59,093 nucleotides of DNA from a virus: the IMG/VR virus record IMGVR_UViG_3300017782_004064, positions 1 through 59,093 of that record. One strand, written 5' to 3'. The position numbers and the translations under genes are program-made. This document shows, piece after piece, positions 1 through 59,093 of this stretch (the first letter of the stretch is position 1; each line of letters opens with the position of its first letter). The notes beneath the pieces are model-generated. The model was given only the letters and a program-made list of their open reading frames with translations. It was not told the origin of the DNA and did no database searches.

Positions 1-174
1 CTCGCCGCGCTGAAAATATTAACAGTAAAGTTGAAAGAATACACTTGACAGACAGCTCAGATAGTTCTAGTATAGAGTCTGAAGATTGCACAATGTGTGA
101 AGGATAAGTTAATTTATTAGAACCAACTGTAAAGGAACAGAACGATGAAACTGCCATCAATTAAAGGAAAAAAG
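1..174. repeat. Left copy of the contig end overlap, deletion form
   Basis: Bases 1-107 match 58569-58675 with two substitutions that I can see (t26 versus c58594, a104 versus c58672). Bases 109-174 match 59028-59093. The 351 bp that separate these two blocks at the right end are missing here. This is the overlap expected from a circular or circularly permuted genome, but the two ends represent different sequence variants. Confidence 0.9.
3..107 (+). CDS. nrdA: NrdA C-terminus, partial (same gene as 56852..58675)
   Basis: The reading frame open from the window edge encodes the last 34 residues of the ribonucleotide reductase large subunit, ending in the C-terminal cysteine pair (CTMCEG) and a TAA stop. 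It is the same protein end as at 58675. The only differences are silent changes, such as GGA for GGC in the last codon. It is a contig-end fragment and not a second gene. Confidence 0.9.
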   Translation, partial: RRAENINSKVERIHLTDSSDSSSIESEDCTMCEG

Positions 175-429
175 AAAGCAACAACTAAAAAGGAAGCTAC
201 CAAGAAAGAAGCCCCTAAAAAGAAAGGGCCTAAGCTGGGACATTTCTCTATTCGTAAGTCAGGAGATGGTCAGTTCTATTTCCTTCTAGTAGCAGGCAAC
301 GGAGAAGTAATTATGCAATCCGAGATGTATACTCAGAAGATAGGCGCTAAGCGAGGCATTGAGGCTATTAAATACCACGCTAGTAAGGCCCCTGTTCGGG
401 ATAACTGTCCAGATGGCCGATCAAGCTAA
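145..429 (+). CDS. DUF1508 (YegP-type) domain protein
   Basis: This 94-residue protein has a very lysine-rich N-terminal tail (about residues 1-28) followed by one DUF1508/YegP unit. The typical signature is visible: GQFYFLLVAGNGEVI, then SEMYTQKIGAKRGIEAI. Members are short beta-beta-alpha domains, often in tandem pairs in bacteria, with no agreed function. The basic tail suggests nucleic acid or ribosome contact, which is inference. AAGGAAC lies upstream of the ATG. It sits between nrdA and the prs-like gene in the rightward nucleotide operon. The copy at 59064 is the same gene cut by the contig end. Confidence 0.8.
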   Translation: MKLPSIKGKKKATTKKEATKKEAPKKKGPKLGHFSIRKSGDGQFYFLLVAGNGEVIMQSEMYTQKIGAKRGIEAIKYHASKAPVRDNCPDGRSS

Positions 430-446
430 AGAGTTTAGGAGCTGAG

Positions 447-563
447 ATGGAATACTTCAAGTGTCTGACCTGTGCGCATAAGTGGCATGCTGATGCAGGT
501 CCTCAACAGTGTTCTCGGTGCTTAGGCTCGTATGTTAAATGGATAACGTGGAAAGGGAAATAG
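447..563 (+). CDS. 38-aa zinc-ribbon micro-protein
   Basis: This short ORF has an ATG preceded by AGGAG and a stop one base before the next gene's ATG. The product has two CxxC knuckles (C6/C9 and C22/C25) spaced 12 residues apart, the pattern of a minimal zinc ribbon or rubredoxin-like knuckle, and is rich in Trp and Lys at the C-terminus. Its tight fit between the DUF1508 gene and the prs-like gene, with a good ribosome binding site, argues that it is real. Function is unknown; nucleic acid or protein binding is the usual role of such single zinc ribbons. Confidence 0.7.
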   Translation: MEYFKCLTCAHKWHADAGPQQCSRCLGSYVKWITWKGK

Positions 564-564
564 A

Positions 565-1401
565 ATGCCAATAACATTAATAGACAAACGATTTGATAGC
601 GAGATTACTTACGAGTCATTTACCTTCTCAGGAGGCGAGGAGCACGTTAAGGCACGAATTCCTGTACATGCCAGCGTTGAGGTGGTTGCTGAGCTGTGGA
701 GCTCTAAAGATCTTGTACAGCTTCTGTTAGTGTGCGACTCGCTAGACAGGCAGGGGAGAGCATACGAGCTTAAAATACCTTACTTTCCTTATGCTCGCCA
801 GGATCGGATATGTGATTACGGAGAGGCATTTAGCTTACGAGTAATTACTGACATAGTTAAGCGGTTACAGTACTACTCTCTAGTTATTGAGGATCCGCAT
901 AGCGACGTTACAGCGGCCTTATTAGAAGATGAAGATACCAGACTCACTGTCCGGCCCCAGCATAACTTGATTCCTCCTAAGCTGATTAAAGGAAAGCTGT
1001 TAGTATGTCCTGACGCAGGAGCTGAGAAGAAGGTCTTAAAACTAGCTCAGAAGCATAAAACTGATTATATCCTAGCAACGAAAGTGAGAGACGTCACAAC
1101 TGGAGAGATCACCTCTACAGAAGTATATGCTACTCGTAATACAGTAGAGGGGAAAGACTGCATTATAGTTGATGATATCTGTGACGGTGGCCGTACTTTC
1201 ATTGAGCTGGCAAAAGTCTTGAAAGCTAAAGGTGCTAAGACGGTTACTCTCTATGTGACTCATGGAATTTTCTCTAAAGGATTTTTAGCTTTACAGCCTC
1301 ATATTGATCAGGTATACTGGAGAAACAATCCTCCTCTTTTAGGAGAGAAAGAACAATTTGATACTTTAAAGATAACAGGCTTAAAAGGGAAGAAACTATA
1401 A
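565..1401 (+). CDS. prs: Prs-family (deoxy)ribose/ADP-ribose pyrophosphokinase
   Basis: This 278-residue protein belongs to the PRPP-synthetase family. It shows YFPYARQDR (73-81), EDPHSD (109-114), a flexible-loop K-V-R (173-175) and the phosphoribosyl motif VDDICDGGRT (202-211). Cellular Prs proteins are about 310-315 aa, so this one is short. The usual DTGGT of the PRPP loop is DGGRT here. Prs makes PRPP from ribose-5-phosphate and ATP. In the phage pathway NARP1 a family member (Adps) instead pyrophosphorylates ADP-ribose. The immediate partner downstream is a NAMPT-family gene, the NARP1 arrangement. Which substrate it uses cannot be read from the sequence. Confidence 0.9.
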   Translation: MPITLIDKRFDSEITYESFTFSGGEEHVKARIPVHASVEVVAELWSSKDLVQLLLVCDSLDRQGRAYELKIPYFPYARQDRICDYGEAFSLRVITDIVKRLQYYSLVIEDPHSDVTAALLEDEDTRLTVRPQHNLIPPKLIKGKLLVCPDAGAEKKVLKLAQKHKTDYILATKVRDVTTGEITSTEVYATRNTVEGKDCIIVDDICDGGRTFIELAKVLKAKGAKTVTLYVTHGIFSKGFLALQPHIDQVYWRNNPPLLGEKEQFDTLKITGLKGKKL

Positions 1402-1440
1402 TGGAATACTATCAAACAGCCATAACCAAGGAATAGACAG

Positions 1441-3171
1441 ATGCATAAAAACCCACTACTAGCAATTGATTTCTATAAAGCCGATCACCGACGTCAGTAC
1501 CCTGAAGGGACTAACTATGTCTTCAGCAACCTAACACCTCGAAGCGATCGTTTAAGTAACCTGCCAAGCGACTCACCAGTAGTCTTTTTTGGATTGCAGT
1601 ACTACTGCCTAGAGTTCCTACAGGATTGCTGGGGAGATAATTTCTTTATGCAGCCTAAAGAGAAAGTGGTAGCAGACTACAAAGAGGTCATGGATTCAGC
1701 TTTAGGTCCAGATGCTTTCCCACTAGACCACATTGAAGCATTACACGACTTAGGGTACTTACCAATCAAGATTCGAGCACTTCCTGAAGGATCTACTGTT
1801 AAGCATGGCGTTCCAGTGCTGACTATTGAGAACACTCACCCAGACTTTTTCTGGCTAGTAAATTACTTAGAGACTTCTCTGTCAGCTTATCTGTGGAAGA
1901 TGTGTACTTCAGCAACTACTGCTCGTTGGTATCGAAGTTTAGTGTTAGATTTTGCTCAGCGGACAGCCTCTGAGGCTAGCTCTGCATTAGTGCCTTTCCA
2001 GTGCCATGACTTCTCATTCCGAGGCATGTCTGGCCTAGAAGATGCGGCCATGAGTGGAGCTGCCCACTTACTTTTCTTTAGCGGCACTGATACAGTACCA
2101 GCGATAGATTTTGTTAAGAACTACTATAGCGCTGAAGGCTTCATAGGCGGCTCTGTACCAGCTACTGAACACAGCGTAATGTGCATGGGCTCTAAAGAGG
2201 GAGAATTCCAGACATTTGAAAAGCTCATAAAAGAGACCTACCCCAGTGGGATAGTTTCTATTGTATCTGACACATGGGACTTCTGGAAAGTAATGACTGA
2301 ATATCTACCAGCTCTTAAGGATGATATTCTAGCTAGAGATGGCAAGGTAGTAATTCGCCCTGATAGTGGAGATCCTGTGGATATTATTTGTGGTACTTTA
2401 GAGACTTATGATTTCAGCCAGTATTTTGGAGAAGGTTCTAAAGAGTATGAATCTGATGAAGAATTTATTAAAAGCGTAAAAAGATTCGCTCGTGACAAGC
2501 TGTTAGAAGTGGCTCACGACTTACAAGAATTTGGCTGCTACGGTGAGAATAATTTTGAAGCTATCTTTACAGTAGGTGATAGAAGTTTCTATGGTAGAGT
2601 TTATATAGAATATAATCGTCACGATAAGACATACTACTATATAGACGATGCTACTGTAACAGAGTTTTCAGATATCTCAAATATCGAAGCCTCACAAAAA
2701 GGCGCAATAGAAGTTCTATGGGATACCTTCGGAGGAACAGTTAACGAGAAAGGCTATAAAGAGTTAGACTCGCATGTTGGCTTAATCTACGGAGATTCCA
2801 TCACGCCGCAGCGCGCAAAGACTATCCTAGAGCGCTTAGAAGCTAAAGGGTTTGCCAGCACGAATGTAGTCTTCGGTATCGGCTCTTACACGTATAACTA
2901 TACCACTAGAGACACTCACGGCTTTGCTGTCAAGGCTACTTACGGGGAAGTGAAAGGCAAAGGAAGAGAAATCTTTAAAGATCCTGCCACCGACAACGGC
3001 ACTAAGAAGTCTGCGAAAGGGCTCTTGAAAGTAGTGGCTGGTGAGCTGAAGGACGAACAGACTAAAGGACAGATGGCTGAAGAGGATGATTTCGAAGTAG
3101 CCTTTGAAGATGGTAATGCCAGAATTGACTATTTTGACGACATCCGCTTAACAGCTTTAAGCACTATTTAG
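1441..3171 (+). CDS. nadV: Nicotinamide phosphoribosyltransferase family (NAMPT/NadV or Namat)
   Basis: This 576-aa protein aligns by eye with NAMPT along its length. It has GTDT (215-218; substrate-binding Asp), ATEHS with H244 matching the catalytic His, VSDTWD (275-280), IRPDSGDP (305-312) and GDS (451-453). NAMPT joins nicotinamide to PRPP to give NMN. In NARP1 the homologue Namat uses ADP-ribose pyrophosphate and gives NAD+ directly. Compared with the ~490-aa human enzyme it carries an extra segment of about 100 residues (roughly 318-420) inserted before the GDS region. It lies 39 bp after the prs-like gene in the same operon. No adenylyltransferase (NMNAT) is visible in the window. Confidence 0.92.
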   Translation: MHKNPLLAIDFYKADHRRQYPEGTNYVFSNLTPRSDRLSNLPSDSPVVFFGLQYYCLEFLQDCWGDNFFMQPKEKVVADYKEVMDSALGPDAFPLDHIEALHDLGYLPIKIRALPEGSTVKHGVPVLTIENTHPDFFWLVNYLETSLSAYLWKMCTSATTARWYRSLVLDFAQRTASEASSALVPFQCHDFSFRGMSGLEDAAMSGAAHLLFFSGTDTVPAIDFVKNYYSAEGFIGGSVPATEHSVMCMGSKEGEFQTFEKLIKETYPSGIVSIVSDTWDFWKVMTEYLPALKDDILARDGKVVIRPDSGDPVDIICGTLETYDFSQYFGEGSKEYESDEEFIKSVKRFARDKLLEVAHDLQEFGCYGENNFEAIFTVGDRSFYGRVYIEYNRHDKTYYYIDDATVTEFSDISNIEASQKGAIEVLWDTFGGTVNEKGYKELDSHVGLIYGDSITPQRAKTILERLEAKGFASTNVVFGIGSYTYNYTTRDTHGFAVKATYGEVKGKGREIFKDPATDNGTKKSAKGLLKVVAGELKDEQTKGQMAEEDDFEVAFEDGNARIDYFDDIRLTALSTI

Positions 3172-3187
3172 AGAGGACTAGTAAGAA

Positions 3188-4210
3188 ATGACTAATTTAT
3201 TTGAGAGAGACACAGAAGCTTACAAGCCGACGTCTTACCCAGAAGCTTATAATTTCTGGCTAGAGCAGCAACGAGTTCATTGGCTGACTGAAGAGGTGCC
3301 TATGGATAAGGACTTGCAAGATTGGGTTCGGATACTGACTGACGAGGAGCGTAACTTCTTAACACAGATCTTTAGGTTCTTCACTCAAGGTGATGTGGAC
3401 GTAGCTTCTGCCTATTTAGATAAGTACATACCGACCTTTGGCAAGCACCCTGAAATCAAGATGATGATGACAGCCTTTGCTAATATGGAGACAGTCCACA
3501 TTGACGCCTACTCGAAGCTTATCGAGACAGTTGGCATGGCAGACACTGAGTATGAGGCTTTCCTTGACTATGAAGAGATGGCTGCTAAGCACAACTATCT
3601 TAATTCTGTAGAGATCAACTCAGGAGTAGGGATGCTCTATGAGCAGGATAAGACAGACCCTGACAATCTCATCATTACAGATAAGTCCTTGCGAGACGCT
3701 GCTAAGGCGCTAGCTATCTATTCAGGCTTTACAGAAGGCTTACAGCTGTTCAGCTCATTTGCTATGCTGCTTAACTTCGCTAGGTTCGGAAAGATGAAAG
3801 GTATGGGTCAGATTGTAACTTGGTCTATCCGTGACGAGACTCTCCATGTAGAGGGCATGACGTGGTTGTTCCGCCAGCTAATTACTGAGAATCCTCACAT
3901 CTGGACTGATGATTTCAAGCACGAGATCTATCAAGCATGCCGTGACATGGTGGAGCTGGAAGATGGCTTTATCGACTTGGCTTTCGAGCTAGGGGGAATC
4001 GAAGGACTCTCGCCAGCTGAAACTAAAGAGTTTGTCCGTTACATCGCTGACAGACGTCTCTTACAGTTGGGGTTGAAGCCTAATTACGGAATTAAAGAAA
4101 ACCCTTTACCTTGGTATAATGACATGTTAAACTCGGTAGAGCACGCTAACTTTTTCGAGACTAGAGCCACTGAATACAGTAAAGGCACTATGACGGGGAG
4201 CTGGGATTAA
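3188..4210 (+). CDS. nrdB: Class I ribonucleotide reductase, small subunit
   Basis: This is the radical-generating beta subunit that pairs with NrdA (56852..58675) to reduce ribonucleotides. It is 340 aa. Metal ligands and the radical site are visible with E. coli-like spacing: D69 or D71, E101 and H104 (METVH), Tyr108 at the position of the tyrosyl radical, E183, E217 and H220 (RDETLH). The C-terminal tail, which docks on NrdA, ends EYSKGTMTGSWD. Retention of Tyr108 argues for a conventional tyrosyl-radical enzyme. AGAGAGGA-like sequence precedes the ATG, 16 bp after the NAMPT-like gene. Confidence 0.96.
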   Translation: MTNLFERDTEAYKPTSYPEAYNFWLEQQRVHWLTEEVPMDKDLQDWVRILTDEERNFLTQIFRFFTQGDVDVASAYLDKYIPTFGKHPEIKMMMTAFANMETVHIDAYSKLIETVGMADTEYEAFLDYEEMAAKHNYLNSVEINSGVGMLYEQDKTDPDNLIITDKSLRDAAKALAIYSGFTEGLQLFSSFAMLLNFARFGKMKGMGQIVTWSIRDETLHVEGMTWLFRQLITENPHIWTDDFKHEIYQACRDMVELEDGFIDLAFELGGIEGLSPAETKEFVRYIADRRLLQLGLKPNYGIKENPLPWYNDMLNSVEHANFFETRATEYSKGTMTGSWD

Positions 4211-4213
4211 CAC

Positions 4214-4963
4214 ATGGGAGACGAGAAGGTGTCAGTAACACTATTAAATAACATGGGAGATGACTTGACAGTAGTAAATGCTGCTAGAGTCTCATTCGCA
4301 AAAACTTCAACGTACATCCTACCTGAAGAGCCTGCTGGAGTAGACGAGCATGGAGAATACTGGGAAGAAGAGCTTAGAGAGGGCGATAAGAAGCTAATCA
4401 GCTACCTAGCCAAACATGGACACTGGACTCCGTTCAGCCAGCCTCAAATACAGCTTCACTACAAGATGCCTATATTCGTAGCTAGACAGTGGTTCAAGCA
4501 CACAGTAGGCTTTACACGCAATGAGGTCAGCAGACGCTATATCGCTGAGTCTCCCGAGTTCTGGGAACCTGCAAATGGCTGGAGAGGAGTTGCTGACGAC
4601 AAGAAACAAGGGAGTTCTGACGAGAAAGTATTAGAGAATCCTAGTTTAATTTATGCCTCTGCCGCACCTCTGGGAGTCAGTACAGAAGCTCTACCGTACG
4701 CAACTTATAGAGACCTTCTTGCTAGCTGTAAGCAGTGGTATCTTGATAATGAGCATATCTGTCCAGAACAGCGGCGAGCACTACTACCGCAAGCCATGAT
4801 GACAGAATTCCATGAGACGGGCTCTCTAGCTGCTTATGCTAGGTTAGTTAACTTACGCAATAAGCCGGATGCTCAGAAAGAAACTCAGGAGTATGCAGAA
4901 CTAGTTGACAAGCTCATCTCTCCGCTGTATCCTGAGAGTTGGAAAGCTTTAACTGGAGGATAA
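4214..4963 (+). CDS. thyX: Flavin-dependent thymidylate synthase ThyX
   Basis: This 249-aa protein carries a ThyX signature, with R91 and H96 in RQWFKHTVGF followed by RNEVSRRY (102-109). The N-terminal NAARVSF (22-28) and WTPFSQ (71-76) are also typical. The enzyme methylates dUMP to dTMP using methylenetetrahydrofolate and FAD/NADPH, and would supply dTTP for phage replication together with NrdAB. It starts 3 bp after the nrdB stop. There is little Shine-Dalgarno sequence in that gap, so translation is probably coupled to nrdB. Confidence 0.95.
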   Translation: MGDEKVSVTLLNNMGDDLTVVNAARVSFAKTSTYILPEEPAGVDEHGEYWEEELREGDKKLISYLAKHGHWTPFSQPQIQLHYKMPIFVARQWFKHTVGFTRNEVSRRYIAESPEFWEPANGWRGVADDKKQGSSDEKVLENPSLIYASAAPLGVSTEALPYATYRDLLASCKQWYLDNEHICPEQRRALLPQAMMTEFHETGSLAAYARLVNLRNKPDAQKETQEYAELVDKLISPLYPESWKALTGG

Positions 4964-4964
4964 G

Positions 4965-5330
4965 ATGACAGCAGCCGATAAACGAAACTTACAAGCTAAG
5001 AAAGAAGTCTTGATAGAGGAGATTGAACAGCAGAAGATTATGCTGAGGGCACTACAGAGCGCTCTTAGCAGGAATGAGACTGCCGTAATTAACTTAGACG
5101 AGGAACTCTCTAAATATAAGATGACTAAAAAAGAAGAGAACTCAATGGAAATCACTGACCATGCATTCACTAGATATCTAGAAAGAGTCATGGAGTTCCC
5201 AGTAGATGACCTTAAGAAGAAGATGAAAGAAGAGATCATGTCATACTCTGCAGCTGGAATCTGCAAAATACCGCTTAAAGGTAAATTTCAGGCTATCTGT
5301 AGGGATGGTGTTGTATTGACTATATATTAA
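4965..5330 (+). CDS. Unrecognised protein, coiled coil plus small C-terminal domain
   Basis: This 121-aa product begins 1 bp after the thyX stop. Residues 1-58 are a charged, leucine-patterned helix (likely coiled coil). Residues 60-121 form a separate small domain beginning MEITDHAFTRYLERV and ending in beta-like sequence. An internal ATG at 5145, preceded by GAAGAG, would express the second domain alone, so this may be two products from one frame. The H-x3-RYxERV pattern is seen in small phage proteins of unknown role. I cannot assign a function. Confidence 0.7.
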   Translation: MTAADKRNLQAKKEVLIEEIEQQKIMLRALQSALSRNETAVINLDEELSKYKMTKKEENSMEITDHAFTRYLERVMEFPVDDLKKKMKEEIMSYSAAGICKIPLKGKFQAICRDGVVLTIY

Positions 5331-5336
5331 CTTTAA

Positions 5337-5420
5337 GGGCAGGCTGAGCATGAGTGAGCTCCGCAGACTGTAAATCTGTCGCCTTAGGCTGTGTGGGTGC
5401 AAATCCTACCCTGCCCACCA
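5337..5420 (+). tRNA. tRNA-Tyr (GUA), class II with encoded CCA
   Basis: I folded this by eye. Acceptor stem 5337-5343 pairs with 5410-5416, followed by A and CCA (5418-5420). D stem is GAGC/GCTC (5346-5349, 5358-5361). Anticodon stem is 5363-5367 with 5375-5379, loop CTGTAAA, anticodon GTA at 5370-5372. The 13-nt variable arm has a GCC/GGC stem, as in bacterial tRNA-Tyr. The T stem is 5393-5397 with 5405-5409. Three positions are odd: C instead of U at position 8, G instead of U at position 55 (loop TGCAAAT), and no GG in the short D-loop. It is the only tRNA I found. Confidence 0.92.
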
Positions 5421-5453
5421 CTGCTGAAGTAGCTTAACAGGCCTTCACCAACT

Positions 5454-5466
5454 AACTAGAAAAGGA
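5454..5466 (+). promoter_or_regulatory. Recurring leader/RBS module AACTAGAAAAGGA
   Basis: This 13-mer contains the Shine-Dalgarno AAGGA for the gene at 5474. The same string is at 42803-42815. Versions with one A more or less are at 41013-41026 and 58674-58685, and CACTAGAAAAGGA is at 43188-43200. Each lies just upstream of an early/middle gene start. The extra upstream part (AACTAG) is not needed for a simple ribosome binding site. Confidence 0.6.
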
Positions 5467-5473
5467 AATTAAA

Positions 5474-5800
5474 ATGGCTGAATATATAATAACGATTACT
5501 GATAAAGACTTAGAGAAAGACACAGTAGACATTAACTTAGACTCGAAAGACGTCCCTGAAGATGTAGGCATTGAGAACACCACAGCAGCTACCACACTTA
5601 CCAGCATGCTCGTAGCGGACTTGAAAGAGCAGCAAGGGTTTCTGTGGAGTAAGTTCAGTGAGTTCTATGAGCTGAAAGCGCAGGCTGAAGAGAAAGCCTT
5701 AGAGTCGGCCTTATCAGAGGTGGCTGAGAATGCGCCAGTAGATGATGAGCTGATAGCACAGGCTAACTTAGAGGCTGCCAAGCTCAACGATGCAGGATAA
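5474..5800 (+). CDS. Unrecognised acidic protein, 108 aa
   Basis: This small acidic protein follows the tRNA and a recurring AACTAGAAAAGGA leader. An N-terminal beta-like stretch (MAEYIITITDKD) is followed by helical, Ala/Glu-rich sequence. No motif is recognised. Its end overlaps the next gene by 11 bp, consistent with translational coupling. Confidence 0.7.
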   Translation: MAEYIITITDKDLEKDTVDINLDSKDVPEDVGIENTTAATTLTSMLVADLKEQQGFLWSKFSEFYELKAQAEEKALESALSEVAENAPVDDELIAQANLEAAKLNDAG

Positions 5801-6068
5801 AGTAGAGAGAGTACTCAGTAGAGTTAGGGACCTCCACCCAGACATGCCAAGAAGGCTAACTAGTGGGGGTTGCTATCTTCTCTATGTACTACTAAAAGAG
5901 GTCTTTCCAGAAGCTGTAGCGCATTACGATGGAGACCACATCTATATAGAGATCTCTGGTAAGTACTACGACATTGAAGGAAAGCATTTACAAGTCCCTT
6001 CTAATATGATACCCTTTACAGAACCAAGACAAATTAAAGACGCACTAACTAGATGGGCTGAGAGATGA
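5790..6068 (+). CDS. Unrecognised protein with a possible transglutaminase-like Cys-His-Asp
   Basis: The product is 92 aa. Cys28 (SGGCYLLYVLL) sits at the start of a hydrophobic helix, followed by H50 in DGDHIYIEI and D61 in KYYDIEG. This order and the strand-like HIYIEI...YYDI pattern resemble the core of transglutaminase/papain-like cysteine enzymes in miniature. That is inference from pattern only; I cannot name the family. It overlaps the preceding gene by 11 bp and the following one by 4 bp (ATGA), so all three are probably co-translated. Confidence 0.7.
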   Translation: MQDKVERVLSRVRDLHPDMPRRLTSGGCYLLYVLLKEVFPEAVAHYDGDHIYIEISGKYYDIEGKHLQVPSNMIPFTEPRQIKDALTRWAER

Positions 6069-6283
6069 AAAATAAGATTAGAGTGGCGACAATTAAAGCA
6101 ACCTACTACCTAGGACACTTCTTCAGTATTCTTATGCAAACCCGCATAGCAGGGCTTCTACGCTTGACATACCCTCTCTATTGCGTTTATAATAAGTTAA
6201 TGCTTTACAGCTGCAGCCTAGATACTCAAGAGACTGTATGGAAAGCTAAACGACAAGAATTTAGGATAGATGATGACAGATAA
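6065..6283 (+). CDS. Unrecognised basic protein, possibly membrane-associated
   Basis: This 72-aa protein has an aromatic and leucine-rich middle (about residues 14-50, including YYLGHFFSILM and LLRLTYPLYCVY) and basic ends. It could be a small membrane or amphipathic protein. It overlaps its neighbours by 4 bp and 14 bp within the compact run after the tRNA. No family is recognised. Confidence 0.6.
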   Translation: MKNKIRVATIKATYYLGHFFSILMQTRIAGLLRLTYPLYCVYNKLMLYSCSLDTQETVWKAKRQEFRIDDDR

Positions 6284-6506
6284 CCTCACAGATGCTTGGT
6301 ATTTCAGTGACGAGACTACTGAGAAGCAGGCTCAAATTATAGAGAACTTGGTAGTTGCGCTTACGGAAGTCTATCCAGAACTCTCTGTTGAGGAGCATAC
6401 AGATAACATTCAACAGCTACTCGGGATGGCAAGAGTAGACATGGAGAGGTATATGTACAGCCGTCTCTTGCGGATGTGCCCAGCTAACAGCTTACGGAGA
6501 GCCTAA
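6270..6506 (+). CDS. Unrecognised protein, 78 aa
   Basis: This is a mostly helical acidic small protein with an ATGATG start (6270 or 6273) inside the end of the previous gene. Residues 18-60 look like a single helical domain (QAQIIENLVVALTEVYPEL). No motif is recognised. Confidence 0.6.
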   Translation: MMTDNLTDAWYFSDETTEKQAQIIENLVVALTEVYPELSVEEHTDNIQQLLGMARVDMERYMYSRLLRMCPANSLRRA

Positions 6507-6507
6507 T

Positions 6508-6678
6508 ATGCATTACCGATCAGAAGACTTATTACATAACATTTCAAGCCGAGCCTGTGAAGGGGCTCATGATAGTCCTGACGGCATGCTCTATGAAGAG
6601 GTTATGAGCATACTTGCCAGAAAGATTGTAGAGCTAGAGAAGCGAATTAACATATTGGAGGAAGATGATGACATTTAA
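6508..6678 (+). CDS. Unrecognised 56-aa protein
   Basis: This short ORF starts one base after the previous stop and runs 14 bp into the next gene. The second half (residues 34-51, VMSILARKIVELEKRINI) is a heptad-like helix, followed by an acidic end. Its end carries the GAGGAAG ribosome binding site of the downstream pyrophosphohydrolase gene. Confidence 0.55.
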   Translation: MHYRSEDLLHNISSRACEGAHDSPDGMLYEEVMSILARKIVELEKRINILEEDDDI

Positions 6679-7156
6679 GAAATTTGATACGGATAAGCTG
6701 CACCCATCACTGCTACCAGTAAAGCCTCTCGAAGAGGTCATTAAAGTACTCATGTTTGGCGCTGAGAAGTATGGACGAGATAACTGGAAAGAAGCCACTG
6801 AAGAGGACCAGGTACGTTACCTCGATGCTCTTATGAGGCACGCTATGGCATATGTTGACGGAGAGGAAGCTGACGAGGAAACTGGACTAAGCCATCTAGC
6901 ACACCTAGCTTGCAATGCCTTATTCTTACTAGAGTTTGGCTTACAAGAAAAGACAGCTGAGCAGGAAGTGCCCTCTTTAACTCCCAACTTAGACGCCTAC
7001 TACTACGAGCTTTCTAAAATAGATATAGACCAGTATAACCGAAACAGAGCGCCTGAGGATCAGCTTACTTGTCCGAAAGCTGCCTATAAGGTCTCTCATG
7101 AAGGCTCTGGAGACTATAAAAAGTACAAAGTCACGAAGGACTGGAAAGAAACGTAA
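6665..7156 (+). CDS. DUF5664-type dATP/dGTP pyrophosphohydrolase-like protein
   Basis: The first ~100 of 163 residues match the DUF5664 pattern (N-terminal domain of phage dATP/dGTP diphosphohydrolase, all-alpha NTP pyrophosphatase fold). Visible are FGAEKYGRDNWKE, then RYLDALMRHAMAYVDGE and GLSHLAHLACNALFLLEF. Acidic and His residues in these helices bind metal and nucleotide in the family. Residues 105-163 form an extra tail. Such enzymes trim the dNTP pool; in phages with modified purines (MazZ) they process dGTP. No PurZ is seen here, so a housekeeping role is more likely. It is the last rightward gene before the convergent terminator. Confidence 0.75.
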   Translation: MMTFKKFDTDKLHPSLLPVKPLEEVIKVLMFGAEKYGRDNWKEATEEDQVRYLDALMRHAMAYVDGEEADEETGLSHLAHLACNALFLLEFGLQEKTAEQEVPSLTPNLDAYYYELSKIDIDQYNRNRAPEDQLTCPKAAYKVSHEGSGDYKKYKVTKDWKET

Positions 7157-7173
7157 CCAAACAGTGCCCAAAG

Positions 7174-7212
7174 AAAAACCCTCCTAAGAAGTTAATCCTG
7201 GGAGGGTTTTTT
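7174..7212. terminator. Bidirectional intrinsic terminator between convergent arms
   Basis: AAAAACCCTCC (7174-7184) pairs with GGAGGGTTTTTT (7201-7212) around a 16-nt loop, giving a stem with an A run on one side and a T run on the other. It therefore works in both orientations. It lies between the rightward gene ending at 7156 and the leftward gene ending at 7229, where the two transcription arms meet. Confidence 0.9.
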
Positions 7213-7228
7213 AATGGCTCGAATAATA

Positions 7229-9985
7229 TTATCGAGATTGTTTTAATGTTTCTTCCATCTGCCTGAGAGACTCCTCTTCTCCAAAGTCTTCTTGAAGCTC
7301 TAAGTTGTCTAAAGCTTTAAAGGCAGCGCCAGCTATCACACCAGCTGCAACAGAGCCTTTCTTGACTTTCTTAATAGGTGTATTCACCAGATAGTTAGAG
7401 AGTCCTAGCCAGCCTGGGGTCACTACATTCTTAGAAGTATTGATCTCTAAGAGCGCGTGGACGAACTTAGCAGGATTCTTTACGATTCCTACAGGATCAC
7501 GTACCTGAGAAGCTATGTTAGCCATTACTAGGCTAGTGCCTGCTTCAGTCTGATCTTTTAAGTAGCTGGCCAGCATTTTCGTATCTTTAAGCTCTTGCTG
7601 TACTTCCTTAGTGAAGAGCATATCAAATAGACCATTATCTTCGTATTTAGAGATAGCCTTCGTGATGCCTTTAACATCAACTACTGTTTCGCCTTTAACA
7701 AAGTCTCCAATGCCTGCTTTCTGAATGTCTTGAAGAACACCAGCTCGCAAGGCTGTCTTCATCTTCTCACCGCCAGCATCAATTAATGCCTTAAGCTGCT
7801 TCGTATTTCCTGCGTCTACGAGGCCTACTGCATTGTTTAGAGCTGTATCAGCATTCTGAATAATTGACTGGAAATCAGCATTCCCAAAGCGCTGCCACTC
7901 TACACCGATTTTCTCAAGGGTGTTCTGCATATCCACATCAGGAATAACCTCTGCTAAGAATTCTTGTTGCTGCTTAGAGCCATTGCGGAGTTCTTTTAGG
8001 ATAGTTGGAATAGATTCACCTTGTGTAGCCAATCCAGCAACAAACTCATCCTGTACTTCTTTCCAAGTGCCGTTTGCTTCAGCACCTTTCTTAATCATTC
8101 CGATCAGGTCAGCTGTATCCTTACTTAAGGCTAACTCAGCCAACTGTGAAGGTCTACCACTTTCGAGGATTGTTTTCACTTGCGATTCATCCATAAAGCC
8201 TTTAAACTTTCGAACTTGATCACTGGCAGCTTGCCATTGGTCTTTCCAGCCTTCTCTTACGCCTTCCCCAATTGGATTCTTCATAGAGGTAGTCAGCTCA
8301 GCATAAATTGATGAGGCACTATTCTGCGAGGGAGTCTTAGTGAAGATGTTGCCATCTACCATGCTTGAGAAGGTTTCTTTACGCATTGCTTGAAGAGAAT
8401 CATAAGCGCTCTTGTTACCGCCTTGGATCACATCTGGAAGCTGAGTTATCTTAACGAGCGTCTGCTGAAGTTTCTTATCAGCCTCATTGAAGACTAGATC
8501 GGGAGTGGGCTTTCCAGGAACTCCTGTTGAGGGGCTTGCTTTCAAGCGGGTTGCTTCAAGGATCTCTTCAGCGCGTTGCTTAACGTTCTTAATATTAAAC
8601 GAAACTGGTCCTTGAGCTTCTTCTAAGAGCTTACTGTAAAGCTGGGAATTCTCTGACTCAGCTAGCTCACCATACTTCTTTAAAGAATCTTGGTATTTCG
8701 TACCCAAAGCTTCTGTGTCGTACACTTTAATGCCAGCATCGTCCCTCATAGCTGCTAGATCTGACTCCATGTTCTTACGAGTCTTAATTAGGCTATCAAT
8801 GTCTAGTGCTTCAAGGTTCTGAGCTTTACCAGCGAGGTTATCTATAGTAGTAGCTACTAGCTGTCTCTGTGCTTCATAGTTCTTTCTGATAGCGGGGCTC
8901 ATTGCAGCTAGTTGCTGTTCAACCAGCCTTGCAAGCTCACTGTCAGCGAACTGTCCAGCCATCAACTGAGTTTGGTACTTTTCAGGAAGTTCTGGTAAGG
9001 CCTCTTTGCCTAGCTCAGCACGTTCAAGGTTCATCTTCTCCAATACGCCGTCTCCTAAGCTCTTAACAGCCTGGGCAGCTTCTACGAGGTTAGCATCGTC
9101 TGGAGACATTGAAGCCAACTCGGAAGGGGTAGCTCTCCGTGTAAGCTTACTAGCCTCTTTAACAAGTTTACCAAACGCTTCACCGCCTACACTGTAGACA
9201 GCTGCTGTCTTAGCTCTCTTATTGTATTCACTTTCAGGGATGCTGTAGTCTGGGTTGAAGACGTCAGCTATCTTGGTGTCTGCTAGAGAGCCTGTATAGC
9301 CAGACGTAGCAGCTGTTGTGCCTGCTAAGAAGCCTCTAATAAGTGTTCCTGTTTTCTTAGCTGCTTGAAGTACTTTAAAGGGGGCGTATGTGGAAACAAC
9401 ATTCTCTATATTGAGCATCTCGCCAGCAAAGGCTTGGAGGTCTTCCTCTCCAGAAAAGCCTGGCTTATTCCAGTAAGCAAACGTTCCAGGCTCCATGTCA
9501 GGAGTCTTATACATTATTGCTGGTTGGTTCTTAGGAGTTATGCCTTCAATTTCCACTGATTCGAAATCATATTCTGGGAACTGGTTCTGTAAGAAAGCTA
9601 ACCGTGCAGCGCCTTCTGGCTGTTTAGCTGCCCAGCCGGACATATTCAGCTCTTCATCGCTCTTTTCGCGGTCTGTTATTCTAGCTCCAAGTGTGTCATA
9701 CAGGTAATTATCCACGTACTTCCTTTGAGCCGCTTCAATCTCCTCATCTAGAGGATCTTTAGTGATCTTCTCGTAAGCGTACTTATAAGGTGCCATGAGG
9801 ATGCCATCCGAGAAAGATTCAGCGACGTCTAACGTACCCTTAACTGTTCCCGTCCTCAAGCTCTCCATCTCTTCAGGGGTAAGCTTTTCAGGGGCTTGTA
9901 CTGTGACAGGCTCGGGAGAAGTGAATTCTTCCCAAGGTGCCTGTGCTTCTGTCTCGTCTTGAAATTCTTCCCAAGGATTAGGCAT
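7229..9985 (-). CDS. Large internal virion/ejection protein (predicted)
   Basis: This 918-aa protein is the last gene of the leftward structural arm. It starts with two short repeats (NPWEEF and APWEEF), is long, helical and Gln/Lys/Glu rich, and has a Gly/Ala-rich hydrophobic stretch near the C-terminus (GSVAAGVIAGAAFKAL). Position and composition fit the pilot/ejection proteins of podoviruses, which are delivered with DNA to span the envelope. I do not see a clear lytic transglycosylase or muramidase motif. Its start overlaps the stop of the upstream gene by one base. Confidence 0.6.
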   Translation of the reverse strand: MPNPWEEFQDETEAQAPWEEFTSPEPVTVQAPEKLTPEEMESLRTGTVKGTLDVAESFSDGILMAPYKYAYEKITKDPLDEEIEAAQRKYVDNYLYDTLGARITDREKSDEELNMSGWAAKQPEGAARLAFLQNQFPEYDFESVEIEGITPKNQPAIMYKTPDMEPGTFAYWNKPGFSGEEDLQAFAGEMLNIENVVSTYAPFKVLQAAKKTGTLIRGFLAGTTAATSGYTGSLADTKIADVFNPDYSIPESEYNKRAKTAAVYSVGGEAFGKLVKEASKLTRRATPSELASMSPDDANLVEAAQAVKSLGDGVLEKMNLERAELGKEALPELPEKYQTQLMAGQFADSELARLVEQQLAAMSPAIRKNYEAQRQLVATTIDNLAGKAQNLEALDIDSLIKTRKNMESDLAAMRDDAGIKVYDTEALGTKYQDSLKKYGELAESENSQLYSKLLEEAQGPVSFNIKNVKQRAEEILEATRLKASPSTGVPGKPTPDLVFNEADKKLQQTLVKITQLPDVIQGGNKSAYDSLQAMRKETFSSMVDGNIFTKTPSQNSASSIYAELTTSMKNPIGEGVREGWKDQWQAASDQVRKFKGFMDESQVKTILESGRPSQLAELALSKDTADLIGMIKKGAEANGTWKEVQDEFVAGLATQGESIPTILKELRNGSKQQQEFLAEVIPDVDMQNTLEKIGVEWQRFGNADFQSIIQNADTALNNAVGLVDAGNTKQLKALIDAGGEKMKTALRAGVLQDIQKAGIGDFVKGETVVDVKGITKAISKYEDNGLFDMLFTKEVQQELKDTKMLASYLKDQTEAGTSLVMANIASQVRDPVGIVKNPAKFVHALLEINTSKNVVTPGWLGLSNYLVNTPIKKVKKGSVAAGVIAGAAFKALDNLELQEDFGEEESLRQMEETLKQSR

Positions 9986-11358
9986 TATTGTTTCTCCCAG
10001 TTATTCTTATCAGCAGGGCTTCCGCCTAAGAACTTATAGCCATTTCTAACTTCACCTTTCTTAGGAGGAGTCGGGCCTGAAGGCTTAGTTTCAGCAGTCT
10101 TATCAGCAAGAGGCTTAGTAGCATCTAAAGGCTTCTGTCTCTCGAAATTTAGTGCTGGCGTGTCTGAATCAATGTAGTCCATTATATTAATGTTAGGATT
10201 AACAGAGTCTGTCAGGCTCTGCGCTTTAGAGAAGTCTTTATGGAATTCTCCTGTACGGTGTAGAGCTCTTAGACCACCTTTCAGGCCTGCATCCGAACCA
10301 AGTAGGTTAGACAATTTAATCTGTCCCTCAACTGCTTTACGAATTCTCTCAGCATCCTGGTCAGTAAACCTGGAAGTATCTCCAGTAATAAGAGGAGCTG
10401 CTTCAATTTGCAAGATCTGCAAGTTAGTTAAAAACTCTTGGATGTTCTCACGTTCGTCAGCTGAATAGCCTTCCTCATCTAGAACGCCTGACCATTGGCC
10501 TGCTTTCTCAAACAAGTTCTGACCATATGTCTTATAGAGAAATTCCGCACCAGTAAAGGTCTGTGGATTATCAACTACCTGCTTATAAAGTGACTCAGCC
10601 ATCCTCATAGAGTTCTGTCCAGAAAGCTCTTTATCGAAGGATTTTTCTTTATAGATGTCTCTCATCTCCGAGAAGGGACGTCTGTCTCGCGGATCTGGAG
10701 CAACTTCCTCTACAGTCTTCCCGCCGAAGAACATCTCACGGCGCTTCTCAGTAGGCTCTGTAGCTTCCGGTAAGTCTGCTGGTAATTCGTCTGATACGAA
10801 ACCTTCATCGCCCTCATAGGTAGGGATTACTGCATCAGTTCTTGGAATAGAGTCAATGTCTAATGTCTCTGCTTCAGGGGTTACTGCATCGTAGCTGTTC
10901 CTGCGCAGCATTTGTGTATAGTTGTCTTCTGCGATTTCCCGCTCAATGTTTTCTTTCTGCTTAGCTTGCTTAAGCTTGTAAGTAGGGTCTGTTTCTCTGA
11001 AACTTGCAATGAGAGGCTTTAATGTGCTCACAACAGAAGGGCCCTCAGCTTCAATAGCCTCTACCATTACTTTAGTAGCGTCTTCACCTTGAGCGATACG
11101 ATTAGCGAAACTAGCTACAGCGGCTTGCTGTTTAGCTGTTTTCTCAATCTTAAGGCTCTCTACGCGCTGTCTCTCTTCAATATCCATTTCTTTCAGTCTT
11201 ACTTGACGATCAAAGTCAGCTTTCTGTTGAGCTTTAGCTCTCTTAGCAGTGGCTATGTTGTTCTCTCTGTATAGATCAGCACGCTCTTTAGCCCGCTGTC
11301 CCTTATCAAACTCGTCAGATGCTCCTTCAAAGAAGCCTTCAAAAAATCCTTTAGGCAT
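9985..11358 (-). CDS. Predicted internal virion protein, 457 aa
   Basis: This long helical, highly charged protein is likely coiled coil over residues 15-75 (repeated Arg/Lys/Gln/Glu), followed by a less ordered Pro-rich stretch and a second helical region at about 220-390. It overlaps the upstream gene by 8 bp and abuts the 918-aa ejection protein. I infer an ejection or internal-core role from order and composition only. Confidence 0.55.
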   Translation of the reverse strand: MPKGFFEGFFEGASDEFDKGQRAKERADLYRENNIATAKRAKAQQKADFDRQVRLKEMDIEERQRVESLKIEKTAKQQAAVASFANRIAQGEDATKVMVEAIEAEGPSVVSTLKPLIASFRETDPTYKLKQAKQKENIEREIAEDNYTQMLRRNSYDAVTPEAETLDIDSIPRTDAVIPTYEGDEGFVSDELPADLPEATEPTEKRREMFFGGKTVEEVAPDPRDRRPFSEMRDIYKEKSFDKELSGQNSMRMAESLYKQVVDNPQTFTGAEFLYKTYGQNLFEKAGQWSGVLDEEGYSADERENIQEFLTNLQILQIEAAPLITGDTSRFTDQDAERIRKAVEGQIKLSNLLGSDAGLKGGLRALHRTGEFHKDFSKAQSLTDSVNPNINIMDYIDSDTPALNFERQKPLDATKPLADKTAETKPSGPTPPKKGEVRNGYKFLGGSPADKNNWEKQ

Positions 11359-11860
11359 CTAGAAACCCTCCTTCATAGTTATCTGTTGGCTCTTCTGGAA
11401 GCTCTTCCTCTGCAGGAGCTATTTCAGCCTCCTCTTCAGCAAGGAACCCGCCAGCAGCCTCTTCAATGTCCATCTCTGTAGGCTCTTCCACAAGCTTCTC
11501 TGTGCCAAGAATCTCTTGTGAGACATCCTCATCATTCATGATTGCAAAGTCTGTTGCACCAGCACGCTTGGCAACTGCTACTGTCAAGGCCAGAACACGA
11601 GGAGCAAGCAGTAAAGCTAAGTCCATCGTAAACTTACCGTTAGCAACACCTTCAAAGAGGAGCTGGTTAGTAAAGCCTTCTGCAGGCATTCCACCTTCAA
11701 GAGCTGTAGCTATGTTAGCTGCTGTCTTGGGCTTGGTCATCTCATCAAAGAGGTACTCTGAGGTATCTTCTAAGTCAGTGAACTGGGGAGCCTGCTCGAA
11801 AGGCATCTCTCCAGGTGCCTGTGTCAGGGAGTATCCAGGGGTTGGTCTATTAAAAGTCAT
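11351..11860 (-). CDS. Unrecognised virion-module protein, 169 aa
   Basis: This acidic protein has a Glu/Ala/Pro-rich C-terminal third (EEAEIAPAEEELPEEPTD) and a central helical region around residues 40-105. It lies within the ejection-protein block, starts immediately after the previous gene's stop and overlaps the next by 8 bp. No motif is recognised; a small structural or chaperone role is possible. Confidence 0.55.
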   Translation of the reverse strand: MTFNRPTPGYSLTQAPGEMPFEQAPQFTDLEDTSEYLFDEMTKPKTAANIATALEGGMPAEGFTNQLLFEGVANGKFTMDLALLLAPRVLALTVAVAKRAGATDFAIMNDEDVSQEILGTEKLVEEPTEMDIEEAAGGFLAEEEAEIAPAEEELPEEPTDNYEGGFLDA

Positions 11861-12181
11861 CTATACGTCCTCTACGTTTGCAAAAGCTTTAACACGCTCG
11901 TACCAGTCAGCATTAGCTTTCTTAAGATCAGCTACTGGGGTTTTCTTGGAAGCAGAGGCTATTGAGCGGCTTATGGCTGCTTCTTCGTCTGTTAAGCGCC
12001 CTTCTCCCATGCCAAGACTGTTAAGGGTGGACTCTGAGAAAGCTTCACCTCTAAGAGCAGGGTCTTGGCTTTGGCTTACTATCTCACGGCCTGTTGGAGT
12101 TGTCTGTTCTAGGAGCGTATCAAAGAGCTCATCAGCTCCCTTAAAAGTTCCTCGTATATCTTTAAATGCAATTTCAAACAT
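11861..12181 (-). CDS. Unrecognised virion-module protein, 106 aa
   Basis: This small helical protein is preceded on the minus strand by AAGGAT seven bases before the ATG, a good ribosome binding site. It lies between the Gln/Asn-rich internal protein and the acidic 169-aa protein. No domain is recognised. Confidence 0.55.
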   Translation of the reverse strand: MFEIAFKDIRGTFKGADELFDTLLEQTTPTGREIVSQSQDPALRGEAFSESTLNSLGMGEGRLTDEEAAISRSIASASKKTPVADLKKANADWYERVKAFANVEDV

Positions 12182-12201
12182 TTATTTATCCTTCCTAGTG
12201 T

Positions 12202-13680
12202 TTATGACCAGATACTAGAGACAGCATCCCAGCCACTCTGTACAGCATTGATGACAGATGAGCCTGTAGCCTTTAAGCCGTCTTCCTTAACGCTAGCAAG
12301 CAATACCTGCCCAGCAAAGTTTCCAGCGGCACTTAGAGCTGTAGGATCATTACGAGACTCGTGAGCATACTTATTAGCAGCGCTGTAAGAGGCAGCTATC
12401 CGTGTCTTCTCGTTTTCACTGGCAGTAAAGAGCCATGCAGCCTCGTCTCTAGCGGCTTGCCAGAGGTTGTTAAGGGCAGTAGTACTCATATTATAAGCAT
12501 TCTGTACATTCAGCTGATTAGCAGCATTAGCACCAGCAGTATTAATAGTATTGACGTTACGTCTCCACTCTACATTGCTCTGGTCAATAGTTGCTGTCAT
12601 GTTCGCATTAAATGTCTCTCTCTGAAAGTCCATGTTGCGGTTATACTGATCAACGGATACAGCCATGTTCTTGTCGAACTGCTCGACAGCTAACTGATTG
12701 CCAGCGTTCTGGGCAGAGATGCTGTTAGCCTGTGCTGCATTGAATTGCTCCATGTTAGCAGCTATCGACTGATTCTGCATTTTGATCTGGCCAGTGAGCT
12801 GAGCAACGAACTGATCTACCTGCTGCTGAGAGCTAGCATTAAACTGCTTGGCAGCGTTATCGATAGAGACATCTGTTAGCATGTTCTGCTGTAGTGTCTT
12901 GAAGTTTTCTAACCGCTCAGTATTTGTAGAGTTCAAGTTAGTCATGTCCATCTGGAAGTACGTGGAAGCGTCTGAGGCAGCGATCTGAATAGCGGACTGC
13001 TGGACAGCTGCTGTGATTGCAGTAGCGGCTATTGAGGAAGCTCCGAGTCCTCTTGCAGCCATTGTTTCTTCTGCCTTATTGATAGCACCTTGTGCCCACG
13101 GTGGAATATTACCTGCATCGAAGTCTTCATAGAGGCTTTCTAGCTGACCTTGTATTGTGCTTAATGCACCAACTTCACCTTGCTTTAATTCGAGCGGATC
13201 AACAGCTGATGTCATTGTAGGGTCAATTGTAGCTGCTTGAGAGGCTCCCTGAGTGACTTCTGCAGCATCTACGGGGGTAGGGGTAGCAGCAGTCGTTTGA
13301 GTTACCTGTGGAGCCGTCTGGATAGGATCTGGGGCAGTAATAGGAGCTGAATCCGAAACCTGGTAAGCGTTAGGGTCTAGGACTTCGTTTGCTTGTACTT
13401 GCTGCTCAATCGGAATTACTTCCTGAGTCTGAGGATTATTAACGTTCTGGGCAACCTGCTGAGTGACTGTTGGGTTAGCATACTGCTGAATGAAAGCCTC
13501 ATCGTCAGTAATACCTTGAGCTGCTCGGTAGTCCTTGGCAGCGTTATTCCCGAAGGCACCTGAAAAGCCAGACATGATAGTAGAGGCTTCGAGAGAGGAT
13601 AATCCTGAGCCTACTAAATCGTTGAATCCTAAGCCAGCGCGGCTTGTTGGGTCTGTTCTAAGTTGTTGTGCTGTTACCAT
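12202..13680 (-). CDS. Predicted internal virion protein, Gln/Asn/Ala-rich
   Basis: This 492-aa protein has a Gln/Pro/Thr-rich segment (about 75-165) and a long helical region (about 190-450) extremely rich in Gln, Asn and Ala with repeating QFNA/QFDKN-like units. Similar composition is typical of internal core/ejection proteins of podoviruses. It begins the five-gene block (12202 down to 7229) that probably makes up the ejection apparatus. The ribosome binding site is weak. Confidence 0.6.
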   Translation of the reverse strand: MVTAQQLRTDPTSRAGLGFNDLVGSGLSSLEASTIMSGFSGAFGNNAAKDYRAAQGITDDEAFIQQYANPTVTQQVAQNVNNPQTQEVIPIEQQVQANEVLDPNAYQVSDSAPITAPDPIQTAPQVTQTTAATPTPVDAAEVTQGASQAATIDPTMTSAVDPLELKQGEVGALSTIQGQLESLYEDFDAGNIPPWAQGAINKAEETMAARGLGASSIAATAITAAVQQSAIQIAASDASTYFQMDMTNLNSTNTERLENFKTLQQNMLTDVSIDNAAKQFNASSQQQVDQFVAQLTGQIKMQNQSIAANMEQFNAAQANSISAQNAGNQLAVEQFDKNMAVSVDQYNRNMDFQRETFNANMTATIDQSNVEWRRNVNTINTAGANAANQLNVQNAYNMSTTALNNLWQAARDEAAWLFTASENEKTRIAASYSAANKYAHESRNDPTALSAAGNFAGQVLLASVKEDGLKATGSSVINAVQSGWDAVSSIWS

Positions 13681-13718
13681 AGCTTATTTTACCATATTTT
13701 GAAGGTTTTGTAAAGGAT

Positions 13719-14660
13719 TTACTTCCATGCTGCGTAGATGTAGCTTCTGCCTGTAGTGTTCTGGAAACCACCTGAGGCGAAGTCAAAGCCGTCATCAGTA
13801 ATGTTGGCGTTTGAGGTATTGCTGGGAGTGTCAGAAGTGTTCAGTCTGATGTATGTTACGGAAGATCCGGGAGAGTTCTCCCACATTAGGGTCCAATCAT
13901 CTGTGCCTGTCACATCTTTAATGAGAACTACGGAAGGCTTAAACCCTACTCCAGTTACGGACTGAGTGCTGCCGTTTCCTGCATACGCTCCGAACTTACT
14001 AGAGCCAGCTTTCTCTGCAAACAGGTAAGCCACATGCTCATCGCTAAGAGTGTTCGTTAAGGTGTTAGCTCCAACATATAAATTAGTGCTGTCTGGCGCT
14101 GTTTCCTGGAAGGCAGTAGAGGAAAGCAGGCGAGGATCGCTAGTGTTTAACTCTAAGATGTAACGGTCTAGCCCAATATCGATGCTAGGATGCCATACTG
14201 CCCAGTCTGTTGCTGTGTCCATGTTCTTCACAATAGCCAGCTTAGGAGCTGAATTTAAGCCATGAGCTACGGAGAGGTTTGCGGCAGTTCCGGTATATTG
14301 AACAGTGTCTAAATAATCTGGATCTTCTGCCCAGTTGAAAGCTAGAAAGTCTACACCGGAGTTGTTGTAGTTAGAGCCTGTGCCCAGAGTGAAGCCTGCT
14401 CCTCCGAAGGCTGTTAAGCTGTTAGCATCTGCAACTTCCGCACCTGTAGTGTTAGTTCTGAGATAGTTCTCTACGCCGCGTACTGAATCAAAGAGATAGT
14501 TAGAGCCGCCACTGTCAGTGTCTTTGGTGAGAACCAGTCCACCTTCAGCTGTATTATTGACACCTGTAAAGATAGAGTTAGAAGCTCCCGTGCCCTCATA
14601 AGGAGTACGGCTGAACAGCGCTGTCGAGGAGGATCCGTAAAGGCTGAGCAGGTTAAGCAT
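13719..14660 (-). CDS. Fibre/receptor-binding-type protein (DUF7483-like C-terminal part)
   Basis: The product is 313 aa. The second half contains the repeated beta pattern YTGTAANLSVAHGLNSAP...VKNMDT...AVWHP and later GVGFKPSVVLIKDV...DDWTLMW, ending in IYAAWK. This is the layout of DUF7483-type receptor-binding tips that are common in phage fibres. The first ~90 residues are Ser/Thr/Gly-rich. It follows the fibre gene at 14660 with a one-base overlap, so the two probably assemble together. Attachment to the cell surface is inferred. Confidence 0.6.
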   Translation of the reverse strand: MLNLLSLYGSSSTALFSRTPYEGTGASNSIFTGVNNTAEGGLVLTKDTDSGGSNYLFDSVRGVENYLRTNTTGAEVADANSLTAFGGAGFTLGTGSNYNNSGVDFLAFNWAEDPDYLDTVQYTGTAANLSVAHGLNSAPKLAIVKNMDTATDWAVWHPSIDIGLDRYILELNTSDPRLLSSTAFQETAPDSTNLYVGANTLTNTLSDEHVAYLFAEKAGSSKFGAYAGNGSTQSVTGVGFKPSVVLIKDVTGTDDWTLMWENSPGSSVTYIRLNTSDTPSNTSNANITDDGFDFASGGFQNTTGRSYIYAAWK

Positions 14661-15787
14661 TAGCTAGCATCTCCTACAACGATCCACTCATCAGTTGCGA
14701 TCTTAATGATTAAGCAAGACTTATACTGCGCATTGATTGTTACTGAGCCTGCTGATGTGCCATTTACTGTTACGCCTGTGTCTCCAGTGATTGTAACTGC
14801 GCCTACTCCCTGCTGGAGGAAAGCAATCTGAGTCTGGTCGACTGCAAAGGCAACAGCTGCATTTGTTGGTATAGTTACGTCCTGAGCAGTGGCTCTGTTC
14901 ATGCGCTGTACAGTGTTTGCGTCTGTCAAGGCAAGAGTGTTAGTTGCTCCTGTATCTTCAATTACTTTCGGGAAAGCATAGACAGGGACGTTAAAGGTAG
15001 CGTCATCTTCTGTGTCTTCTGTAAGCTCTAGGAATGTAACACCGCCAGCCTGGAATTCAATCTTATCGTTAGTGAAGCGCATCTTAGTGTCTGTATCGCC
15101 TAAGTGGACAATGTCCTGGCCAACAGTAACTGTACCGCCGAACTGAGGATCATCGCCTGTCTGGATGACTGTAGAGTCCACTGCGAGAGTGACTGTAGAG
15201 CCTGCACCGCTAGTGTCAATACCTGTACCGCCTGCAATGGTAATCGTATGAGTAGCTGGAGTGACTGCACCAGAGTCAGTGCTTACGTCCTTAACTACAT
15301 CGTCTGCCAAGCTTACTGTGCCGCTTGCAACTGTGAAGTCATCTGTGCCAAAGTTTGCTATACCCTTATTACTGTCTGTAGCGTCTTCTCCAGAGATAGT
15401 AATGGTTCCTGAACCTTCTGCAATGTCTATTCCCTCACCGCCTGTCAAGGTAGCTAGTACAGGGTCTACACCAGTTGATCCGATGAGAAGCTGTCCGTCA
15501 GTTGGCTGGGCAGTTACTGTAAAGGCTCCTGTTCCAGAGCCTAAAAGAATACCACCATCTGTGAAGGTTGCTGCGCCGCTACCGCCGTTAGCTACAGGTA
15601 AAGATCCTGTTACAGCGAGAGCAAGGTCGATCTGAGGGCCTTCTCCAGCAGTGCCGTCGTGTGAGTGCCCTGTTGAGCCGCTGGCAAAAGCCGCTATTGC
15701 GTCGAACTCATCATTAAGAGGAGTTGCTTCAATTGTATTACCTGTTGTTATATCAGATGCTGATTGTCTTACATACCCAGTACCCAT
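14660..15787 (-). CDS. Predicted tail-fibre protein, 375 aa
   Basis: Residues 1-60 contain a virion-attachment type start (GTGYVRQSAS...FDAIAAF...GHSHDGTAGEGP). A long Gly/Thr/Val-rich beta-repeat stalk follows. The C-terminal ~100 residues have the RATAQDVTIPTN/ GVGAVTITGDTGVTVNG pattern seen in phage fibre and appendage proteins. It lies directly downstream of the tail-hub gene. Codons are strongly biased to Gly/Thr/Val but the frame is uninterrupted. Confidence 0.65.
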   Translation of the reverse strand: MGTGYVRQSASDITTGNTIEATPLNDEFDAIAAFASGSTGHSHDGTAGEGPQIDLALAVTGSLPVANGGSGAATFTDGGILLGSGTGAFTVTAQPTDGQLLIGSTGVDPVLATLTGGEGIDIAEGSGTITISGEDATDSNKGIANFGTDDFTVASGTVSLADDVVKDVSTDSGAVTPATHTITIAGGTGIDTSGAGSTVTLAVDSTVIQTGDDPQFGGTVTVGQDIVHLGDTDTKMRFTNDKIEFQAGGVTFLELTEDTEDDATFNVPVYAFPKVIEDTGATNTLALTDANTVQRMNRATAQDVTIPTNAAVAFAVDQTQIAFLQQGVGAVTITGDTGVTVNGTSAGSVTINAQYKSCLIIKIATDEWIVVGDAS

Positions 15788-15790
15788 GCG

Positions 15791-17314
15791 TTATCTCCTG
15801 CCTTTAGCTGCAAATTCGATTTGAAAGTTGTCGATCCTGAAAGGAGCATCTGTCGTGGTAGCTCCTGAGAATCTGAATTGTCCTGTAAAGCCGGACCCGA
15901 CTAGTAATTTCCTGAATTTAGGGCTAGCAAATGCTGAATACACTGCTGTACCGTAAACCGCTGTTCCGTACGTTGCCACGTTCCCTGAGGTGCTGAGAGT
16001 TTGTGGAGCTGGTTGTAGCACGAGAGGCTCACCTCTGTCTAGTAGAAGAGACATCTCGAAAGTAGCGTTACCTTGTACTTGAGTGTAAATATTAATCTCG
16101 TGGAATACTTTACGGATCTCTGCATCGCCTAATGTTAAGTGAGGGCTTTGATACTCGAACTGGATAGCCGAACCGCCAAGAGAATTACCACTCTCAAGAC
16201 TATATACCTTACCGTCGCTGTAGTGTCCAAAGACAGCTACTTCAGAAGTTCCCTGGTAAGTTGAGCCTGAGCAGTAGGCTGGAAAGCCTTTTATTGTAGC
16301 CCACTCGTAGCCCGCTGACTGGTAAGTGCCTAGGAAGCCGCCTTGTGACTCTGCCTCCTTGTTAGAATCGTAGCACATCAGCCTGTATTGGTTCTTCTTC
16401 CGTAAGTATACTGATGAGCAAGTATCAGCTGCAATGCCGTCTATAGCGGCTCTGATAGAAGGCTGTATCGCCTTGCTGTACAGTGCTAAATCAACGTCAC
16501 CGATCTTGTCAGTTCCAGCAATACTTCTAAGGCCATCATTCGCTAGGAAGATTAAGTCTCCTCCTACTTCCTGTATAGTATCATTCTCGATACAGCCAAT
16601 TGTTTTAGAAACCTCTACTAAGCGGAAGTCTGCTGAGGTTGAGCCTTCTAGCCTGTGGGTGCTGTTTAGTCCGAATACGTAGACAGTACCACGGAAGATA
16701 GAGATAGCTGTTACTGCCTCTCCTACGTTAATCTCGATAGCTCCTGATGCTCCAGTAAAGTCTGTATCAGCGTTAGGGGCAGAGATGGCTATGCTCGAAG
16801 CGTTAGAGGCTGGTGCTAAGAGAAGTCTGTTATTGAACTCAACAGCGAACTTGGGAGCAGTCGGAGCTCCTGTGCCATTGATTAGAGTTTCTGTGGTGCC
16901 ATTATACTTCCAAGCGGGGTTCTGGCCATCTGTCTGGACAATGACTGGCTCTGTAATTGAGTAACTAATGAAACGGGCTTTATCGACGGTTCCTGTTCTA
17001 GCTGTTCCGTTAAGGGCTGCACTCCAGCCTGATCCTGTGGAGTAGAATATCTGGTTATCTGTTCCCACTCTCCGGGTGCCAAATACGCCTTCTAGAGCTG
17101 GTATTACTCCTAGTACGGCTCCTGTGCCGGGGAGAGCTGTAGAGTCGAACTCTGTATAGCCGAGTACTCGCTGGTAGCCACCTTCTAGAGAGGGCTCCAT
17201 GTTCTGTAGGACCTTTGCAGTTCCTGTTAAGCTGGTTCCTTGTGTAAGAGTATCTTCAGACTCAACAAGACCGCCTGCGCAGACTACTGGTAAGGATTGC
17301 CAATTCTCTCCCAT
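15791..17314 (-). CDS. Tail hub / DNA-stabilisation protein (P22 gp10 or T7 gp12-like role)
   Basis: This 507-aa beta-rich protein has repeated strand-turn units and a propeller-like pattern (residues 10-300), with a C-terminal region ending FRIDNFQIEFAAKGRR. Position right after the connector gene and the general sequence style match hub/nozzle proteins that close the podovirus tail. The specific assignment rests on gene order. It shares a one-base overlap with the connector gene. Confidence 0.6.
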   Translation of the reverse strand: MGENWQSLPVVCAGGLVESEDTLTQGTSLTGTAKVLQNMEPSLEGGYQRVLGYTEFDSTALPGTGAVLGVIPALEGVFGTRRVGTDNQIFYSTGSGWSAALNGTARTGTVDKARFISYSITEPVIVQTDGQNPAWKYNGTTETLINGTGAPTAPKFAVEFNNRLLLAPASNASSIAISAPNADTDFTGASGAIEINVGEAVTAISIFRGTVYVFGLNSTHRLEGSTSADFRLVEVSKTIGCIENDTIQEVGGDLIFLANDGLRSIAGTDKIGDVDLALYSKAIQPSIRAAIDGIAADTCSSVYLRKKNQYRLMCYDSNKEAESQGGFLGTYQSAGYEWATIKGFPAYCSGSTYQGTSEVAVFGHYSDGKVYSLESGNSLGGSAIQFEYQSPHLTLGDAEIRKVFHEINIYTQVQGNATFEMSLLLDRGEPLVLQPAPQTLSTSGNVATYGTAVYGTAVYSAFASPKFRKLLVGSGFTGQFRFSGATTTDAPFRIDNFQIEFAAKGRR

Positions 17315-18018
17315 TATTCGAACCTTATGCTGTCAGTTATAGGGACTAGTAGTCTTATCATTGTACCTAAATAGTCATCGAAACGCTTCATTGCTCTGTC
17401 GTGTGCTGTAGAGTCATCTCTGAACTCGTACACTTTAGCAAGAGCACCTTGTTTTATTACTTGCTTGAACTCTTCAGGAATAGCGGGTACGTCTGTCGAG
17501 GCTGAGAGGGTAGAAGCGACTATGAAGTATGGATACTTGACAGTGTATGCGTAATCTGGCACTGGTGAGAGGACAAGCTTATCATCGTCTCTTGTGCGTA
17601 TTACAAACTGTGGTTTAGCTCTTGATTGATCTACTTCTTCACTATTAATGTCACTCTCTCGGAGAAAGTCTACATAGTATTCCCAAGACTTGTTAGTTAG
17701 TTCCTGGTGATCTGGAGCTTCTGTGATGGCTGCATCGTAGTCTATGTAGATGCTATCCCAATCGATCCACATAGCGGAGGTTTCTGTTGAGTACTCGAAT
17801 GTTCCAGGCACACAAGTGATTGAGCCTTCAGTCCACTGGAACGGCCACTCTGATTCTGGCTTAGCGTAGATATCGCTTATCGTTTCGTTGATGAAATTCT
17901 TTACTGTCTTGTGAAGGCCTATGGCATCATCAAAGTCAGCGTCTGTGAAGGGAACCTCGTTTACGGCTTCTAGTACGTCATTGCACAAGCCTAGGTATGT
18001 ATACGGATTTTCTGGCAT
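17314..18018 (-). CDS. Head-tail connector/adaptor protein
   Basis: The 234-aa product has a helical N-terminus (PYTYLGLCNDVLEAVNEV), a central beta part around EWPFQWTEGS, and a C-terminal helix with VPAIPEEFKQVIKQGALAKVYEFRDD. This last pattern is characteristic of the adaptor/tail-tubular-A type ring proteins between portal and tail. It is the first gene after the decoration protein and a possible terminator, and the hub gene follows directly. Confidence 0.7.
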   Translation of the reverse strand: MPENPYTYLGLCNDVLEAVNEVPFTDADFDDAIGLHKTVKNFINETISDIYAKPESEWPFQWTEGSITCVPGTFEYSTETSAMWIDWDSIYIDYDAAITEAPDHQELTNKSWEYYVDFLRESDINSEEVDQSRAKPQFVIRTRDDDKLVLSPVPDYAYTVKYPYFIVASTLSASTDVPAIPEEFKQVIKQGALAKVYEFRDDSTAHDRAMKRFDDYLGTMIRLLVPITDSIRFE

Positions 18019-18055
18019 CTATAAGTCCCTTGAATGTATGTTTTAAGTGTCGCAA

Positions 18056-18085
18056 AGGGGACCCCTGATTAGGAGCCCCCCTCAC
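18056..18085 (-). terminator. Possible weak terminator after coat/decoration genes
   Basis: The 76-bp gap between the decoration gene and the connector gene holds G and C runs that can pair on the minus strand (AGGGG with CCCCT, the latter followed by TT). It could attenuate transcription so that coat and decoration proteins exceed tail proteins. The T run is very short, so this is tentative. Confidence 0.35.
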
Positions 18086-18094
18086 TAGTATTAA

Positions 18095-18589
18095 TTATAC
18101 TTCAGCTGGTGTGTGAGTATAATCAGTACGGTAGCCAGCAAGCTCTGGTGCTGTGTTAGCAGGAGCTTCTGTAGCGATAGTGTAAGCTACCTTACCGGAA
18201 TCTAAAACGCCAGCGTTAGAGAAGGCTGCTTTAATTGTTGATTCAGCTGTAAGGACAGCAGTAGTTGCATTACCTGCAGTGTAAGTCGTATAACGACCGA
18301 CAGCTACGTCTGTTTGTGCATCTACAAGGTTATCTGGATCAGTTGCACTGTCGTAACCGATATCAGTAGTCGTGGAAGCTGTGATAGCCTCAACGATCTC
18401 GAAGTCAGTTGCTTTCAGAATTGTTCCAGCAGGAAGAGTGACAATATCGACGATTAGTTTATCGCCAGATACATAAGCAGAGCTATCTGCAACCGCTTTC
18501 GCGATGTCAACTACACCTGTGATTGGGGTTTGATAGGCAGTTGTGCCTGTGCCACCCTTAAGTTGGTTGGTTACTGTTACGTTAGCCAT
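18095..18589 (-). CDS. Predicted capsid decoration/head fibre protein
   Basis: This 164-aa Thr/Ala/Val-rich beta protein starts MANVTVTNQLKGGTGT and is encoded just after the coat gene with AAGGAA upstream of its ATG. Size, composition and position fit an accessory capsid protein, produced in large amounts. No family-specific motif is recognised. Confidence 0.6.
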   Translation of the reverse strand: MANVTVTNQLKGGTGTTAYQTPITGVVDIAKAVADSSAYVSGDKLIVDIVTLPAGTILKATDFEIVEAITASTTTDIGYDSATDPDNLVDAQTDVAVGRYTTYTAGNATTAVLTAESTIKAAFSNAGVLDSGKVAYTIATEAPANTAPELAGYRTDYTHTPAEV

Positions 18590-18611
18590 AATATTAATTC
18601 CTTATATTAGA

Positions 18612-19541
18612 TTAAAAGTCAATCGCACCTACGAAGAGGTTCTCAGATTTAAGAACTTTACGACCCCATACAAGAAGACCATCGCAAGCAGAGCCAAAGT
18701 AATCTGGGTGCTCTTCAATAACACGAGTCTTGGTGAGAGACGTTACAGAGGCTGTGGAGTTTTTATGTCCAGCCATGACTGTAATATCATCAGCAGCAGT
18801 TTTCGGGTTGTTGTTAGTCTTAAGTAAGTTAAAGCCGTGTAAGTTATAGCCTTCGCCCATGCCGTATTTGCGGCTACGGATTACAGAGAGAGGATCTCCT
18901 GTCTTATCCGCTTGAACTACGAGTGAAGTCTCATCACGCAATTTCTCGAAGAATTTCGGAGAAGCTACGATAAAGCGCTGACCATCATCTGGCACATCGT
19001 TCTCATCGAGAATAGTACCAAGCTGGTTCAAGTAGTTAAGAGGGCTAGTTTCGCCTGAGCCAAAACCGATCGTAACAGGAGTACCTGATACACCGATTCC
19101 AAGACCAGCACCAGTAGTAGCGTTATCTGCCATGTACTGAAGAATGTCTTTATCTTTGACGTTCATCAAGTTGTACATACCAGAGCTCTTACCAGCTTCC
19201 ATCCAATTCATGTGAGACAGACGCTTTTCAATGTCGTCTACACCGAAAGAGAAGTACTCAGCCTTGTCAATAACAAGCTGCAAGTAGTCATCATCTAACT
19301 CTTGGCGAACTAACTTCTGACCGCGCTTATACGGACGAGTTGTTACGTTTGGTTCTTTGAGAATCTCTACAGTATCGCCTGCATCGCTGATCTCGCCAGT
19401 AAAGTCAGTATTAGTGACCATATCAGCAATCGACGCAATGCGGTTGAACATGAGAAATTGTTTGGCATACATTGTTGGACTAAAGTGATTATTTGGGAAT
19501 TGCCCATAACCGCTAGAAGGTCCGATTCCGTTTCCTACCAT
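18612..19541 (-). CDS. Major capsid protein
   Basis: The 309-aa protein lies between the scaffold and decoration genes. It has coat-like sequence: SPTMYAKQFLMFNRIASIADMVTN near the N-terminus, a charged E-loop-like part (VRQELDDDYLQLVIDKAEYFSFGVDDIEKR), a central IVASPKFFEKLRDE and a C-terminal FGSACDGLLVWGRKVL segment. These fit an HK97-fold coat protein of the P22/N4-like grade. AAGGAT lies upstream of the ATG. I see no frameshifted extension. Confidence 0.8.
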   Translation of the reverse strand: MVGNGIGPSSGYGQFPNNHFSPTMYAKQFLMFNRIASIADMVTNTDFTGEISDAGDTVEILKEPNVTTRPYKRGQKLVRQELDDDYLQLVIDKAEYFSFGVDDIEKRLSHMNWMEAGKSSGMYNLMNVKDKDILQYMADNATTGAGLGIGVSGTPVTIGFGSGETSPLNYLNQLGTILDENDVPDDGQRFIVASPKFFEKLRDETSLVVQADKTGDPLSVIRSRKYGMGEGYNLHGFNLLKTNNNPKTAADDITVMAGHKNSTASVTSLTKTRVIEEHPDYFGSACDGLLVWGRKVLKSENLFVGAIDF

Positions 19542-19574
19542 GATTTTATCCTTTGATTAAAGTTGAAAAATAAG

Positions 19575-20504
19575 TTACTTTCCAGAGATGTCGAATAACA
19601 CTCGACCCTTGGATTGAGCTTCTGAGATTGCTTGATAGTTCCGTTCGTATTCTTGAACTGACATTTTATCAATTTGAGACTCAGTAAAGTCATACTTTCC
19701 TTTTGCCTCGTCAGTAGGCTCAGAAGGCTTCGTAGAAGATGCCACGTCAACAGAATCTTTCTTTCTTTTTTCTGTGACAGTATCTTTAACAACACCTGTC
19801 TTCACCTTGTACAGATCCAGGCCTGTGGCGACAACGTCGGCTGAACCAGATTGGAACAACTTCTTAATGTCTTCAGGCTGTTTCGCATACCAAGATTTGA
19901 ACTTCTCATCCTTCTTAATCGACCTAGCATCGGGATGAATTCGGACTAGCTTTTGCATAAGTTCTGCTTGAGCTGTCTTCTTTTCGAGATCTTTCAGACC
20001 ACCTAGGCGTTTATCGACTTCTTCCATGATCTTCTTCTCTGCCTGCCCTATTAAGGCGTTCTGCACAGCGTGGGATGTAGGATAATTCTCGATATATGCT
20101 TTGATAGTCTCTTCCGATATTTCCTCATTAGAAGAGTTCTGTACAGCAGTCTCTAGCTCGGCAATGGTTCCTTCTTGAGTTTTTAGGCTCTCTTTAAGTT
20201 CCGTCACGTAGCGCTGTTGATCACTATACCGCTTTTTCCAATCAGTAGTATCTTCTTCAGCATTCTCAGTGGAAGGTTCCTCGTCAGAAATAAAATTATC
20301 ATTATCCTCTTCAAAGTCATCTTCCGTTTGCTTATCTTCAGCTTCATCAGGGTTCGTCTCTTTAGAGGTTTCCGCATCAGCAGGGCTCTTAGAGGTTGAA
20401 GTATCTGATTCTGTCTGCTCTTCAGCTAATTCTGCCATTTCCTTCTCAATGTCTTCCATTGTGATTTCATCTGGACTTTTGGTTAAGATTGTACTATTAC
20501 TCAT
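19575..20504 (-). CDS. Scaffolding protein
   Basis: This is a 309-aa protein if started at the ATG preceded by AGGAG (AGGAGAAACTATG). The longer frame to 20546 has no ribosome binding site. Residues 15-90 are extremely acidic and Ser/Thr-rich. A coiled coil follows (WKKRYSDQQRYVTELKES), and the C-terminal part is basic (KGKYDFTESQIDKMSVQEYE). This acidic/coiled/basic layout upstream of the coat gene is that of scaffolding proteins guiding procapsid assembly. Confidence 0.75.
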   Translation of the reverse strand: MSNSTILTKSPDEITMEDIEKEMAELAEEQTESDTSTSKSPADAETSKETNPDEAEDKQTEDDFEEDNDNFISDEEPSTENAEEDTTDWKKRYSDQQRYVTELKESLKTQEGTIAELETAVQNSSNEEISEETIKAYIENYPTSHAVQNALIGQAEKKIMEEVDKRLGGLKDLEKKTAQAELMQKLVRIHPDARSIKKDEKFKSWYAKQPEDIKKLFQSGSADVVATGLDLYKVKTGVVKDTVTEKRKKDSVDVASSTKPSEPTDEAKGKYDFTESQIDKMSVQEYERNYQAISEAQSKGRVLFDISGK

Positions 20505-20574
20505 AGTTTCTCCTAGGGGTTTGCTTGCGCAAAGTGGCCTATACAACTAATCTTAGATATATAGAGGGGTCCAA

Positions 20575-20961
20575 TTAGATCGGAGTAGCCTCTTTGCTAG
20601 GTTGAACTTGGCTCGATTGTGAGCCGGATATGCTCTCCTGCCGGATAGCGTTTACTTCCTCCCGAGATACGGGGATCAGTTGCTTGGCAGGGTCTGCATT
20701 TTTTTGGAAGTAGTCAGCCGTCATTTGTGCTACTTCGTTGCCAATAAGTCCTCTAACGGCTAGCTGTATTAAAGCTACGGACTCTGGTGTTAGGTATTCT
20801 GCTAAGAATTCTTGCTCAGCTTCTGAGAAGGTGCCTAGCTCTGCATCGAGGCTAGCTTCCAGCTCTTCATAGTCAAGGTTAGTAAATGGACTCTGACCTC
20901 CAGCTTGGGCTTCCATTCCAGCGGCTGCGGGATCTACTCCCTCGGTAACTTGGTCAATCAT
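20575..20961 (-). CDS. Unrecognised head-module protein, 128 aa
   Basis: This acidic helical protein (YEELEASLDAELGTFSEAEQEFLAEYL) lies between the 345-aa protein and scaffold. Its start overlaps the upstream stop by one base. It may be a head-assembly accessory protein. A 70-bp gap containing the scaffold ribosome binding site follows. Confidence 0.6.
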   Translation of the reverse strand: MIDQVTEGVDPAAAGMEAQAGGQSPFTNLDYEELEASLDAELGTFSEAEQEFLAEYLTPESVALIQLAVRGLIGNEVAQMTADYFQKNADPAKQLIPVSREEVNAIRQESISGSQSSQVQPSKEATPI

Positions 20962-21998
20962 TAAACTGCTCCTTGATTTTGTTTATCTTCGTATTCTTTT
21001 CTAAATTCGCTAAATCGCTTCCTACGAGGGGTTGCTCCTAAGCGTAGCTCGCCAGATGCTGGCTTTTGGCCTTGTGCTGCCATTTCCTGCTCTAGAGCGG
21101 TAACTTGCTCAACTGCTTGTGTGGAAGGCTGAGGGGTTGGTGCTGTATCGGTTTTATCTTGTAAGATCTGTCCAACATACTGTTGAGAACCTACATCGAC
21201 TGCAGTGGCTAGTTTAGTGCCGCCAACAACAGTGCCTGTGCGTTTCTGAGGCTGCTTAGTGACGGGGTCTAGGACTTTCTGGCTAGTAGTCTCTGTCATG
21301 TCGAATATTAAGCCTGTCTTATCATCATAGAAAAGCTGACCCATATCTTTCGTGTTCCCTTTTCGGCCGTACTGGTTAAGCTCTGCATTAGCGCTGGCTT
21401 TAACTTCTGTGCCGTCAGCTAGAGTGATTATATTCTCGCCAGCTCTCTGTCCAGCGCCTACTGCTGAGATCGGCTTTAGAGTGTCTCTGTCAGGTATTAA
21501 ATCTTCTGAGAGAGTCTTTGCAGCTGAAGGGCCGTCTCCGAATAGCTTCGAGAGGATCACTGGAGTCATCATGAGAGCTCCTACACCTGTCATAGCCGCA
21601 GCTGCTGACATTCCTGCTCCTACGCCTGCTGTGGTGGCTGCTGTCGAGGCTCCTGTCTGTGCTGCTGGTACACCTGTTGCTGATGCAAATCCGCCTGTAG
21701 GGATGCCGCCTGTTCCACCGAGGCCGTACTGAAAGCCTGAGAGATTCCCTAGAGCGCCTTGTAAGCCTCCGCCTTGGAAGCCTGCTACAACGCCGGAAGG
21801 GTTAGTGGCCATGTTATAGCCCTTATAGATATTCTTAGCTGCACTTACTGGGCCGCCTGCTGGTGAGGGTGTAGGTGCTTGCGGAGTAGGTACAGCTGTC
21901 GAGACATTGCTACGCATGACAGGAGCTACATAATTAGCTGCCGAGCTTACTGTTGAGCTCAGTTCGTCATTCATAAATAGTCCCGAGTAATTAGTCAT
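20961..21998 (-). CDS. Unrecognised Gly/Ala-rich virion-module protein, 345 aa
   Basis: The N-terminal half is low-complexity Gly/Ala/Pro with a hydrophobic stretch at about 120-155 (AGVGAGMSAAAAMTGVGALMM), which could insert into membrane. The C-terminal half is more ordered, with a strand-rich centre (ADGTEVKAS...GLIFDMTETT) and a basic end. Position after portal suggests an internal head protein. An alternative ATG lies at 21974. Confidence 0.55.
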   Translation of the reverse strand: MTNYSGLFMNDELSSTVSSAANYVAPVMRSNVSTAVPTPQAPTPSPAGGPVSAAKNIYKGYNMATNPSGVVAGFQGGGLQGALGNLSGFQYGLGGTGGIPTGGFASATGVPAAQTGASTAATTAGVGAGMSAAAAMTGVGALMMTPVILSKLFGDGPSAAKTLSEDLIPDRDTLKPISAVGAGQRAGENIITLADGTEVKASANAELNQYGRKGNTKDMGQLFYDDKTGLIFDMTETTSQKVLDPVTKQPQKRTGTVVGGTKLATAVDVGSQQYVGQILQDKTDTAPTPQPSTQAVEQVTALEQEMAAQGQKPASGELRLGATPRRKRFSEFRKEYEDKQNQGAV

Positions 21999-22218
21999 CT
22001 GCTAAGCCATCCTTGATTCTGTCTGATAAGTGCTTTAAATTAGTTTCCACTAAAACCAGCTTCCCCTGACTGCGGAATACTTCCGGTCCCAATTGTGCCG
22101 CCGCCAGCTCCTGTAGGATCTCCTGGGTCAAGACTTGCCACACTTCCTCCAGTGCCTCCTTGCCCTCCGCCGAGGTTAGGATTTTGAGCTTCCGCGCCTG
22201 CTCCTTGCTGAACTGCAT
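21991..22218 (-). CDS. Overprinted small protein inside the portal gene's 3' end
   Basis: This 75-aa ORF overlaps the last 179 bp of the portal gene in another frame and the next gene by 8 bp. The start has an excellent ribosome binding site (AAGGAG, nine bases before the ATG). The product looks like a genuine globular helical protein (ARKLKILTSAEGKEALEEV...QEILQELAAAQL), whereas the overlapped portal frame encodes low-complexity Gly-rich sequence. This is opposite to what a chance shadow frame would show. Function is unknown; a head-assembly role is possible. Confidence 0.65.
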   Translation of the reverse strand: MQFSKEQARKLKILTSAEGKEALEEVWQVLTQEILQELAAAQLGPEVFRSQGKLVLVETNLKHLSDRIKDGLADD

Positions 22219-24139
22219 TTTGCTGTACTCCTTGTATTAGCTGGGCGTAGAGCTGGGCAGTAACTGTATCGTTAACCACCTTATCAGGGTCTAGGTCCAT
22301 AGTTTTAATAAGTTCTTTAATTACGTATTGCATGTTAATGTGTGGTGCCACTACAGGGCTGTTTGCTAACTGAATGAGGGACAGTAATCTCTGTGAGCGT
22401 ACTTCTCGTTGCATTAATGAAGCTGAGCCTTTGGCTACGATACTTACATCTCCGCGCACTTTCGAGTTAGTCTCATTGAAAGCCATATTCCACTGGAAAT
22501 AACCTTCACCTAGAGGCTTGAGGCCATAGTGATCCCAATTCCGAATAACACCTTTAATTCCGAGCTGTGCAGCGCCCATAAGCATACTCATGCCAGACGC
22601 TGTTCTAGTGGTTGCTGATACGCCAGTCTGGCCATGCGAATAGCTAGGAATACCAGTCTGCTCGTCTGCAAGCTGTCGCATTACATTAAACATTACATTG
22701 TGTGACTGTGAAGTGTCTTTAAAGCCGATAGAGTTAATTGCCTGTCCAGCTGCTCCACCCATTCTACGGAATACTTTACCAGGATAAACAGTCATCTTTT
22801 GGCCTGGCTTCAGTAAGTCTTCATTAATCTCGAAGATCACGTTACCTGCTAGACGTAAATTCTCGACAGCCATTCTGATGTGTGTGTTCATTAGAGTTTG
22901 GCTATCACGCATGTTCTGAGGAACGCTAATACCCCAAAGCTGGTAAGGATGCTTCTCATAAGGGATGAACATGTAAGGAATGCGGTGAGGAGTGAACGGG
23001 TTAAGGACTGCACGTAAGACACGATCTCCACATACCCAAATATTCACAGCTATGGATTCCATCAGCTCTTCTTGGTCTTTCTTATCTACTAGGCCTAATT
23101 TTTCTGCTAGGTCTCTGTCTAGCTCTCCCCAGTATTCCAGCACTTCGTAGCGGTTTCTTGGGAGTTGGCTGTCTTCGTCCTGAAGCTCGCTTTCCCAGTC
23201 CTGTTGCTCGTAGGCTGGTTTCATTGTTAAGCACTCTTGAAGGGCTTCTTTATCGACGCTTCCTAGGTTAACTAGACCGCGCATCTGCTTCTTCGAGAGT
23301 AAGTGCCGCTCAATGACAAAATCCAAGTCTTCTTGTGAGACTGCGTCTGGATCTGGATAGATGTTCCATACAGAGACCGCCTTAGTCAGTGGGGCTATCT
23401 CTTGCTCTGGTGTGTAGGTTATCTTGCCAGTCTCTGGGTCTTGCTCATAGCGGTGATTTGTCTTGTACATGCTAACAGGGCCTTTTAAGACGGCTGTACC
23501 GAGCATTGGCTGCTCAACAACTGCTTGCTTGACTGCTGTAGTTGCTTTTGTCTCTGCCAGCTGATCTTGAATAAGCTTTGTCATGTAGGCAGCAGCTTCC
23601 TTGGCAGGATGTACCTGTGGAGCTACGTTAACGTCTGGAGAAGGGCCTGAGAGGGCTGTCTTACCTTTAAGTAAACCTCCTAAATAGTCCCGAGTAGAGC
23701 CTAAGATGTCTTTTGAGCGAGTGCCTGGAGCTAAGTCTTGACCGTCGCCTGGAAAGCCGTACTGTGGGGTAAGCTGCTCTGCAACTGCCTCGTCATGTAT
23801 AGTAACTGTCTCTTCAGCGCCGTCGGGAATTGGAGTCTCGGCAACCTCAATTGGTAGCTTATCTTCTGCGAAGAGGATCTCATCAATTTGGTTAGTGGCT
23901 GCTGTTACTTTAGTCTTGGTAATCTTAATGTAGATGGGGGTTAAAAGCGGGTTGCGTTGCTTAGCCTCGTTGTAGTCTTGCTGCTCTTCAGCGTTGTGGA
24001 GTCCTCTCCATTGTAGGAAGTCTTTCAGCCAGATGTCTTCTGTCTGCTCACGTCCCATACAAGCATCTGCAAAGGCCGCTTGCACATATGCTGCAACTTC
24101 GCCCTCTAAGGAAATATCTTCAATTGATTCTTCTACCAT
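22040..24139 (-). CDS. Portal protein
   Basis: The 699-aa protein immediately follows TerL (ATG adjacent to the TerL stop). Podovirus portal features are visible: an N-terminal helical region with EDIWLKDFLQWRG, then NPLLTPIYIKITKTKVTAATNQIDEILF, a wing region including VSVWNIYPDPDAVSQEDLDF and a core with ISVPQNMRDSQTLMNTHIRMAVENLRLAGN. The last ~60 residues (from about 640) are Gly-rich low complexity where a second gene overlaps. It forms the ring through which DNA is packaged and ejected. Confidence 0.85.
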   Translation of the reverse strand: MVEESIEDISLEGEVAAYVQAAFADACMGREQTEDIWLKDFLQWRGLHNAEEQQDYNEAKQRNPLLTPIYIKITKTKVTAATNQIDEILFAEDKLPIEVAETPIPDGAEETVTIHDEAVAEQLTPQYGFPGDGQDLAPGTRSKDILGSTRDYLGGLLKGKTALSGPSPDVNVAPQVHPAKEAAAYMTKLIQDQLAETKATTAVKQAVVEQPMLGTAVLKGPVSMYKTNHRYEQDPETGKITYTPEQEIAPLTKAVSVWNIYPDPDAVSQEDLDFVIERHLLSKKQMRGLVNLGSVDKEALQECLTMKPAYEQQDWESELQDEDSQLPRNRYEVLEYWGELDRDLAEKLGLVDKKDQEELMESIAVNIWVCGDRVLRAVLNPFTPHRIPYMFIPYEKHPYQLWGISVPQNMRDSQTLMNTHIRMAVENLRLAGNVIFEINEDLLKPGQKMTVYPGKVFRRMGGAAGQAINSIGFKDTSQSHNVMFNVMRQLADEQTGIPSYSHGQTGVSATTRTASGMSMLMGAAQLGIKGVIRNWDHYGLKPLGEGYFQWNMAFNETNSKVRGDVSIVAKGSASLMQREVRSQRLLSLIQLANSPVVAPHINMQYVIKELIKTMDLDPDKVVNDTVTAQLYAQLIQGVQQNAVQQGAGAEAQNPNLGGGQGGTGGSVASLDPGDPTGAGGGTIGTGSIPQSGEAGFSGN

Positions 24140-25834
24140 CTAGTATCCTGTGAAATTGTCGCTTAATTCGTTATAATCAGAACCCTGTAAGAAGGGGTCA
24201 TACTTTTTAGCACTGCTTGGACGGGAGCTGAGTCCGTACCTGAGCGTGTCGTAGTGGTGATCCCACGCTTTAGTGTCTACATCTTCGGGCTTGTTCTTAT
24301 CGAGTGGGAGGGAAGTTAGGCATCTTATAAGCCCTGTGCAGGTATTAAATATATAGAGGTTTGGTGAGTCTTCTAATTCATGGTTTAAGTATCTATGTAC
24401 TAGAAGCTTGCCAGCCGCGCGTGATCCTGGAGAACGATCTGACGGTATGAACGGTACGCCTCCCTCTTCAGAAATCGCCCTGTTAATCTGTTCTCCAATG
24501 GATGGTCCGAAGTCCCCGCGAGCAGCAAATACAGAACTATCAATAAGGCCGTACTCGATACGATCACCTTCTTCATTTTCGCATACCTGCTTACCGTAAG
24601 TCGGTGCATCTTTCTTCTCTTTGACTGAAGGCCCATTATCAGTATACTCTCTATAGATGTATATATTCTCGTCGTAATCAACAGCGAACCATAAAGTAAC
24701 GGCTTCCGCTGCGTATCCCCAGTCAGCTGCTCTGAAGCGTGGCCATTCTCGAGGAATAGGGAAAGGCTCAATAACATGCTTAGTGCGTCTAAATTCTGTG
24801 AAGGCTAAACCCTCAGCGCTGTCCCAATCACCTTCCAGTAACTGCCGTCTCTCGTGTTCAGGCAATGAGAGCAGGTTCGCTTCGTACTGCCCGTCTTTAT
24901 AGAGGTAAGGATTATCAGTCAGCTTGGCAGGAATGAACCTACGCATGAATAACGGATCACCTTCTTTATCGTGGCCTTTAGGGAACCTTAGTACCTGTTC
25001 AGACTCGATATCAGTAGCTGGGAAGGGTCTTCCCCATTCGCCTACATTAATAAACATCCGCTTAACCCAGTCTGATCCTGGACCTCCAGGGTTCGTGGTA
25101 GCGCGCATGTAGAGTGGTAATTCTGGGTCTGTGGTTCTTAAACGGGATCTCATATAGTTCCACGGATAAGGTGTTGGCCAGTTGGTAAGCTCATCAAAAC
25201 CTACGTAGTTAAATGCTTGCCCGTGATAACGAAGAACGTCATCATCCCTGTCAAGATATGTTAGCCAGATAGTAGCGCCTGAAGGGAATGTCCATGTAGA
25301 CTTCTGTTCAGACCACTTAGCTCCTGGGAAGGCTTGAGGGTAGAGGGTCTTAGTGTTAAATATAATCTCACGAAGCTGGTCATTCGTTCTACGAAATATG
25401 ATAGCTCTGTGGTTCTTGTTGCCAGCGTATCTGAGAGGATCGGCAATCATTGCATAACTCTTACCGCCGCCTGCTGCTCCTCCGTAGAGAACTTCTCTCT
25501 CAGTTGAGGATAGAAAGTCTGTCTGAGGGCCTGGGTTAGGCTCAAAGATAATTGGCTGCTTCTCAATAACCTTCCGAGTCTCTTTCGGCAAGCTGTCTTT
25601 CACAACTACCTTCGGAGCCTTCTCGGATTCGAGGCTTTTCTTAAGCGCCGCTTCGGCATGGAACTCTTTACGCTTGGCTTCTAAGGCTTTCGCCTCTGCT
25701 GTTACGTCTGCATCTGGGTTATTACGTTTTTTCTCATAACGCTTATCCATTGCTTTCTTGACTTCAGCTTTACGCTTAGCGATGATTTTATCTAGCGCCT
25801 TATTTCCAGGCTTTTTAGGTGGTTTCTTAGGCAT
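24140..25834 (-). CDS. terL: Terminase large subunit
   Basis: The 564-aa packaging motor has Walker A GGAAGGGKS (118-126), Walker B VGFDE (211-215) and a C-terminal RNase H-like nuclease with acidic residues in AADWGYAAEAV, GLIDSSVFA and WDHHYDTLRYGL. The first ~85 residues are a lysine-rich helical extension not present in most TerL proteins. It pumps DNA into the prohead and cuts genome units. It overlaps the upstream gene by 8 bp. Confidence 0.95.
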   Translation of the reverse strand: MPKKPPKKPGNKALDKIIAKRKAEVKKAMDKRYEKKRNNPDADVTAEAKALEAKRKEFHAEAALKKSLESEKAPKVVVKDSLPKETRKVIEKQPIIFEPNPGPQTDFLSSTEREVLYGGAAGGGKSYAMIADPLRYAGNKNHRAIIFRRTNDQLREIIFNTKTLYPQAFPGAKWSEQKSTWTFPSGATIWLTYLDRDDDVLRYHGQAFNYVGFDELTNWPTPYPWNYMRSRLRTTDPELPLYMRATTNPGGPGSDWVKRMFINVGEWGRPFPATDIESEQVLRFPKGHDKEGDPLFMRRFIPAKLTDNPYLYKDGQYEANLLSLPEHERRQLLEGDWDSAEGLAFTEFRRTKHVIEPFPIPREWPRFRAADWGYAAEAVTLWFAVDYDENIYIYREYTDNGPSVKEKKDAPTYGKQVCENEEGDRIEYGLIDSSVFAARGDFGPSIGEQINRAISEEGGVPFIPSDRSPGSRAAGKLLVHRYLNHELEDSPNLYIFNTCTGLIRCLTSLPLDKNKPEDVDTKAWDHHYDTLRYGLSSRPSSAKKYDPFLQGSDYNELSDNFTGY

Positions 25835-26240
25835 CGTGTAGAAGCTTCAATCTATCTTCGTAATCTAACAGACACTCATCTACTGGCGGGTGGCAGCGCA
25901 TAATCTTTTTAAATGACACTCTGCTTAGCGTCTTACCAGTCGTCTCCATTAAATATTCCCAGCCAGCCATCTCAGATTGGTCTTCGCAGATATCTCTAGC
26001 AACAACTAAAGCTTCGAATAAGTGAGGGATTGGGATGCATAGCTTAGGATCTTCTTTAGAGATCTCATAGCCAAAAGGAGCGGTTCCAGTCATTAAGTTA
26101 ATAGGAAGCCCTAGCATCATTCTTTTTAGGCGGTTAATGTCGTCTAATGTCCTGATCCACTGGTGAGGGTACTGTGCAGGCTTTGCACTTGTTTGAGAAT
26201 ATCTAAACATCGTCCTTTGGGGGTAGAATGAATAAGCCAT
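25827..26240 (-). CDS. Unrecognised protein between TerS and TerL, 137 aa
   Basis: This small helical protein lies between the two terminase genes. The central part (APFGYEISKEDPKLCIPIPHLFEALVVARDIC... followed by LMETTGKTLSRVSFKKIM) has the spacing of the small 'recombinase' helical domain found downstream of serine-recombinase catalytic domains, a resemblance rather than an assignment. It may be a packaging accessory DNA-binding protein. A second possible start is at 26210, which would overlap TerS by only 8 bp. Confidence 0.6.
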   Translation of the reverse strand: MAYSFYPQRTMFRYSQTSAKPAQYPHQWIRTLDDINRLKRMMLGLPINLMTGTAPFGYEISKEDPKLCIPIPHLFEALVVARDICEDQSEMAGWEYLMETTGKTLSRVSFKKIMRCHPPVDECLLDYEDRLKLLHDA

Positions 26241-26577
26241 TCGGAGCTTCTACTTCGAGAGCCATAGAAGACTTCTTAGTAAGCCCTGCTCTATCCATAA
26301 TTTCCTTAGCAGCTGCTAGCTCTATGGCGGAGTTGCGTGTAGGAGTCTTTAAACTTTTGGTGATAGCCCCAATTGCTTTAGGGAGTAAGGCTGCTAGCTC
26401 TGGTTCTGCATATTCTACAATATGGCGCTGTACTCCATCCATTATCTGCTTAACTGGTGAGTTTGCTGGGTAGCCAGCCATCTCTTTAGCTACTTTCGGG
26501 CAGAAGGTAGGGTTGTTCTCTTCATCAAAGAGCGCCGCTATGAATGCTTGTTGTCTTTCGTCAGGTTTGTCAGCCAT
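26203..26577 (-). CDS. terS: Terminase small subunit (predicted)
   Basis: The 124-aa product begins ADKPDERQQAFIAALFDEENN, a TerS-like helix-turn-helix start, then has a helical oligomerisation-type part (IVEYAEPELAALLPKAIGAI) and AAKEIMDRAGLTKK with a short tail. Size and position upstream of TerL support TerS, which recognises DNA and regulates the motor. It overlaps the endolysin gene by 40 bp. Confidence 0.75.
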   Translation of the reverse strand: MADKPDERQQAFIAALFDEENNPTFCPKVAKEMAGYPANSPVKQIMDGVQRHIVEYAEPELAALLPKAIGAITKSLKTPTRNSAIELAAAKEIMDRAGLTKKSSMALEVEAPNGLFILPPKDDV

Positions 26578-27068
26578 GTAAAAAATCTTCTTCTAGGTTT
26601 CTTGACAGGTTGTGGGATCTCTGTCCGTGTGTTAAATAAGTCTGCTTCTGCTTGCCGTCTGCGAGTAAGCCCTCGTAAGCGTCTTCCTCCAGCCTTGTCC
26701 CACTTCAAGATTTCCTCGTCAACCAGATGATACTCACCTCTGTTCAGGCGCTGTCTTAAGGTTGATCTCTGGAAAGCTCCCACTCCTAAGTTAAATGTCC
26801 AACTCACCAGTGCGCCGTATTGGTTATCTGTGAGAGGGACTTTAGTAAGGGCAAGCATGGGGTTGGCATGTCTAGCAACATCATGTAAGAGGAGCTCTTC
26901 AGCCTTCTTGAGAGTTATCTTGTCGCCTTGCTTTACTTTCGAGCCGTCTGGCCATCTGGTGGCTCCGTAGCCTATTGTCCAGATTCCGACACTGTCTTGA
27001 TATGCTTTAAGTCTAAGTCCTTCAAAGGATTTTATTAGATTAAAGGCTTCTGGAGGTAATGGACGCAT
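26538..27068 (-). CDS. Endolysin, T4-type lysozyme (GH24)
   Basis: Using the ATG at 27068, preceded by GGGAG, the protein is 176 aa. An upstream TTG extension to 27110 is rejected. The catalytic triad E16, D25 and T31 (SFEG, YQDSVGIWTIGYG) has exactly the spacing of T4 lysozyme E11/D20/T26. The substrate-binding part includes DNQYGALVSWTFNLGVGAF. It cleaves the MurNAc-GlcNAc bond. There is no signal peptide, so release must depend on the holin-like genes upstream. The C-terminus is basic. Confidence 0.93.
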   Translation of the reverse strand: MRPLPPEAFNLIKSFEGLRLKAYQDSVGIWTIGYGATRWPDGSKVKQGDKITLKKAEELLLHDVARHANPMLALTKVPLTDNQYGALVSWTFNLGVGAFQRSTLRQRLNRGEYHLVDEEILKWDKAGGRRLRGLTRRRQAEADLFNTRTEIPQPVKKPRRRFFTWLTNLTKDNKHS

Positions 27069-27528
27069 TAGTTCTGTGCTCCCTATATTTCTCCATGCCG
27101 CGCTGGCCAAACCAATATGAGATTATAGCTGCGAAGATGGCTCCGTCTTCCTCTGTCCAGAGTAACCAAGGGGTATCTAAAGCGTTGTCTAGGCCCACAT
27201 GCTGGATCATCATAAATTTTACCCAAGCGTAGAGGAAGAAAAACATGTAAGTGAGTACTGGACGGACGGTGCCTCGTAAGAACTCAATAACAGCTCGGAA
27301 GAAGTTAATATTCTCTGAGTGAGTCATTGGAGCGTAGGTGTCAGGCTGGTGTATGGCTTTCATCTCGGCAGCGGCTATGATAGCTTCCGCTTCTTGAAAG
27401 TTAGACTTCATTTGAAGCTTATACAGTTCTATCTCGTGCTTCTTGTCAAGGCCGTCCTGGAACATCTTTAAAGCATCTGGTGCTAGAGATGTTAGAAAGC
27501 CTATGAATGTGCCGAGAAGTGTTAACAT
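27040..27528 (-). CDS. 3-TM-type holin-like membrane protein
   Basis: The 162-aa protein has an N-terminal hydrophobic segment (residues 3-16), a charged linker with QMKSNFQEAEAIIAAAE, then two membrane segments around 84-108 (RGTVRPVLTYMFFFLYAWV) and 128-143, and WFGQRG before a basic tail. This matches GTA/3-TM-type phage holins. It lies directly upstream of the endolysin, overlapping it by 29 bp, and would permeabilise the inner membrane for lysozyme. Confidence 0.75.
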   Translation of the reverse strand: MLTLLGTFIGFLTSLAPDALKMFQDGLDKKHEIELYKLQMKSNFQEAEAIIAAAEMKAIHQPDTYAPMTHSENINFFRAVIEFLRGTVRPVLTYMFFFLYAWVKFMMIQHVGLDNALDTPWLLWTEEDGAIFAAIISYWFGQRGMEKYREHRTNASITSRSL

Positions 27529-27737
27529 TATTTAACCTTGGTAACGAACTTCACAGCGCCTATTCCGATTAAGGCTGCGCCTACGCCAGCTGTGATTGTT
27601 GGGCTCAAAAATGCAGTTATAAAGTTAATTCCTAAAATGCCTGCTCCGACTGCGGCAATGCCAGCGCCTTCAAGAGTCCGCAAATTAAGGAAGCGTTGCT
27701 TAATGTCTTTTATGAATTTCGTAAGTAAGGTATTCAT
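27528..27737 (-). CDS. Small two-TM protein, possible second holin or antiholin
   Basis: This protein is 69 aa from the ATG at 27737, which has GGAG upstream; an in-frame ATG four codons earlier lacks a site. After a basic N-terminus (LLTKFIKDIKQRF) it has two Gly/Ala-rich membrane segments (about 25-42 and 48-65). It sits between the TM-GAF-like protein and the 3-TM holin. Small two-segment proteins here usually act as holin or antiholin; I cannot say which. Confidence 0.6.
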   Translation of the reverse strand: MNTLLTKFIKDIKQRFLNLRTLEGAGIAAVGAGILGINFITAFLSPTITAGVGAALIGIGAVKFVTKVK

Positions 27738-27738
27738 G

Positions 27739-28350
27739 TTAATCTCCATTTCGATTAAATATTTTCTGAAGCTTAGAGACTTCTTCTCTGATTATATCTT
27801 TTTCAAAGGCTTCAAGAGGTTCTCCATGCGTCATGTTAATGCTTAAGTAAACTAGATAATTCTCTTTAGCTGATATAAAGAACAGTTTAGAGCGTTTAAT
27901 CCCATCTCTTAAGTAAAGATTTTTAAGAAGGGAATCTTTCTCTAAGCCTTCAACCTCTATTATTATCTCTCCAGCCGCATCACTCAGTAGAGCGCCTAAT
28001 ATAGTAGCATATTCCGAATCTATTAGCTGCTTCTCCCAGCGTTGACCTAGTGTGGGGGTCTTGATATTAGAGGACTCATACATTACTGTCGAGTAAATGG
28101 GAGTGCCTACTTTAGGTCGGCCGCCGTTATTCTCTGTTTTTAAGATAACAGCTCGATCTGCCGTAGTAGTGTTGCGAATGTGCTCAAGTGCTGACTGTGT
28201 CTCTTGGAAGTCATGAAAGGTGGACTTAAAATAGTTCTGGTATCTTGAGCGGCTCGCCTGCCACCAATAAGCAATTAAAGGAACAAGAGCTCGTGTAATA
28301 ATGACCCCACTGAATCCAAGAATGGCTGCTATGATTTCTGGACTATACAT
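27739..28350 (-). CDS. Membrane-anchored protein with a GAF-like domain in the lysis cassette
   Basis: One N-terminal membrane segment (about 7-28, AAILGFSGVIITRALVPLIAYWW) is followed by a helix (FHDFQETQSALEHI) and a compact alpha/beta domain. That domain has RAVILKTENNGGRPKVG, a strand-rich middle and LYLRDGIKRSKLFFIS/ENYLVYLSINMT near the end. The order of strands and helices resembles a GAF/PAS-type small-molecule-binding domain on the cytoplasmic side. The family assignment is inference. It overlaps neighbours by 8 bp upstream. Confidence 0.6.
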   Translation of the reverse strand: MYSPEIIAAILGFSGVIITRALVPLIAYWWQASRSRYQNYFKSTFHDFQETQSALEHIRNTTTADRAVILKTENNGGRPKVGTPIYSTVMYESSNIKTPTLGQRWEKQLIDSEYATILGALLSDAAGEIIIEVEGLEKDSLLKNLYLRDGIKRSKLFFISAKENYLVYLSINMTHGEPLEAFEKDIIREEVSKLQKIFNRNGD

Positions 28351-28873
28351 ATTGGAGTGCCCCGAAGAGTGATCCCATAAACAATCCTGTCAGAATCTGA
28401 TGTACAGCTTCAGCTTTATAGAATTTATCGTTGTAAACTAAGTTTATTAACCACTGAGTAGTGGCGTAGCTGGTAACACCTATTATAACATAGATTCCAG
28501 CCCATGTCAAGCTATTTATCTCAATAAAGTATAAATGAGCCAGGAAAGGCACTAAAAAGAGGCTAGATCGCAATAAAGCGTCTAAAAAGTGTTCTAATAA
28601 GTCGGTTTTCCTGTGAATTAAGGCGAATTTAGCTCCTTTACCTACAGCTAAGGCCCACGAGAGGGTTAAAACAGGTATATAAAGTAATGGATTAACTAAT
28701 GCCGGAACCACTGTAGCATAGCCCATGAGAGCTGTTTGAAGAGCCCAACTATACTTACTGGTAATGAAACTAAGAAGTTTAGGGAATTTAGTCGTCACGT
28801 CAGGACCTTCTGTCACTCCGCGCACTGCCCAGAATGTGAAAGTAAACCATACTATGAAGAGAAGTTCTGACAT
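28343..28873 (-). CDS. Polytopic membrane protein, 176 aa
   Basis: About five membrane segments are visible (residues 2-18, 43-60, 63-80, 99-135, 158-175), with short loops. It lies upstream of the TM-GAF-like gene, overlapping it by 8 bp, and downstream of the spike and a 67-aa protein. It could belong to the lysis cassette or alter the host inner membrane. No family is recognised. Confidence 0.6.
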   Translation of the reverse strand: MSELLFIVWFTFTFWAVRGVTEGPDVTTKFPKLLSFITSKYSWALQTALMGYATVVPALVNPLLYIPVLTLSWALAVGKGAKFALIHRKTDLLEHFLDALLRSSLFLVPFLAHLYFIEINSLTWAGIYVIIGVTSYATTQWLINLVYNDKFYKAEAVHQILTGLFMGSLFGALQYV

Positions 28874-29076
28874 TACAGCAGCTGCCCATGTATTGTCAAG
28901 ATCTCTGCGTCAGAGGCGTCAAAAGAAATAAGTGCTGTCTGGCCGTTGTCCAGCGACACTGTGAAGCCTTGTTCCTGCTCGTTGTACGCTACATTCTTAA
29001 AGATGCCTTCAAGCTCTGCCTGGAAAGCTTGGTGGTCGTTTGCAAATTTTTCTGATATCTGGGTTTTATTAGTCAT
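28873..29076 (-). CDS. Unrecognised 67-aa protein
   Basis: This small acidic alpha/beta protein (AFQAELEGIFKNVAYN, then GFTVSLDNGQTALISF) lies between the spike gene and the membrane-protein gene. It could be a spike chaperone or a lysis accessory; nothing in the sequence decides this. Confidence 0.5.
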   Translation of the reverse strand: MTNKTQISEKFANDHQAFQAELEGIFKNVAYNEQEQGFTVSLDNGQTALISFDASDAEILTIHGQLL

Positions 29077-29079
29077 AAC

Positions 29080-32000
29080 TTATCCTAACTTTGTTGATAC
29101 TTCAGAGCCAATTCCTGTCGCCATGCCTGCAGCTCCTACGCTATTAGGGTGAATCCCGTCTGTAGAGAAGTCTGAAGGATCATTATCCCAGCGGTTCGCA
29201 TCGTCAGTAAGCTCAGAGGCATGTGCTGCTTCAATGAATCCATCCTGCCCTGTCAAGCTTACAGCTCGGTAGTCGTCGTTAAGCTCTACACGGTCAGCAT
29301 TATCGTAATCTCCGTCTGCACTGGTTCCTGTACCTACGCCGCCTGTCTCATCTGGCGTGCACGTAGCTTGGAAGACCGTTGTGTCAGATAACTGGCCGTA
29401 GATTGTCTCTAAGTCGCCTGTAATCTGTGCCACTGTTCGGGCTGCTCGTAAGTCATTGATGGTGTACTGTACGTAAGAGTTCTTACAGAATGCGTTAGCA
29501 ATCTCTGCTCGGATATCCATTGCTCCTGCTGCCGCTGTTTGGACTGCCTGCTCGGAAGCGTTTCCTCCGTTTGCATAAGGAATACCTTGAGCGTGGAAAG
29601 TTCTCTCGACATAGCCTTGACCGCCATCTGCCCCGAAGCCATCTCCTTGGCCTACAGTAATGGAATCTCCGAGAATCATCGTTCCTGGCTGTCTTCCGTC
29701 GTCAGAGTAAGCGATAATAGCACAAGCTGTATATGCATCACCATCTGCATGTGTGATTGACCCTGAAACAGACTTATCAGAGAGGCCTGTACCAACCTCG
29801 CGTTCGTCGCCTTGTCCGTTGTCTAAGAAGCGGGAAGTATATAAGTCCCCTGTCCAGGCTACATGCACGCGCTCGTAAAAGGTAGCTCCTGCTGAGATAG
29901 TTATGTCAACTCGATCCGAAATTATGTACGATCCGGCTGCCACGCTTGCTGTAGTGTCTCCACCGTTGAAAGTGACCTGGGTAGTAGTAGTACCGTCATC
30001 GACAGCAGCAGACACTGTAATAGCATTCGCTGGGTCTTGCTCTCCTGCGTTTATCTCCACATTCGGATAAATAAGTCGAACACCTACAATATCATAGCCA
30101 TCAGCGTTGTCGTGCTTAACGACAGCATTTTGTGTGTTATCGCTGTTATTTAGAGTTCTGTGCTGGAAAGAAGAGCGTGACGCTGTGACACGCAAGTTAG
30201 ACGTTCTGTCACCGACCCAATCATCCATCCATGCATTCAAGTCTGCTTTGTCTCCAGCGCTTAAGACTTCATCATAGAGGGCAACTGGACCCATCTCGCC
30301 ATTCCAGTCAAACGTGCTGTTTGTCCAAGCGCCTAACTTTGCAAATGCATCTGAACGGGTTGGCCCGCTGGTTGTGCCTGTCTGATCGACTCCATCGACT
30401 TCCAGTGTCATTGTATTGGTTGCGCCGTCCCAGGAAACGTAAATCTTATAGGCTTGATTAACGCCGGACATGTCGTTCTTAGATTTCGCATAGAATGTGC
30501 CGTCATACATGGTCGCTGTGAAGGTGTTTCCTGTCCAATAGATTACCATTCGGTCAACGCCTGAAATACCGTTTGCTAGGATGAATCGATTGTCGTCACT
30601 ATCGCGTCGCGATACTACTGTGCAGAAAGTCCAACTATTGGCCTCACTGAGTACTGTAGTATTTATGCTAGAATCTAGAGTGAAGTGAGAATCCGGCTCA
30701 AAAGCCATCACATCATTGCCGTTGAACTGCCACTCGTAAGCTACACAGTCATTTACAGGAGTCGCGTCATTGCTGTTTCCAGACTTATCTCCCCAATCGC
30801 TTAATACATTGTTAGTTTCCGTAATTTCAGCCGCGTCTGTAGGATCTAAGAATAGAACGTTACTTGCAATTGTTGACGGTGAGAATACAGCGATATCTAA
30901 AGCGTTAGAGTTGGCTGTTACTGAGTCAGTGAAAGTTGCGGCTGTTACGACGCAGCGAACTGAAGTTCCGTCATCTGCAAGAGTGGTTGTATAGGTAGTA
31001 CCAGTCTCGCCAGAAATGTCTACAGTATCTCTCTGCCACTGGTAAGAGTAATTAGCTATTGGAGCATCCCACGTTCCAGTTGTGGCTGTAAGAACCTCTC
31101 CAATGCCTGTGCTGCCAGATATTACTGGAGCGACGGTATTAACAGGAGTCTCAAAGCAGTCTGACCATTCAACCCCAATTGTCTCTTGAGTAGCCGCATT
31201 TAAGTGGATATCGTCAGAAACAACTGTAGCAAATCCTGTATTATCTAGATAGGCTGCATTTGAGTCAGCGCCTGTTACAGTAGTCTTGCCAGTATTTACT
31301 TCCGCGACGAACGGCCACGTACCAGCGTCGTCTGTGTAGGTTGCAATGACTAGAGTGTCTGTAGTAGCTGAGGCACCGTTAATGTCTGCCCTGAGCCTTG
31401 TGAGGAGGCTGGTGAGGTTAGTTCCGTAGTTATCTGCGTCTGTGTTGTCTGTAGCGTCTGTTTCACCTTGTAGCCAGCATATAGAGGCTATATTGCAGCT
31501 TCTGCCTAGCTGGGTCTGCATCTCTGCGATTGCTTCATTGACCTCCACTATGGCGTCGTTGTAGACAGTATCGCCATCTCCCCAGTCGTCTGCTAAGGAG
31601 GTTGAGGCTACAGCGTATTTCACTACAGCATGTTGCTCTGTAGGGTTGGCTGTGGTATGTTCAAATAGAAAGTTAGTCTCTGCACCGAAGGCTGTCACGC
31701 CGTTACCGTAAGATCTATCTCCCGCTTTCAAGAGAGTCCAGCCAGTATCTGTGTCAGGGTTATTTATATAGCCACGTGGGCAGATGTCGTTGTCAGCGAA
31801 GGCTGTCGCGTTTGCTGTGAGAGCGTAGCCGACTGCATTAGACTGGCCTAAAAGAATATGTGTGTCTACTGTTGGCTGGTAAACGTTGTGCTTAGCATTC
31901 AAGTATGAGTGGATAGATTTTAGGTCAGCATCATCTAAATAGCCTTCATAGACGAGGATTTCTTTAAAGCTGACATCTCCAACCGTGCTGGATCCAGAAG

Positions 32001-32688
32001 AGCCTAAGAGGAAGCCTCGAGTGGAGTCTGCAGTTCCGTATGTGAGTCCTGAGCGTTCTGCGTTATCGTATAATAAGTTATCAATACGAGCTTGATAGTC
32101 ATTATCCGCTCCGCCAACGTCAGCTCCGGTCTTGATAGTGAGTATCATGTAGCGATCTGACTCTAAGCCATGATCTGCATAGTTGTTCTGAGAGACTGTT
32201 CCTGCGGTCTTGATGGTGTTTACTGCAAGCTGCTCTTCAAAAGCACCGTCATCTCGATACCATGCGGCTACGCCGTCTTGGCCGGAGGTCTGGTAAGCAG
32301 CTGTAGCAAACAGAGCTGCAAAGCCGCCTGCATTAGAGGAGTCGATCTTTACAACCATAATAACAGTGCCGCCTGTACCGTCATGTAGGAAGTTATACTT
32401 ATCGCTAGAGGCTGTGCCTACTGCGCCGGAAACATTCCAGCAATTAACGCCAGGCATCTCGATAGCGTTGTCTGCATCGTGTATCGCAGGGCTTACGGAG
32501 AGTCCTGAGGAGTAGGTTAAGTGCAGGTCATTACCTGACTTGTCATCAACCTGACTGATTTCATCCGAGCCATTCTTCGTGACTGTGGCTACATCTGTAG
32601 GGTCCAACCATAAAGTGTTAGTTCCTGATGTAACGTCTGTGGCAGGATTAAAGCCTAGCCCAGTATCTGCTCCTAATAGCCAAAACAT
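29080..32688 (-). CDS. Tailspike/fibre with two SGNH-type esterase domains
   Basis: The product is 1202 aa. Residues ~20-265 are a lectin-like (LamG/concanavalin-type) domain. Residues ~275-510 form a SASA-type carbohydrate acetylesterase: GQSN (281-284, nucleophile S283), WLQGETD (405-411) and DDIHLN (492-497). Residues ~515-600 are an Ig-like domain, and ~603-822 a second lectin-like domain with the same LDPTD start. Residues ~1000-1202 are a GDSL/SGNH hydrolase: GDSI (1007-1010, S1009), NDL (1078-1080) and DGIHPN (1177-1182). It probably binds and de-esterifies surface polysaccharide during adsorption. Confidence 0.85.
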   Translation of the reverse strand: MFWLLGADTGLGFNPATDVTSGTNTLWLDPTDVATVTKNGSDEISQVDDKSGNDLHLTYSSGLSVSPAIHDADNAIEMPGVNCWNVSGAVGTASSDKYNFLHDGTGGTVIMVVKIDSSNAGGFAALFATAAYQTSGQDGVAAWYRDDGAFEEQLAVNTIKTAGTVSQNNYADHGLESDRYMILTIKTGADVGGADNDYQARIDNLLYDNAERSGLTYGTADSTRGFLLGSSGSSTVGDVSFKEILVYEGYLDDADLKSIHSYLNAKHNVYQPTVDTHILLGQSNAVGYALTANATAFADNDICPRGYINNPDTDTGWTLLKAGDRSYGNGVTAFGAETNFLFEHTTANPTEQHAVVKYAVASTSLADDWGDGDTVYNDAIVEVNEAIAEMQTQLGRSCNIASICWLQGETDATDNTDADNYGTNLTSLLTRLRADINGASATTDTLVIATYTDDAGTWPFVAEVNTGKTTVTGADSNAAYLDNTGFATVVSDDIHLNAATQETIGVEWSDCFETPVNTVAPVISGSTGIGEVLTATTGTWDAPIANYSYQWQRDTVDISGETGTTYTTTLADDGTSVRCVVTAATFTDSVTANSNALDIAVFSPSTIASNVLFLDPTDAAEITETNNVLSDWGDKSGNSNDATPVNDCVAYEWQFNGNDVMAFEPDSHFTLDSSINTTVLSEANSWTFCTVVSRRDSDDNRFILANGISGVDRMVIYWTGNTFTATMYDGTFYAKSKNDMSGVNQAYKIYVSWDGATNTMTLEVDGVDQTGTTSGPTRSDAFAKLGAWTNSTFDWNGEMGPVALYDEVLSAGDKADLNAWMDDWVGDRTSNLRVTASRSSFQHRTLNNSDNTQNAVVKHDNADGYDIVGVRLIYPNVEINAGEQDPANAITVSAAVDDGTTTTQVTFNGGDTTASVAAGSYIISDRVDITISAGATFYERVHVAWTGDLYTSRFLDNGQGDEREVGTGLSDKSVSGSITHADGDAYTACAIIAYSDDGRQPGTMILGDSITVGQGDGFGADGGQGYVERTFHAQGIPYANGGNASEQAVQTAAAGAMDIRAEIANAFCKNSYVQYTINDLRAARTVAQITGDLETIYGQLSDTTVFQATCTPDETGGVGTGTSADGDYDNADRVELNDDYRAVSLTGQDGFIEAAHASELTDDANRWDNDPSDFSTDGIHPNSVGAAGMATGIGSEVSTKLG

Positions 32689-33060
32689 CTACTCAATAAA
32701 CCTCGTATTAATTGTCCAAGCTCCGGTATCAGCTGCATTCACAAGCTGTATGTAGCGAAATGCTGCTAGCTGGTTTAGTATAGTTGGTCCAAAAGCTACA
32801 GCCTCTACAGCACTTGTGCTTACAGTAACTGAAAGAGCTGCGCCTGCTGCGTCCTTAACGTCTACATAGGCGCCGTCTGCAGTTGCGCACGCTTTAAAGG
32901 TCAATGTAGCGGCAGTGGCTCCGCCAGTAGGCAAGAAGCATCCTAAGAGAACATTCCCTTTTGTGTCAATCACTTCGGATTCGCCAGCTGTGAAGGTGTT
33001 AGCTGTGGATTCTACTCTGGCAGCATCACTACCATAAGCAGGGTTAGTAAAGTTTCCCAT
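32689..33060 (-). CDS. Predicted virion structural protein, 123 aa
   Basis: This Ala/Thr/Val-rich beta protein (TGGATAATLTFKACATADGAYVDVKDAAG) ends LVNAADTGAWTINTRF, a jelly-roll-like pattern frequent in phage appendage or decoration proteins. It directly precedes the spike gene (no gap). Specific role unknown. Confidence 0.55.
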   Translation of the reverse strand: MGNFTNPAYGSDAARVESTANTFTAGESEVIDTKGNVLLGCFLPTGGATAATLTFKACATADGAYVDVKDAAGAALSVTVSTSAVEAVAFGPTILNQLAAFRYIQLVNAADTGAWTINTRFIE

Positions 33061-33075
33061 AGTAAGGTCCTTTTG

Positions 33076-33267
33076 TTATAGTGGGGGTGGAAGGTGAAAC
33101 TCGTCCGTAATAAGCCTTTTAATATCGTTTACAGTGTGTGTGCTTTCTTGGAAGCGAGTTTTTAGGTATCGTGCCCAGAAGTGGAGCTGAAAGTCATCTG
33201 CTTTAGCCCGCATCTCCGTATAGGTGCCTGTCTCGGCTGCTTCTAGTACATCGAAATAAGTTGTCAT
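33076..33267 (-). CDS. Unrecognised 63-aa protein
   Basis: This small helical protein (QLHFWARYLKTRFQESTHTVNDIKRLITDEFH) with an AAGGA-type site upstream of its ATG lies between two structural genes. It could be a fibre-assembly helper. No motif is recognised. Confidence 0.5.
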   Translation of the reverse strand: MTTYFDVLEAAETGTYTEMRAKADDFQLHFWARYLKTRFQESTHTVNDIKRLITDEFHLPPPL

Positions 33268-33276
33268 ATGTTTTCC

Positions 33277-33732
33277 TTAGAGGCTCCCTAGTGCTGCTGT
33301 GTCAGCGTCTGCCATGACCTTGTTCTTCTCAGCCTCTGTCCAGACTGTTGAGCCGCCGCCTCCGCCGCCTGTCTCGATAGCTTGGGTTAGGCTTGAAGTA
33401 TTCAGGTTAATCACCACTTGGAAGTCGCCTACTGTGGGGGTAAATATCGAAGCGGTGTCGGGGATAGGGAACAGGTTGCCTGTAACTGTGAGTGTGTGGT
33501 CAGCCTCTTGAGGGCGTATTACCCAGCCATTCTGGATAAAGTAGTACTGACCTAGTGAGGTTCCTCCTCCTAAGGCATTCCCGCCTACTGAGTTAGAGAA
33601 AGCTGGTAAGTATTTAGCATTGTCTGAGAGTATCAGCCAATCCTTCCAGCGAGAGTACAGGTCAGAAACGTTGAAAGAGGTTGTTCCTGGGTCTAGTGTG
33701 ATTCTCTTATTAGGTCCATCGAAAGTATACAT
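33277..33732 (-). CDS. Conserved-type virion protein, 151 aa
   Basis: The sequence style (YTFDGPNKRITLDPGTTSF, DLYSRWKDWLILSDNAKY, GQYYFIQNGWVIRPQ, HTLTVTGNLF) is that of a small beta protein found next to fibre genes in many phages. A Gly run (six residues) near 125 links to a short helical tail. I infer a structural role, perhaps a collar or fibre adaptor. Confidence 0.6.
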   Translation of the reverse strand: MYTFDGPNKRITLDPGTTSFNVSDLYSRWKDWLILSDNAKYLPAFSNSVGGNALGGGTSLGQYYFIQNGWVIRPQEADHTLTVTGNLFPIPDTASIFTPTVGDFQVVINLNTSSLTQAIETGGGGGGSTVWTEAEKNKVMADADTAALGSL

Positions 33733-35933
33733 TAAACGTTCTCATATTGTCTGTCTACGCGCTGCTGAATAGGGATAGTGGTATCGCCGCTAATGCTGAT
33801 GCCAGTCAGTCGTATATTTAAAAAGCCTAAAGCATGAACTACAATGTCTACGCTCGCTACTTCTACAGAGGCTGCGAAGGTTCCTGTCGTTACCAGTTCT
33901 TGGCCTGCTACCTCAGTTGTTGTGCCTGCTTCATAGACGCGAACTTCAGAAGGATTCTCCAGTCCAGTGAGGGTAAGCACTGCAGGATTCACTATCGTTA
34001 CTGTGCCGCCATTTGGTGCGTAGGTTTTTCTGCTAACTAGGTTAGATCCGTTCAGGTTCTTCCAGGTTAAGGTGCCACCGCCACGCCACTCTACTTGGAG
34101 TGTAGCGCTATCATTGAAAGTGATGTTGTCCGCATCTAAAGCTAGATCTACACTTCCTGTAGCGCCTTCAACTCTAATAGCTAGAGGGGCGTTAGGGCGT
34201 ACTGTATCTGCAAGGGCATCCAAGGCTGTCTGCATGTTAGCTTCGGTATCTGATGAGATAGTGACATCAGGAACAGCTCCACGCTGGAAAAGCTCTAAGA
34301 TGTCTGCATCAGTCTTGCTAACACTCCATGAAGCCCAGTTAGCGTAATTAGTGTCTAGTTGGGTCTGGAAGGTTACATCTGTACCGGCTACTTCTAGGCT
34401 TCCTCCAGGTCCGCCAAATGAAATGTCTCCTGAGTGGGCATCTAAGTCAGTAGCTGTGAGAGGGTTGCCACTCGTTACCGCCTGCTTTTCTCCGTCAATA
34501 TAGAGTCTAAACTCTTTAGTTGCATCTGTATAGGAGAACCTGAACATTACATGATAAGCTCTTTCAGGCTCTAGTGCGAAGTCACTGAACGCCTGTACGT
34601 TATCATCTGCAGTATCTGCCAGCTGAGCAATGAGAATGTTTCCCATGCCTAAGAAGAAAGCTAAGTTATTAACCCCACCACCTTCTTCATATACGCAGGA
34701 GAGAGTTGGAGAGATGCCTGCGAACTTAACCCAGCCGCCAAATAAACGGTTAGTTGTTATTGAGGTATTCATGTTAGCTGTGTTGCTAGGCTCTCGGCGA
34801 ACTCCGGTAGTTGACTTCCAAGAGTGGGTGTTCTGCTCGCATATTGCATCTGTCTCGAAAGAACCTCCTCCACCAATGACTGACGTTGTGAGGGGATTTA
34901 TTCCAGCGCTATCTGCATAGGCATCATCATCTAGTTTCCACCAGTGATCTGGGGACTGATTATTGATAACAGTATGGTAAGGTGCTAGACCTAACGTTAT
35001 AGCCAGCGGGACTGATTCATCACCAGTGTCGTTCGTAACAACTAGGTAGAGCTGTTCGTTATTGGGAAGAGAGCCTTGAGTAACTGTGTAGGTTATGCTC
35101 GTGTCGCCCCACGAAGTAATCGTCTGGGTAGTTTTTGTTGTTCCGGCTAGGTCATCCCAAATCTCTAGCTTACCAGTGTTCTGTGTAGCTTCAAAACCGA
35201 AGCCTGTGATTGTGTCTGATACGCCGTACGTGACAGCATCATCATATGTTAAGATACCTATAGGCTGAGGCTCTTGTAGAGCTATTGTATAGGTGTGATA
35301 TTCTGGCGTTGTATTCAGTACAGAGTGTTGCCAATCAGGCGGTGTGTACGAGCCAGCTGTATTGTATCCGATTAAGTCCGATGTAAAGTGGTTTCTGTGG
35401 TCGTTATTAGTACCTGACCAGACTTGTGTGCGGAGAGTGTAGCCTGTCGGAGCTGCTACCGTAGAGATATCATCGTGAGTAGCTGCGTGGAAGGTTAAGA
35501 CTGTAGCAGGCGTTGCTGAGATGTCTACAGTAGGGTTGGGAGGGTTAGCGTCGTTTTGCGCTTCAGCGTAGGCCCAGTCCGCTATAGGGACGTTAGTATC
35601 TACTCCACGGTAAACAAGTAAGCTGCCTGACATAGGCTCTGTAGTGCCGCTAGTATTCCATGTGAAAGTAGGGTTACTCTCAGAGCCGCTATGCACTTTA
35701 TAATATATAGCAGTTTCTTGGTCACGTCCGCCAGTAGTTCTGTTGTAGGTTAGCTGAGTCCAGCCATTACCGCCGCCGCCATCATCGTCCCACGTCTGCT
35801 GTCCAGTGTTCTCCGACTGCTTAACAAAAGCAATCATGAAGTCATCTGTGGTGGCTCCTGCGGGGATTGTAAACGTCAGAGCTAAAGCTCCAGCGGAATC
35901 CTGTACATTACTATCTACAAACGTTATAGCCAT
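33732..35933 (-). CDS. Multi-domain fibre-like virion protein, 733 aa
   Basis: An N-terminal beta domain (about 1-215) is followed by an IPT/Ig-like unit, a LamG-like domain (about 335-545) and a C-terminal ~180 residues that closely resemble the end of the next upstream gene's product. The last residues are VTTIPIQQ-like then RQYENV. It shares the LamG plus C-terminal module with 35933..37177, so they are paralogues or products of domain duplication. Carbohydrate binding at the virion surface is inferred. Confidence 0.65.
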   Translation of the reverse strand: MAITFVDSNVQDSAGALALTFTIPAGATTDDFMIAFVKQSENTGQQTWDDDGGGGNGWTQLTYNRTTGGRDQETAIYYKVHSGSESNPTFTWNTSGTTEPMSGSLLVYRGVDTNVPIADWAYAEAQNDANPPNPTVDISATPATVLTFHAATHDDISTVAAPTGYTLRTQVWSGTNNDHRNHFTSDLIGYNTAGSYTPPDWQHSVLNTTPEYHTYTIALQEPQPIGILTYDDAVTYGVSDTITGFGFEATQNTGKLEIWDDLAGTTKTTQTITSWGDTSITYTVTQGSLPNNEQLYLVVTNDTGDESVPLAITLGLAPYHTVINNQSPDHWWKLDDDAYADSAGINPLTTSVIGGGGSFETDAICEQNTHSWKSTTGVRREPSNTANMNTSITTNRLFGGWVKFAGISPTLSCVYEEGGGVNNLAFFLGMGNILIAQLADTADDNVQAFSDFALEPERAYHVMFRFSYTDATKEFRLYIDGEKQAVTSGNPLTATDLDAHSGDISFGGPGGSLEVAGTDVTFQTQLDTNYANWASWSVSKTDADILELFQRGAVPDVTISSDTEANMQTALDALADTVRPNAPLAIRVEGATGSVDLALDADNITFNDSATLQVEWRGGGTLTWKNLNGSNLVSRKTYAPNGGTVTIVNPAVLTLTGLENPSEVRVYEAGTTTEVAGQELVTTGTFAASVEVASVDIVVHALGFLNIRLTGISISGDTTIPIQQRVDRQYENV

Positions 35934-37177
35934 TAAGCGTTCTCGTACTGTCTGTCAAATATCTGCTGAATAGGCACTGTAACGTCACCGCTTGTCATGT
36001 CCACTCCTGATATTCTTAAATTCTCGTATTCTTCTTTGTGTATCACAATATCAACTGAAGAGGCGCTGACTGAGCTATTATAGGAAGTTCCTGAGGATTC
36101 TACTCCAGCTAGTTCCGTTGTAGTGCCTGCGTCATAGTATCTAACTTCTGTTCCGCTAATGAGAGGGGATACTGTCAGTACTGCTGGGGTTACAAAGTTA
36201 ATAGTTCCGCCGTTTGGAGTAGAGCCTATGGAGGCATCTGATCCGTTAGTGTTTGTCCATGTTAGCGTGCCTGTGCCCATATACTGGACGTGAATAGACG
36301 CTAAAGCATCGTGTGTTATATTGTCTGCGCTTAGTGTAAGATCACCGTCTCCAGTGACTGCCTCTATGCGTATGTTTAAAGGTTCGTCTCCTCTAGCGCT
36401 GTCTGCAAGTGCGTCTAAGGAAGTCTGCATAGCGGCTTCAGTGCCTGCGGAGATAGTTGTACCAGGTAGAGCACCCTTCTCAAAGAGTTCTTCCCGTATC
36501 TCAGTATCTGTTAGCTGTGCATCAGCCCCACTAAAAGAAGCCCACATAGCATAGTTGCCGTTGACAGGGGCGTTGAGGAGTACTGTGGCATTGCCTACCT
36601 CAGTGCTTCCTGAAGGATCTGCCCATTCAGCCGCTGTGCGGGAGCCTAAAGTAGCTGCTCCTAGTTGCCCGTTAGCAGGCTCTGTAGTGCTTTGCTTAAC
36701 GCCGTCTACATAGAGCTCTACTTTGTTGCCGAAGCCAGTGCCTTCTACACGAGCTAGTATATGGTAAGCTCTGTTCGGTTGGCATACTTGGTCAGCAAAC
36801 GCTTGAACTACGGTGCTGCCGTTAACTACGTCTAGCATTAAGTTATTGCCAGCCCACATGACCAGATTAAACTGGTTATTTGACGTTCCCTCGCGATAGA
36901 CTGACTTAGGAGGTAACTGGATAGCGGTGGCTCTAAACCATCCGCATACAGCTTTCCTGTCTAGTGCTCCATCTAAGTCTGTAGAGGTTGCTACAGATAG
37001 TCTATCAGAAGTACCGTTAGATGTCAAGCTATTTGTTATGTCTTCACAGATTGCAGTCCCTGTTGTAGCCATTCCTGTGTTGGTTACAGTGAGGGAGCCT
37101 ACAGAGTCAGTGAGCGCTGGATCTAATACCCAGAGGTGATCTGGACTTAAGGCTGAGATATCGTCTCGGTAGGCCAT
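35933..37177 (-). CDS. LamG-type fibre-like virion protein, 414 aa
   Basis: Residues ~10-235 form a LamG-like beta sandwich (HLWVLDPALTDSVGSLTV, then NRAYHILARVEG and VELYVDGVKQS). Residues ~240-414 match the C-terminal module of the 733-aa neighbour and end IFDRQYENA. Its stop and start codons overlap those of both neighbours (TAATG). Likely a sugar-binding appendage. Confidence 0.65.
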   Translation of the reverse strand: MAYRDDISALSPDHLWVLDPALTDSVGSLTVTNTGMATTGTAICEDITNSLTSNGTSDRLSVATSTDLDGALDRKAVCGWFRATAIQLPPKSVYREGTSNNQFNLVMWAGNNLMLDVVNGSTVVQAFADQVCQPNRAYHILARVEGTGFGNKVELYVDGVKQSTTEPANGQLGAATLGSRTAAEWADPSGSTEVGNATVLLNAPVNGNYAMWASFSGADAQLTDTEIREELFEKGALPGTTISAGTEAAMQTSLDALADSARGDEPLNIRIEAVTGDGDLTLSADNITHDALASIHVQYMGTGTLTWTNTNGSDASIGSTPNGGTINFVTPAVLTVSPLISGTEVRYYDAGTTTELAGVESSGTSYNSSVSASSVDIVIHKEEYENLRISGVDMTSGDVTVPIQQIFDRQYENA

Positions 37178-38544
37178 TAAGCGTTCTCATAGTTTCTTTC
37201 AAGAGGTGCTACGAGAGATACGGAGTTGGAGGTAGATCTCGTAATCGTTCCTGTTGCACTCACGTACTGTCCAGTGTCTAAACCGATAGCGACTACAGTG
37301 ATTGGTGCATCTGTAGCTGCTGTGCGTCCGCCCTGTACGTTGCCGTCATAGTCGAAGTCAAAAGTAATAGAGGAAGCTGCGCTAATAGTGCCTGCTACAT
37401 CTGAGCCACCGTTGTCATCTACAAGGATTGCGTCACTGTCACCAAAGTCGTTACCGTTAGCATCTGTGAAGAATACTCGGTAGATGGCGCTTGCGTCGTT
37501 CTGTAGGTTAGCGTTGAAGTTAATCGTGGTTACAGCTACGAATGGGAATGTTCGAGTGGTTGCTGTGTTGTCTACAAACTCAATACGGTTAGTATCTGCA
37601 GTCTGGAAGTTATCAATATAAACACCAGTACCACCGCCGTCTGGGTTAGTGGCTGATTTCGTCTTAAGTGTGTCCCCAACAAACTCGAGGAGCTCGTCTG
37701 CAGTCTTACCGATTAGGGAGTCTGCATCTGCATCAATATCTGAGTTCTGGCGGAGTTGGTATTGTACAAATTCGTAAATTTCTTCAGCTGTACCGTTGTT
37801 ACCATCAATAATGATTCCGAAATCATAGTTAGAGCCACCAATTGAGCGGCTTTGGGCTACAGCGTTGTAAGTAATGCTCATGCCTGTGTACGGAGTGTTA
37901 GCACCGATATTAACATCAGACTCTGTAATCTTAAGATCCGCTGCTGTACTGATCGGGAAACGGTAAGCCTGTGAGGCCATTGTCGTTACACCAATATCAG
38001 AAATGGAAGACTGTCCGAAGGTCTGGGCTTGCTCACGCACAAACAGAGTGAATACTGTTCGGTAGTCAAAACCGTCGGAGTAGTTGCCATCACCGTTAGG
38101 ATCGTCTAGGATCTGTACTGCTTGGTTAACCTGGCCAGTAAGCTGTACGTTGGTAGCTCCTGCGCCTTGCTCGAAGTAGAGCTGATCGTCAGCCTCAATA
38201 GAACCAAGACCGATAATGCCTGCCCACTGCTGTGTAACCTGCCCTGACGTGTTAACTACTGTCCAGCCTGCTGTACGTACTAAATAGCGGGAAGCGTCAT
38301 TAGCGAAGTCCCAGCCGTCTTTAAGTTCGAAACTCTCGTCAGTAATAGGTGTGAAGGGAAACTCAAACTTAATAAGGTTAGCATCGTCTTTCCATTCTTC
38401 CTTACAGAACGAATAAAGAGCTTTAAGAGTAACACCGTCTGACGAAAGGTTACCTGCCTCAGAGAGCGTGATAGTCTTTAGCGTGGTGTTGAAAGTAACC
38501 TCAGTAGCTTGATTCAGCTGATCTGGATCTGTGATAAGTGCCAT
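37177..38544 (-). CDS. Virion structural protein ending in RNYENA, 455 aa
   Basis: This is a mixed alpha/beta protein with a typical start (TLKALYSFCKEEWKDDANLIKF, FPFTPITDESFELKDGW) seen in phage appendage proteins. The central part is beta-rich, and the C-terminal region ends PLERNYENA, echoing the RQYENA/V ends of the next two gene products. Role at the tail or neck is inferred from order. Confidence 0.6.
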   Translation of the reverse strand: MALITDPDQLNQATEVTFNTTLKTITLSEAGNLSSDGVTLKALYSFCKEEWKDDANLIKFEFPFTPITDESFELKDGWDFANDASRYLVRTAGWTVVNTSGQVTQQWAGIIGLGSIEADDQLYFEQGAGATNVQLTGQVNQAVQILDDPNGDGNYSDGFDYRTVFTLFVREQAQTFGQSSISDIGVTTMASQAYRFPISTAADLKITESDVNIGANTPYTGMSITYNAVAQSRSIGGSNYDFGIIIDGNNGTAEEIYEFVQYQLRQNSDIDADADSLIGKTADELLEFVGDTLKTKSATNPDGGGTGVYIDNFQTADTNRIEFVDNTATTRTFPFVAVTTINFNANLQNDASAIYRVFFTDANGNDFGDSDAILVDDNGGSDVAGTISAASSITFDFDYDGNVQGGRTAATDAPITVVAIGLDTGQYVSATGTITRSTSNSVSLVAPLERNYENA

Positions 38545-38556
38545 CGTTAGTTTTCC

Positions 38557-38853
38557 TTAGTTTGTCGTTACAGTGCGGTCTAGAGAGGATACGTACCCGT
38601 TTCCGTCTCTCGATATTGTGGTGGTGATTGTTTCTGTTGCGAGAACATGCTGGATAGCTGTTACTGTGCCAGAGCCATCTCGCGTTACTATCTTGTAAGT
38701 GCCGTCTTGGTAGTCGAGCCTAGAGACATTGTTTGTTACTCCGTCCCTTGTAACCCCTACATCTAGAGAGGCTGTGTATTCTAAGCCATCAGTGACTGTG
38801 CCTGCCTCTACGTTCACATTGGAGATTCTGCTAGGGTAAAACGTAAGAGTCAC
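38557..38853 (-). CDS. Predicted structural protein, 98 aa
   Basis: This all-beta, Thr/Val-rich small protein has repeated 'RDG' turns (TRDGVTNNV, TRDGSGTV, SRDGNGYV), suggesting a repetitive beta sheet. It lies near the start of the leftward operon between two structural genes; its start overlaps the upstream stop by one base. Confidence 0.55.
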   Translation of the reverse strand: MTLTFYPSRISNVNVEAGTVTDGLEYTASLDVGVTRDGVTNNVSRLDYQDGTYKIVTRDGSGTVTAIQHVLATETITTTISRDGNGYVSSLDRTVTTN

Positions 38854-39185
38854 TAGAGATCCTCTCTCCCCCAGGCTGTGAAGGTGACTGTAGTGCCTGT
38901 ACTGTTCTGCACAGAGAGGGTTGAGCCTGTCATTAGCATTGGTATGGGATTGTTCTCAAAATCGATAACTACTGTCTCGTTGCCTTTGAGAGACGTACTG
39001 CGGAATAAAGCCTTGTCATCAGTCGTAGCAGAGCCGCCTATGTCTAGATAGATAGAGAACTCATGAGTGCTGCCTGTTGTATTAGTAACCACAATAGCGG
39101 AAACCTCTGCCCTGTTTGTTACTGTGAACAACGCCTCTGCACCAGAGCCTGAAGGCTGTAACTGCCCTAGTACTTTAGGCTGCAT
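38853..39185 (-). CDS. Predicted structural protein, 110 aa
   Basis: This small beta-sandwich-like protein (ALFTVTNRAEVSAIVVTNTTG...FSIYLDIGG) has a Gly/Ser-poor compact pattern common in minor virion or decoration proteins. It is the second gene of the leftward operon, 11 bp after the 50-aa ORF. Confidence 0.55.
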   Translation of the reverse strand: MQPKVLGQLQPSGSGAEALFTVTNRAEVSAIVVTNTTGSTHEFSIYLDIGGSATTDDKALFRSTSLKGNETVVIDFENNPIPMLMTGSTLSVQNSTGTTVTFTAWGREDL

Positions 39186-39196
39186 AGTGGTTCTCG

Positions 39197-39349
39197 TTAG
39201 TTGGGTAGTTTATCGTCATGGCTGTCTTCTGTGAATTCCTTTAAATAAGCCCCTTCTGGTAGGGGTAGTATATCTGGGAGCTCCTCTTTAAAGAAGCCTT
39301 TCTCAATGCCGTCTTGAAATGCCACTATAAAGTCATATGGCTTATACAT
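39197..39349 (-). CDS. 50-aa first gene of the leftward operon
   Basis: This short ORF is clearly coding in style: MYKPYDFIVAFQDGIEKG, then an acidic, Pro-rich part and LPN at the end. Its frame stays open upstream of the ATG for about 40 more codons (including KQLIRQRLYNSYTKCIEL), so a longer product from a non-ATG start is possible. GGA lies nine bases upstream of the ATG. It is the first gene after the leftward promoter at 39708-39736. Confidence 0.6.
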   Translation of the reverse strand: MYKPYDFIVAFQDGIEKGFFKEELPDILPLPEGAYLKEFTEDSHDDKLPN

Positions 39350-39449
39350 ACATTCTAATCCTAAGCTGTATAGTAATTCTATACATTTCGTATAGCTGTT
39401 ATACAGGCGCTGCCTTATAAGTTGCTTCGAGAGAAAAACAGATGGCTGG

Positions 39450-39464
39450 TAGAGACGGCTTGAA
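39450..39464 (+). repeat. 15-bp direct repeat, copy 1 (TAGAGACGGCTTGAA)
   Basis: It is identical to 40513-40527. The two copies lie near the two edges of the divergent control region, in the same orientation, about 1.06 kb apart. A shorter relative (AGACGGCTTATGA) is at 44101 in another promoter region. Confidence 0.8.
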
Positions 39465-39473
39465 GTGGTTAAT

Positions 39474-39489
39474 TATTCGTTAACGAATA
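39474..39489. promoter_or_regulatory. 16-bp perfect palindrome, candidate operator
   Basis: TATTCGTTAACGAATA is perfectly self-complementary. It lies between the leftward promoter and the first leftward gene, in the 5' leader, where a dimeric DNA-binding protein could block elongation or bind. Confidence 0.55.
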
Positions 39490-39707
39490 TCTAGACAGAC
39501 CTGTCCTTAAGAAGTGTTATACTGTATAGTAGTCTATATAGTATTCTTTAAGAAGTTTCTTTAAAGATTAATCCAAGGATTAACAACTAACAGCTGTTTA
39601 GAAACTCACAAAGTGTCTTGTTAGTCTTAGGTAAGAATCTTTAAGCATGCTAACAAGAACTTCTTGTGAGAACCTTCTTTAAAGAGTATTTATTCTCTCA
39701 CATGAGA

Positions 39708-39736
39708 ATTATAACATTTTCTAGACCCTGTGTCAA
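39708..39736 (-). promoter_or_regulatory. Consensus sigma-70 promoter for the leftward structural arm
   Basis: On the minus strand TTGACA (39736-39731) is followed after exactly 17 bp by TATAAT (39713-39708). Both hexamers are perfect. Transcription would start near 39701 and read through a ~350-nt leader into the structural and lysis genes. Because no phage RNA polymerase is visible, host RNA polymerase must read the late genes, and this is the best candidate. Confidence 0.8.
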
Positions 39737-40183
39737 GCACTTTTTAGCAATAATCGTGGAAGCTACTGTAATATAAGGATCTCGAAACTGGCCATATTGT
39801 ACGATTTTACTTGACAAATTAGCGGACTTTTTAGAATTCCTTAATAAATGGTTAATTTTAAGGGGTTCTGGACAGTAAATCTAGGCAGGATTTCTTGGCA
39901 GAATTAGGGGTTTTTCATCAGCTGCTTGAAGTTAGGCCTGTAAGTGCCGCTAAATAGCTGTTTTATTGGGGATCTCTCCAGAAATGTGCATATGTGCATA
40001 CTTAGAGGTTAGGCATCCTCGCAGCATCTGGCCATGTTTCGTTACTGGCAAGTTTCTGTACGGAATCTGTACGGTTTCTGTGTAGGATTTTCTCCTATTT
40101 TCCGATTTTTAAAAAATTTATATCGAGCTCATATACAAGCCTGTGCGGAGGGGGGAGTGTCCCCCGCCCACCCCACCAGACCC

Positions 40184-40489
40184 CTCACCAGAAAACCCTC
40201 TAAGCAGCTCCTACAGCCAATTCTAGCCACTAAACAGCAATAAACTCACCAGAAAAGCTAGCAAAAAACTAAGCTTTACAGTGAGGAACTGTGCAGAAAA
40301 AACCTTAATAGTTAGTGTGTTTTTAGGGCGGCTAGGGGGGAGGGTGGCGGATAGCCTATGCATGAATGCATATTAAGCACTGCTTTACAGCCAAAAACGT
40401 GTATATTCTAGCCCCTGTAAAGAACCCTCACCAGAACCAACTCAAAAGAACCAACTCACCAGCGCCACTATAAAGCACCGTCTCACCAG
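40184..40489 (+). repeat. Five CTCACCAG iteron-like repeats
   Basis: Exact copies lie at 40184-40191, 40245-40252, 40427-40434, 40455-40462 and 40482-40489, all in the same orientation; a one-mismatch copy is at 40172-40179. Between the last two and after them is an 11-bp direct repeat AGCGCCACTAT (40461-40471 and 40497-40507). Spaced same-strand repeats upstream of the early genes are typical of initiator binding sites. Confidence 0.65.
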
Positions 40490-40512
40490 CCTAACTAGCG
40501 CCACTATGCTGA

Positions 40513-40527
40513 TAGAGACGGCTTGAA
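40513..40527 (+). repeat. 15-bp direct repeat, copy 2
   Basis: It is identical to 39450-39464. It lies 45 bp upstream of the first early promoter's -35 hexamer. Confidence 0.8.
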
Positions 40528-40571
40528 ATGCTAACTTGTTAAATACTTTCCAACTATTTTAAAGAAACCTC

Positions 40572-40601
40572 TTGACACTCTCGCTGATTAGTGCATACTA
40601 A
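40572..40601 (+). promoter_or_regulatory. Early rightward promoter 1
   Basis: A perfect -35 TTGACA (40572-40577) is followed by GCATACTAA. The -10 is either CATACT (spacing 16) or TACTAA (spacing 18), both imperfect. It is duplicated with its leader at 41295. It drives the first early gene at 40638. Confidence 0.6.
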
Positions 40602-40640
40602 TACTTAAGAAACGCAACCAACGGAAAGGCTTACAATATG
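40590..40640 (+). repeat. Duplicated promoter-leader block, copy 1
   Basis: The 51 bp from the -10 region to the ATG of the gene at 40638 are the same as 41313-41363 at 48 positions. The block includes the -10, the untranslated leader and a GGAAAGG ribosome binding site. The coding sequences after the two ATGs are unrelated. Confidence 0.85.
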
Positions 40641-40811
40641 AAAGCACAACTTAACATGAAGAATCTCGAAAAGACACTAAACATAATCGATAAGCTCATT
40701 GAGGCGGGTGACTTACACGAGGCCAGCTTAAGAGTAAAAAGCTTAGTAATAGCTACTGAGATACATAATGAAGGTTTAGAGTACACGTACAACCAAGCAG
40801 TGAAAGGCTAA
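40638..40811 (+). CDS. Unrecognised 57-aa early protein
   Basis: This is the first gene after the early promoter. It is a small helical protein (NLEKTLNIIDKLIEAGDL) with a tetratricopeptide-like feel but only one repeat length. A GGAAAGG site lies in the duplicated leader. Function is unknown. Confidence 0.6.
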   Translation: MKAQLNMKNLEKTLNIIDKLIEAGDLHEASLRVKSLVIATEIHNEGLEYTYNQAVKG

Positions 40812-40815
40812 CAAG

Positions 40816-41004
40816 ATGACTTTAAAGCAACTCAAGAAGGCCAACAGAGGCAAACAGCTACTAGGCTTTGAAATAGACTACTGGAACGACAAAACAGGCG
40901 AGATAGTCACGCTAGAACAACACGCAACCACTGAAAAGCAATTTCTTCAGCTACTACGTGATAAGGGACTAGCTAACAGCACATACCGTCGCATTCCAAA
41001 CTAA
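40816..41004 (+). CDS. Unrecognised 62-aa early protein
   Basis: This basic alpha/beta protein (QLLGFEIDYWNDKTGEIVTLE, then KQFLQLLRDKGLANSTYRRI) starts 4 bp after the previous stop. It has no recognised family. Confidence 0.55.
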   Translation: MTLKQLKKANRGKQLLGFEIDYWNDKTGEIVTLEQHATTEKQFLQLLRDKGLANSTYRRIPN

Positions 41005-41036
41005 CCACCATTAACTAGAAAAAGGACTATAGAGCC

Positions 41037-41288
41037 ATGACTAACATTAAAACAACCAAGCACTCAAACGTAACTATAAAGAAAGACTCACCAGAACGCT
41101 TGCGGAATCGCTTGAAAGAATTCGCTATACAGCATTTCGTACTAGCTTACACTCTCATAGTACTGCTAGTAATGTGCTTAGCATTCGCTAGCCTGATGAT
41201 GCCTTTCAGCATTCAAACTGTAGAGGAGCACTGTAAAGCACAACAACATTACAGCTATACTACTTGCAAGCTGATACTTTCTCAATAA
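41037..41288 (+). CDS. Single-TM early membrane protein, 83 aa
   Basis: A basic N-terminus (about 1-30) is followed by one strong membrane segment (about 34-58, VLAYTLIVLLVMCLAFASLMM), then a short tail with two Cys (EEHCKAQQHYSYTTCK). By the positive-inside rule the tail is periplasmic. The AACTAGAAAAAGGA leader precedes it. A host-envelope role is possible. Confidence 0.6.
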   Translation: MTNIKTTKHSNVTIKKDSPERLRNRLKEFAIQHFVLAYTLIVLLVMCLAFASLMMPFSIQTVEEHCKAQQHYSYTTCKLILSQ

Positions 41289-41294
41289 AAAGGC

Positions 41295-41324
41295 TTGACA
41301 ATACTTTTAAGAAGTGCATACTAA
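41295..41324 (+). promoter_or_regulatory. Early rightward promoter 2
   Basis: TTGACA (41295-41300) is followed by the same GCATACTAA as promoter 1 with the same spacing. It drives the gene at 41361. Confidence 0.6.
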
Positions 41325-41363
41325 CACTTAAGAAACGCAACCAATGGAAAGGCTTACAAGATG
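41313..41363 (+). repeat. Duplicated promoter-leader block, copy 2
   Basis: Partner of 40590-40640, with three differences over 51 bp. The spacer between -35 and -10 differs between the two copies, so conservation begins at the -10 region and ends at the start codon. Confidence 0.85.
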
Positions 41364-41657
41364 ACTAAGTATAACGGATGGACTAACTATGAGACTTGGC
41401 TAGTCAACTTACACTATGACAACTTCTTTCAAGAGCAGGCTGAAGATCTCTACCAAGACGCGCTAGCCTGCGATACTTTCAGCAAAGAAGAAAACGCTGC
41501 ACATGCTCTTTGTGAGTACATAGAAGAGACTGTAACAGAGTTCAACTACAACCCAGACGCTGATACTGCACTTGTAAACGACATTGTTAACGCCGCTCTA
41601 TCGTCTGTCAATTGGTACGAGATAGCAGCTAACTACATAGAATCACTAGGGGAATAG
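41361..41657 (+). CDS. DUF7249-like 'NGWTNYETW' protein
   Basis: This 98-aa protein begins TKYNGWTNYETWLVNLHYDN, a start shared by a widespread family of small phage and plasmid proteins of unknown function. The rest is helical and acidic. It is the first gene after the second early promoter, so it is probably made early and in quantity. Confidence 0.65.
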   Translation: MTKYNGWTNYETWLVNLHYDNFFQEQAEDLYQDALACDTFSKEENAAHALCEYIEETVTEFNYNPDADTALVNDIVNAALSSVNWYEIAANYIESLGE

Positions 41658-41659
41658 AG

Positions 41660-42334
41660 ATGACTGATAAACTAGAAATAAACCTTCCATTCAGCGGCTT
41701 TTATAACAGCTATCATGATGCCGTATTTGATGACATGCTAGAACGAGACTTAGCATATTACGGCGATGAGCTAGGCGCTTCGGATGAGGAACTAGAAAAG
41801 CTTTCTGAGCTGTATTGGGATGCTGATTTTAACAAAGTGCACAGCTCTTACTTGTCAGAATACTTGCCAGCCTTCACTAGCGAGCTAAGCGATCTGACAG
41901 GTGTCACTGTAGAGCTAACTTTTGATAAGCTTGTAAGCCCTAAAGAGTATAACTTCACTACTGACACTCTCGCCGCCTTTATCAGTAAAGACTCTGTTAA
42001 AGCTCTCTATGAAGCAGTTGATAAAGATAACCTTGCAAGTTGGGTCAAAGAGCGTCATAGCTCACGTGATGGCTTTATAAGCTTCTATTCAAACTCTTTA
42101 GAAGAATGGCTGGAAAAGCCTGCTGTTGATTGGGATCATAACCAACTAGAAACCTTAATTTATGCATTCTTTGATGATATGGCTGAATTTGACGAGTGGG
42201 AATCTAGCATAGTATTTGACATATGCAGCGGCACTATTCAGAATTGTTACTTTGAAGGTGCAACCGAGGCCTATAAAGAGCTTGATGCTAAGCTGTGGCA
42301 ACGCGACAGTAGATACGATTCAAGGGAGGCTTAA
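41660..42334 (+). CDS. Unrecognised very acidic early protein, 224 aa
   Basis: This protein is markedly rich in Asp and Glu along its length, with the start LPFSGFYNSYHDAVFDDML and a central SPKEYNFTTDTLAAFIS. Comparable acidic early phage proteins include DNA mimics, but nothing here proves that. It begins 2 bp after the previous stop, in the same transcript as the NYETW protein. Confidence 0.6.
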   Translation: MTDKLEINLPFSGFYNSYHDAVFDDMLERDLAYYGDELGASDEELEKLSELYWDADFNKVHSSYLSEYLPAFTSELSDLTGVTVELTFDKLVSPKEYNFTTDTLAAFISKDSVKALYEAVDKDNLASWVKERHSSRDGFISFYSNSLEEWLEKPAVDWDHNQLETLIYAFFDDMAEFDEWESSIVFDICSGTIQNCYFEGATEAYKELDAKLWQRDSRYDSREA

Positions 42335-42337
42335 GAG

Positions 42338-42619
42338 ATGATAGAAGTAAGCAGGCAAAAACTAGAAGCCAAACTGGAAGAACTTAAGAAGCTTAACATG
42401 AAGGTTCACGGCTGTGAGTTCATTAGCGATAGGAAGCTAGATCCAGACGTATTAGCCTTCGTATCCTACCAAACAGACTATGGAAAGCTAGTAAGAGACC
42501 TTTTAGATTTGACCACAGGCAACTTTATGCGCCTCGATAACGCTATTCTAACAGGCTTTCTAGAAGAGTACCACTGGCTAGAGCAACAACTAAAAGAAAT
42601 ATGCACAGATGCACATTAG
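42338..42619 (+). CDS. Unrecognised 93-aa early protein
   Basis: The first 25 residues are a charged helix (RQKLEAKLEELKKLNM); the remainder is mixed. It ends near a second short gene's leader. No family is recognised. Confidence 0.55.
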   Translation: MIEVSRQKLEAKLEELKKLNMKVHGCEFISDRKLDPDVLAFVSYQTDYGKLVRDLLDLTTGNFMRLDNAILTGFLEEYHWLEQQLKEICTDAH

Positions 42620-42630
42620 AAAGGCTAGCA

Positions 42631-42804
42631 ATGGAACCAACAGCAGCGAATGCAACCATTTACTTATTAAAGAACCTGTACAGTTGCCTTGATTATCCTG
42701 AAGTAGACATAATAACCGTACAGCATAAGATTGACCACAGAACTAGCGACGAGTGGAATACATTACTAGAAATGGCTAGGGAATGCATAATTGATAGATA
42801 CTAA
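42631..42804 (+). CDS. Unrecognised 57-aa early protein
   Basis: The start chosen is the ATG at 42631 with GAAAGG seven bases upstream; an extension to 42601 would overlap the previous gene and lacks a site. It is a helical, slightly acidic protein. Function is unknown. Confidence 0.5.
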   Translation: MEPTAANATIYLLKNLYSCLDYPEVDIITVQHKIDHRTSDEWNTLLEMARECIIDRY

Positions 42805-42823
42805 CTAGAAAAGGACTAACCAA

Positions 42824-43186
42824 ATGACTACCAATGAAAACTTTCAAGTATACCTTGATGAAATGCTACGCCTGTTTAATGCAGGAAAGCCACTCAATGC
42901 CACTTTACAGCTTGCATATTACATAGAAAAGTACTATAAAGAAGAAGATCAGCCACCGCGCTTGCAAGAACCCATTAAAGAGATTCAAGGCTATCTAGAA
43001 CGCGGGCAAGGCGATGAAGCAGCACCTAACATGATGGGGCTATTCATTATGGAAGTCTTGGTAGAATACCTAACAGATGCTGATCTAGACCAATTCGACA
43101 AGATGGATAAGCTGATCGACATAGAGGGCAGTGAAGAAGCTGTGCTTGCAAGACAGAAACAAGATAGAAAACTGCTAGACATTTAA
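42824..43186 (+). CDS. Unrecognised 120-aa early protein
   Basis: This mostly helical acidic protein (QVYLDEMLRLFNAGKPL; MGLFIMEVLVEYLTDADL) is preceded by the AACTAGAAAAGGA leader. No motif is recognised. Confidence 0.55.
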   Translation: MTTNENFQVYLDEMLRLFNAGKPLNATLQLAYYIEKYYKEEDQPPRLQEPIKEIQGYLERGQGDEAAPNMMGLFIMEVLVEYLTDADLDQFDKMDKLIDIEGSEEAVLARQKQDRKLLDI

Positions 43187-43210
43187 CCACTAGAAAAGGA
43201 ATAAAAAGAA

Positions 43211-43447
43211 ATGGCAAAAGACTACTTCGATAAAGAAACCGCTGTAAGTGACTTCACAGGAATAGCTGACAAGGGCATTAGAGAGCTACAGGAGCTGTAC
43301 AACTACGCTGTCGAGCAGTATTTCTTCTATGCGGCTGCAGAGGCGGGATCTGGACAGTACAACGCTGAAGGTGAACGCTTCTACAACGATATGCAGTTCG
43401 CTATCAAGCAGCAATGTGACCGTAAAGGCTTTAAAATTATAACTTAA
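43211..43447 (+). CDS. Unrecognised 78-aa early protein
   Basis: This small mixed protein (ELQELYNYAVEQYFFYAAAEAG...DMQFAIKQQCDRKGFKI) has the recurring CACTAGAAAAGGA leader upstream. No family is recognised. Confidence 0.55.
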   Translation: MAKDYFDKETAVSDFTGIADKGIRELQELYNYAVEQYFFYAAAEAGSGQYNAEGERFYNDMQFAIKQQCDRKGFKIIT

Positions 43448-43462
43448 CAGGGGGCTTACTAG

Positions 43463-43516
43463 ATGACTAAGCTATACACAGCATTCTTAATCGCAATTTC
43501 AAAGGTGATACTATGA
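43463..43516 (+). CDS. Possible 17-aa hydrophobic peptide
   Basis: An ATG after GGGGG opens a 17-codon frame (MTKLYTAFLIAISKVIL) whose TGA overlaps the next ATG as ATGA. It may be a translated leader that couples to the 46-aa gene, or chance. Confidence 0.25.
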   Translation: MTKLYTAFLIAISKVIL

Positions 43517-43653
43517 GAAGGGAAACTGAACAGGACGACTTAAGCTGGCTTATAGAGCACTGGCAAGATACCGGTACAGCTTGGTTTAAGTACCAGAAAG
43601 AGTGCCAACAACAACGCTTACTAGATGAGGAGCAACACGCAGATGACAGATAG
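43513..43653 (+). CDS. Unrecognised 46-aa protein
   Basis: This short charged protein (TEQDDLSWLIEHWQDTGTAWF) overlaps the next gene by 11 bp. Its coding sequence contains the GAGGAG site for the downstream start at 43643. Function unknown. Confidence 0.45.
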   Translation: MRRETEQDDLSWLIEHWQDTGTAWFKYQKECQQQRLLDEEQHADDR

Positions 43654-43918
43654 AAGCATAATAGATTGCCGTACAGTATTCGAGATAGCGCAGACCTTAA
43701 CAGAGCTTAGGAAACTGGATGCCGCTCGCCGTAAGACTAGACGGAAGGCTGATAGAAACGTGCTGGACAGGGAAATAAAAGACACTGTGAACTATCTCGA
43801 CTCTCTGTGCACCTATCTTGAAGAAACAGACCCTGTACAGGCCTCCTTACGAGAAGCCCATGAGCAGAGGTTACTTTTAGGAGAACCCTACATAGAGAAA
43901 CCTACTAAAGAACAGTAA
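43643..43918 (+). CDS. Unrecognised helical basic protein, 91 aa
   Basis: The ATG at 43643 is chosen because GAGGAG lies ten bases upstream; the ATG at 43625 has no site. Residues 15-70 form a charged helical pair (LTELRKLDAARRKTRRKADR, then REIKDTVNYLDSLC). It is the last gene before the promoter region at 43.95 kb. Confidence 0.5.
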   Translation: MTDRSIIDCRTVFEIAQTLTELRKLDAARRKTRRKADRNVLDREIKDTVNYLDSLCTYLEETDPVQASLREAHEQRLLLGEPYIEKPTKEQ

Positions 43919-44176
43919 CTTGCGAGATAATTACAGTAATATGGCCAGATAAGTATTGACAACTTTCTAAATTTCCGGTTATAATAAATACTGTTAAGTA
44001 TCTACTTAAAAGATTACTTTAAAGAATTCTTGAAAGATGCTGTTGTAACTACTAAAAAACCTCTTTAAAGAAAGGCTCATAAATTAACTGTTGACACAAC
44101 AGACGGCTTATGAGAAACTCTATAAAGAACACTTTAAAGAACATTTATATTTAATTAACTTTAAGAAGGACTAGCA
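43919..44176 (+). other. Intergenic promoter/operator region
   Basis: These 258 bp hold no gene. They contain a strong promoter (43956-43985), an interrupted palindrome TTAAGT-ATCT-ACTTAA (43994-44009) at the expected start of transcription, three CTTTAAAG palindromes (44017, 44063, 44132) and a second TTGACA at 44092. The ribosome binding site of the next gene is AAGAAGGA. Confidence 0.65.
43956..43985 (+). promoter_or_regulatory. Sigma-70-type promoter upstream of 44177
   Basis: A perfect -35 TTGACA (43956-43961) and perfect -10 TATAAT (43980-43985) are separated by 18 bp. The transcript would begin at about 43992, inside the palindrome at 43994-44009, and read the middle genes from 44177 on. 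Confidence 0.75.
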
Positions 44177-44722
44177 ATGACTAAAACCACCTCGAAGCAA
44201 AAGGTCAGCCCAGCTGATCAGAAAGTAACCAAGCCAGAGCTTAAAGATGAAGCTGATCAGGCTACTGACCAGTTAGACCAGCCCGTAAAAGCGAAACCCT
44301 CTGAAGCCATGCCGAAAGAAGCTGAGCCAGAGGCTGTCAAGAAAGTCCGTGAAGCGGCTGAAGAGAAGGTACTAAAAGAGGAGGCTGATAAGAAGGCTAT
44401 CATTAAGCACTATCTTATAGACACTCTTGAGGAGAAGCTTGGGAAGATTGTCTTGCGAGGCATTGTCAAGCATGAGGACTCAGGAGCCTATTCATCAGTT
44501 ACAGTAGTGGAGACTTCCCGCCGAGAGGGTCTAGTACTTAAGGGCACTAACAAGCTCTCTATTGTGCCCACTATCGAGACTGTGAAGGAATACTTTACCC
44601 AGTACGGTGGCAAGTACAGTGCTAATGATGCGTTGGCTAAAGCTGGCCATTTTGTGAATGTTCCTGATAAAGTACTTGACTTAGAGTGCCCATTAGCGTA
44701 TCGTCATATAGGCAAGCAATAG
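44177..44722 (+). CDS. Unrecognised protein with long charged N-terminal tail, 181 aa
   Basis: Residues 1-75 are low-complexity, alternating Lys/Glu/Ala/Pro (likely disordered or helical). Residues 76-181 form a globular alpha/beta domain (IIKHYLIDTLEEKLGKIVLRG...TNKLSIVPTIETVKEYFTQYGGKYSANDAL). It is the first gene of the middle transcript. No family is recognised. Confidence 0.6.
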   Translation: MTKTTSKQKVSPADQKVTKPELKDEADQATDQLDQPVKAKPSEAMPKEAEPEAVKKVREAAEEKVLKEEADKKAIIKHYLIDTLEEKLGKIVLRGIVKHEDSGAYSSVTVVETSRREGLVLKGTNKLSIVPTIETVKEYFTQYGGKYSANDALAKAGHFVNVPDKVLDLECPLAYRHIGKQ

Positions 44723-44759
44723 AGAAGGCTGAGGAGTAGGTCTGTTGAGTGAGGTGCTT

Positions 44760-44966
44760 ATGAGTGAAGACTATTTAGGGAAGCCCAAGGGCTATTCGAT
44801 TGAAGCTCTGTTTAATGCCAAGAAGAAAGGAATATGGCTTACGGTCGAGCCTAACATTGGGTTTAAACTAGCCACACTTACACCAAGCGGAGAAGAGTAC
44901 TTAAAGCATTGGGATATGTCGTTAGTATTTATCCCTAAGAACCAGCCCAGAGAGGAGCAGGAATGA
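44760..44966 (+). CDS. Unrecognised 68-aa protein
   Basis: The product is small alpha/beta (IEALFNAKKKGIWLTVEPNIGFKLATL). An alternative TTG start at 44745 with GAGGAG upstream would add five residues. It ends with a 4-bp overlap with the next gene. Confidence 0.55.
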   Translation: MSEDYLGKPKGYSIEALFNAKKKGIWLTVEPNIGFKLATLTPSGEEYLKHWDMSLVFIPKNQPREEQE

Positions 44967-45253
44967 CTAAAGACACGAGCGAACCGACATCAATGTCTGT
45001 CAGTGAATTAGTTGCCGAGAGGGATTTGTTGAGAGAGGCTTTAGCATCTTTAGGTGATATGCATCTTGTTCAAGGCGATGTAGCTAAATTCAATAACCCT
45101 CATGCTAATGTTAACCTTAACACCTCGGCAGCTTGGATTGTTTGTAAGACTACCGAACGTTCTGCCCATAAAATTAGACGGATTTTACAGGATATTGAAT
45201 TTCTCCGCGCCGTCCAACTATCCGACCACATCAAACAACTGGAGGGGGAATGA
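44963..45253 (+). CDS. Unrecognised 96-aa protein
   Basis: A helical N-terminus (SVSELVAERDLLREALASLGDM) is followed by a short middle and a C-terminal helix. It begins a run of genes joined by ATGA overlaps (44963-47432), suggesting translational coupling. Confidence 0.55.
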   Translation: MTKDTSEPTSMSVSELVAERDLLREALASLGDMHLVQGDVAKFNNPHANVNLNTSAAWIVCKTTERSAHKIRRILQDIEFLRAVQLSDHIKQLEGE

Positions 45254-45576
45254 GTTTCTGGCCATTCAAGAAGAAAAGGCAAGAGCCTGAAATTGTTAAA
45301 GTCGGTTCGGTGTTTAACTTAACAAAAGCTAAATATCAAGTAGGTGGCGGCTGGGGCGACAGTATTAATATATCAAGTTACGAGGGCAAGAACCTTTGTG
45401 TACATGGTTGGAAGCAAGATTTGCCGCGAGTTGGTGACCTGCTTTTCTGTGAGTTTACTAAAGAATTCCGTAATTATATATTCACCAACGTTAGGCCATT
45501 TGCCGACCCGCCCGACATGTTCTCTGCTGATTTAATTGTTTATGAATATGCAACCAAGGAAACCGACCATGACTAA
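45250..45576 (+). CDS. Unrecognised beta-rich protein, 108 aa
   Basis: Begins SFWPFKKKRQEPEIVKVG, then beta-rich sequence (VFNLTKAKYQVGGGWGDSINI; GDLLFCEFTKEFRNYIFTNV), resembling a small barrel. No family is recognised. It overlaps both neighbours. Confidence 0.55.
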   Translation: MSFWPFKKKRQEPEIVKVGSVFNLTKAKYQVGGGWGDSINISSYEGKNLCVHGWKQDLPRVGDLLFCEFTKEFRNYIFTNVRPFADPPDMFSADLIVYEYATKETDHD

Positions 45577-45799
45577 CCCAAAAGAACTGATTGAGATTGT
45601 GCGTGACGGAGCTGAAGCTATAAAATATAGGGGGGTTGAAATTCAGGAGCTATTTAACAACTACCCTAATGCAGAGTACGAGCATGGCAGGTTGATTAGA
45701 GAAGAAGCAAAAAGCATTCTTGAAGCACTAGACCAACTAGAAAAGCAGGTGGCCAGCATTACTGATACAGCAGCCAACAAACTAAAGGAGCAATCATGA
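45569..45799 (+). CDS. Unrecognised helical protein, 76 aa
   Basis: The ATG at 45569, with AAGGA eight bases upstream, is preferred over a longer frame from 45536 within the previous gene. The product is helical (ELIEIVRDGAEAIKYRGVE; LIREEAKSILEALDQLEKQV) with a coiled-coil C-terminal half. Confidence 0.55.
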   Translation: MTNPKELIEIVRDGAEAIKYRGVEIQELFNNYPNAEYEHGRLIREEAKSILEALDQLEKQVASITDTAANKLKEQS

Positions 45800-46023
45800 A
45801 CTATAAAGCATTCGTTAGAGACAAATACAATAATGTCGAGCTAGTGCCTTGGTGGAAGGGGTTTGTTATGTTCTATTACGAACGCAACGAAACACTAGTA
45901 GCTCCTATTGGGTTCAATCTTATTTATCAATTAATTTATATCCTGTGGAGGCAATGTCGAAACGGCATGCAGAGCCAAGTACGTTTTGTAACAGAACAGG
46001 AGAAGTTAAGGAGTAAGGCATGA
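45796..46023 (+). CDS. Unrecognised 75-aa protein, possibly membrane-associated
   Basis: Aromatic/hydrophobic stretches (LVPWWKGFVMFYY and FNLIYQLIYILW) alternate with basic parts. This could be one membrane or amphipathic helix. ATGA overlaps at both ends. Confidence 0.5.
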   Translation: MNYKAFVRDKYNNVELVPWWKGFVMFYYERNETLVAPIGFNLIYQLIYILWRQCRNGMQSQVRFVTEQEKLRSKA

Positions 46024-46202
46024 ACAATGAACAGCAACAGCAGACTATCATAGTCAAGGAGCAGGACAATCTATTCACCACCGCTACGGACGTTGTAGCT
46101 AAGCTGGACGGTTGGCAGCTAGTACTGACTATAGTCGTGGTAACGGCACTGGTGGGCGCAGCATTTGTGCTTGGTAAGAAATATGTTGGAGGTGGGGAAT
46201 GA
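46020..46202 (+). CDS. Single-TM protein, 60 aa
   Basis: A polar N-terminus (NNEQQQQTIIVKEQ) is followed by one membrane segment (about 34-53, LVLTIVVVTALVGAAFVLGK) and a short KKYVGGGE end. The end sequence GGAGGTGGGGAATGAG is repeated at the next gene junction. Function is unknown. Confidence 0.55.
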   Translation: MNNEQQQQTIIVKEQDNLFTTATDVVAKLDGWQLVLTIVVVTALVGAAFVLGKKYVGGGE

Positions 46203-46462
46203 GCGGCGGAAAATTTAATTATGTGCAAGATAATCTGCGCTATGTAGTAGAAGAATTAAAAGACCTAGCCGAAGGTAGGCCAGACGAGGACGGTGATACT
46301 TTCGAAATGGGAGAAGAGGCAAGGGAGCTGTTTATAGAGGCGGCACAAATAGTGTCGAAAGCAGCTATAGCGATCCATCGTTGCGATTGGTTCCTTAGTT
46401 ACGACGACGGCGAAGAGTCCTTCATTGAGCGCTGGAAAGAAGAAATGGGAGGTGGGGAATGA
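46199..46462 (+). CDS. Unrecognised acidic protein, 87 aa
   Basis: This protein is helical with an acidic loop (EGRPDEDGDTFEMGEEARE) and GGGE at the end. It overlaps both neighbours by 4 bp. No motif is recognised. Confidence 0.55.
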   Translation: MSGGKFNYVQDNLRYVVEELKDLAEGRPDEDGDTFEMGEEARELFIEAAQIVSKAAIAIHRCDWFLSYDDGEESFIERWKEEMGGGE

Positions 46463-46953
46463 GTGAGATTTACCTTATATCCGACACCCATTTTGGACAC
46501 AGGAATATTATTGAGTACGAAAAAGAGTTTCGCCCATTCTCTACTATAGAGGAGCATGACGAAGCACTCATAGATTATTGGAATGAAACGGTAACACCTC
46601 AAGATATAGTCTATCACCTCGGCGACTTTGCTTTCGGCAAACGCAACGTACCGATAGCTGAGAAACTCAATGGCAATAAACACCTCATTATGGGGAATCA
46701 TGACATATACGGCGTAAGAACATATCTTGAATATTTTGATAAGGTCTACCCATGCAAGATATTAGAGCGCTGCCTATTAACGCATATTCCTATCCACCCT
46801 GTAAGTCTCGGTAGATACACTGCTAATGTGCATGGTCACTTACACCATAAAGAATCACCAGAAGGAAATTACGTGAATGTATCATGTGAACAAACAGATT
46901 TAAGGCCTATCCCTTTTGACGAAATATATAACCGATTAAAGGTCAGTCAATGA
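46459..46953 (+). CDS. Calcineurin-like metallophosphoesterase
   Basis: All the metal-binding motifs of the family are present in 164 aa: DTH (9-11), GDF (55-57), GNHD (79-82), a lone His in LLTHIP (~109) and HGHLH (125-129). Such enzymes hydrolyse phosphate mono- or diesters with two metal ions; many phages carry small ones. The substrate is unknown: a nucleic acid end, a cyclic nucleotide or a metabolite are all possible. It lies in the tightly coupled early gene run. Confidence 0.9.
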   Translation: MSEIYLISDTHFGHRNIIEYEKEFRPFSTIEEHDEALIDYWNETVTPQDIVYHLGDFAFGKRNVPIAEKLNGNKHLIMGNHDIYGVRTYLEYFDKVYPCKILERCLLTHIPIHPVSLGRYTANVHGHLHHKESPEGNYVNVSCEQTDLRPIPFDEIYNRLKVSQ

Positions 46954-47432
46954 GTAAGCCCCTACAATTACCCACACCAGACGAAGTACCTACTGTGCAA
47001 GAGCACTTAACCCACATACATGACGAGATTGACAAGATGACCTTAATAAGAAACGCAATAAAAACCCCTGACGGCACTGTGTTAGAGAGCCTGCACAGAC
47101 ACGACTACCGAGAGCACCTAGATACTATCAGTAATAGACTCTACATGGTAGATGGCGGACTAGACTACTTACGCCGTTCTGCTCACGGAGATGAGATAGA
47201 GCTTTCACTCACAACTGAAGAGCCACACTCTGTCCAGAGACGCTTCTTAAAGTGGGGAACTTACGGGAAGTCTGGCAAGGATCGCTTAAAGTATCTCCCG
47301 ATAGCCGAGATGGAGACAGATCACATACTAGCGGTCTTACGAGAATGCCAAACATCAGAAGTTCTTGCCAGCTGCATGCGTAAAGAGCTTTCTTACCGTT
47401 CAGCAGGCATTGCCGAGACAGGAATCGGATAA
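46950..47432 (+). CDS. Unrecognised 160-aa phage protein
   Basis: The N-terminal ~85 residues are helical with several His (LHRHDYREHLDTI) and YMVDGGLDYLRRS. The C-terminal part has LKYLPIAEMETDHILAVLREC, a motif often seen at the end of phage early proteins near replication genes. No function is known to me. Confidence 0.6.
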   Translation: MSKPLQLPTPDEVPTVQEHLTHIHDEIDKMTLIRNAIKTPDGTVLESLHRHDYREHLDTISNRLYMVDGGLDYLRRSAHGDEIELSLTTEEPHSVQRRFLKWGTYGKSGKDRLKYLPIAEMETDHILAVLRECQTSEVLASCMRKELSYRSAGIAETGIG

Positions 47433-47433
47433 T

Positions 47434-47709
47434 ATGCTTACCTACATACTCACATTATACCTCTTTATGCACAACCCTCTCGCAGAATCCCTTGACAAGC
47501 AATATCTGCAAATGAAGGATCCTGTAGAGATGCGCTTTAAGACCGCTAAAGAGTGCCGAGCAGCCGAGCAGGCTGTCTATTTAGACACTGTCAAGTTCTC
47601 AGACGGCAGAGTAGCCATTATAGTGCCTTCCTGCAGAGCTGTGAAGGAGTATTTAGTGAATGCTGCCCCTGAGGAGCTCCGTGAGACGCCTTCTAGCACT
47701 GTCTGGTAG
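47434..47709 (+). CDS. Small exported or membrane protein, 91 aa
   Basis: The ATG at 47434 (GGA just upstream) gives an N-terminal hydrophobic segment (LTYILTLYLFMHNPLA) that could be a signal peptide, then a small domain with two Cys (KTAKECRAAEQAV and IVPSCRAV). A frame extension to 47365 overlaps the previous gene and is rejected. It overlaps the lipoprotein gene by 50 bp. Confidence 0.55.
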   Translation: MLTYILTLYLFMHNPLAESLDKQYLQMKDPVEMRFKTAKECRAAEQAVYLDTVKFSDGRVAIIVPSCRAVKEYLVNAAPEELRETPSSTVW

Positions 47710-48013
47710 TTACCTAGCTATTTGTATACTACTTCTCTCTGTGAGCTCCTGTAAAGGACTAGTCTACAGAGATCCTAGCAAGTGCTGGGCGGGTAGTTGC
47801 TTGCTAAAGCCGGAGAATTGGAGTAAGTGCTATCAAGAATGTACTTGTGGTTGCTGGGCAGAGGAATTTAATAAGTATGCAGGCTATATGAACAGCTATG
47901 AGCATCGGTATTATTCGTCTATTTACACCAGAATGTCCTTGACAGGTGAATTGGAAAAGCTTACTATGGAAAAAGAAAAGCGAAAGAAAGAACACTTAAA
48001 CAAATACAAATAG
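47660..48013 (+). CDS. Cysteine-rich lipoprotein, 117 aa
   Basis: The n-region is basic (RSSVRRLL), the h-region runs to LLLS and the lipobox VSSC places lipidated Cys31, followed by Lys at +2. The mature part has six more Cys (42, 47, 57, 61, 63, 65), which suggests up to three disulfides in the periplasm, then a Lys-rich helical C-terminus. Early phage lipoproteins elsewhere (e.g. T5 Llp) block receptors; spanin outer subunits are another possibility, but this gene is far from the lysis cassette. Confidence 0.65.
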   Translation: MLPLRSSVRRLLALSGSYLAICILLLSVSSCKGLVYRDPSKCWAGSCLLKPENWSKCYQECTCGCWAEEFNKYAGYMNSYEHRYYSSIYTRMSLTGELEKLTMEKEKRKKEHLNKYK

Positions 48014-48032
48014 CCTTTGGGGAGATTAATAT

Positions 48033-48194
48033 ATGCAAGATTTCTATAAGTCCGTTGAGCAGACGCTAAATCAGCTCATTTACGATGTTGAGAGTACCTT
48101 ACCAGACCCTTCCTTAGAGGAAGAGAACTGCTGGGAGAAGCTCTTAGAGGCTAGGTTCTGGATAGCCGAATGTATAAACACTGAAGGAGAATAA
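48033..48194 (+). CDS. Unrecognised acidic 53-aa protein
   Basis: GGGGAG lies ahead of the ATG. The small acidic helical product (VEQTLNQLIYDVEST; WEKLLEARFWIAECI) ends 2 bp before the next gene. Function is unknown. Confidence 0.5.
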   Translation: MQDFYKSVEQTLNQLIYDVESTLPDPSLEEENCWEKLLEARFWIAECINTEGE

Positions 48195-48196
48195 TT

Positions 48197-48412
48197 ATGA
48201 ATGATTTTGTATTTATAGCGATTGGCATACTTGTCATGTCCGTTTTTTCAGGGCTCTTGTCAGTAATGTCCTTTAATGTAGGCAGGGATGTAGTCTGTAA
48301 AGAGGCCTATGAGAGTAGTGTAATACTACTGACCTGCGATGAAAGTGATTATTCTTTCAAAGAAGACTTGACAAAAGAAGACTTACAGATGATAATTAAC
48401 TTAGACGATTAA
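48197..48412 (+). CDS. Small membrane or exported protein, 71 aa
   Basis: An N-terminal hydrophobic stretch (about 3-28, FVFIAIGILVMSVFSGLLSVMSF) is followed by a short acidic domain with two Cys (VCKEAY, LTCDES). It is either a signal anchor or an exported peptide. It is the third probable envelope protein in the 47.4-48.4 kb cluster. Confidence 0.55.
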   Translation: MNDFVFIAIGILVMSVFSGLLSVMSFNVGRDVVCKEAYESSVILLTCDESDYSFKEDLTKEDLQMIINLDD

Positions 48413-48427
48413 CCAAAGGAGAATAAA

Positions 48428-49225
48428 ATGGAAGTAACTAATAGATTCACTAACTACAGTACGCCACCTTGCGAGGTAATTACGTACATTAAAGGAAAGT
48501 TTGTTGAGGAAGGCTCTAAGAAGAATGTCTCTCAAGCAATCATTGTGCGCATGAAGACGGAAGATGCCGAGAAGTTCATTGCACCTTTCCATGCCGCTAT
48601 GGAGGGCGTTAAGCAAAACTACATTGATGATGCTGTCACTCCTAAGCAGAAGAAGAAGGCTGAAGAGATCAAGCTTTCAGAGAAGCTACGAGAGCCTCGG
48701 GAAGTAGAAGACGGCTACCTAGAAGATACTGGCTACGTGCATATTGCTTTCAACCAAAGCGCTAACAAGGCAGTCCCTGTCAAGAACGTTAAAGGCGACA
48801 TTGTTAATGCCAACGCTGAAGAGTTCCGCTTTACTGGAGTCCGTGAATACACTAACCGCGAGAAGGTTGATGGCGAGTGGACAGATTGTGAATGGAAAGA
48901 GGTTGATGAAGAGTACGCTCACGGTGGAGACACTGTCATGTTAGGCTTTACAGCACGAGTTCCTGATGAGCTGTTTAATGACAAGGTTGCTTGCCCATTC
49001 TACTTGAAAGAAGTAATCCTAGTGAAGCGTGCAGATGTAGCACAGTCTAGCGGCTCTGGCGAGGGCGGCTCTACTGGTGGCGGTTTTAACTATGCAGATG
49101 TCTCTGACATTGCTGACGAGGACGTTGAAGTCTCTGAAGAAGCAATTGAAGATGTTCTGGATGATGACCTTCCTGATGAGCTAAAAGGCGAGGCTCCTAA
49201 AAAGAAGGCTGCTAATCAGTTTTAA
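48428..49225 (+). CDS. ssb: Single-stranded DNA-binding protein (T7 gp2.5-like role)
   Basis: The 265-aa protein has a beta-rich core (residues 1-200, including YIKGKFVEEGSKKNVSQAIIV and VMLGFTARVPDELFNDKVACPF), a Gly/Ser linker (about 204-217) and a strongly acidic tail (DEDVEVSEEAIEDVLDDDLP), finishing in ANQF. Acidic C-termini ending with Phe recruit replication partners in SSBs such as T7 gp2.5. It precedes primase-helicase and polymerase. Assignment rests on the tail and context. Confidence 0.75.
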   Translation: MEVTNRFTNYSTPPCEVITYIKGKFVEEGSKKNVSQAIIVRMKTEDAEKFIAPFHAAMEGVKQNYIDDAVTPKQKKKAEEIKLSEKLREPREVEDGYLEDTGYVHIAFNQSANKAVPVKNVKGDIVNANAEEFRFTGVREYTNREKVDGEWTDCEWKEVDEEYAHGGDTVMLGFTARVPDELFNDKVACPFYLKEVILVKRADVAQSSGSGEGGSTGGGFNYADVSDIADEDVEVSEEAIEDVLDDDLPDELKGEAPKKKAANQF

Positions 49226-49231
49226 CGATAT

Positions 49232-49301
49232 GCGGGGAGTCGTCTATATAGTAGGACGGTGGGTCGCCCCCATTAAGGAGATGCAAGCGCTTCCTCCCCG
49301 C
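49232..49301 (+). other. Structured RNA element between ssb and the next gene
   Basis: GCGGGGAG (49232-49239) is the exact reverse complement of CTCCCCGC (49294-49301), giving an 8-bp GC-rich outer stem around 54 nt. An inner hairpin GGG-TCG-CCC is also possible. No T run follows, so it is not a simple terminator. It lies just after the ssb stop and before the next ribosome binding site. Confidence 0.5.
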
Positions 49302-49328
49302 ACTTCAACTAACAGAAGGACTAAAAAG

Positions 49329-49469
49329 ATGCGTAAACTGCAAAATATAATTGATGGATGTAAGCTGGCAGGTTTCTGGTTTGCTGCTGCGGGTATTTTA
49401 CTTATACTCGGCTGGCTAACAATGGTTGGAGTAACGTCTTTACTTAATTACTTCGGAACGGCTATATAG
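49329..49469 (+). CDS. Single-TM small protein, 46 aa
   Basis: AAGGA lies nine bases before the ATG. The product has a basic helix then one membrane segment (about 13-40, FWFAAAGILLILGWLTMVGVT). An in-frame start at 49230 would translate the structured element and is rejected. The stop overlaps the primase GTG by one base. Confidence 0.55.
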   Translation: MRKLQNIIDGCKLAGFWFAAAGILLILGWLTMVGVTSLLNYFGTAI

Positions 49470-51157
49470 TGTTAGCTGCCAGATATCCCTGCCCAGCATG
49501 CAACTCTAGTGATAATCTCACACTTTACGGGGATGGTCATTGGTATTGCTTTACGGTAGGCTGCGAAGCTAAGATATCTAAAAAGCACTTCTCGCAGGTA
49601 GCTCCTGCCAAGGTGGAGTCCGAGGCGTATCTTGCAGCGGCTCTAGAAGAGCTTGATTTAAAAAAAGGAGGAACAAGAACAATGAGTAAGCCAGCTAAAG
49701 AGTATAAGTTCTTGAAAGGTGTTACCCAGGAACTAGAAGCGAGAGGAATCTCAGAAGATACCTGTCGAAAGTATAACTATCAGTGCGGGACTTACAAGGA
49801 TAATCCCTGTCAGATCGAGAACTACTATGATAAGGATCGGCAGCTAATCGGTCAGAAGCTGAAGTTCAACAGAGAAACTGCTAAGACCCCTTATATGACG
49901 ATAGGTACTGTTGATGATCTTTTTGGCAAGCATCTCTTTAAGATAGGCGGCAGAAGCATTGTCATCACTGAGGGAGCTATTGACTGCATGTCTCTGGCAG
50001 AAGTTCAAGGCTGTAAGTTCCCAGTAGTAAGTATTCCTAACGGGGCAGATGCTGCCAAGAAATGCTTAGAGAAGAACCATGATTGGCTGACAAGCAACTT
50101 TGAAACTATTGTCTTGATGTTCGATATGGACAAAGCTGGAAGGAAGGCTGTAGAGTCTTGTGCTCCACTGTTTACCACCTCGCAGCTAAAGATTGCAGAG
50201 CTACCTGCCAAGGACGCTAACGAGATGCTGACTACAGGGCGTGGCAAGGAGCTCTTGAGAGCTTACTTTGAAGCTAAGCCTTATAAGCTTGATTCTATCC
50301 TGCAGCCTTCAGAGATCACTATTGACCTCACTAAAAAGCGAGAATACGGGGAGTCCTACCCTTGGCCTACCTTGACAGAACTCTCTTACGGCATGCGTGA
50401 TAGCCAGTTTAATATGTGGCTTGGAGGGACAGGCATGGGCAAGACTACTATGTTTAAGCAGATCATTGCTGATAGAGTAACCTCTGGAGACAATGTTGGG
50501 ATCTTTCTAATGGAAGACCAGCCTGAAGACTCACTGTTGAGCCTAGCTGGAATGGTGGCTGGCAAGCGATTTGATAGTCCAGAGTTCCCTTTCGAGATGG
50601 CAGAGGCAGAGGCGGCTATCAAGCATATTCAAAAGCATGATAATCTGTATATTGGAGACAACTTCTTAAGTAGTGACATAAATGCAATGTTTAACAGTAT
50701 CCGTTTCATGGCAACTGCCTGTGGCTGTAAGTATATCTTCATTGATCACCTGACAACTCTCATAGACGGCCAGTCTGACGAGCTTCAGTTCACTAAGAAA
50801 TTATGTAAGGATATTGCGGGGTTACGAGAAGAGCTTAAAGTACATATTGAGTGCATTAGCCACATCCGTAAGAACGATAACAGTAAGGGAGCTGTTGAGG
50901 CTGGAGGAGATTACACGCTAGACAGCATCCAAGGAGGTGCTGCCCTTAAGCAGTACTGTAATAACATCTTTGGCATTAAAAAGAAGAAAGATGGCGAACT
51001 TAACGAGGGCTTCATTGAAGTCATGAAAGCAAGAGATGCTGGACATAACGTCGGAAAAAAGGTATACTTTAGATTCTTTCCTGAAAAAGGACTTACTATC
51101 GAGCAGGGGGAAGAAGGTTTTGATTATGATTTAACAGTAGTAGGAGAAAAAGCGTGA
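49469..51157 (+). CDS. Primase-helicase (T7 gp4-like)
   Basis: The 562-aa protein has, in order, a Cys4-type zinc-binding domain (CPAC at 8-11, then WYCFTVGC), a TOPRIM primase core with E168 (ITEGAID) and D219/D221 (MFDMDKAG), and a DnaB-type helicase with Walker A GGTGMGKT (319-326), Walker B-like YIFIDHLTTL and a late GGDYTLDSIQGGAALKQ region. It primes and unwinds at the fork with the T7-like polymerase. The start is GTG. An internal ATG with a strong ribosome binding site (49682) would give a helicase form lacking the zinc domain. Confidence 0.95.
   Translation: MLAARYPCPACNSSDNLTLYGDGHWYCFTVGCEAKISKKHFSQVAPAKVESEAYLAAALEELDLKKGGTRTMSKPAKEYKFLKGVTQELEARGISEDTCRKYNYQCGTYKDNPCQIENYYDKDRQLIGQKLKFNRETAKTPYMTIGTVDDLFGKHLFKIGGRSIVITEGAIDCMSLAEVQGCKFPVVSIPNGADAAKKCLEKNHDWLTSNFETIVLMFDMDKAGRKAVESCAPLFTTSQLKIAELPAKDANEMLTTGRGKELLRAYFEAKPYKLDSILQPSEITIDLTKKREYGESYPWPTLTELSYGMRDSQFNMWLGGTGMGKTTMFKQIIADRVTSGDNVGIFLMEDQPEDSLLSLAGMVAGKRFDSPEFPFEMAEAEAAIKHIQKHDNLYIGDNFLSSDINAMFNSIRFMATACGCKYIFIDHLTTLIDGQSDELQFTKKLCKDIAGLREELKVHIECISHIRKNDNSKGAVEAGGDYTLDSIQGGAALKQYCNNIFGIKKKKDGELNEGFIEVMKARDAGHNVGKKVYFRFFPEKGLTIEQGEEGFDYDLTVVGEKA
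49667..49684 (+). promoter_or_regulatory. Internal ribosome binding site and start of a short helicase form
   Basis: GGAGG (49667-49671) precedes ATG 49682 by ten bases, in frame with the primase-helicase at residue 72. It is a far better start site than the GTG of the full-length protein. T7 gene 4 makes 4A and 4B forms in exactly this way. Confidence 0.7.
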
Positions 51158-51357
51158 ATAAAGAACGAGAAGTAATTATCCCGTACAGTGCGCTCCGTAA
51201 GCTGGCCTATGATAGCTTCACTTTAAAGCTGCTTAACATTCCACGGCTTGAGAGCTTAGGTCTATTTGAAGACATTTTCGGAGAGGACTTTTCTTTTCCG
51301 TCTGAGAAGGAAGTTGATTTAGAGATATCACAATATGTGAGGTTAGAAGATGATTAA
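51154..51357 (+). CDS. Unrecognised 67-aa protein
   Basis: GTG start with GGAG upstream, overlapping the primase-helicase stop by 4 bp. The small acidic product (IPYSALRKLAYDSFTLKLLNI...GLFEDIFGEDF) has no recognised family. It lies in the replication operon between helicase and polymerase. Confidence 0.6.
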   Translation: MNKEREVIIPYSALRKLAYDSFTLKLLNIPRLESLGLFEDIFGEDFSFPSEKEVDLEISQYVRLEDD

Positions 51358-51655
51358 AATAGCGTACCATAGCCCAGAGTCAGAATACATCCTAATAGAG
51401 ACTGATTACTATTACGTAACTTTAATGAAGCTTACAGTGGGCGATAGCTACCGTGCCAGCGCTATTGATAAGCGTGACGGCTACCTAGAGTGGGAGGCAG
51501 ACTACTCCCCTGCCAAATATAGCTTTACAGAGGCTCTTGATGACTTCCTTACGAAGTACTGCCAAGAGAAAGGTTTCCAGGACGGATTTGAAAGCTATTC
51601 GCATTGGGGTCTTTTCGCAACTGACTATAACACCGATTCTGACGTAATTAAATGA
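51350..51655 (+). CDS. Unrecognised 101-aa protein
   Basis: This protein is rich in Tyr, Asp and Glu, beta-like at the N-terminus (IKIAYHSPESEYILIETDYYYVTL), then helical (FTEALDDFLTKYCQEKGF). ATGA-type overlaps on both sides. No function is recognised. Confidence 0.6.
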   Translation: MIKIAYHSPESEYILIETDYYYVTLMKLTVGDSYRASAIDKRDGYLEWEADYSPAKYSFTEALDDFLTKYCQEKGFQDGFESYSHWGLFATDYNTDSDVIK

Positions 51656-51840
51656 AAGAAGTCACTATCATACAGCACGGTAAGGACGGCTTCACAGTGA
51701 AGTGGAAGAGTGCTGACAGTGGCGAAGAGAAGACTAAACATTTCAATCAAGTGCATTTACTGCCTCACTTCCTAATGGAGCTAGAGCTGAATTGCCAGAT
51801 GAGACGAGAACAAGTAACTATTAAGAAAGTAGGCTGGTAA
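51652..51840 (+). CDS. Unrecognised 62-aa protein
   Basis: This small beta-rich protein (EVTIIQHGKDGFTVKWKSADSG) has a short helical end. Its stop overlaps the polymerase ATG by one base. A polymerase accessory role is possible from position only. Confidence 0.6.
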   Translation: MKEVTIIQHGKDGFTVKWKSADSGEEKTKHFNQVHLLPHFLMELELNCQMRREQVTIKKVGW

Positions 51841-53984
51841 TGAGGCTAGTAGTAGATTTAGAGACAGATGGCCTTTTGCCTGAGCTAACCAAAATACACT
51901 GTATAGCGGCACAAGATCCAGAGACGCTGAAGAGGTACGGTTTCACGACAGACGACTCTGATGAGTATGGTTCTATCGAGGAAGGGATTGAGTTTCTAAA
52001 GACAGCGGACTGCTTGATAGCTCACAATGGAGTTAACTTTGATTTCGAGGTGTTTCGTAAGCTATATGACTGGTATCCAGAGAATACTATCGACACAATT
52101 GTCCTCTCACAGCTGATTAAGTCTGACATTAAAGATTCCGATTTCCAGTATTTTAATCTTCCACTGCATGATGACCAGAAGATGCCTGGCAAGTACCTAG
52201 GAAGCCATGCCTTGGCAGCATGGGGCTACCGCTTGAAAGAGCATAAGGGAGACTACGGAGTTGATGAGGACGGTAAGCCGATAGAAGGCTGCTGGGAAAC
52301 CTTCAGTGCCGAGATGATGAAGTATTGTGTTCAAGATACCTACATTACAGTGAAGCTGTTAAAGCTGTTAGAAGCACGAAATTACTCAAAGCAGGCTATC
52401 GAGCTGGAGCATGATGTTGCTCGCATACTACAGAAACAGGAAAAGACGGGAGTATACTTCAACAAAGCTAAGGCTGAAGAGCTCTACTCGACGTTAGCTG
52501 GCAGACGCCAGGAAATCAAGGACACCTTGCGAGCTAAGTACAAAGGGAAGAAGATTCCTATGAAGACTCCGCAATACTATACAGCAGAGCTTTACCTAGG
52601 CGATGAAGAGCACATCCTAAAAGGCGCTACTAAAAAGAAAGTGGAAGAGCAGCTGCGCAAACTGAAGGCATCTAATAAGGAGCGTCTAGGCAATGTTACT
52701 TTCAAGAAACTCTTTGATTTAATTGAGACAGGGCCTATTAAGATTAAGGAAGTAAATTTCAATCCCGCATCTAGACAGCAGATTGGAGTAGTCCTTCAAG
52801 AATACCACGGATGGAAGCCTAAAGAGTTTACTGATACTGGCCAGCCTAAGATTGACGAGACTGTTCTTGAAGGCCTACCTTACGAGGAAGCTAAGTTGTT
52901 TAATGAGTATTTGCTTATTCAGAAGCGGATTGGAATGGTCTGTGAAGGGACTCACTCATGGCTTAACCACTGTAAAGAGGATAACCGGATTCATGGTCGC
53001 ATGAAGCACAACGGAGCAGTGACTGGAAGAGGAACACATTCTAGCCCTAACCTAGGACAAGTGCCAGCTGCATATAGCCCTTACGGTGTGGAGTGCCGAG
53101 AAATGTTTACAGTCCCCGAAGGCTATGTCCTAGTTGGTTCTGATGCGTCAGGCTTAGAGCTTCGCTGCTTAGCGAATTACTTAAAGCTGTACGACGGCGG
53201 AGTCTACGAGAAGGCGGCTTGCTACGGCACTAAAGAAGAAGGCACTGATGTGCACACTATTAATCAGCACTCAGCAGAGCTTGAATCAAGAGACCTTGCT
53301 AAGAAGTTTATTTACACATGGCTCTATGGAGGAGGCAACTATAAGATTGGTCTTACAGTAGGTGTTACTGATGAGGACATTGCAGAGGCTAGAGAGACTC
53401 ACCAGCGCATGGTAGAGTTCCAGAAAGATGGCGGTAAGTTATACGGAGTTCCAGAATACGCTCTACTGGGAAAGGCACTCTATTACTTCAAGATGCAGAA
53501 CGAAACGGCTATCAAGCAGAAGAGACAGCCAAAGCGCTATGACGTTAAGGATTGGGCAGCGTGGATCAAAGGCTACACACTTAAAGAGAAGTTCTTGGCA
53601 GCTAACCCTGCAATTAACGAGCTCAGGACGGCTGTAGAGGAGGCTGTAGAGGAAAGAGGCTTCTTAGAGGGGCTTGATGGGCGAGAGTTACACATTAGGT
53701 CTGCTTATGCGGCTCTGAATACGTTACTACAGTCCGCTGGTGCTATTATTTGTAAGCAGTGGATGGTGCAGGTTAACAAGGAGATTGACCGTAGAGGGCT
53801 TGACGCTAAGCAGGTACTCTGGGTACATGACGAACTACAAATTGAATCTCACAAGGACTGTGCAGAAGAAGTTGCCAAGATCTGTGAGGAGGAAATGAAA
53901 ACAGTGGGAGAGAAGTTTTTGCACTGGGATTGCCCTTTAGAAGCTGAGGCTGAAATTGGAGCTACCTGGGCAGAGACTCACTAG
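51840..53984 (+). CDS. DNA polymerase, family A, T7-like
   Basis: The 714-aa protein has an N-terminal 3'-5' exonuclease: DLETDG (Exo I, ~6-11), LIAHNGVNFDFEVF (Exo II) and YCVQDTYITVKL (Exo III). Its polymerase domain has motif A with D435 (SDASGLELR), motif B R484...K488, K489, F490, Y492 (LAKKFIYTWLYGG) and motif C H663-D664-E665 (VHDELQIE). Length and motif spacing match T7 DNA polymerase (704 aa). Tyr492 at the T7 Tyr526 position predicts poor discrimination against dideoxynucleotides. No 5'-3' exonuclease domain is fused; that function is the separate gene at 54392. Confidence 0.97.
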   Translation: MRLVVDLETDGLLPELTKIHCIAAQDPETLKRYGFTTDDSDEYGSIEEGIEFLKTADCLIAHNGVNFDFEVFRKLYDWYPENTIDTIVLSQLIKSDIKDSDFQYFNLPLHDDQKMPGKYLGSHALAAWGYRLKEHKGDYGVDEDGKPIEGCWETFSAEMMKYCVQDTYITVKLLKLLEARNYSKQAIELEHDVARILQKQEKTGVYFNKAKAEELYSTLAGRRQEIKDTLRAKYKGKKIPMKTPQYYTAELYLGDEEHILKGATKKKVEEQLRKLKASNKERLGNVTFKKLFDLIETGPIKIKEVNFNPASRQQIGVVLQEYHGWKPKEFTDTGQPKIDETVLEGLPYEEAKLFNEYLLIQKRIGMVCEGTHSWLNHCKEDNRIHGRMKHNGAVTGRGTHSSPNLGQVPAAYSPYGVECREMFTVPEGYVLVGSDASGLELRCLANYLKLYDGGVYEKAACYGTKEEGTDVHTINQHSAELESRDLAKKFIYTWLYGGGNYKIGLTVGVTDEDIAEARETHQRMVEFQKDGGKLYGVPEYALLGKALYYFKMQNETAIKQKRQPKRYDVKDWAAWIKGYTLKEKFLAANPAINELRTAVEEAVEERGFLEGLDGRELHIRSAYAALNTLLQSAGAIICKQWMVQVNKEIDRRGLDAKQVLWVHDELQIESHKDCAEEVAKICEEEMKTVGEKFLHWDCPLEAEAEIGATWAETH

Positions 53985-53989
53985 TACAT

Positions 53990-54391
53990 ATGGATAATTC
54001 AATTAAAGGTACAGCTACTGAGCTGCTGGTGGAAGCATATTATACAGCGAGAGGGTTCTACACATTTAGACCTACTTGCCAGCACTCCTCTATAGATTTA
54101 GTAGTCAATAAGCATAACAGGTACTACGCTGTGCAGACTAAGTTTGCTGGCTGGGTAAACCACAGAGACCATCAGAGGCTGCGAGTGAAGACGAACATTC
54201 CAGCTGAGGAGGACAACCTGGCGTACTATGATCTGTTCTTAGCAGTAGATAAAGATGAGAGGATCTGGGAGATACCAGCTAACTTTCTAACTACTGGCAC
54301 GATCATCCTTGACAGCACTCAATACAATTTCAACAGTCAGTGGGATAAGTTCTTAGTGAAAGCTGGCAAATCAAAGATACTGGAGAATTAG
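53990..54391 (+). CDS. PD-(D/E)XK endonuclease-like protein (PF11645 type)
   Basis: Residues E11 (KGTATELLVEAYYTARGF), D36 (SSIDLVV) and Q49-T-K51 (YYAVQTK) form the classic E...D...QxK arrangement in a 133-aa protein. Related small nucleases include archaeal-type resolvases and phage endonucleases. In place of the T7 gene 3 endonuclease, it may resolve replication intermediates or degrade host DNA. It starts 5 bp after the polymerase stop. Confidence 0.8.
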   Translation: MDNSIKGTATELLVEAYYTARGFYTFRPTCQHSSIDLVVNKHNRYYAVQTKFAGWVNHRDHQRLRVKTNIPAEEDNLAYYDLFLAVDKDERIWEIPANFLTTGTIILDSTQYNFNSQWDKFLVKAGKSKILEN

Positions 54392-55150
54392 ATGAAAAAA
54401 CACTTACTAATTGATGCGGACATCCCAGCATACCAAGCCTGCTCAGCGCACATGAATGAGGTTGGCTATGAGATTGGTGATGACATGGTGTACAGCTGGA
54501 CAGTTAATCTGACAGACGCTGAGCAGATGGCAGTTAGCCTGATAGAAACGATGGTGAAGACACTGAAAGCAGATAGCTGCATGTTAGCCTTGACTGGAAA
54601 GGAAAACTTTCGTAAGGATCTTCTTCCCAGCTATAAGGACCCTCGCAGCAAAACTAAGAAGCCGTTAGCTCACACAGCGGTGCGTCAGGCTCTAACAGAT
54701 AAGTACGAGACTGTTCTTGTGAGTGGCATTGAGGGCGATGACGTACTAGGTATACTATCTACGAGTCCAGAGTACATGGCAGATCATCAGAAGATTATTG
54801 TAAGCATTGATAAAGACTTCAAGACTATTCCAGGCTGGCTGTACAACCCAACTGAGAGAACGCTTACAGAGGTTACTGAAGAGGACGCTGACCGCTACTT
54901 GTATATTCAAGCCATTGCTGGAGACCGTACTGATAACTACCTAGGCATTACAGGCTACGGAGAGAAGACTGCAGAGAAATACTTGGCAGGAGTTCCTCAT
55001 GAAGATTTATGGAAGAAAACACTTGAACTGTATCTTAATAAAGGATATACTGAAGAGGAAGCGTTAGTTCAGCTACGATGTGCAAGAATCTTACGTTACG
55101 AGGATTGGGATAATGAGACCAGTAAGCCTAGACTCTTTGTTCCTGAGTAA
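54392..55150 (+). CDS. 5'-3' exonuclease / flap endonuclease-like (T7 gp6 role)
   Basis: The 252-aa protein has the family's acidic sites: LIDADI (5-10), EGDDVLG (114-120) and SIDKDFKT, followed by the helix-hairpin-helix area AGDRTDNYLGITGYGEKTAEKYL, which binds DNA. It would remove RNA primers and degrade host DNA, supplying the activity missing from the polymerase. It follows the nuclease gene without a gap. Confidence 0.93.
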   Translation: MKKHLLIDADIPAYQACSAHMNEVGYEIGDDMVYSWTVNLTDAEQMAVSLIETMVKTLKADSCMLALTGKENFRKDLLPSYKDPRSKTKKPLAHTAVRQALTDKYETVLVSGIEGDDVLGILSTSPEYMADHQKIIVSIDKDFKTIPGWLYNPTERTLTEVTEEDADRYLYIQAIAGDRTDNYLGITGYGEKTAEKYLAGVPHEDLWKKTLELYLNKGYTEEEALVQLRCARILRYEDWDNETSKPRLFVPE

Positions 55151-55472
55151 GTTCTATTACGTTAGGAGACACTTACATTCGGAATATGTAGGACCTTTCC
55201 TAACTAAGAAGAAAGCTTCTGAGTACATCAGGCAGAACGGGTTGAGACTGCTGCAGCCGCTTGATCATCCACGGGCTAACGAACTTAGGGACGATGTAGC
55301 ATATATATTCACTTACGAAGTCTATCGACAGCACATCCAACGAAGAGCTCAGCAGAGTTTACATACTAACAAGAAATGGAAGACGTACTGTAAGGAATTT
55401 TCAGACCACTCTAAAAAACGAAGAAGAAGGATACACTATAATGGCAGAGGATATTTTAAAGACCGCTTTTGA
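55113..55472 (+). CDS. Unrecognised basic protein, 119 aa
   Basis: The ATG at 55113, with AGGA eight bases upstream, lies inside the exonuclease 3' end (38-bp overlap). The C-terminus runs 32 bp into the MazG-like gene. The product is strongly basic (KFYYVRRHLHSEY; SKKRRRRIHYNGRGYFKDR) with a small mixed core. DNA or RNA binding is likely from charge, but unproven. Confidence 0.6.
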   Translation: MRPVSLDSLFLSKFYYVRRHLHSEYVGPFLTKKKASEYIRQNGLRLLQPLDHPRANELRDDVAYIFTYEVYRQHIQRRAQQSLHTNKKWKTYCKEFSDHSKKRRRRIHYNGRGYFKDRF

Positions 55473-55872
55473 GTGGGCAAAGGACTTTGAGCTAGAAGGC
55501 ATTGAAGAGAATCTCTACGAAGCTGAGGGCTTGAAAGTCATCGACACTAATAAGGTAATGGATACCACTTTAGATTTGGCCTTTGAGGAGCTCCGTGAGA
55601 CAGAAAGAGCATACGTGTCAGCCGCTAACGAGACAGAAATTGTTGATGGGTACTGTGATCTAGCCTTCGTGGCTCTTAACGGCATCTATAAGACATTCCG
55701 CTACCTAGGACAAACTCACGAGCAGGCTGTGGAGAATGCTGAGGAGAGCCTTCGTAGAGTGTGTGCTGCCAACAGCTCTAAGAAGATCGATGGACAAGTT
55801 ACGAAGAACGCTAATGGTAAAGTAATTAAGCCTGAGGATTTCCAACCACCTACTTTCTGGGACCTAGTGTAG
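55441..55872 (+). CDS. MazG-like nucleotide pyrophosphohydrolase
   Basis: The 143-aa all-alpha protein has metal-binding acidic residues in helices: FEELRETERAYVSAANETEIVDGYCDLAFVAL, then AVENAEESLRRVCAANSSKK and a short GKVIKPEDFQPP end. The pattern matches phage MazG-type or phosphoribosyl-ATP pyrophosphohydrolase-like proteins. It could clean the nucleotide pool or lower (p)ppGpp, as proposed for phage MazG; the substrate is not known. Confidence 0.75.
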   Translation: MAEDILKTAFEWAKDFELEGIEENLYEAEGLKVIDTNKVMDTTLDLAFEELRETERAYVSAANETEIVDGYCDLAFVALNGIYKTFRYLGQTHEQAVENAEESLRRVCAANSSKKIDGQVTKNANGKVIKPEDFQPPTFWDLV

Positions 55873-55874
55873 CC

Positions 55875-56009
55875 ATGCGTATAGTTAATCTCGTAATAAT
55901 TTTAGTTATAGCTAGTATAATAGGGTTGGTATTTGCTGGGATGTCTGATATAATACGAGGTAACATGAGTAAACCTAAATTCATAACGATCGAGGTTCCA
56001 CATGGATGA
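55875..56009 (+). CDS. Small membrane protein, 44 aa
   Basis: One hydrophobic segment (about 3-23, IVNLVIILVIASIIGLVFAG) is followed by a short basic/polar tail. The stop overlaps the next gene by 8 bp. Function is unknown. Confidence 0.5.
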   Translation: MRIVNLVIILVIASIIGLVFAGMSDIIRGNMSKPKFITIEVPHG

Positions 56010-56253
56010 AGAGATATTTCCTAAGATTCTACAGCAACGATTAATCGCACAGCATAAGGATCTGAACCCTTTTCCCAACACCTGTTTAGTTCCTCGCTAT
56101 TTGGAGTCTAGGTTTAAACGGGAGGCACTTCTGTCAGTTACGATAGATCTAGAACCTACCGGAGAAGAGCTGAATATCAAAGCGGCCGGATTCGATATAA
56201 TATTTGCGGATGTCTCGCAAGTGCAGCTAACATACACACATAAGGAAGATTAA
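56002..56253 (+). CDS. Unrecognised 83-aa protein
   Basis: This mixed alpha/beta protein has a helical N-terminus (EEIFPKILQQRLIAQHKDL) and two strands (LSVTIDLEPTGEELNIK, DIIFADVSQVQLTYT). The stop is one base before the next start. No family is recognised. Confidence 0.6.
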   Translation: MDEEIFPKILQQRLIAQHKDLNPFPNTCLVPRYLESRFKREALLSVTIDLEPTGEELNIKAAGFDIIFADVSQVQLTYTHKED

Positions 56254-56254
56254 A

Positions 56255-56740
56255 ATGAAACCATCATCAGCAAAAGCAAAAGGGCGTAAGCATCAGCAGT
56301 TTGTGCGGGATAGCTTACTAGACACCTTCCCAGAAGTACTGGAAGAGGACGACGTTAAGAGCACCTCAATGGGAGCAGGTGGTGAGGATATTCTCTTAAG
56401 CCCTCTAGCTCGTAAGTATGTGCCGTTCAGCATCGAGTGTAAGCACCGTAACAAGTTTGCAATCTATTCAGTGATGGAGCAAGCTAAAGACAACGCTAAC
56501 GGACATGTACCACTCGGAGTTATCAGGCAGGACAGATCAGAAGCCTTAGCAGTAGTGCCTTTCGAGTTCTTTCTAGACATGTTGAAAGTGTACAGTGAAA
56601 AGAAAAATAAAAAAGTAGTTGACTACGGAGACGATTTGCTTCAGAAAGATACTGTAGAGTTATTTGAGTTAAACAGTTCTTATAGGGTATCGCTTGATGA
56701 TGTGTATGACAGAGAAAATTCTCTTGACGAGTACGACTAA
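56255..56740 (+). CDS. PD-(D/E)XK nuclease-like protein, 161 aa
   Basis: The core has MGAGGEDILLSPLA (E44, D45) and FSIECKH (E61, K63), the acidic pair and ExK of the PD-(D/E)XK fold. YSVMEQAKDNANG follows, as in phage resolvase/endonuclease-type proteins. It may process branched DNA during replication or packaging. It is the last gene of the replication block, followed by a promoter and terminator ahead of nrdA. Confidence 0.75.
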   Translation: MKPSSAKAKGRKHQQFVRDSLLDTFPEVLEEDDVKSTSMGAGGEDILLSPLARKYVPFSIECKHRNKFAIYSVMEQAKDNANGHVPLGVIRQDRSEALAVVPFEFFLDMLKVYSEKKNKKVVDYGDDLLQKDTVELFELNSSYRVSLDDVYDRENSLDEYD

Positions 56741-56753
56741 TCCGTGTTATAAT
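56724..56753 (+). promoter_or_regulatory. Promoter just upstream of the nrdA leader terminator
   Basis: TTGACG (56724-56729) lies 18 bp from a perfect TATAAT (56748-56753). The -35 is inside the end of the nuclease gene. The transcript would start at about 56760 and meet a terminator hairpin within 60 nt. Confidence 0.6.
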
Positions 56754-56785
56754 ATAGGTTCACATACCTTAATAAAATACCTCCT

Positions 56786-56820
56786 CCCCAGCTGGGCTAG
56801 CGTTTGGCTGGGGTTTTTTA
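56786..56820 (+). terminator. Intrinsic terminator/attenuator in the nrdA leader
   Basis: CCCCAGC (56786-56792) pairs with GCTGGGG (56807-56813), followed by six T. A competing 10-bp palindrome CCCAGCTGGG (56788-56797) uses part of the same sequence. It both ends upstream transcripts and could attenuate the short promoter at 56724. Confidence 0.8.
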
Positions 56821-56851
56821 TTCCCAAAATTTAGCCATAAAGGAACGCACA

Positions 56852-58675
56852 ATGATTGAAATTGACCTCAGCAGAGACCGCCTAATAGACGACTACGCAA
56901 TGAAAACTTACAAGGAGCGCTATCTAGTGGAGGGTGAGACAAGCCCTCAGGAGGCGTATGCTCGAGCTGCCCAGGCGTTTGCAGAGGACGATGACCATGC
57001 ACAGCGCATGTATGACTATGCTAGTCAGCACTGGCTGATGTTCGCTACTCCAGTCTTAGCTAACGGAGGAACTACCCGAGGCCTACCTATTAGCTGTTAC
57101 CTTAACTTTGTTGATGACTCCCTCACTGGCATTACAGAGCACTGGACAGAGAACACCTTCCTCAGCTCTAAAGGTGGCGGCATAGGAAGCTACTGGGGAG
57201 CTATCCGTACCGAAGGGGAGAAGACTACTAAAGGCTCAGCTTCTAATGGCATGATCCCTTTCATGAAGGTGGATGACACTCTCACCTTAGCTGTCCAGCA
57301 AGGCAAAGTCCGTCGAGGCTCTAGCGCTATCTATTTAGACATCAGCCACCCAGAGATTGAAGAGTTCCTAGAAATCCGTAAGCCCAGCGGCGGTGACTTT
57401 AACCGTAAATGCTTAAATATACACAATGCAGTTAACATTACAGATGACTTTATGCGTCTCATTGAGAAACGCCTAGAAGATAAAGAGGCTGATACCTCGT
57501 GGGACCTTGTAGATCCTAACAGTAAAGAAGTGCGCAAGACGGTCTGTGCGTGGGATCTCTGGATTAAGATCCTCACTCTTCGCATGGAGACAGGGGAGCC
57601 TTACGTGCACTTCATTGACACCTCTAATAGAGAGCTCCCTGTGCACCAGAAGGCTTTGGGTCTAGAAATTAACCAGAGCAATTTATGTTCAGAAATTATT
57701 CTACCAACTAGCCCTATGCGAACTGCTGTATGCTGTCTCTCTTCAGTGAACTTAGAGAAGTTTGACGAGTGGAAAGACACACAGATGGTAGAGGATATGG
57801 TGTTGTTCCTTGACAACGTCTTGCAGTACTTCATAGAGAACGCTGATGAGGGCTACATGGATAAGGCTATCTACTCAGCAAAAAGAGAGCGCTCTATTGG
57901 AATAGGCTCTATGGGCTTCCACGCTTATCTCCAGAAAAACATGATCCCTTGGAATTCTATGGATGCTCACTTGTTTAACGTGAGTGCTTTTAAACTTATC
58001 AGAGAGAAGGCAGAGGTAGCTACAGCTGCGATTGGGCAGATTAAAGGATCAGCTCCAGACTATGATGATGGTATGGCCTTAGCTAATCACGGACTTCCTC
58101 CTAAGATGGCTCGACGTAACTCTCATGTTATGGCTATTGCTCCTAATGCGTCTATCAGCATCCTTTGTGGGAATACATCTCCCAGCATTGAACCTTACAG
58201 CTCAAACTGCATAGCCCAGAAGACGCTGTCAGGAACTAACTTCTTAATGCCAAAATACTTGCGGATACTCTGCGCAGAGCGAGGACTTAACGAGGAGGAG
58301 ATTAAAAGTAAGATTGCTTCGTCAGGAGGCTCTATCCAGGATCTTGATGAGTTCACGGCTGAAGAGAAGGCTGTCTTTAAGACGGCTTTCGAGATTGAGC
58401 AGTCTAGCATCGTACATCACGCAGCAGTTCGTCAACAGTTTATTGATCAAGCACAGTCTGTCAATTTGTTCTACACGCCAGGCACTAACAAGAAGAAATT
58501 CTTGAGTGATCACTTCACTGCTTGGCAGAGAGGCTTAAAGACTCTGTATTACTGCCGTAGCCAGTCCTCTCGCCGCGCTGAAAATATTAACAGCAAAGTT
58601 GAAAGAATACACTTGACAGACAGCTCAGATAGTTCTAGTATAGAGTCTGAAGATTGCACAATGTGTGAAGGCTAA
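56852..58675 (+). CDS. nrdA: Class I ribonucleotide reductase, large subunit
   Basis: The ATG at 56852 has AAGGA eight bases upstream; a frame extension into the terminator is rejected. The 607-aa protein has active-site C82 (ISCYLN), N277-L-C279-S-E281, C294 or C295 (AVCCLSS), Y566/Y567 of the radical pathway (LYYCRS) and a C-terminal pair C602/C605 that is re-reduced by thioredoxin or glutaredoxin. Pro/Asn loop APNASISILCGNTSPS is typical. There is no N-terminal ATP-cone, so dATP feedback inhibition is probably absent. Its partner NrdB is across the contig junction at 3188. Confidence 0.97.
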   Translation: MIEIDLSRDRLIDDYAMKTYKERYLVEGETSPQEAYARAAQAFAEDDDHAQRMYDYASQHWLMFATPVLANGGTTRGLPISCYLNFVDDSLTGITEHWTENTFLSSKGGGIGSYWGAIRTEGEKTTKGSASNGMIPFMKVDDTLTLAVQQGKVRRGSSAIYLDISHPEIEEFLEIRKPSGGDFNRKCLNIHNAVNITDDFMRLIEKRLEDKEADTSWDLVDPNSKEVRKTVCAWDLWIKILTLRMETGEPYVHFIDTSNRELPVHQKALGLEINQSNLCSEIILPTSPMRTAVCCLSSVNLEKFDEWKDTQMVEDMVLFLDNVLQYFIENADEGYMDKAIYSAKRERSIGIGSMGFHAYLQKNMIPWNSMDAHLFNVSAFKLIREKAEVATAAIGQIKGSAPDYDDGMALANHGLPPKMARRNSHVMAIAPNASISILCGNTSPSIEPYSSNCIAQKTLSGTNFLMPKYLRILCAERGLNEEEIKSKIASSGGSIQDLDEFTAEEKAVFKTAFEIEQSSIVHHAAVRQQFIDQAQSVNLFYTPGTNKKKFLSDHFTAWQRGLKTLYYCRSQSSRRAENINSKVERIHLTDSSDSSSIESEDCTMCEG

Positions 58676-58693
58676 CTAGAAAGGATACTTAAA

Positions 58694-59083
58694 ATGTTTA
58701 ACCGGAAACTAAAGAAACGGATAGCTTCTCTTGAGGCTCTACTTGGAGTTACGTGGTACGGGAGGATGGAGTGGCACGGCTGTTACTCTTCAGATGTTAA
58801 GAAGGGCGGCTATTATGATGCAGTTAGGATACTGGCTGTCAGCAAGGAGCAAGCAGAGGCTCTAATTAAAGACGCCACTCGAAAGGCGCAGAACGACACA
58901 GCTCAAGATATTAACAGCTGGGGAACAAAACTGTTAGCCTATTTAGAGCATGCCGGTATTAACTACTCCTACGGAGACATTGAAGTATACCCAACTGAAT
59001 TCATGAAAATGGACAACCTAAAAGATCTTAATTTATTAGAACCAACTGTAAAGGAACAGAACGATGAAACTGCCATCAATTAA
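58694..59083 (+). CDS. Unrecognised 129-aa protein, absent from the left-end variant
   Basis: This basic-to-neutral protein follows nrdA with an AACTAGAAAGGA leader. Residues 1-18 are basic; SLEALLGVTWYGRMEWHGC and VSKEQAEALIKDATRKA suggest a small alpha/beta domain. Its last 18 codons, but not its start, remain in the left contig end, in frame with the nrdA stop. The end of the gene overlaps the DUF1508 gene. Presence/absence between variants marks it as non-essential. No function is recognised. Confidence 0.65.
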   Translation: MFNRKLKKRIASLEALLGVTWYGRMEWHGCYSSDVKKGGYYDAVRILAVSKEQAEALIKDATRKAQNDTAQDINSWGTKLLAYLEHAGINYSYGDIEVYPTEFMKMDNLKDLNLLEPTVKEQNDETAIN

Positions 59084-59093
59084 AGGAAAAAAG
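59064..59093 (+). CDS. DUF1508 protein, partial at the window edge (same gene as 145..429)
   Basis: The first ten codons (MKLPSIKGKK) are identical to those at 145. The gene is interrupted only by the contig end. Confidence 0.85.
   Translation, partial: MKLPSIKGKK

Follow-up and report, generated by a model that had tools for sequence, protein, structure and literature searches.

The window, i.e., the whole stretch of DNA analyzed here (a virus record 59,093 bases in length), carries two adjacent genes, adps and namat, which very probably form a NARP1 module, their enzymatic function being assigned by analogy with characterized relatives. Their products belong to the Prs-like and NAMPT-like families, respectively, the latter possesses the adenine-clamp and nicotinamide-site residues of Namat, and no NMNAT-type gene was found in the contig. 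The genes of the locus are as follows:

565..1401, + strand, adps, predicted Adps-type ADP-ribose pyrophosphate synthetase (Prs-like), 278 aa (families, tree, residues)
1441..3171, + strand, namat, predicted Namat-type nicotinamide ADP-ribose transferase (NAMPT-like), 576 aa (families, tree, residues, fold)
145..429, + strand, DUF1508 protein of 94 aa, upstream neighbor
3188..4210, + strand, nrdB, ribonucleotide reductase small subunit, 16 bases downstream of namat
4214..4963, + strand, thyX, flavin-dependent thymidylate synthase
56804..58675, + strand, nrdA, ribonucleotide reductase large subunit, lying just upstream of DUF1508-adps-namat if the contig is closed

In the proposed mechanism, a host defense NADase (TIR, SIR2 or similar) would break NAD+ down to nicotinamide and ADP-ribose. 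Adps would then add pyrophosphate to ADP-ribose at the expense of ATP, giving ADPR-PP, and Namat would join nicotinamide to ADPR-PP to yield NAD+ directly, allowing infection to continue on the rebuilt NAD+. The conversion of ADP-ribose through ADPR-PP to NAD+ has been established for NARP1 relatives, with the Adps/Namat pairs of SPbetaL1 and DyoEdafos being tested enzymes (PMC12774641, PMC13232231). For the window pair, both reactions and the counter-defense role are predicted from these relatives.

The adps and namat genes lie on the same strand with a gap of 39 bases and no gene between them. Namat followed by adps, the opposite of the window order, was seen in eight other loci (L064, L066, L067, L069, L110, L111, L112, and L113). 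The ends of the contig overlap, with positions 1–107 matching 58569–58675 at 98% and positions 109–174 matching 59028–59093 at 100%; the two ends differ by 352 bases (58676–59027) containing most of a 129-aa ORF. The genome is thus likely to be self-closing, the difference between the ends being a probable strain variant located between nrdA and the DUF1508 gene. As its ends overlap, little of the genome is likely to be missing. The gene order upon closure would be nrdA, (ORF129), DUF1508, adps, namat, nrdB, and thyX. As the pair lies within this run of nucleotide genes, it is likely to be expressed together with the replication genes. It should also be noted that a dATP/dGTP diphosphohydrolase-like protein (PF18909) is encoded at 6665–7156, and that the phage also possesses a family A DNA polymerase.

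The position of the pair inside the nucleotide-biosynthesis run nrdA/nrdB/thyX would also agree with a module that is NARP1 by descent while mainly serving NAD+ supply or ADP-ribose recycling during normal growth, independently of any host NADase, and NARP1 modules do occur in bacterial genomes too (PMC12774641). This is considered unlikely, with the tested NARP1 systems countering NADase defenses and nothing found that points to another role.

The phage itself is HMO-2011-like and of marine type. Its terminase shares 53–55% identity with the terminases of HMO-2011 and of the Roseobacter CRP phages, while the first 20 kb had no near DNA relative among 50,697 phage records. No match to Namat was present in the four described relatives tested (HMO-2011, ctYwJ313, CRP-13, and CRP-9); in HMO-2011, nrdA is followed by two small genes and then a MazG gene. 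A metagenomic contig close to the window in size (L027, 59,580 bp) was found to carry a Namat close to that of the window along with a terminase of HMO-2011 type (45%).

The protein of 1441–3171 falls in the NAMPT/NAPRTase group of PHROGs (E = 4.5e-192), with which Pfam and NCBIfam agree. To place it further, a tree of 120 proteins was built by a quick search with support by SH-aLRT only; this separated seven classical or NARP2 NAMPTs from 113 others (SH-aLRT 100), with the window Namat on the side of the 113 together with the SPbetaL1, DyoEdafos, ICP1, and Felixounavirus proteins. In a careful tree of 42 rows, it fell within a set of eight with 99/99 support. The structure of SPbetaL1 Namat has been solved with nicotinamide and NAD+, which defined an adenine clamp with the signature GSX-phi-X-phi-X-phi-TRD, aromatic residues at motif positions 3 and 7, and residue R40 of the selectivity-clamp loop (2026 paper, PMC12774641). 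The corresponding features of the window protein are:

1549..1551, + strand, Namat R37, corresponding by alignment to R40 of SPbetaL1, which belongs to the selectivity-clamp loop (SCL) and stacks on adenine
2170..2172, + strand, Namat H244, aligned with the phosphorylated catalytic His of NAMPT/Namat
2881..2913, + strand, Namat selectivity-clamp helix motif GSYTYNYTTRD, residues 481–491, matching the published signature (PMC12774641)

GSYTYNYTTRD together with R37 fits this signature exactly, and all published ADPR-PP selectivity-clamp residues were found in the window protein (R37, Y483, Y487, T489, and D491), so that the pocket comparison suggested in the earlier note came out in favor of Namat. 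The nicotinamide/ribose site (D10, Y12, F191, R194, D217, A241, R306, D308, and R490) is identical to that of SPbetaL1 Namat, and the catalytic core of the latter (F189, D215, R306, and the catalytic His) corresponds to F191, D217, R306, and H244 of the window protein, bearing out the conserved catalytic His previously described for this 576-aa protein. Among the contact residues listed, the only changes from SPbetaL1 are F392Y and A362S, the latter also being present in the DyoEdafos and Felixounavirus Namats. Sequence search of the PDB gave SPbetaL1 Namat as the best hit (507 bits), followed by Haemophilus ducreyi NadV (443) and the Xcc and mammalian NAMPTs (209–241). A structure model (mean pLDDT 89) used in a PDB fold search gave the same ranking, with Namat 9w5x/9w5w first (E 1e-57), H. 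ducreyi NadV next and then NAMPT at 27% identity.

The NAMPT/Namat clade was rejected as proof of function when taken alone: the NadV proteins of Pasteurellaceae are placed within the Namat clade or adjacent to it, and since these include the NMN-bound protein of H. ducreyi, clade membership by itself does not establish ADPR-PP use. Grouping of NadV with classical NAMPT was rejected (AU p = 0.005), with NadV siding with Namat; it may have arisen from a Namat through loss of the clamp and the partner. The Pasteurellaceae NadV loci (L122, L125, L128, L135, L157, and L160) were observed to have no Adps neighbor and to have the clamp aromatics replaced, e.g., GAQTYQRNTRD.

This closeness of NMN-forming-type NadV to Namat bears on plain NMN salvage, in which a phage PRPP synthetase would feed an NMN-forming, NadV-like NAMPT, with a host NMN adenylyltransferase completing NAD+. 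The automated names of the two proteins (ribose-phosphate diphosphokinase and nicotinate/nicotinamide phosphoribosyltransferase) are also in keeping with it, as is the activity of Namat in vitro, where it forms NMN from PRPP roughly half as fast as human Nampt does (PMC12774641), making some PRPP use by the window Namat possible. However, the aromatic clamp is missing from those NadV-type and classical NAMPTs that have no Adps neighbor, whereas the window protein has both aromatics and an Adps-clade neighbor. In a set of 119 proteins, presence of the clamp was associated with that of an Adps nearby, with both present in 93, neither in 15 and a mixed state in 11 (Fisher p = 1.5e-10, without correction for kinship); a kinship-aware pair test provided five usable pairs only. 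As the Prs-like protein also lies outside the chromosomal Prs clade (see below), NMN salvage is regarded as highly unlikely. The preference for NARP1 over such salvage put forward in the earlier note is therefore upheld by both trees, the clamp residues and Namat being the best-matching solved structures.

The Prs-like partner contains the following feature:

1171..1197, + strand, Adps phosphate-binding loop DDICDGGRT, residues 203–211, with Gly replacing the Thr of Prs DTGGT

PHROGs placed this protein in a Prs/phosphoribosyltransferase group (E = 8e-73), again in agreement with Pfam and NCBIfam, although the ribose-phosphate diphosphokinase model TIGR01251 was barely passed (118.6 bits, with a cut-off of 113). 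A tree of 110 Prs-like proteins was constructed from 100 proteins encoded near a Namat/NAMPT homolog, window included, and 10 chromosomal Prs drawn from ten of the bacterial genomes already sampled in the tree. The two groups were separated by one branch with an SH-aLRT of 100, and the split remained at 99 after adding the PDB Prs 4twb and 3dah and the Adps of phage Bas63, both trees being quick searches with SH-aLRT as the only support. At the 11 positions separating Adps from Prs, the window protein has the Adps-majority residue in every case (11/11). The protein of 565–1401 thus differs from Prs both in this placement and in its DGGRT loop. Both proteins thus group with verified Adps and Namat, apart from chromosomal Prs and from classical and NARP2 NAMPTs, and the PRPP synthetase and nicotinate phosphoribosyltransferase functions suggested by the NCBIfam and Pfam names are contradicted by the trees and residues.

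The earlier note had drawn attention to DGGRT in place of DTGGT in this 278-aa protein. The ORF and loop are indeed present, but the loop was rejected as a private marker of the window protein, being widespread in the Adps clade, including Bas63 Adps: the position occupied by Thr in Prs (DTGGT/DTAGT), one of the 11 discriminating positions, is Gly in 91% of Adps. The loop also varies inside the Adps clade, since the Adps of SPbetaL1, a tested enzyme, has Phe at this position. The Adps structure was still unresolved according to PMC12774641; modeling of the window protein (mean pLDDT 83) gave PRPP synthetases as its structure matches, as expected.

A NAMPT-family protein is also what NARP2 would require, in combination with a phage NMN adenylyltransferase. 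Even at E ≤ 10, however, no match to an NMNAT-type nucleotidyltransferase (CTP_transf_like, PF01467) was detected across the contig, confirming the previously reported lack of such a gene, and the overlapping ends leave little that is likely to be missing. The NAMPTs of phages PG07, with its adjacent cytidyltransferase, and PVA8 also lie across the SH-aLRT 100 branch from the window protein. NARP2 is thus scarcely credible for this locus.

In addition to its NARP1 features, the window Namat contains an insertion absent from the earlier note:

2383..2712, + strand, Namat 110-residue stretch (residues 315–424), a helix plus three-strand module with NRHDKTYYYID, about 90 residues longer than in SPbetaL1 Namat

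Between RPDSGDPVD and the next conserved block there are 19 residues in SPbetaL1 Namat and 110 in the window, and this single insertion accounts for the greater length of the window protein. Bas63 Namat has a 96-aa stretch at the same site, and a long insertion here is therefore compatible with NARP1. In the model, the insert forms a helix and three strands with a pLDDT of about 50–85, and the module matched no Pfam family and no PDB entry. A scan for the NRHDK motif in viral contigs yielded 77 stretches, from which 75 proteins were recovered: 35 of the NAMPT family and about 40 other ORFs, mostly free-standing and of 100–160 aa. A profile built from the Namat inserts scored all of them (75/75), but the proteins had been selected by the motif, which inflates these scores. 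Independent support came from a CEGSxNxG...Y stretch upstream of the motif, shared between the free-standing copies and certain Namat inserts. On sequence grounds, the Namat insert is judged to be homologous to these small (~110-aa) free-standing phage proteins.

The NRHDKxYYYxD module was seen as a free-standing protein of ~110 aa in, for example, Delftia phage PhiW-14 (gp210; L225:1779–2141; others in L226–L302). A tie of the module to NAD metabolism was considered but is poorly supported: the 37 contigs in which a free-standing copy occurs gave only one Pfam macro-domain match and two Namat-family matches. The few neighbors of free-standing copies that were examined include ThyX, SSB, Gp157, RegA, and clamp-loader genes. 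In one viral contig of 353 kb (L237:4848–6926), a free-standing NRHDK protein is flanked on one side by an AAA_28 protein, whose N-terminus is weakly nucleotidyltransferase-like and resembles NadR by eye, and on the other by a protein resembling a macro domain by eye, for which there was no Pfam match. It is possible, if doubtful, that the insert, as a module borrowed from the free-standing family (signature ...CEGSxNxGxxxY...EYNRHDKTYYYID), regulates or tunes Namat or tethers it to a phage or host partner. If so, there would be controlled forms of NARP1, and a binding function would be common to the free-standing proteins. A phage module without a name that is inserted in many Namats provides a handle on whether NARP1 is regulated.

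NARP1 is already known and widespread, with 1,937 phage records matching the window Namat and 1,362 the window Adps at E ≤ 1e-5, both figures taking in relatives of the NAMPT and Prs type. What is new here is the phage lineage, which extends NARP1 to marine phages of the HMO-2011 type, and the unnamed inserted module. Elsewhere, the pair is mostly misannotated as ribose-phosphate pyrophosphokinase and nicotinamide or nicotinate phosphoribosyltransferase.

Among known systems, the NARP2-type NAMPT of Vibrio phage PG07 shares the NAMPT fold with the window Namat but lacks the clamp motif, has a cytidyltransferase as its partner and is without an Adps in the stretch that was fetched. H. ducreyi NadV (PDB 9ke8/9keo), the second-best solved structure, is 40% identical to the window Namat and its structures contain NMN and NAM; in related proteins of the Pasteurellaceae, the clamp aromatics are replaced by Gln/Arg. 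Escherichia phage JohannRWettstein (Bas63, MZ501086) has the same Adps loop as the window, DDICDGGRT, and its Namat has the clamp GSYTYQYMTRD, while its insertion is without the NRHDK motif and overall identity to the window is low. Bas63 is reportedly one of the phages used in the original NARP1 experiments. For that work, the preprint PMC13232231 mentions only E. coli and Vibrio phages. The DyoEdafos NARP1 (MN234187), whose Adps-Namat pair is reported to make NAD+ in vitro (PMC13232231), falls in the same clades as the window in both trees; it has a RyDEP cADPR-cleaving gene between adps and namat, whereas the window has none between them. The SPbetaL1 NARP1 (OQ921341) differs in its Adps loop (DDLSSFGGT) and in its 19-residue Namat stretch, but it resembles the window in adps-namat order, clamp, nicotinamide site, catalytic His, and clades in both trees, with the two Namats being 54% identical in their shared alignment.
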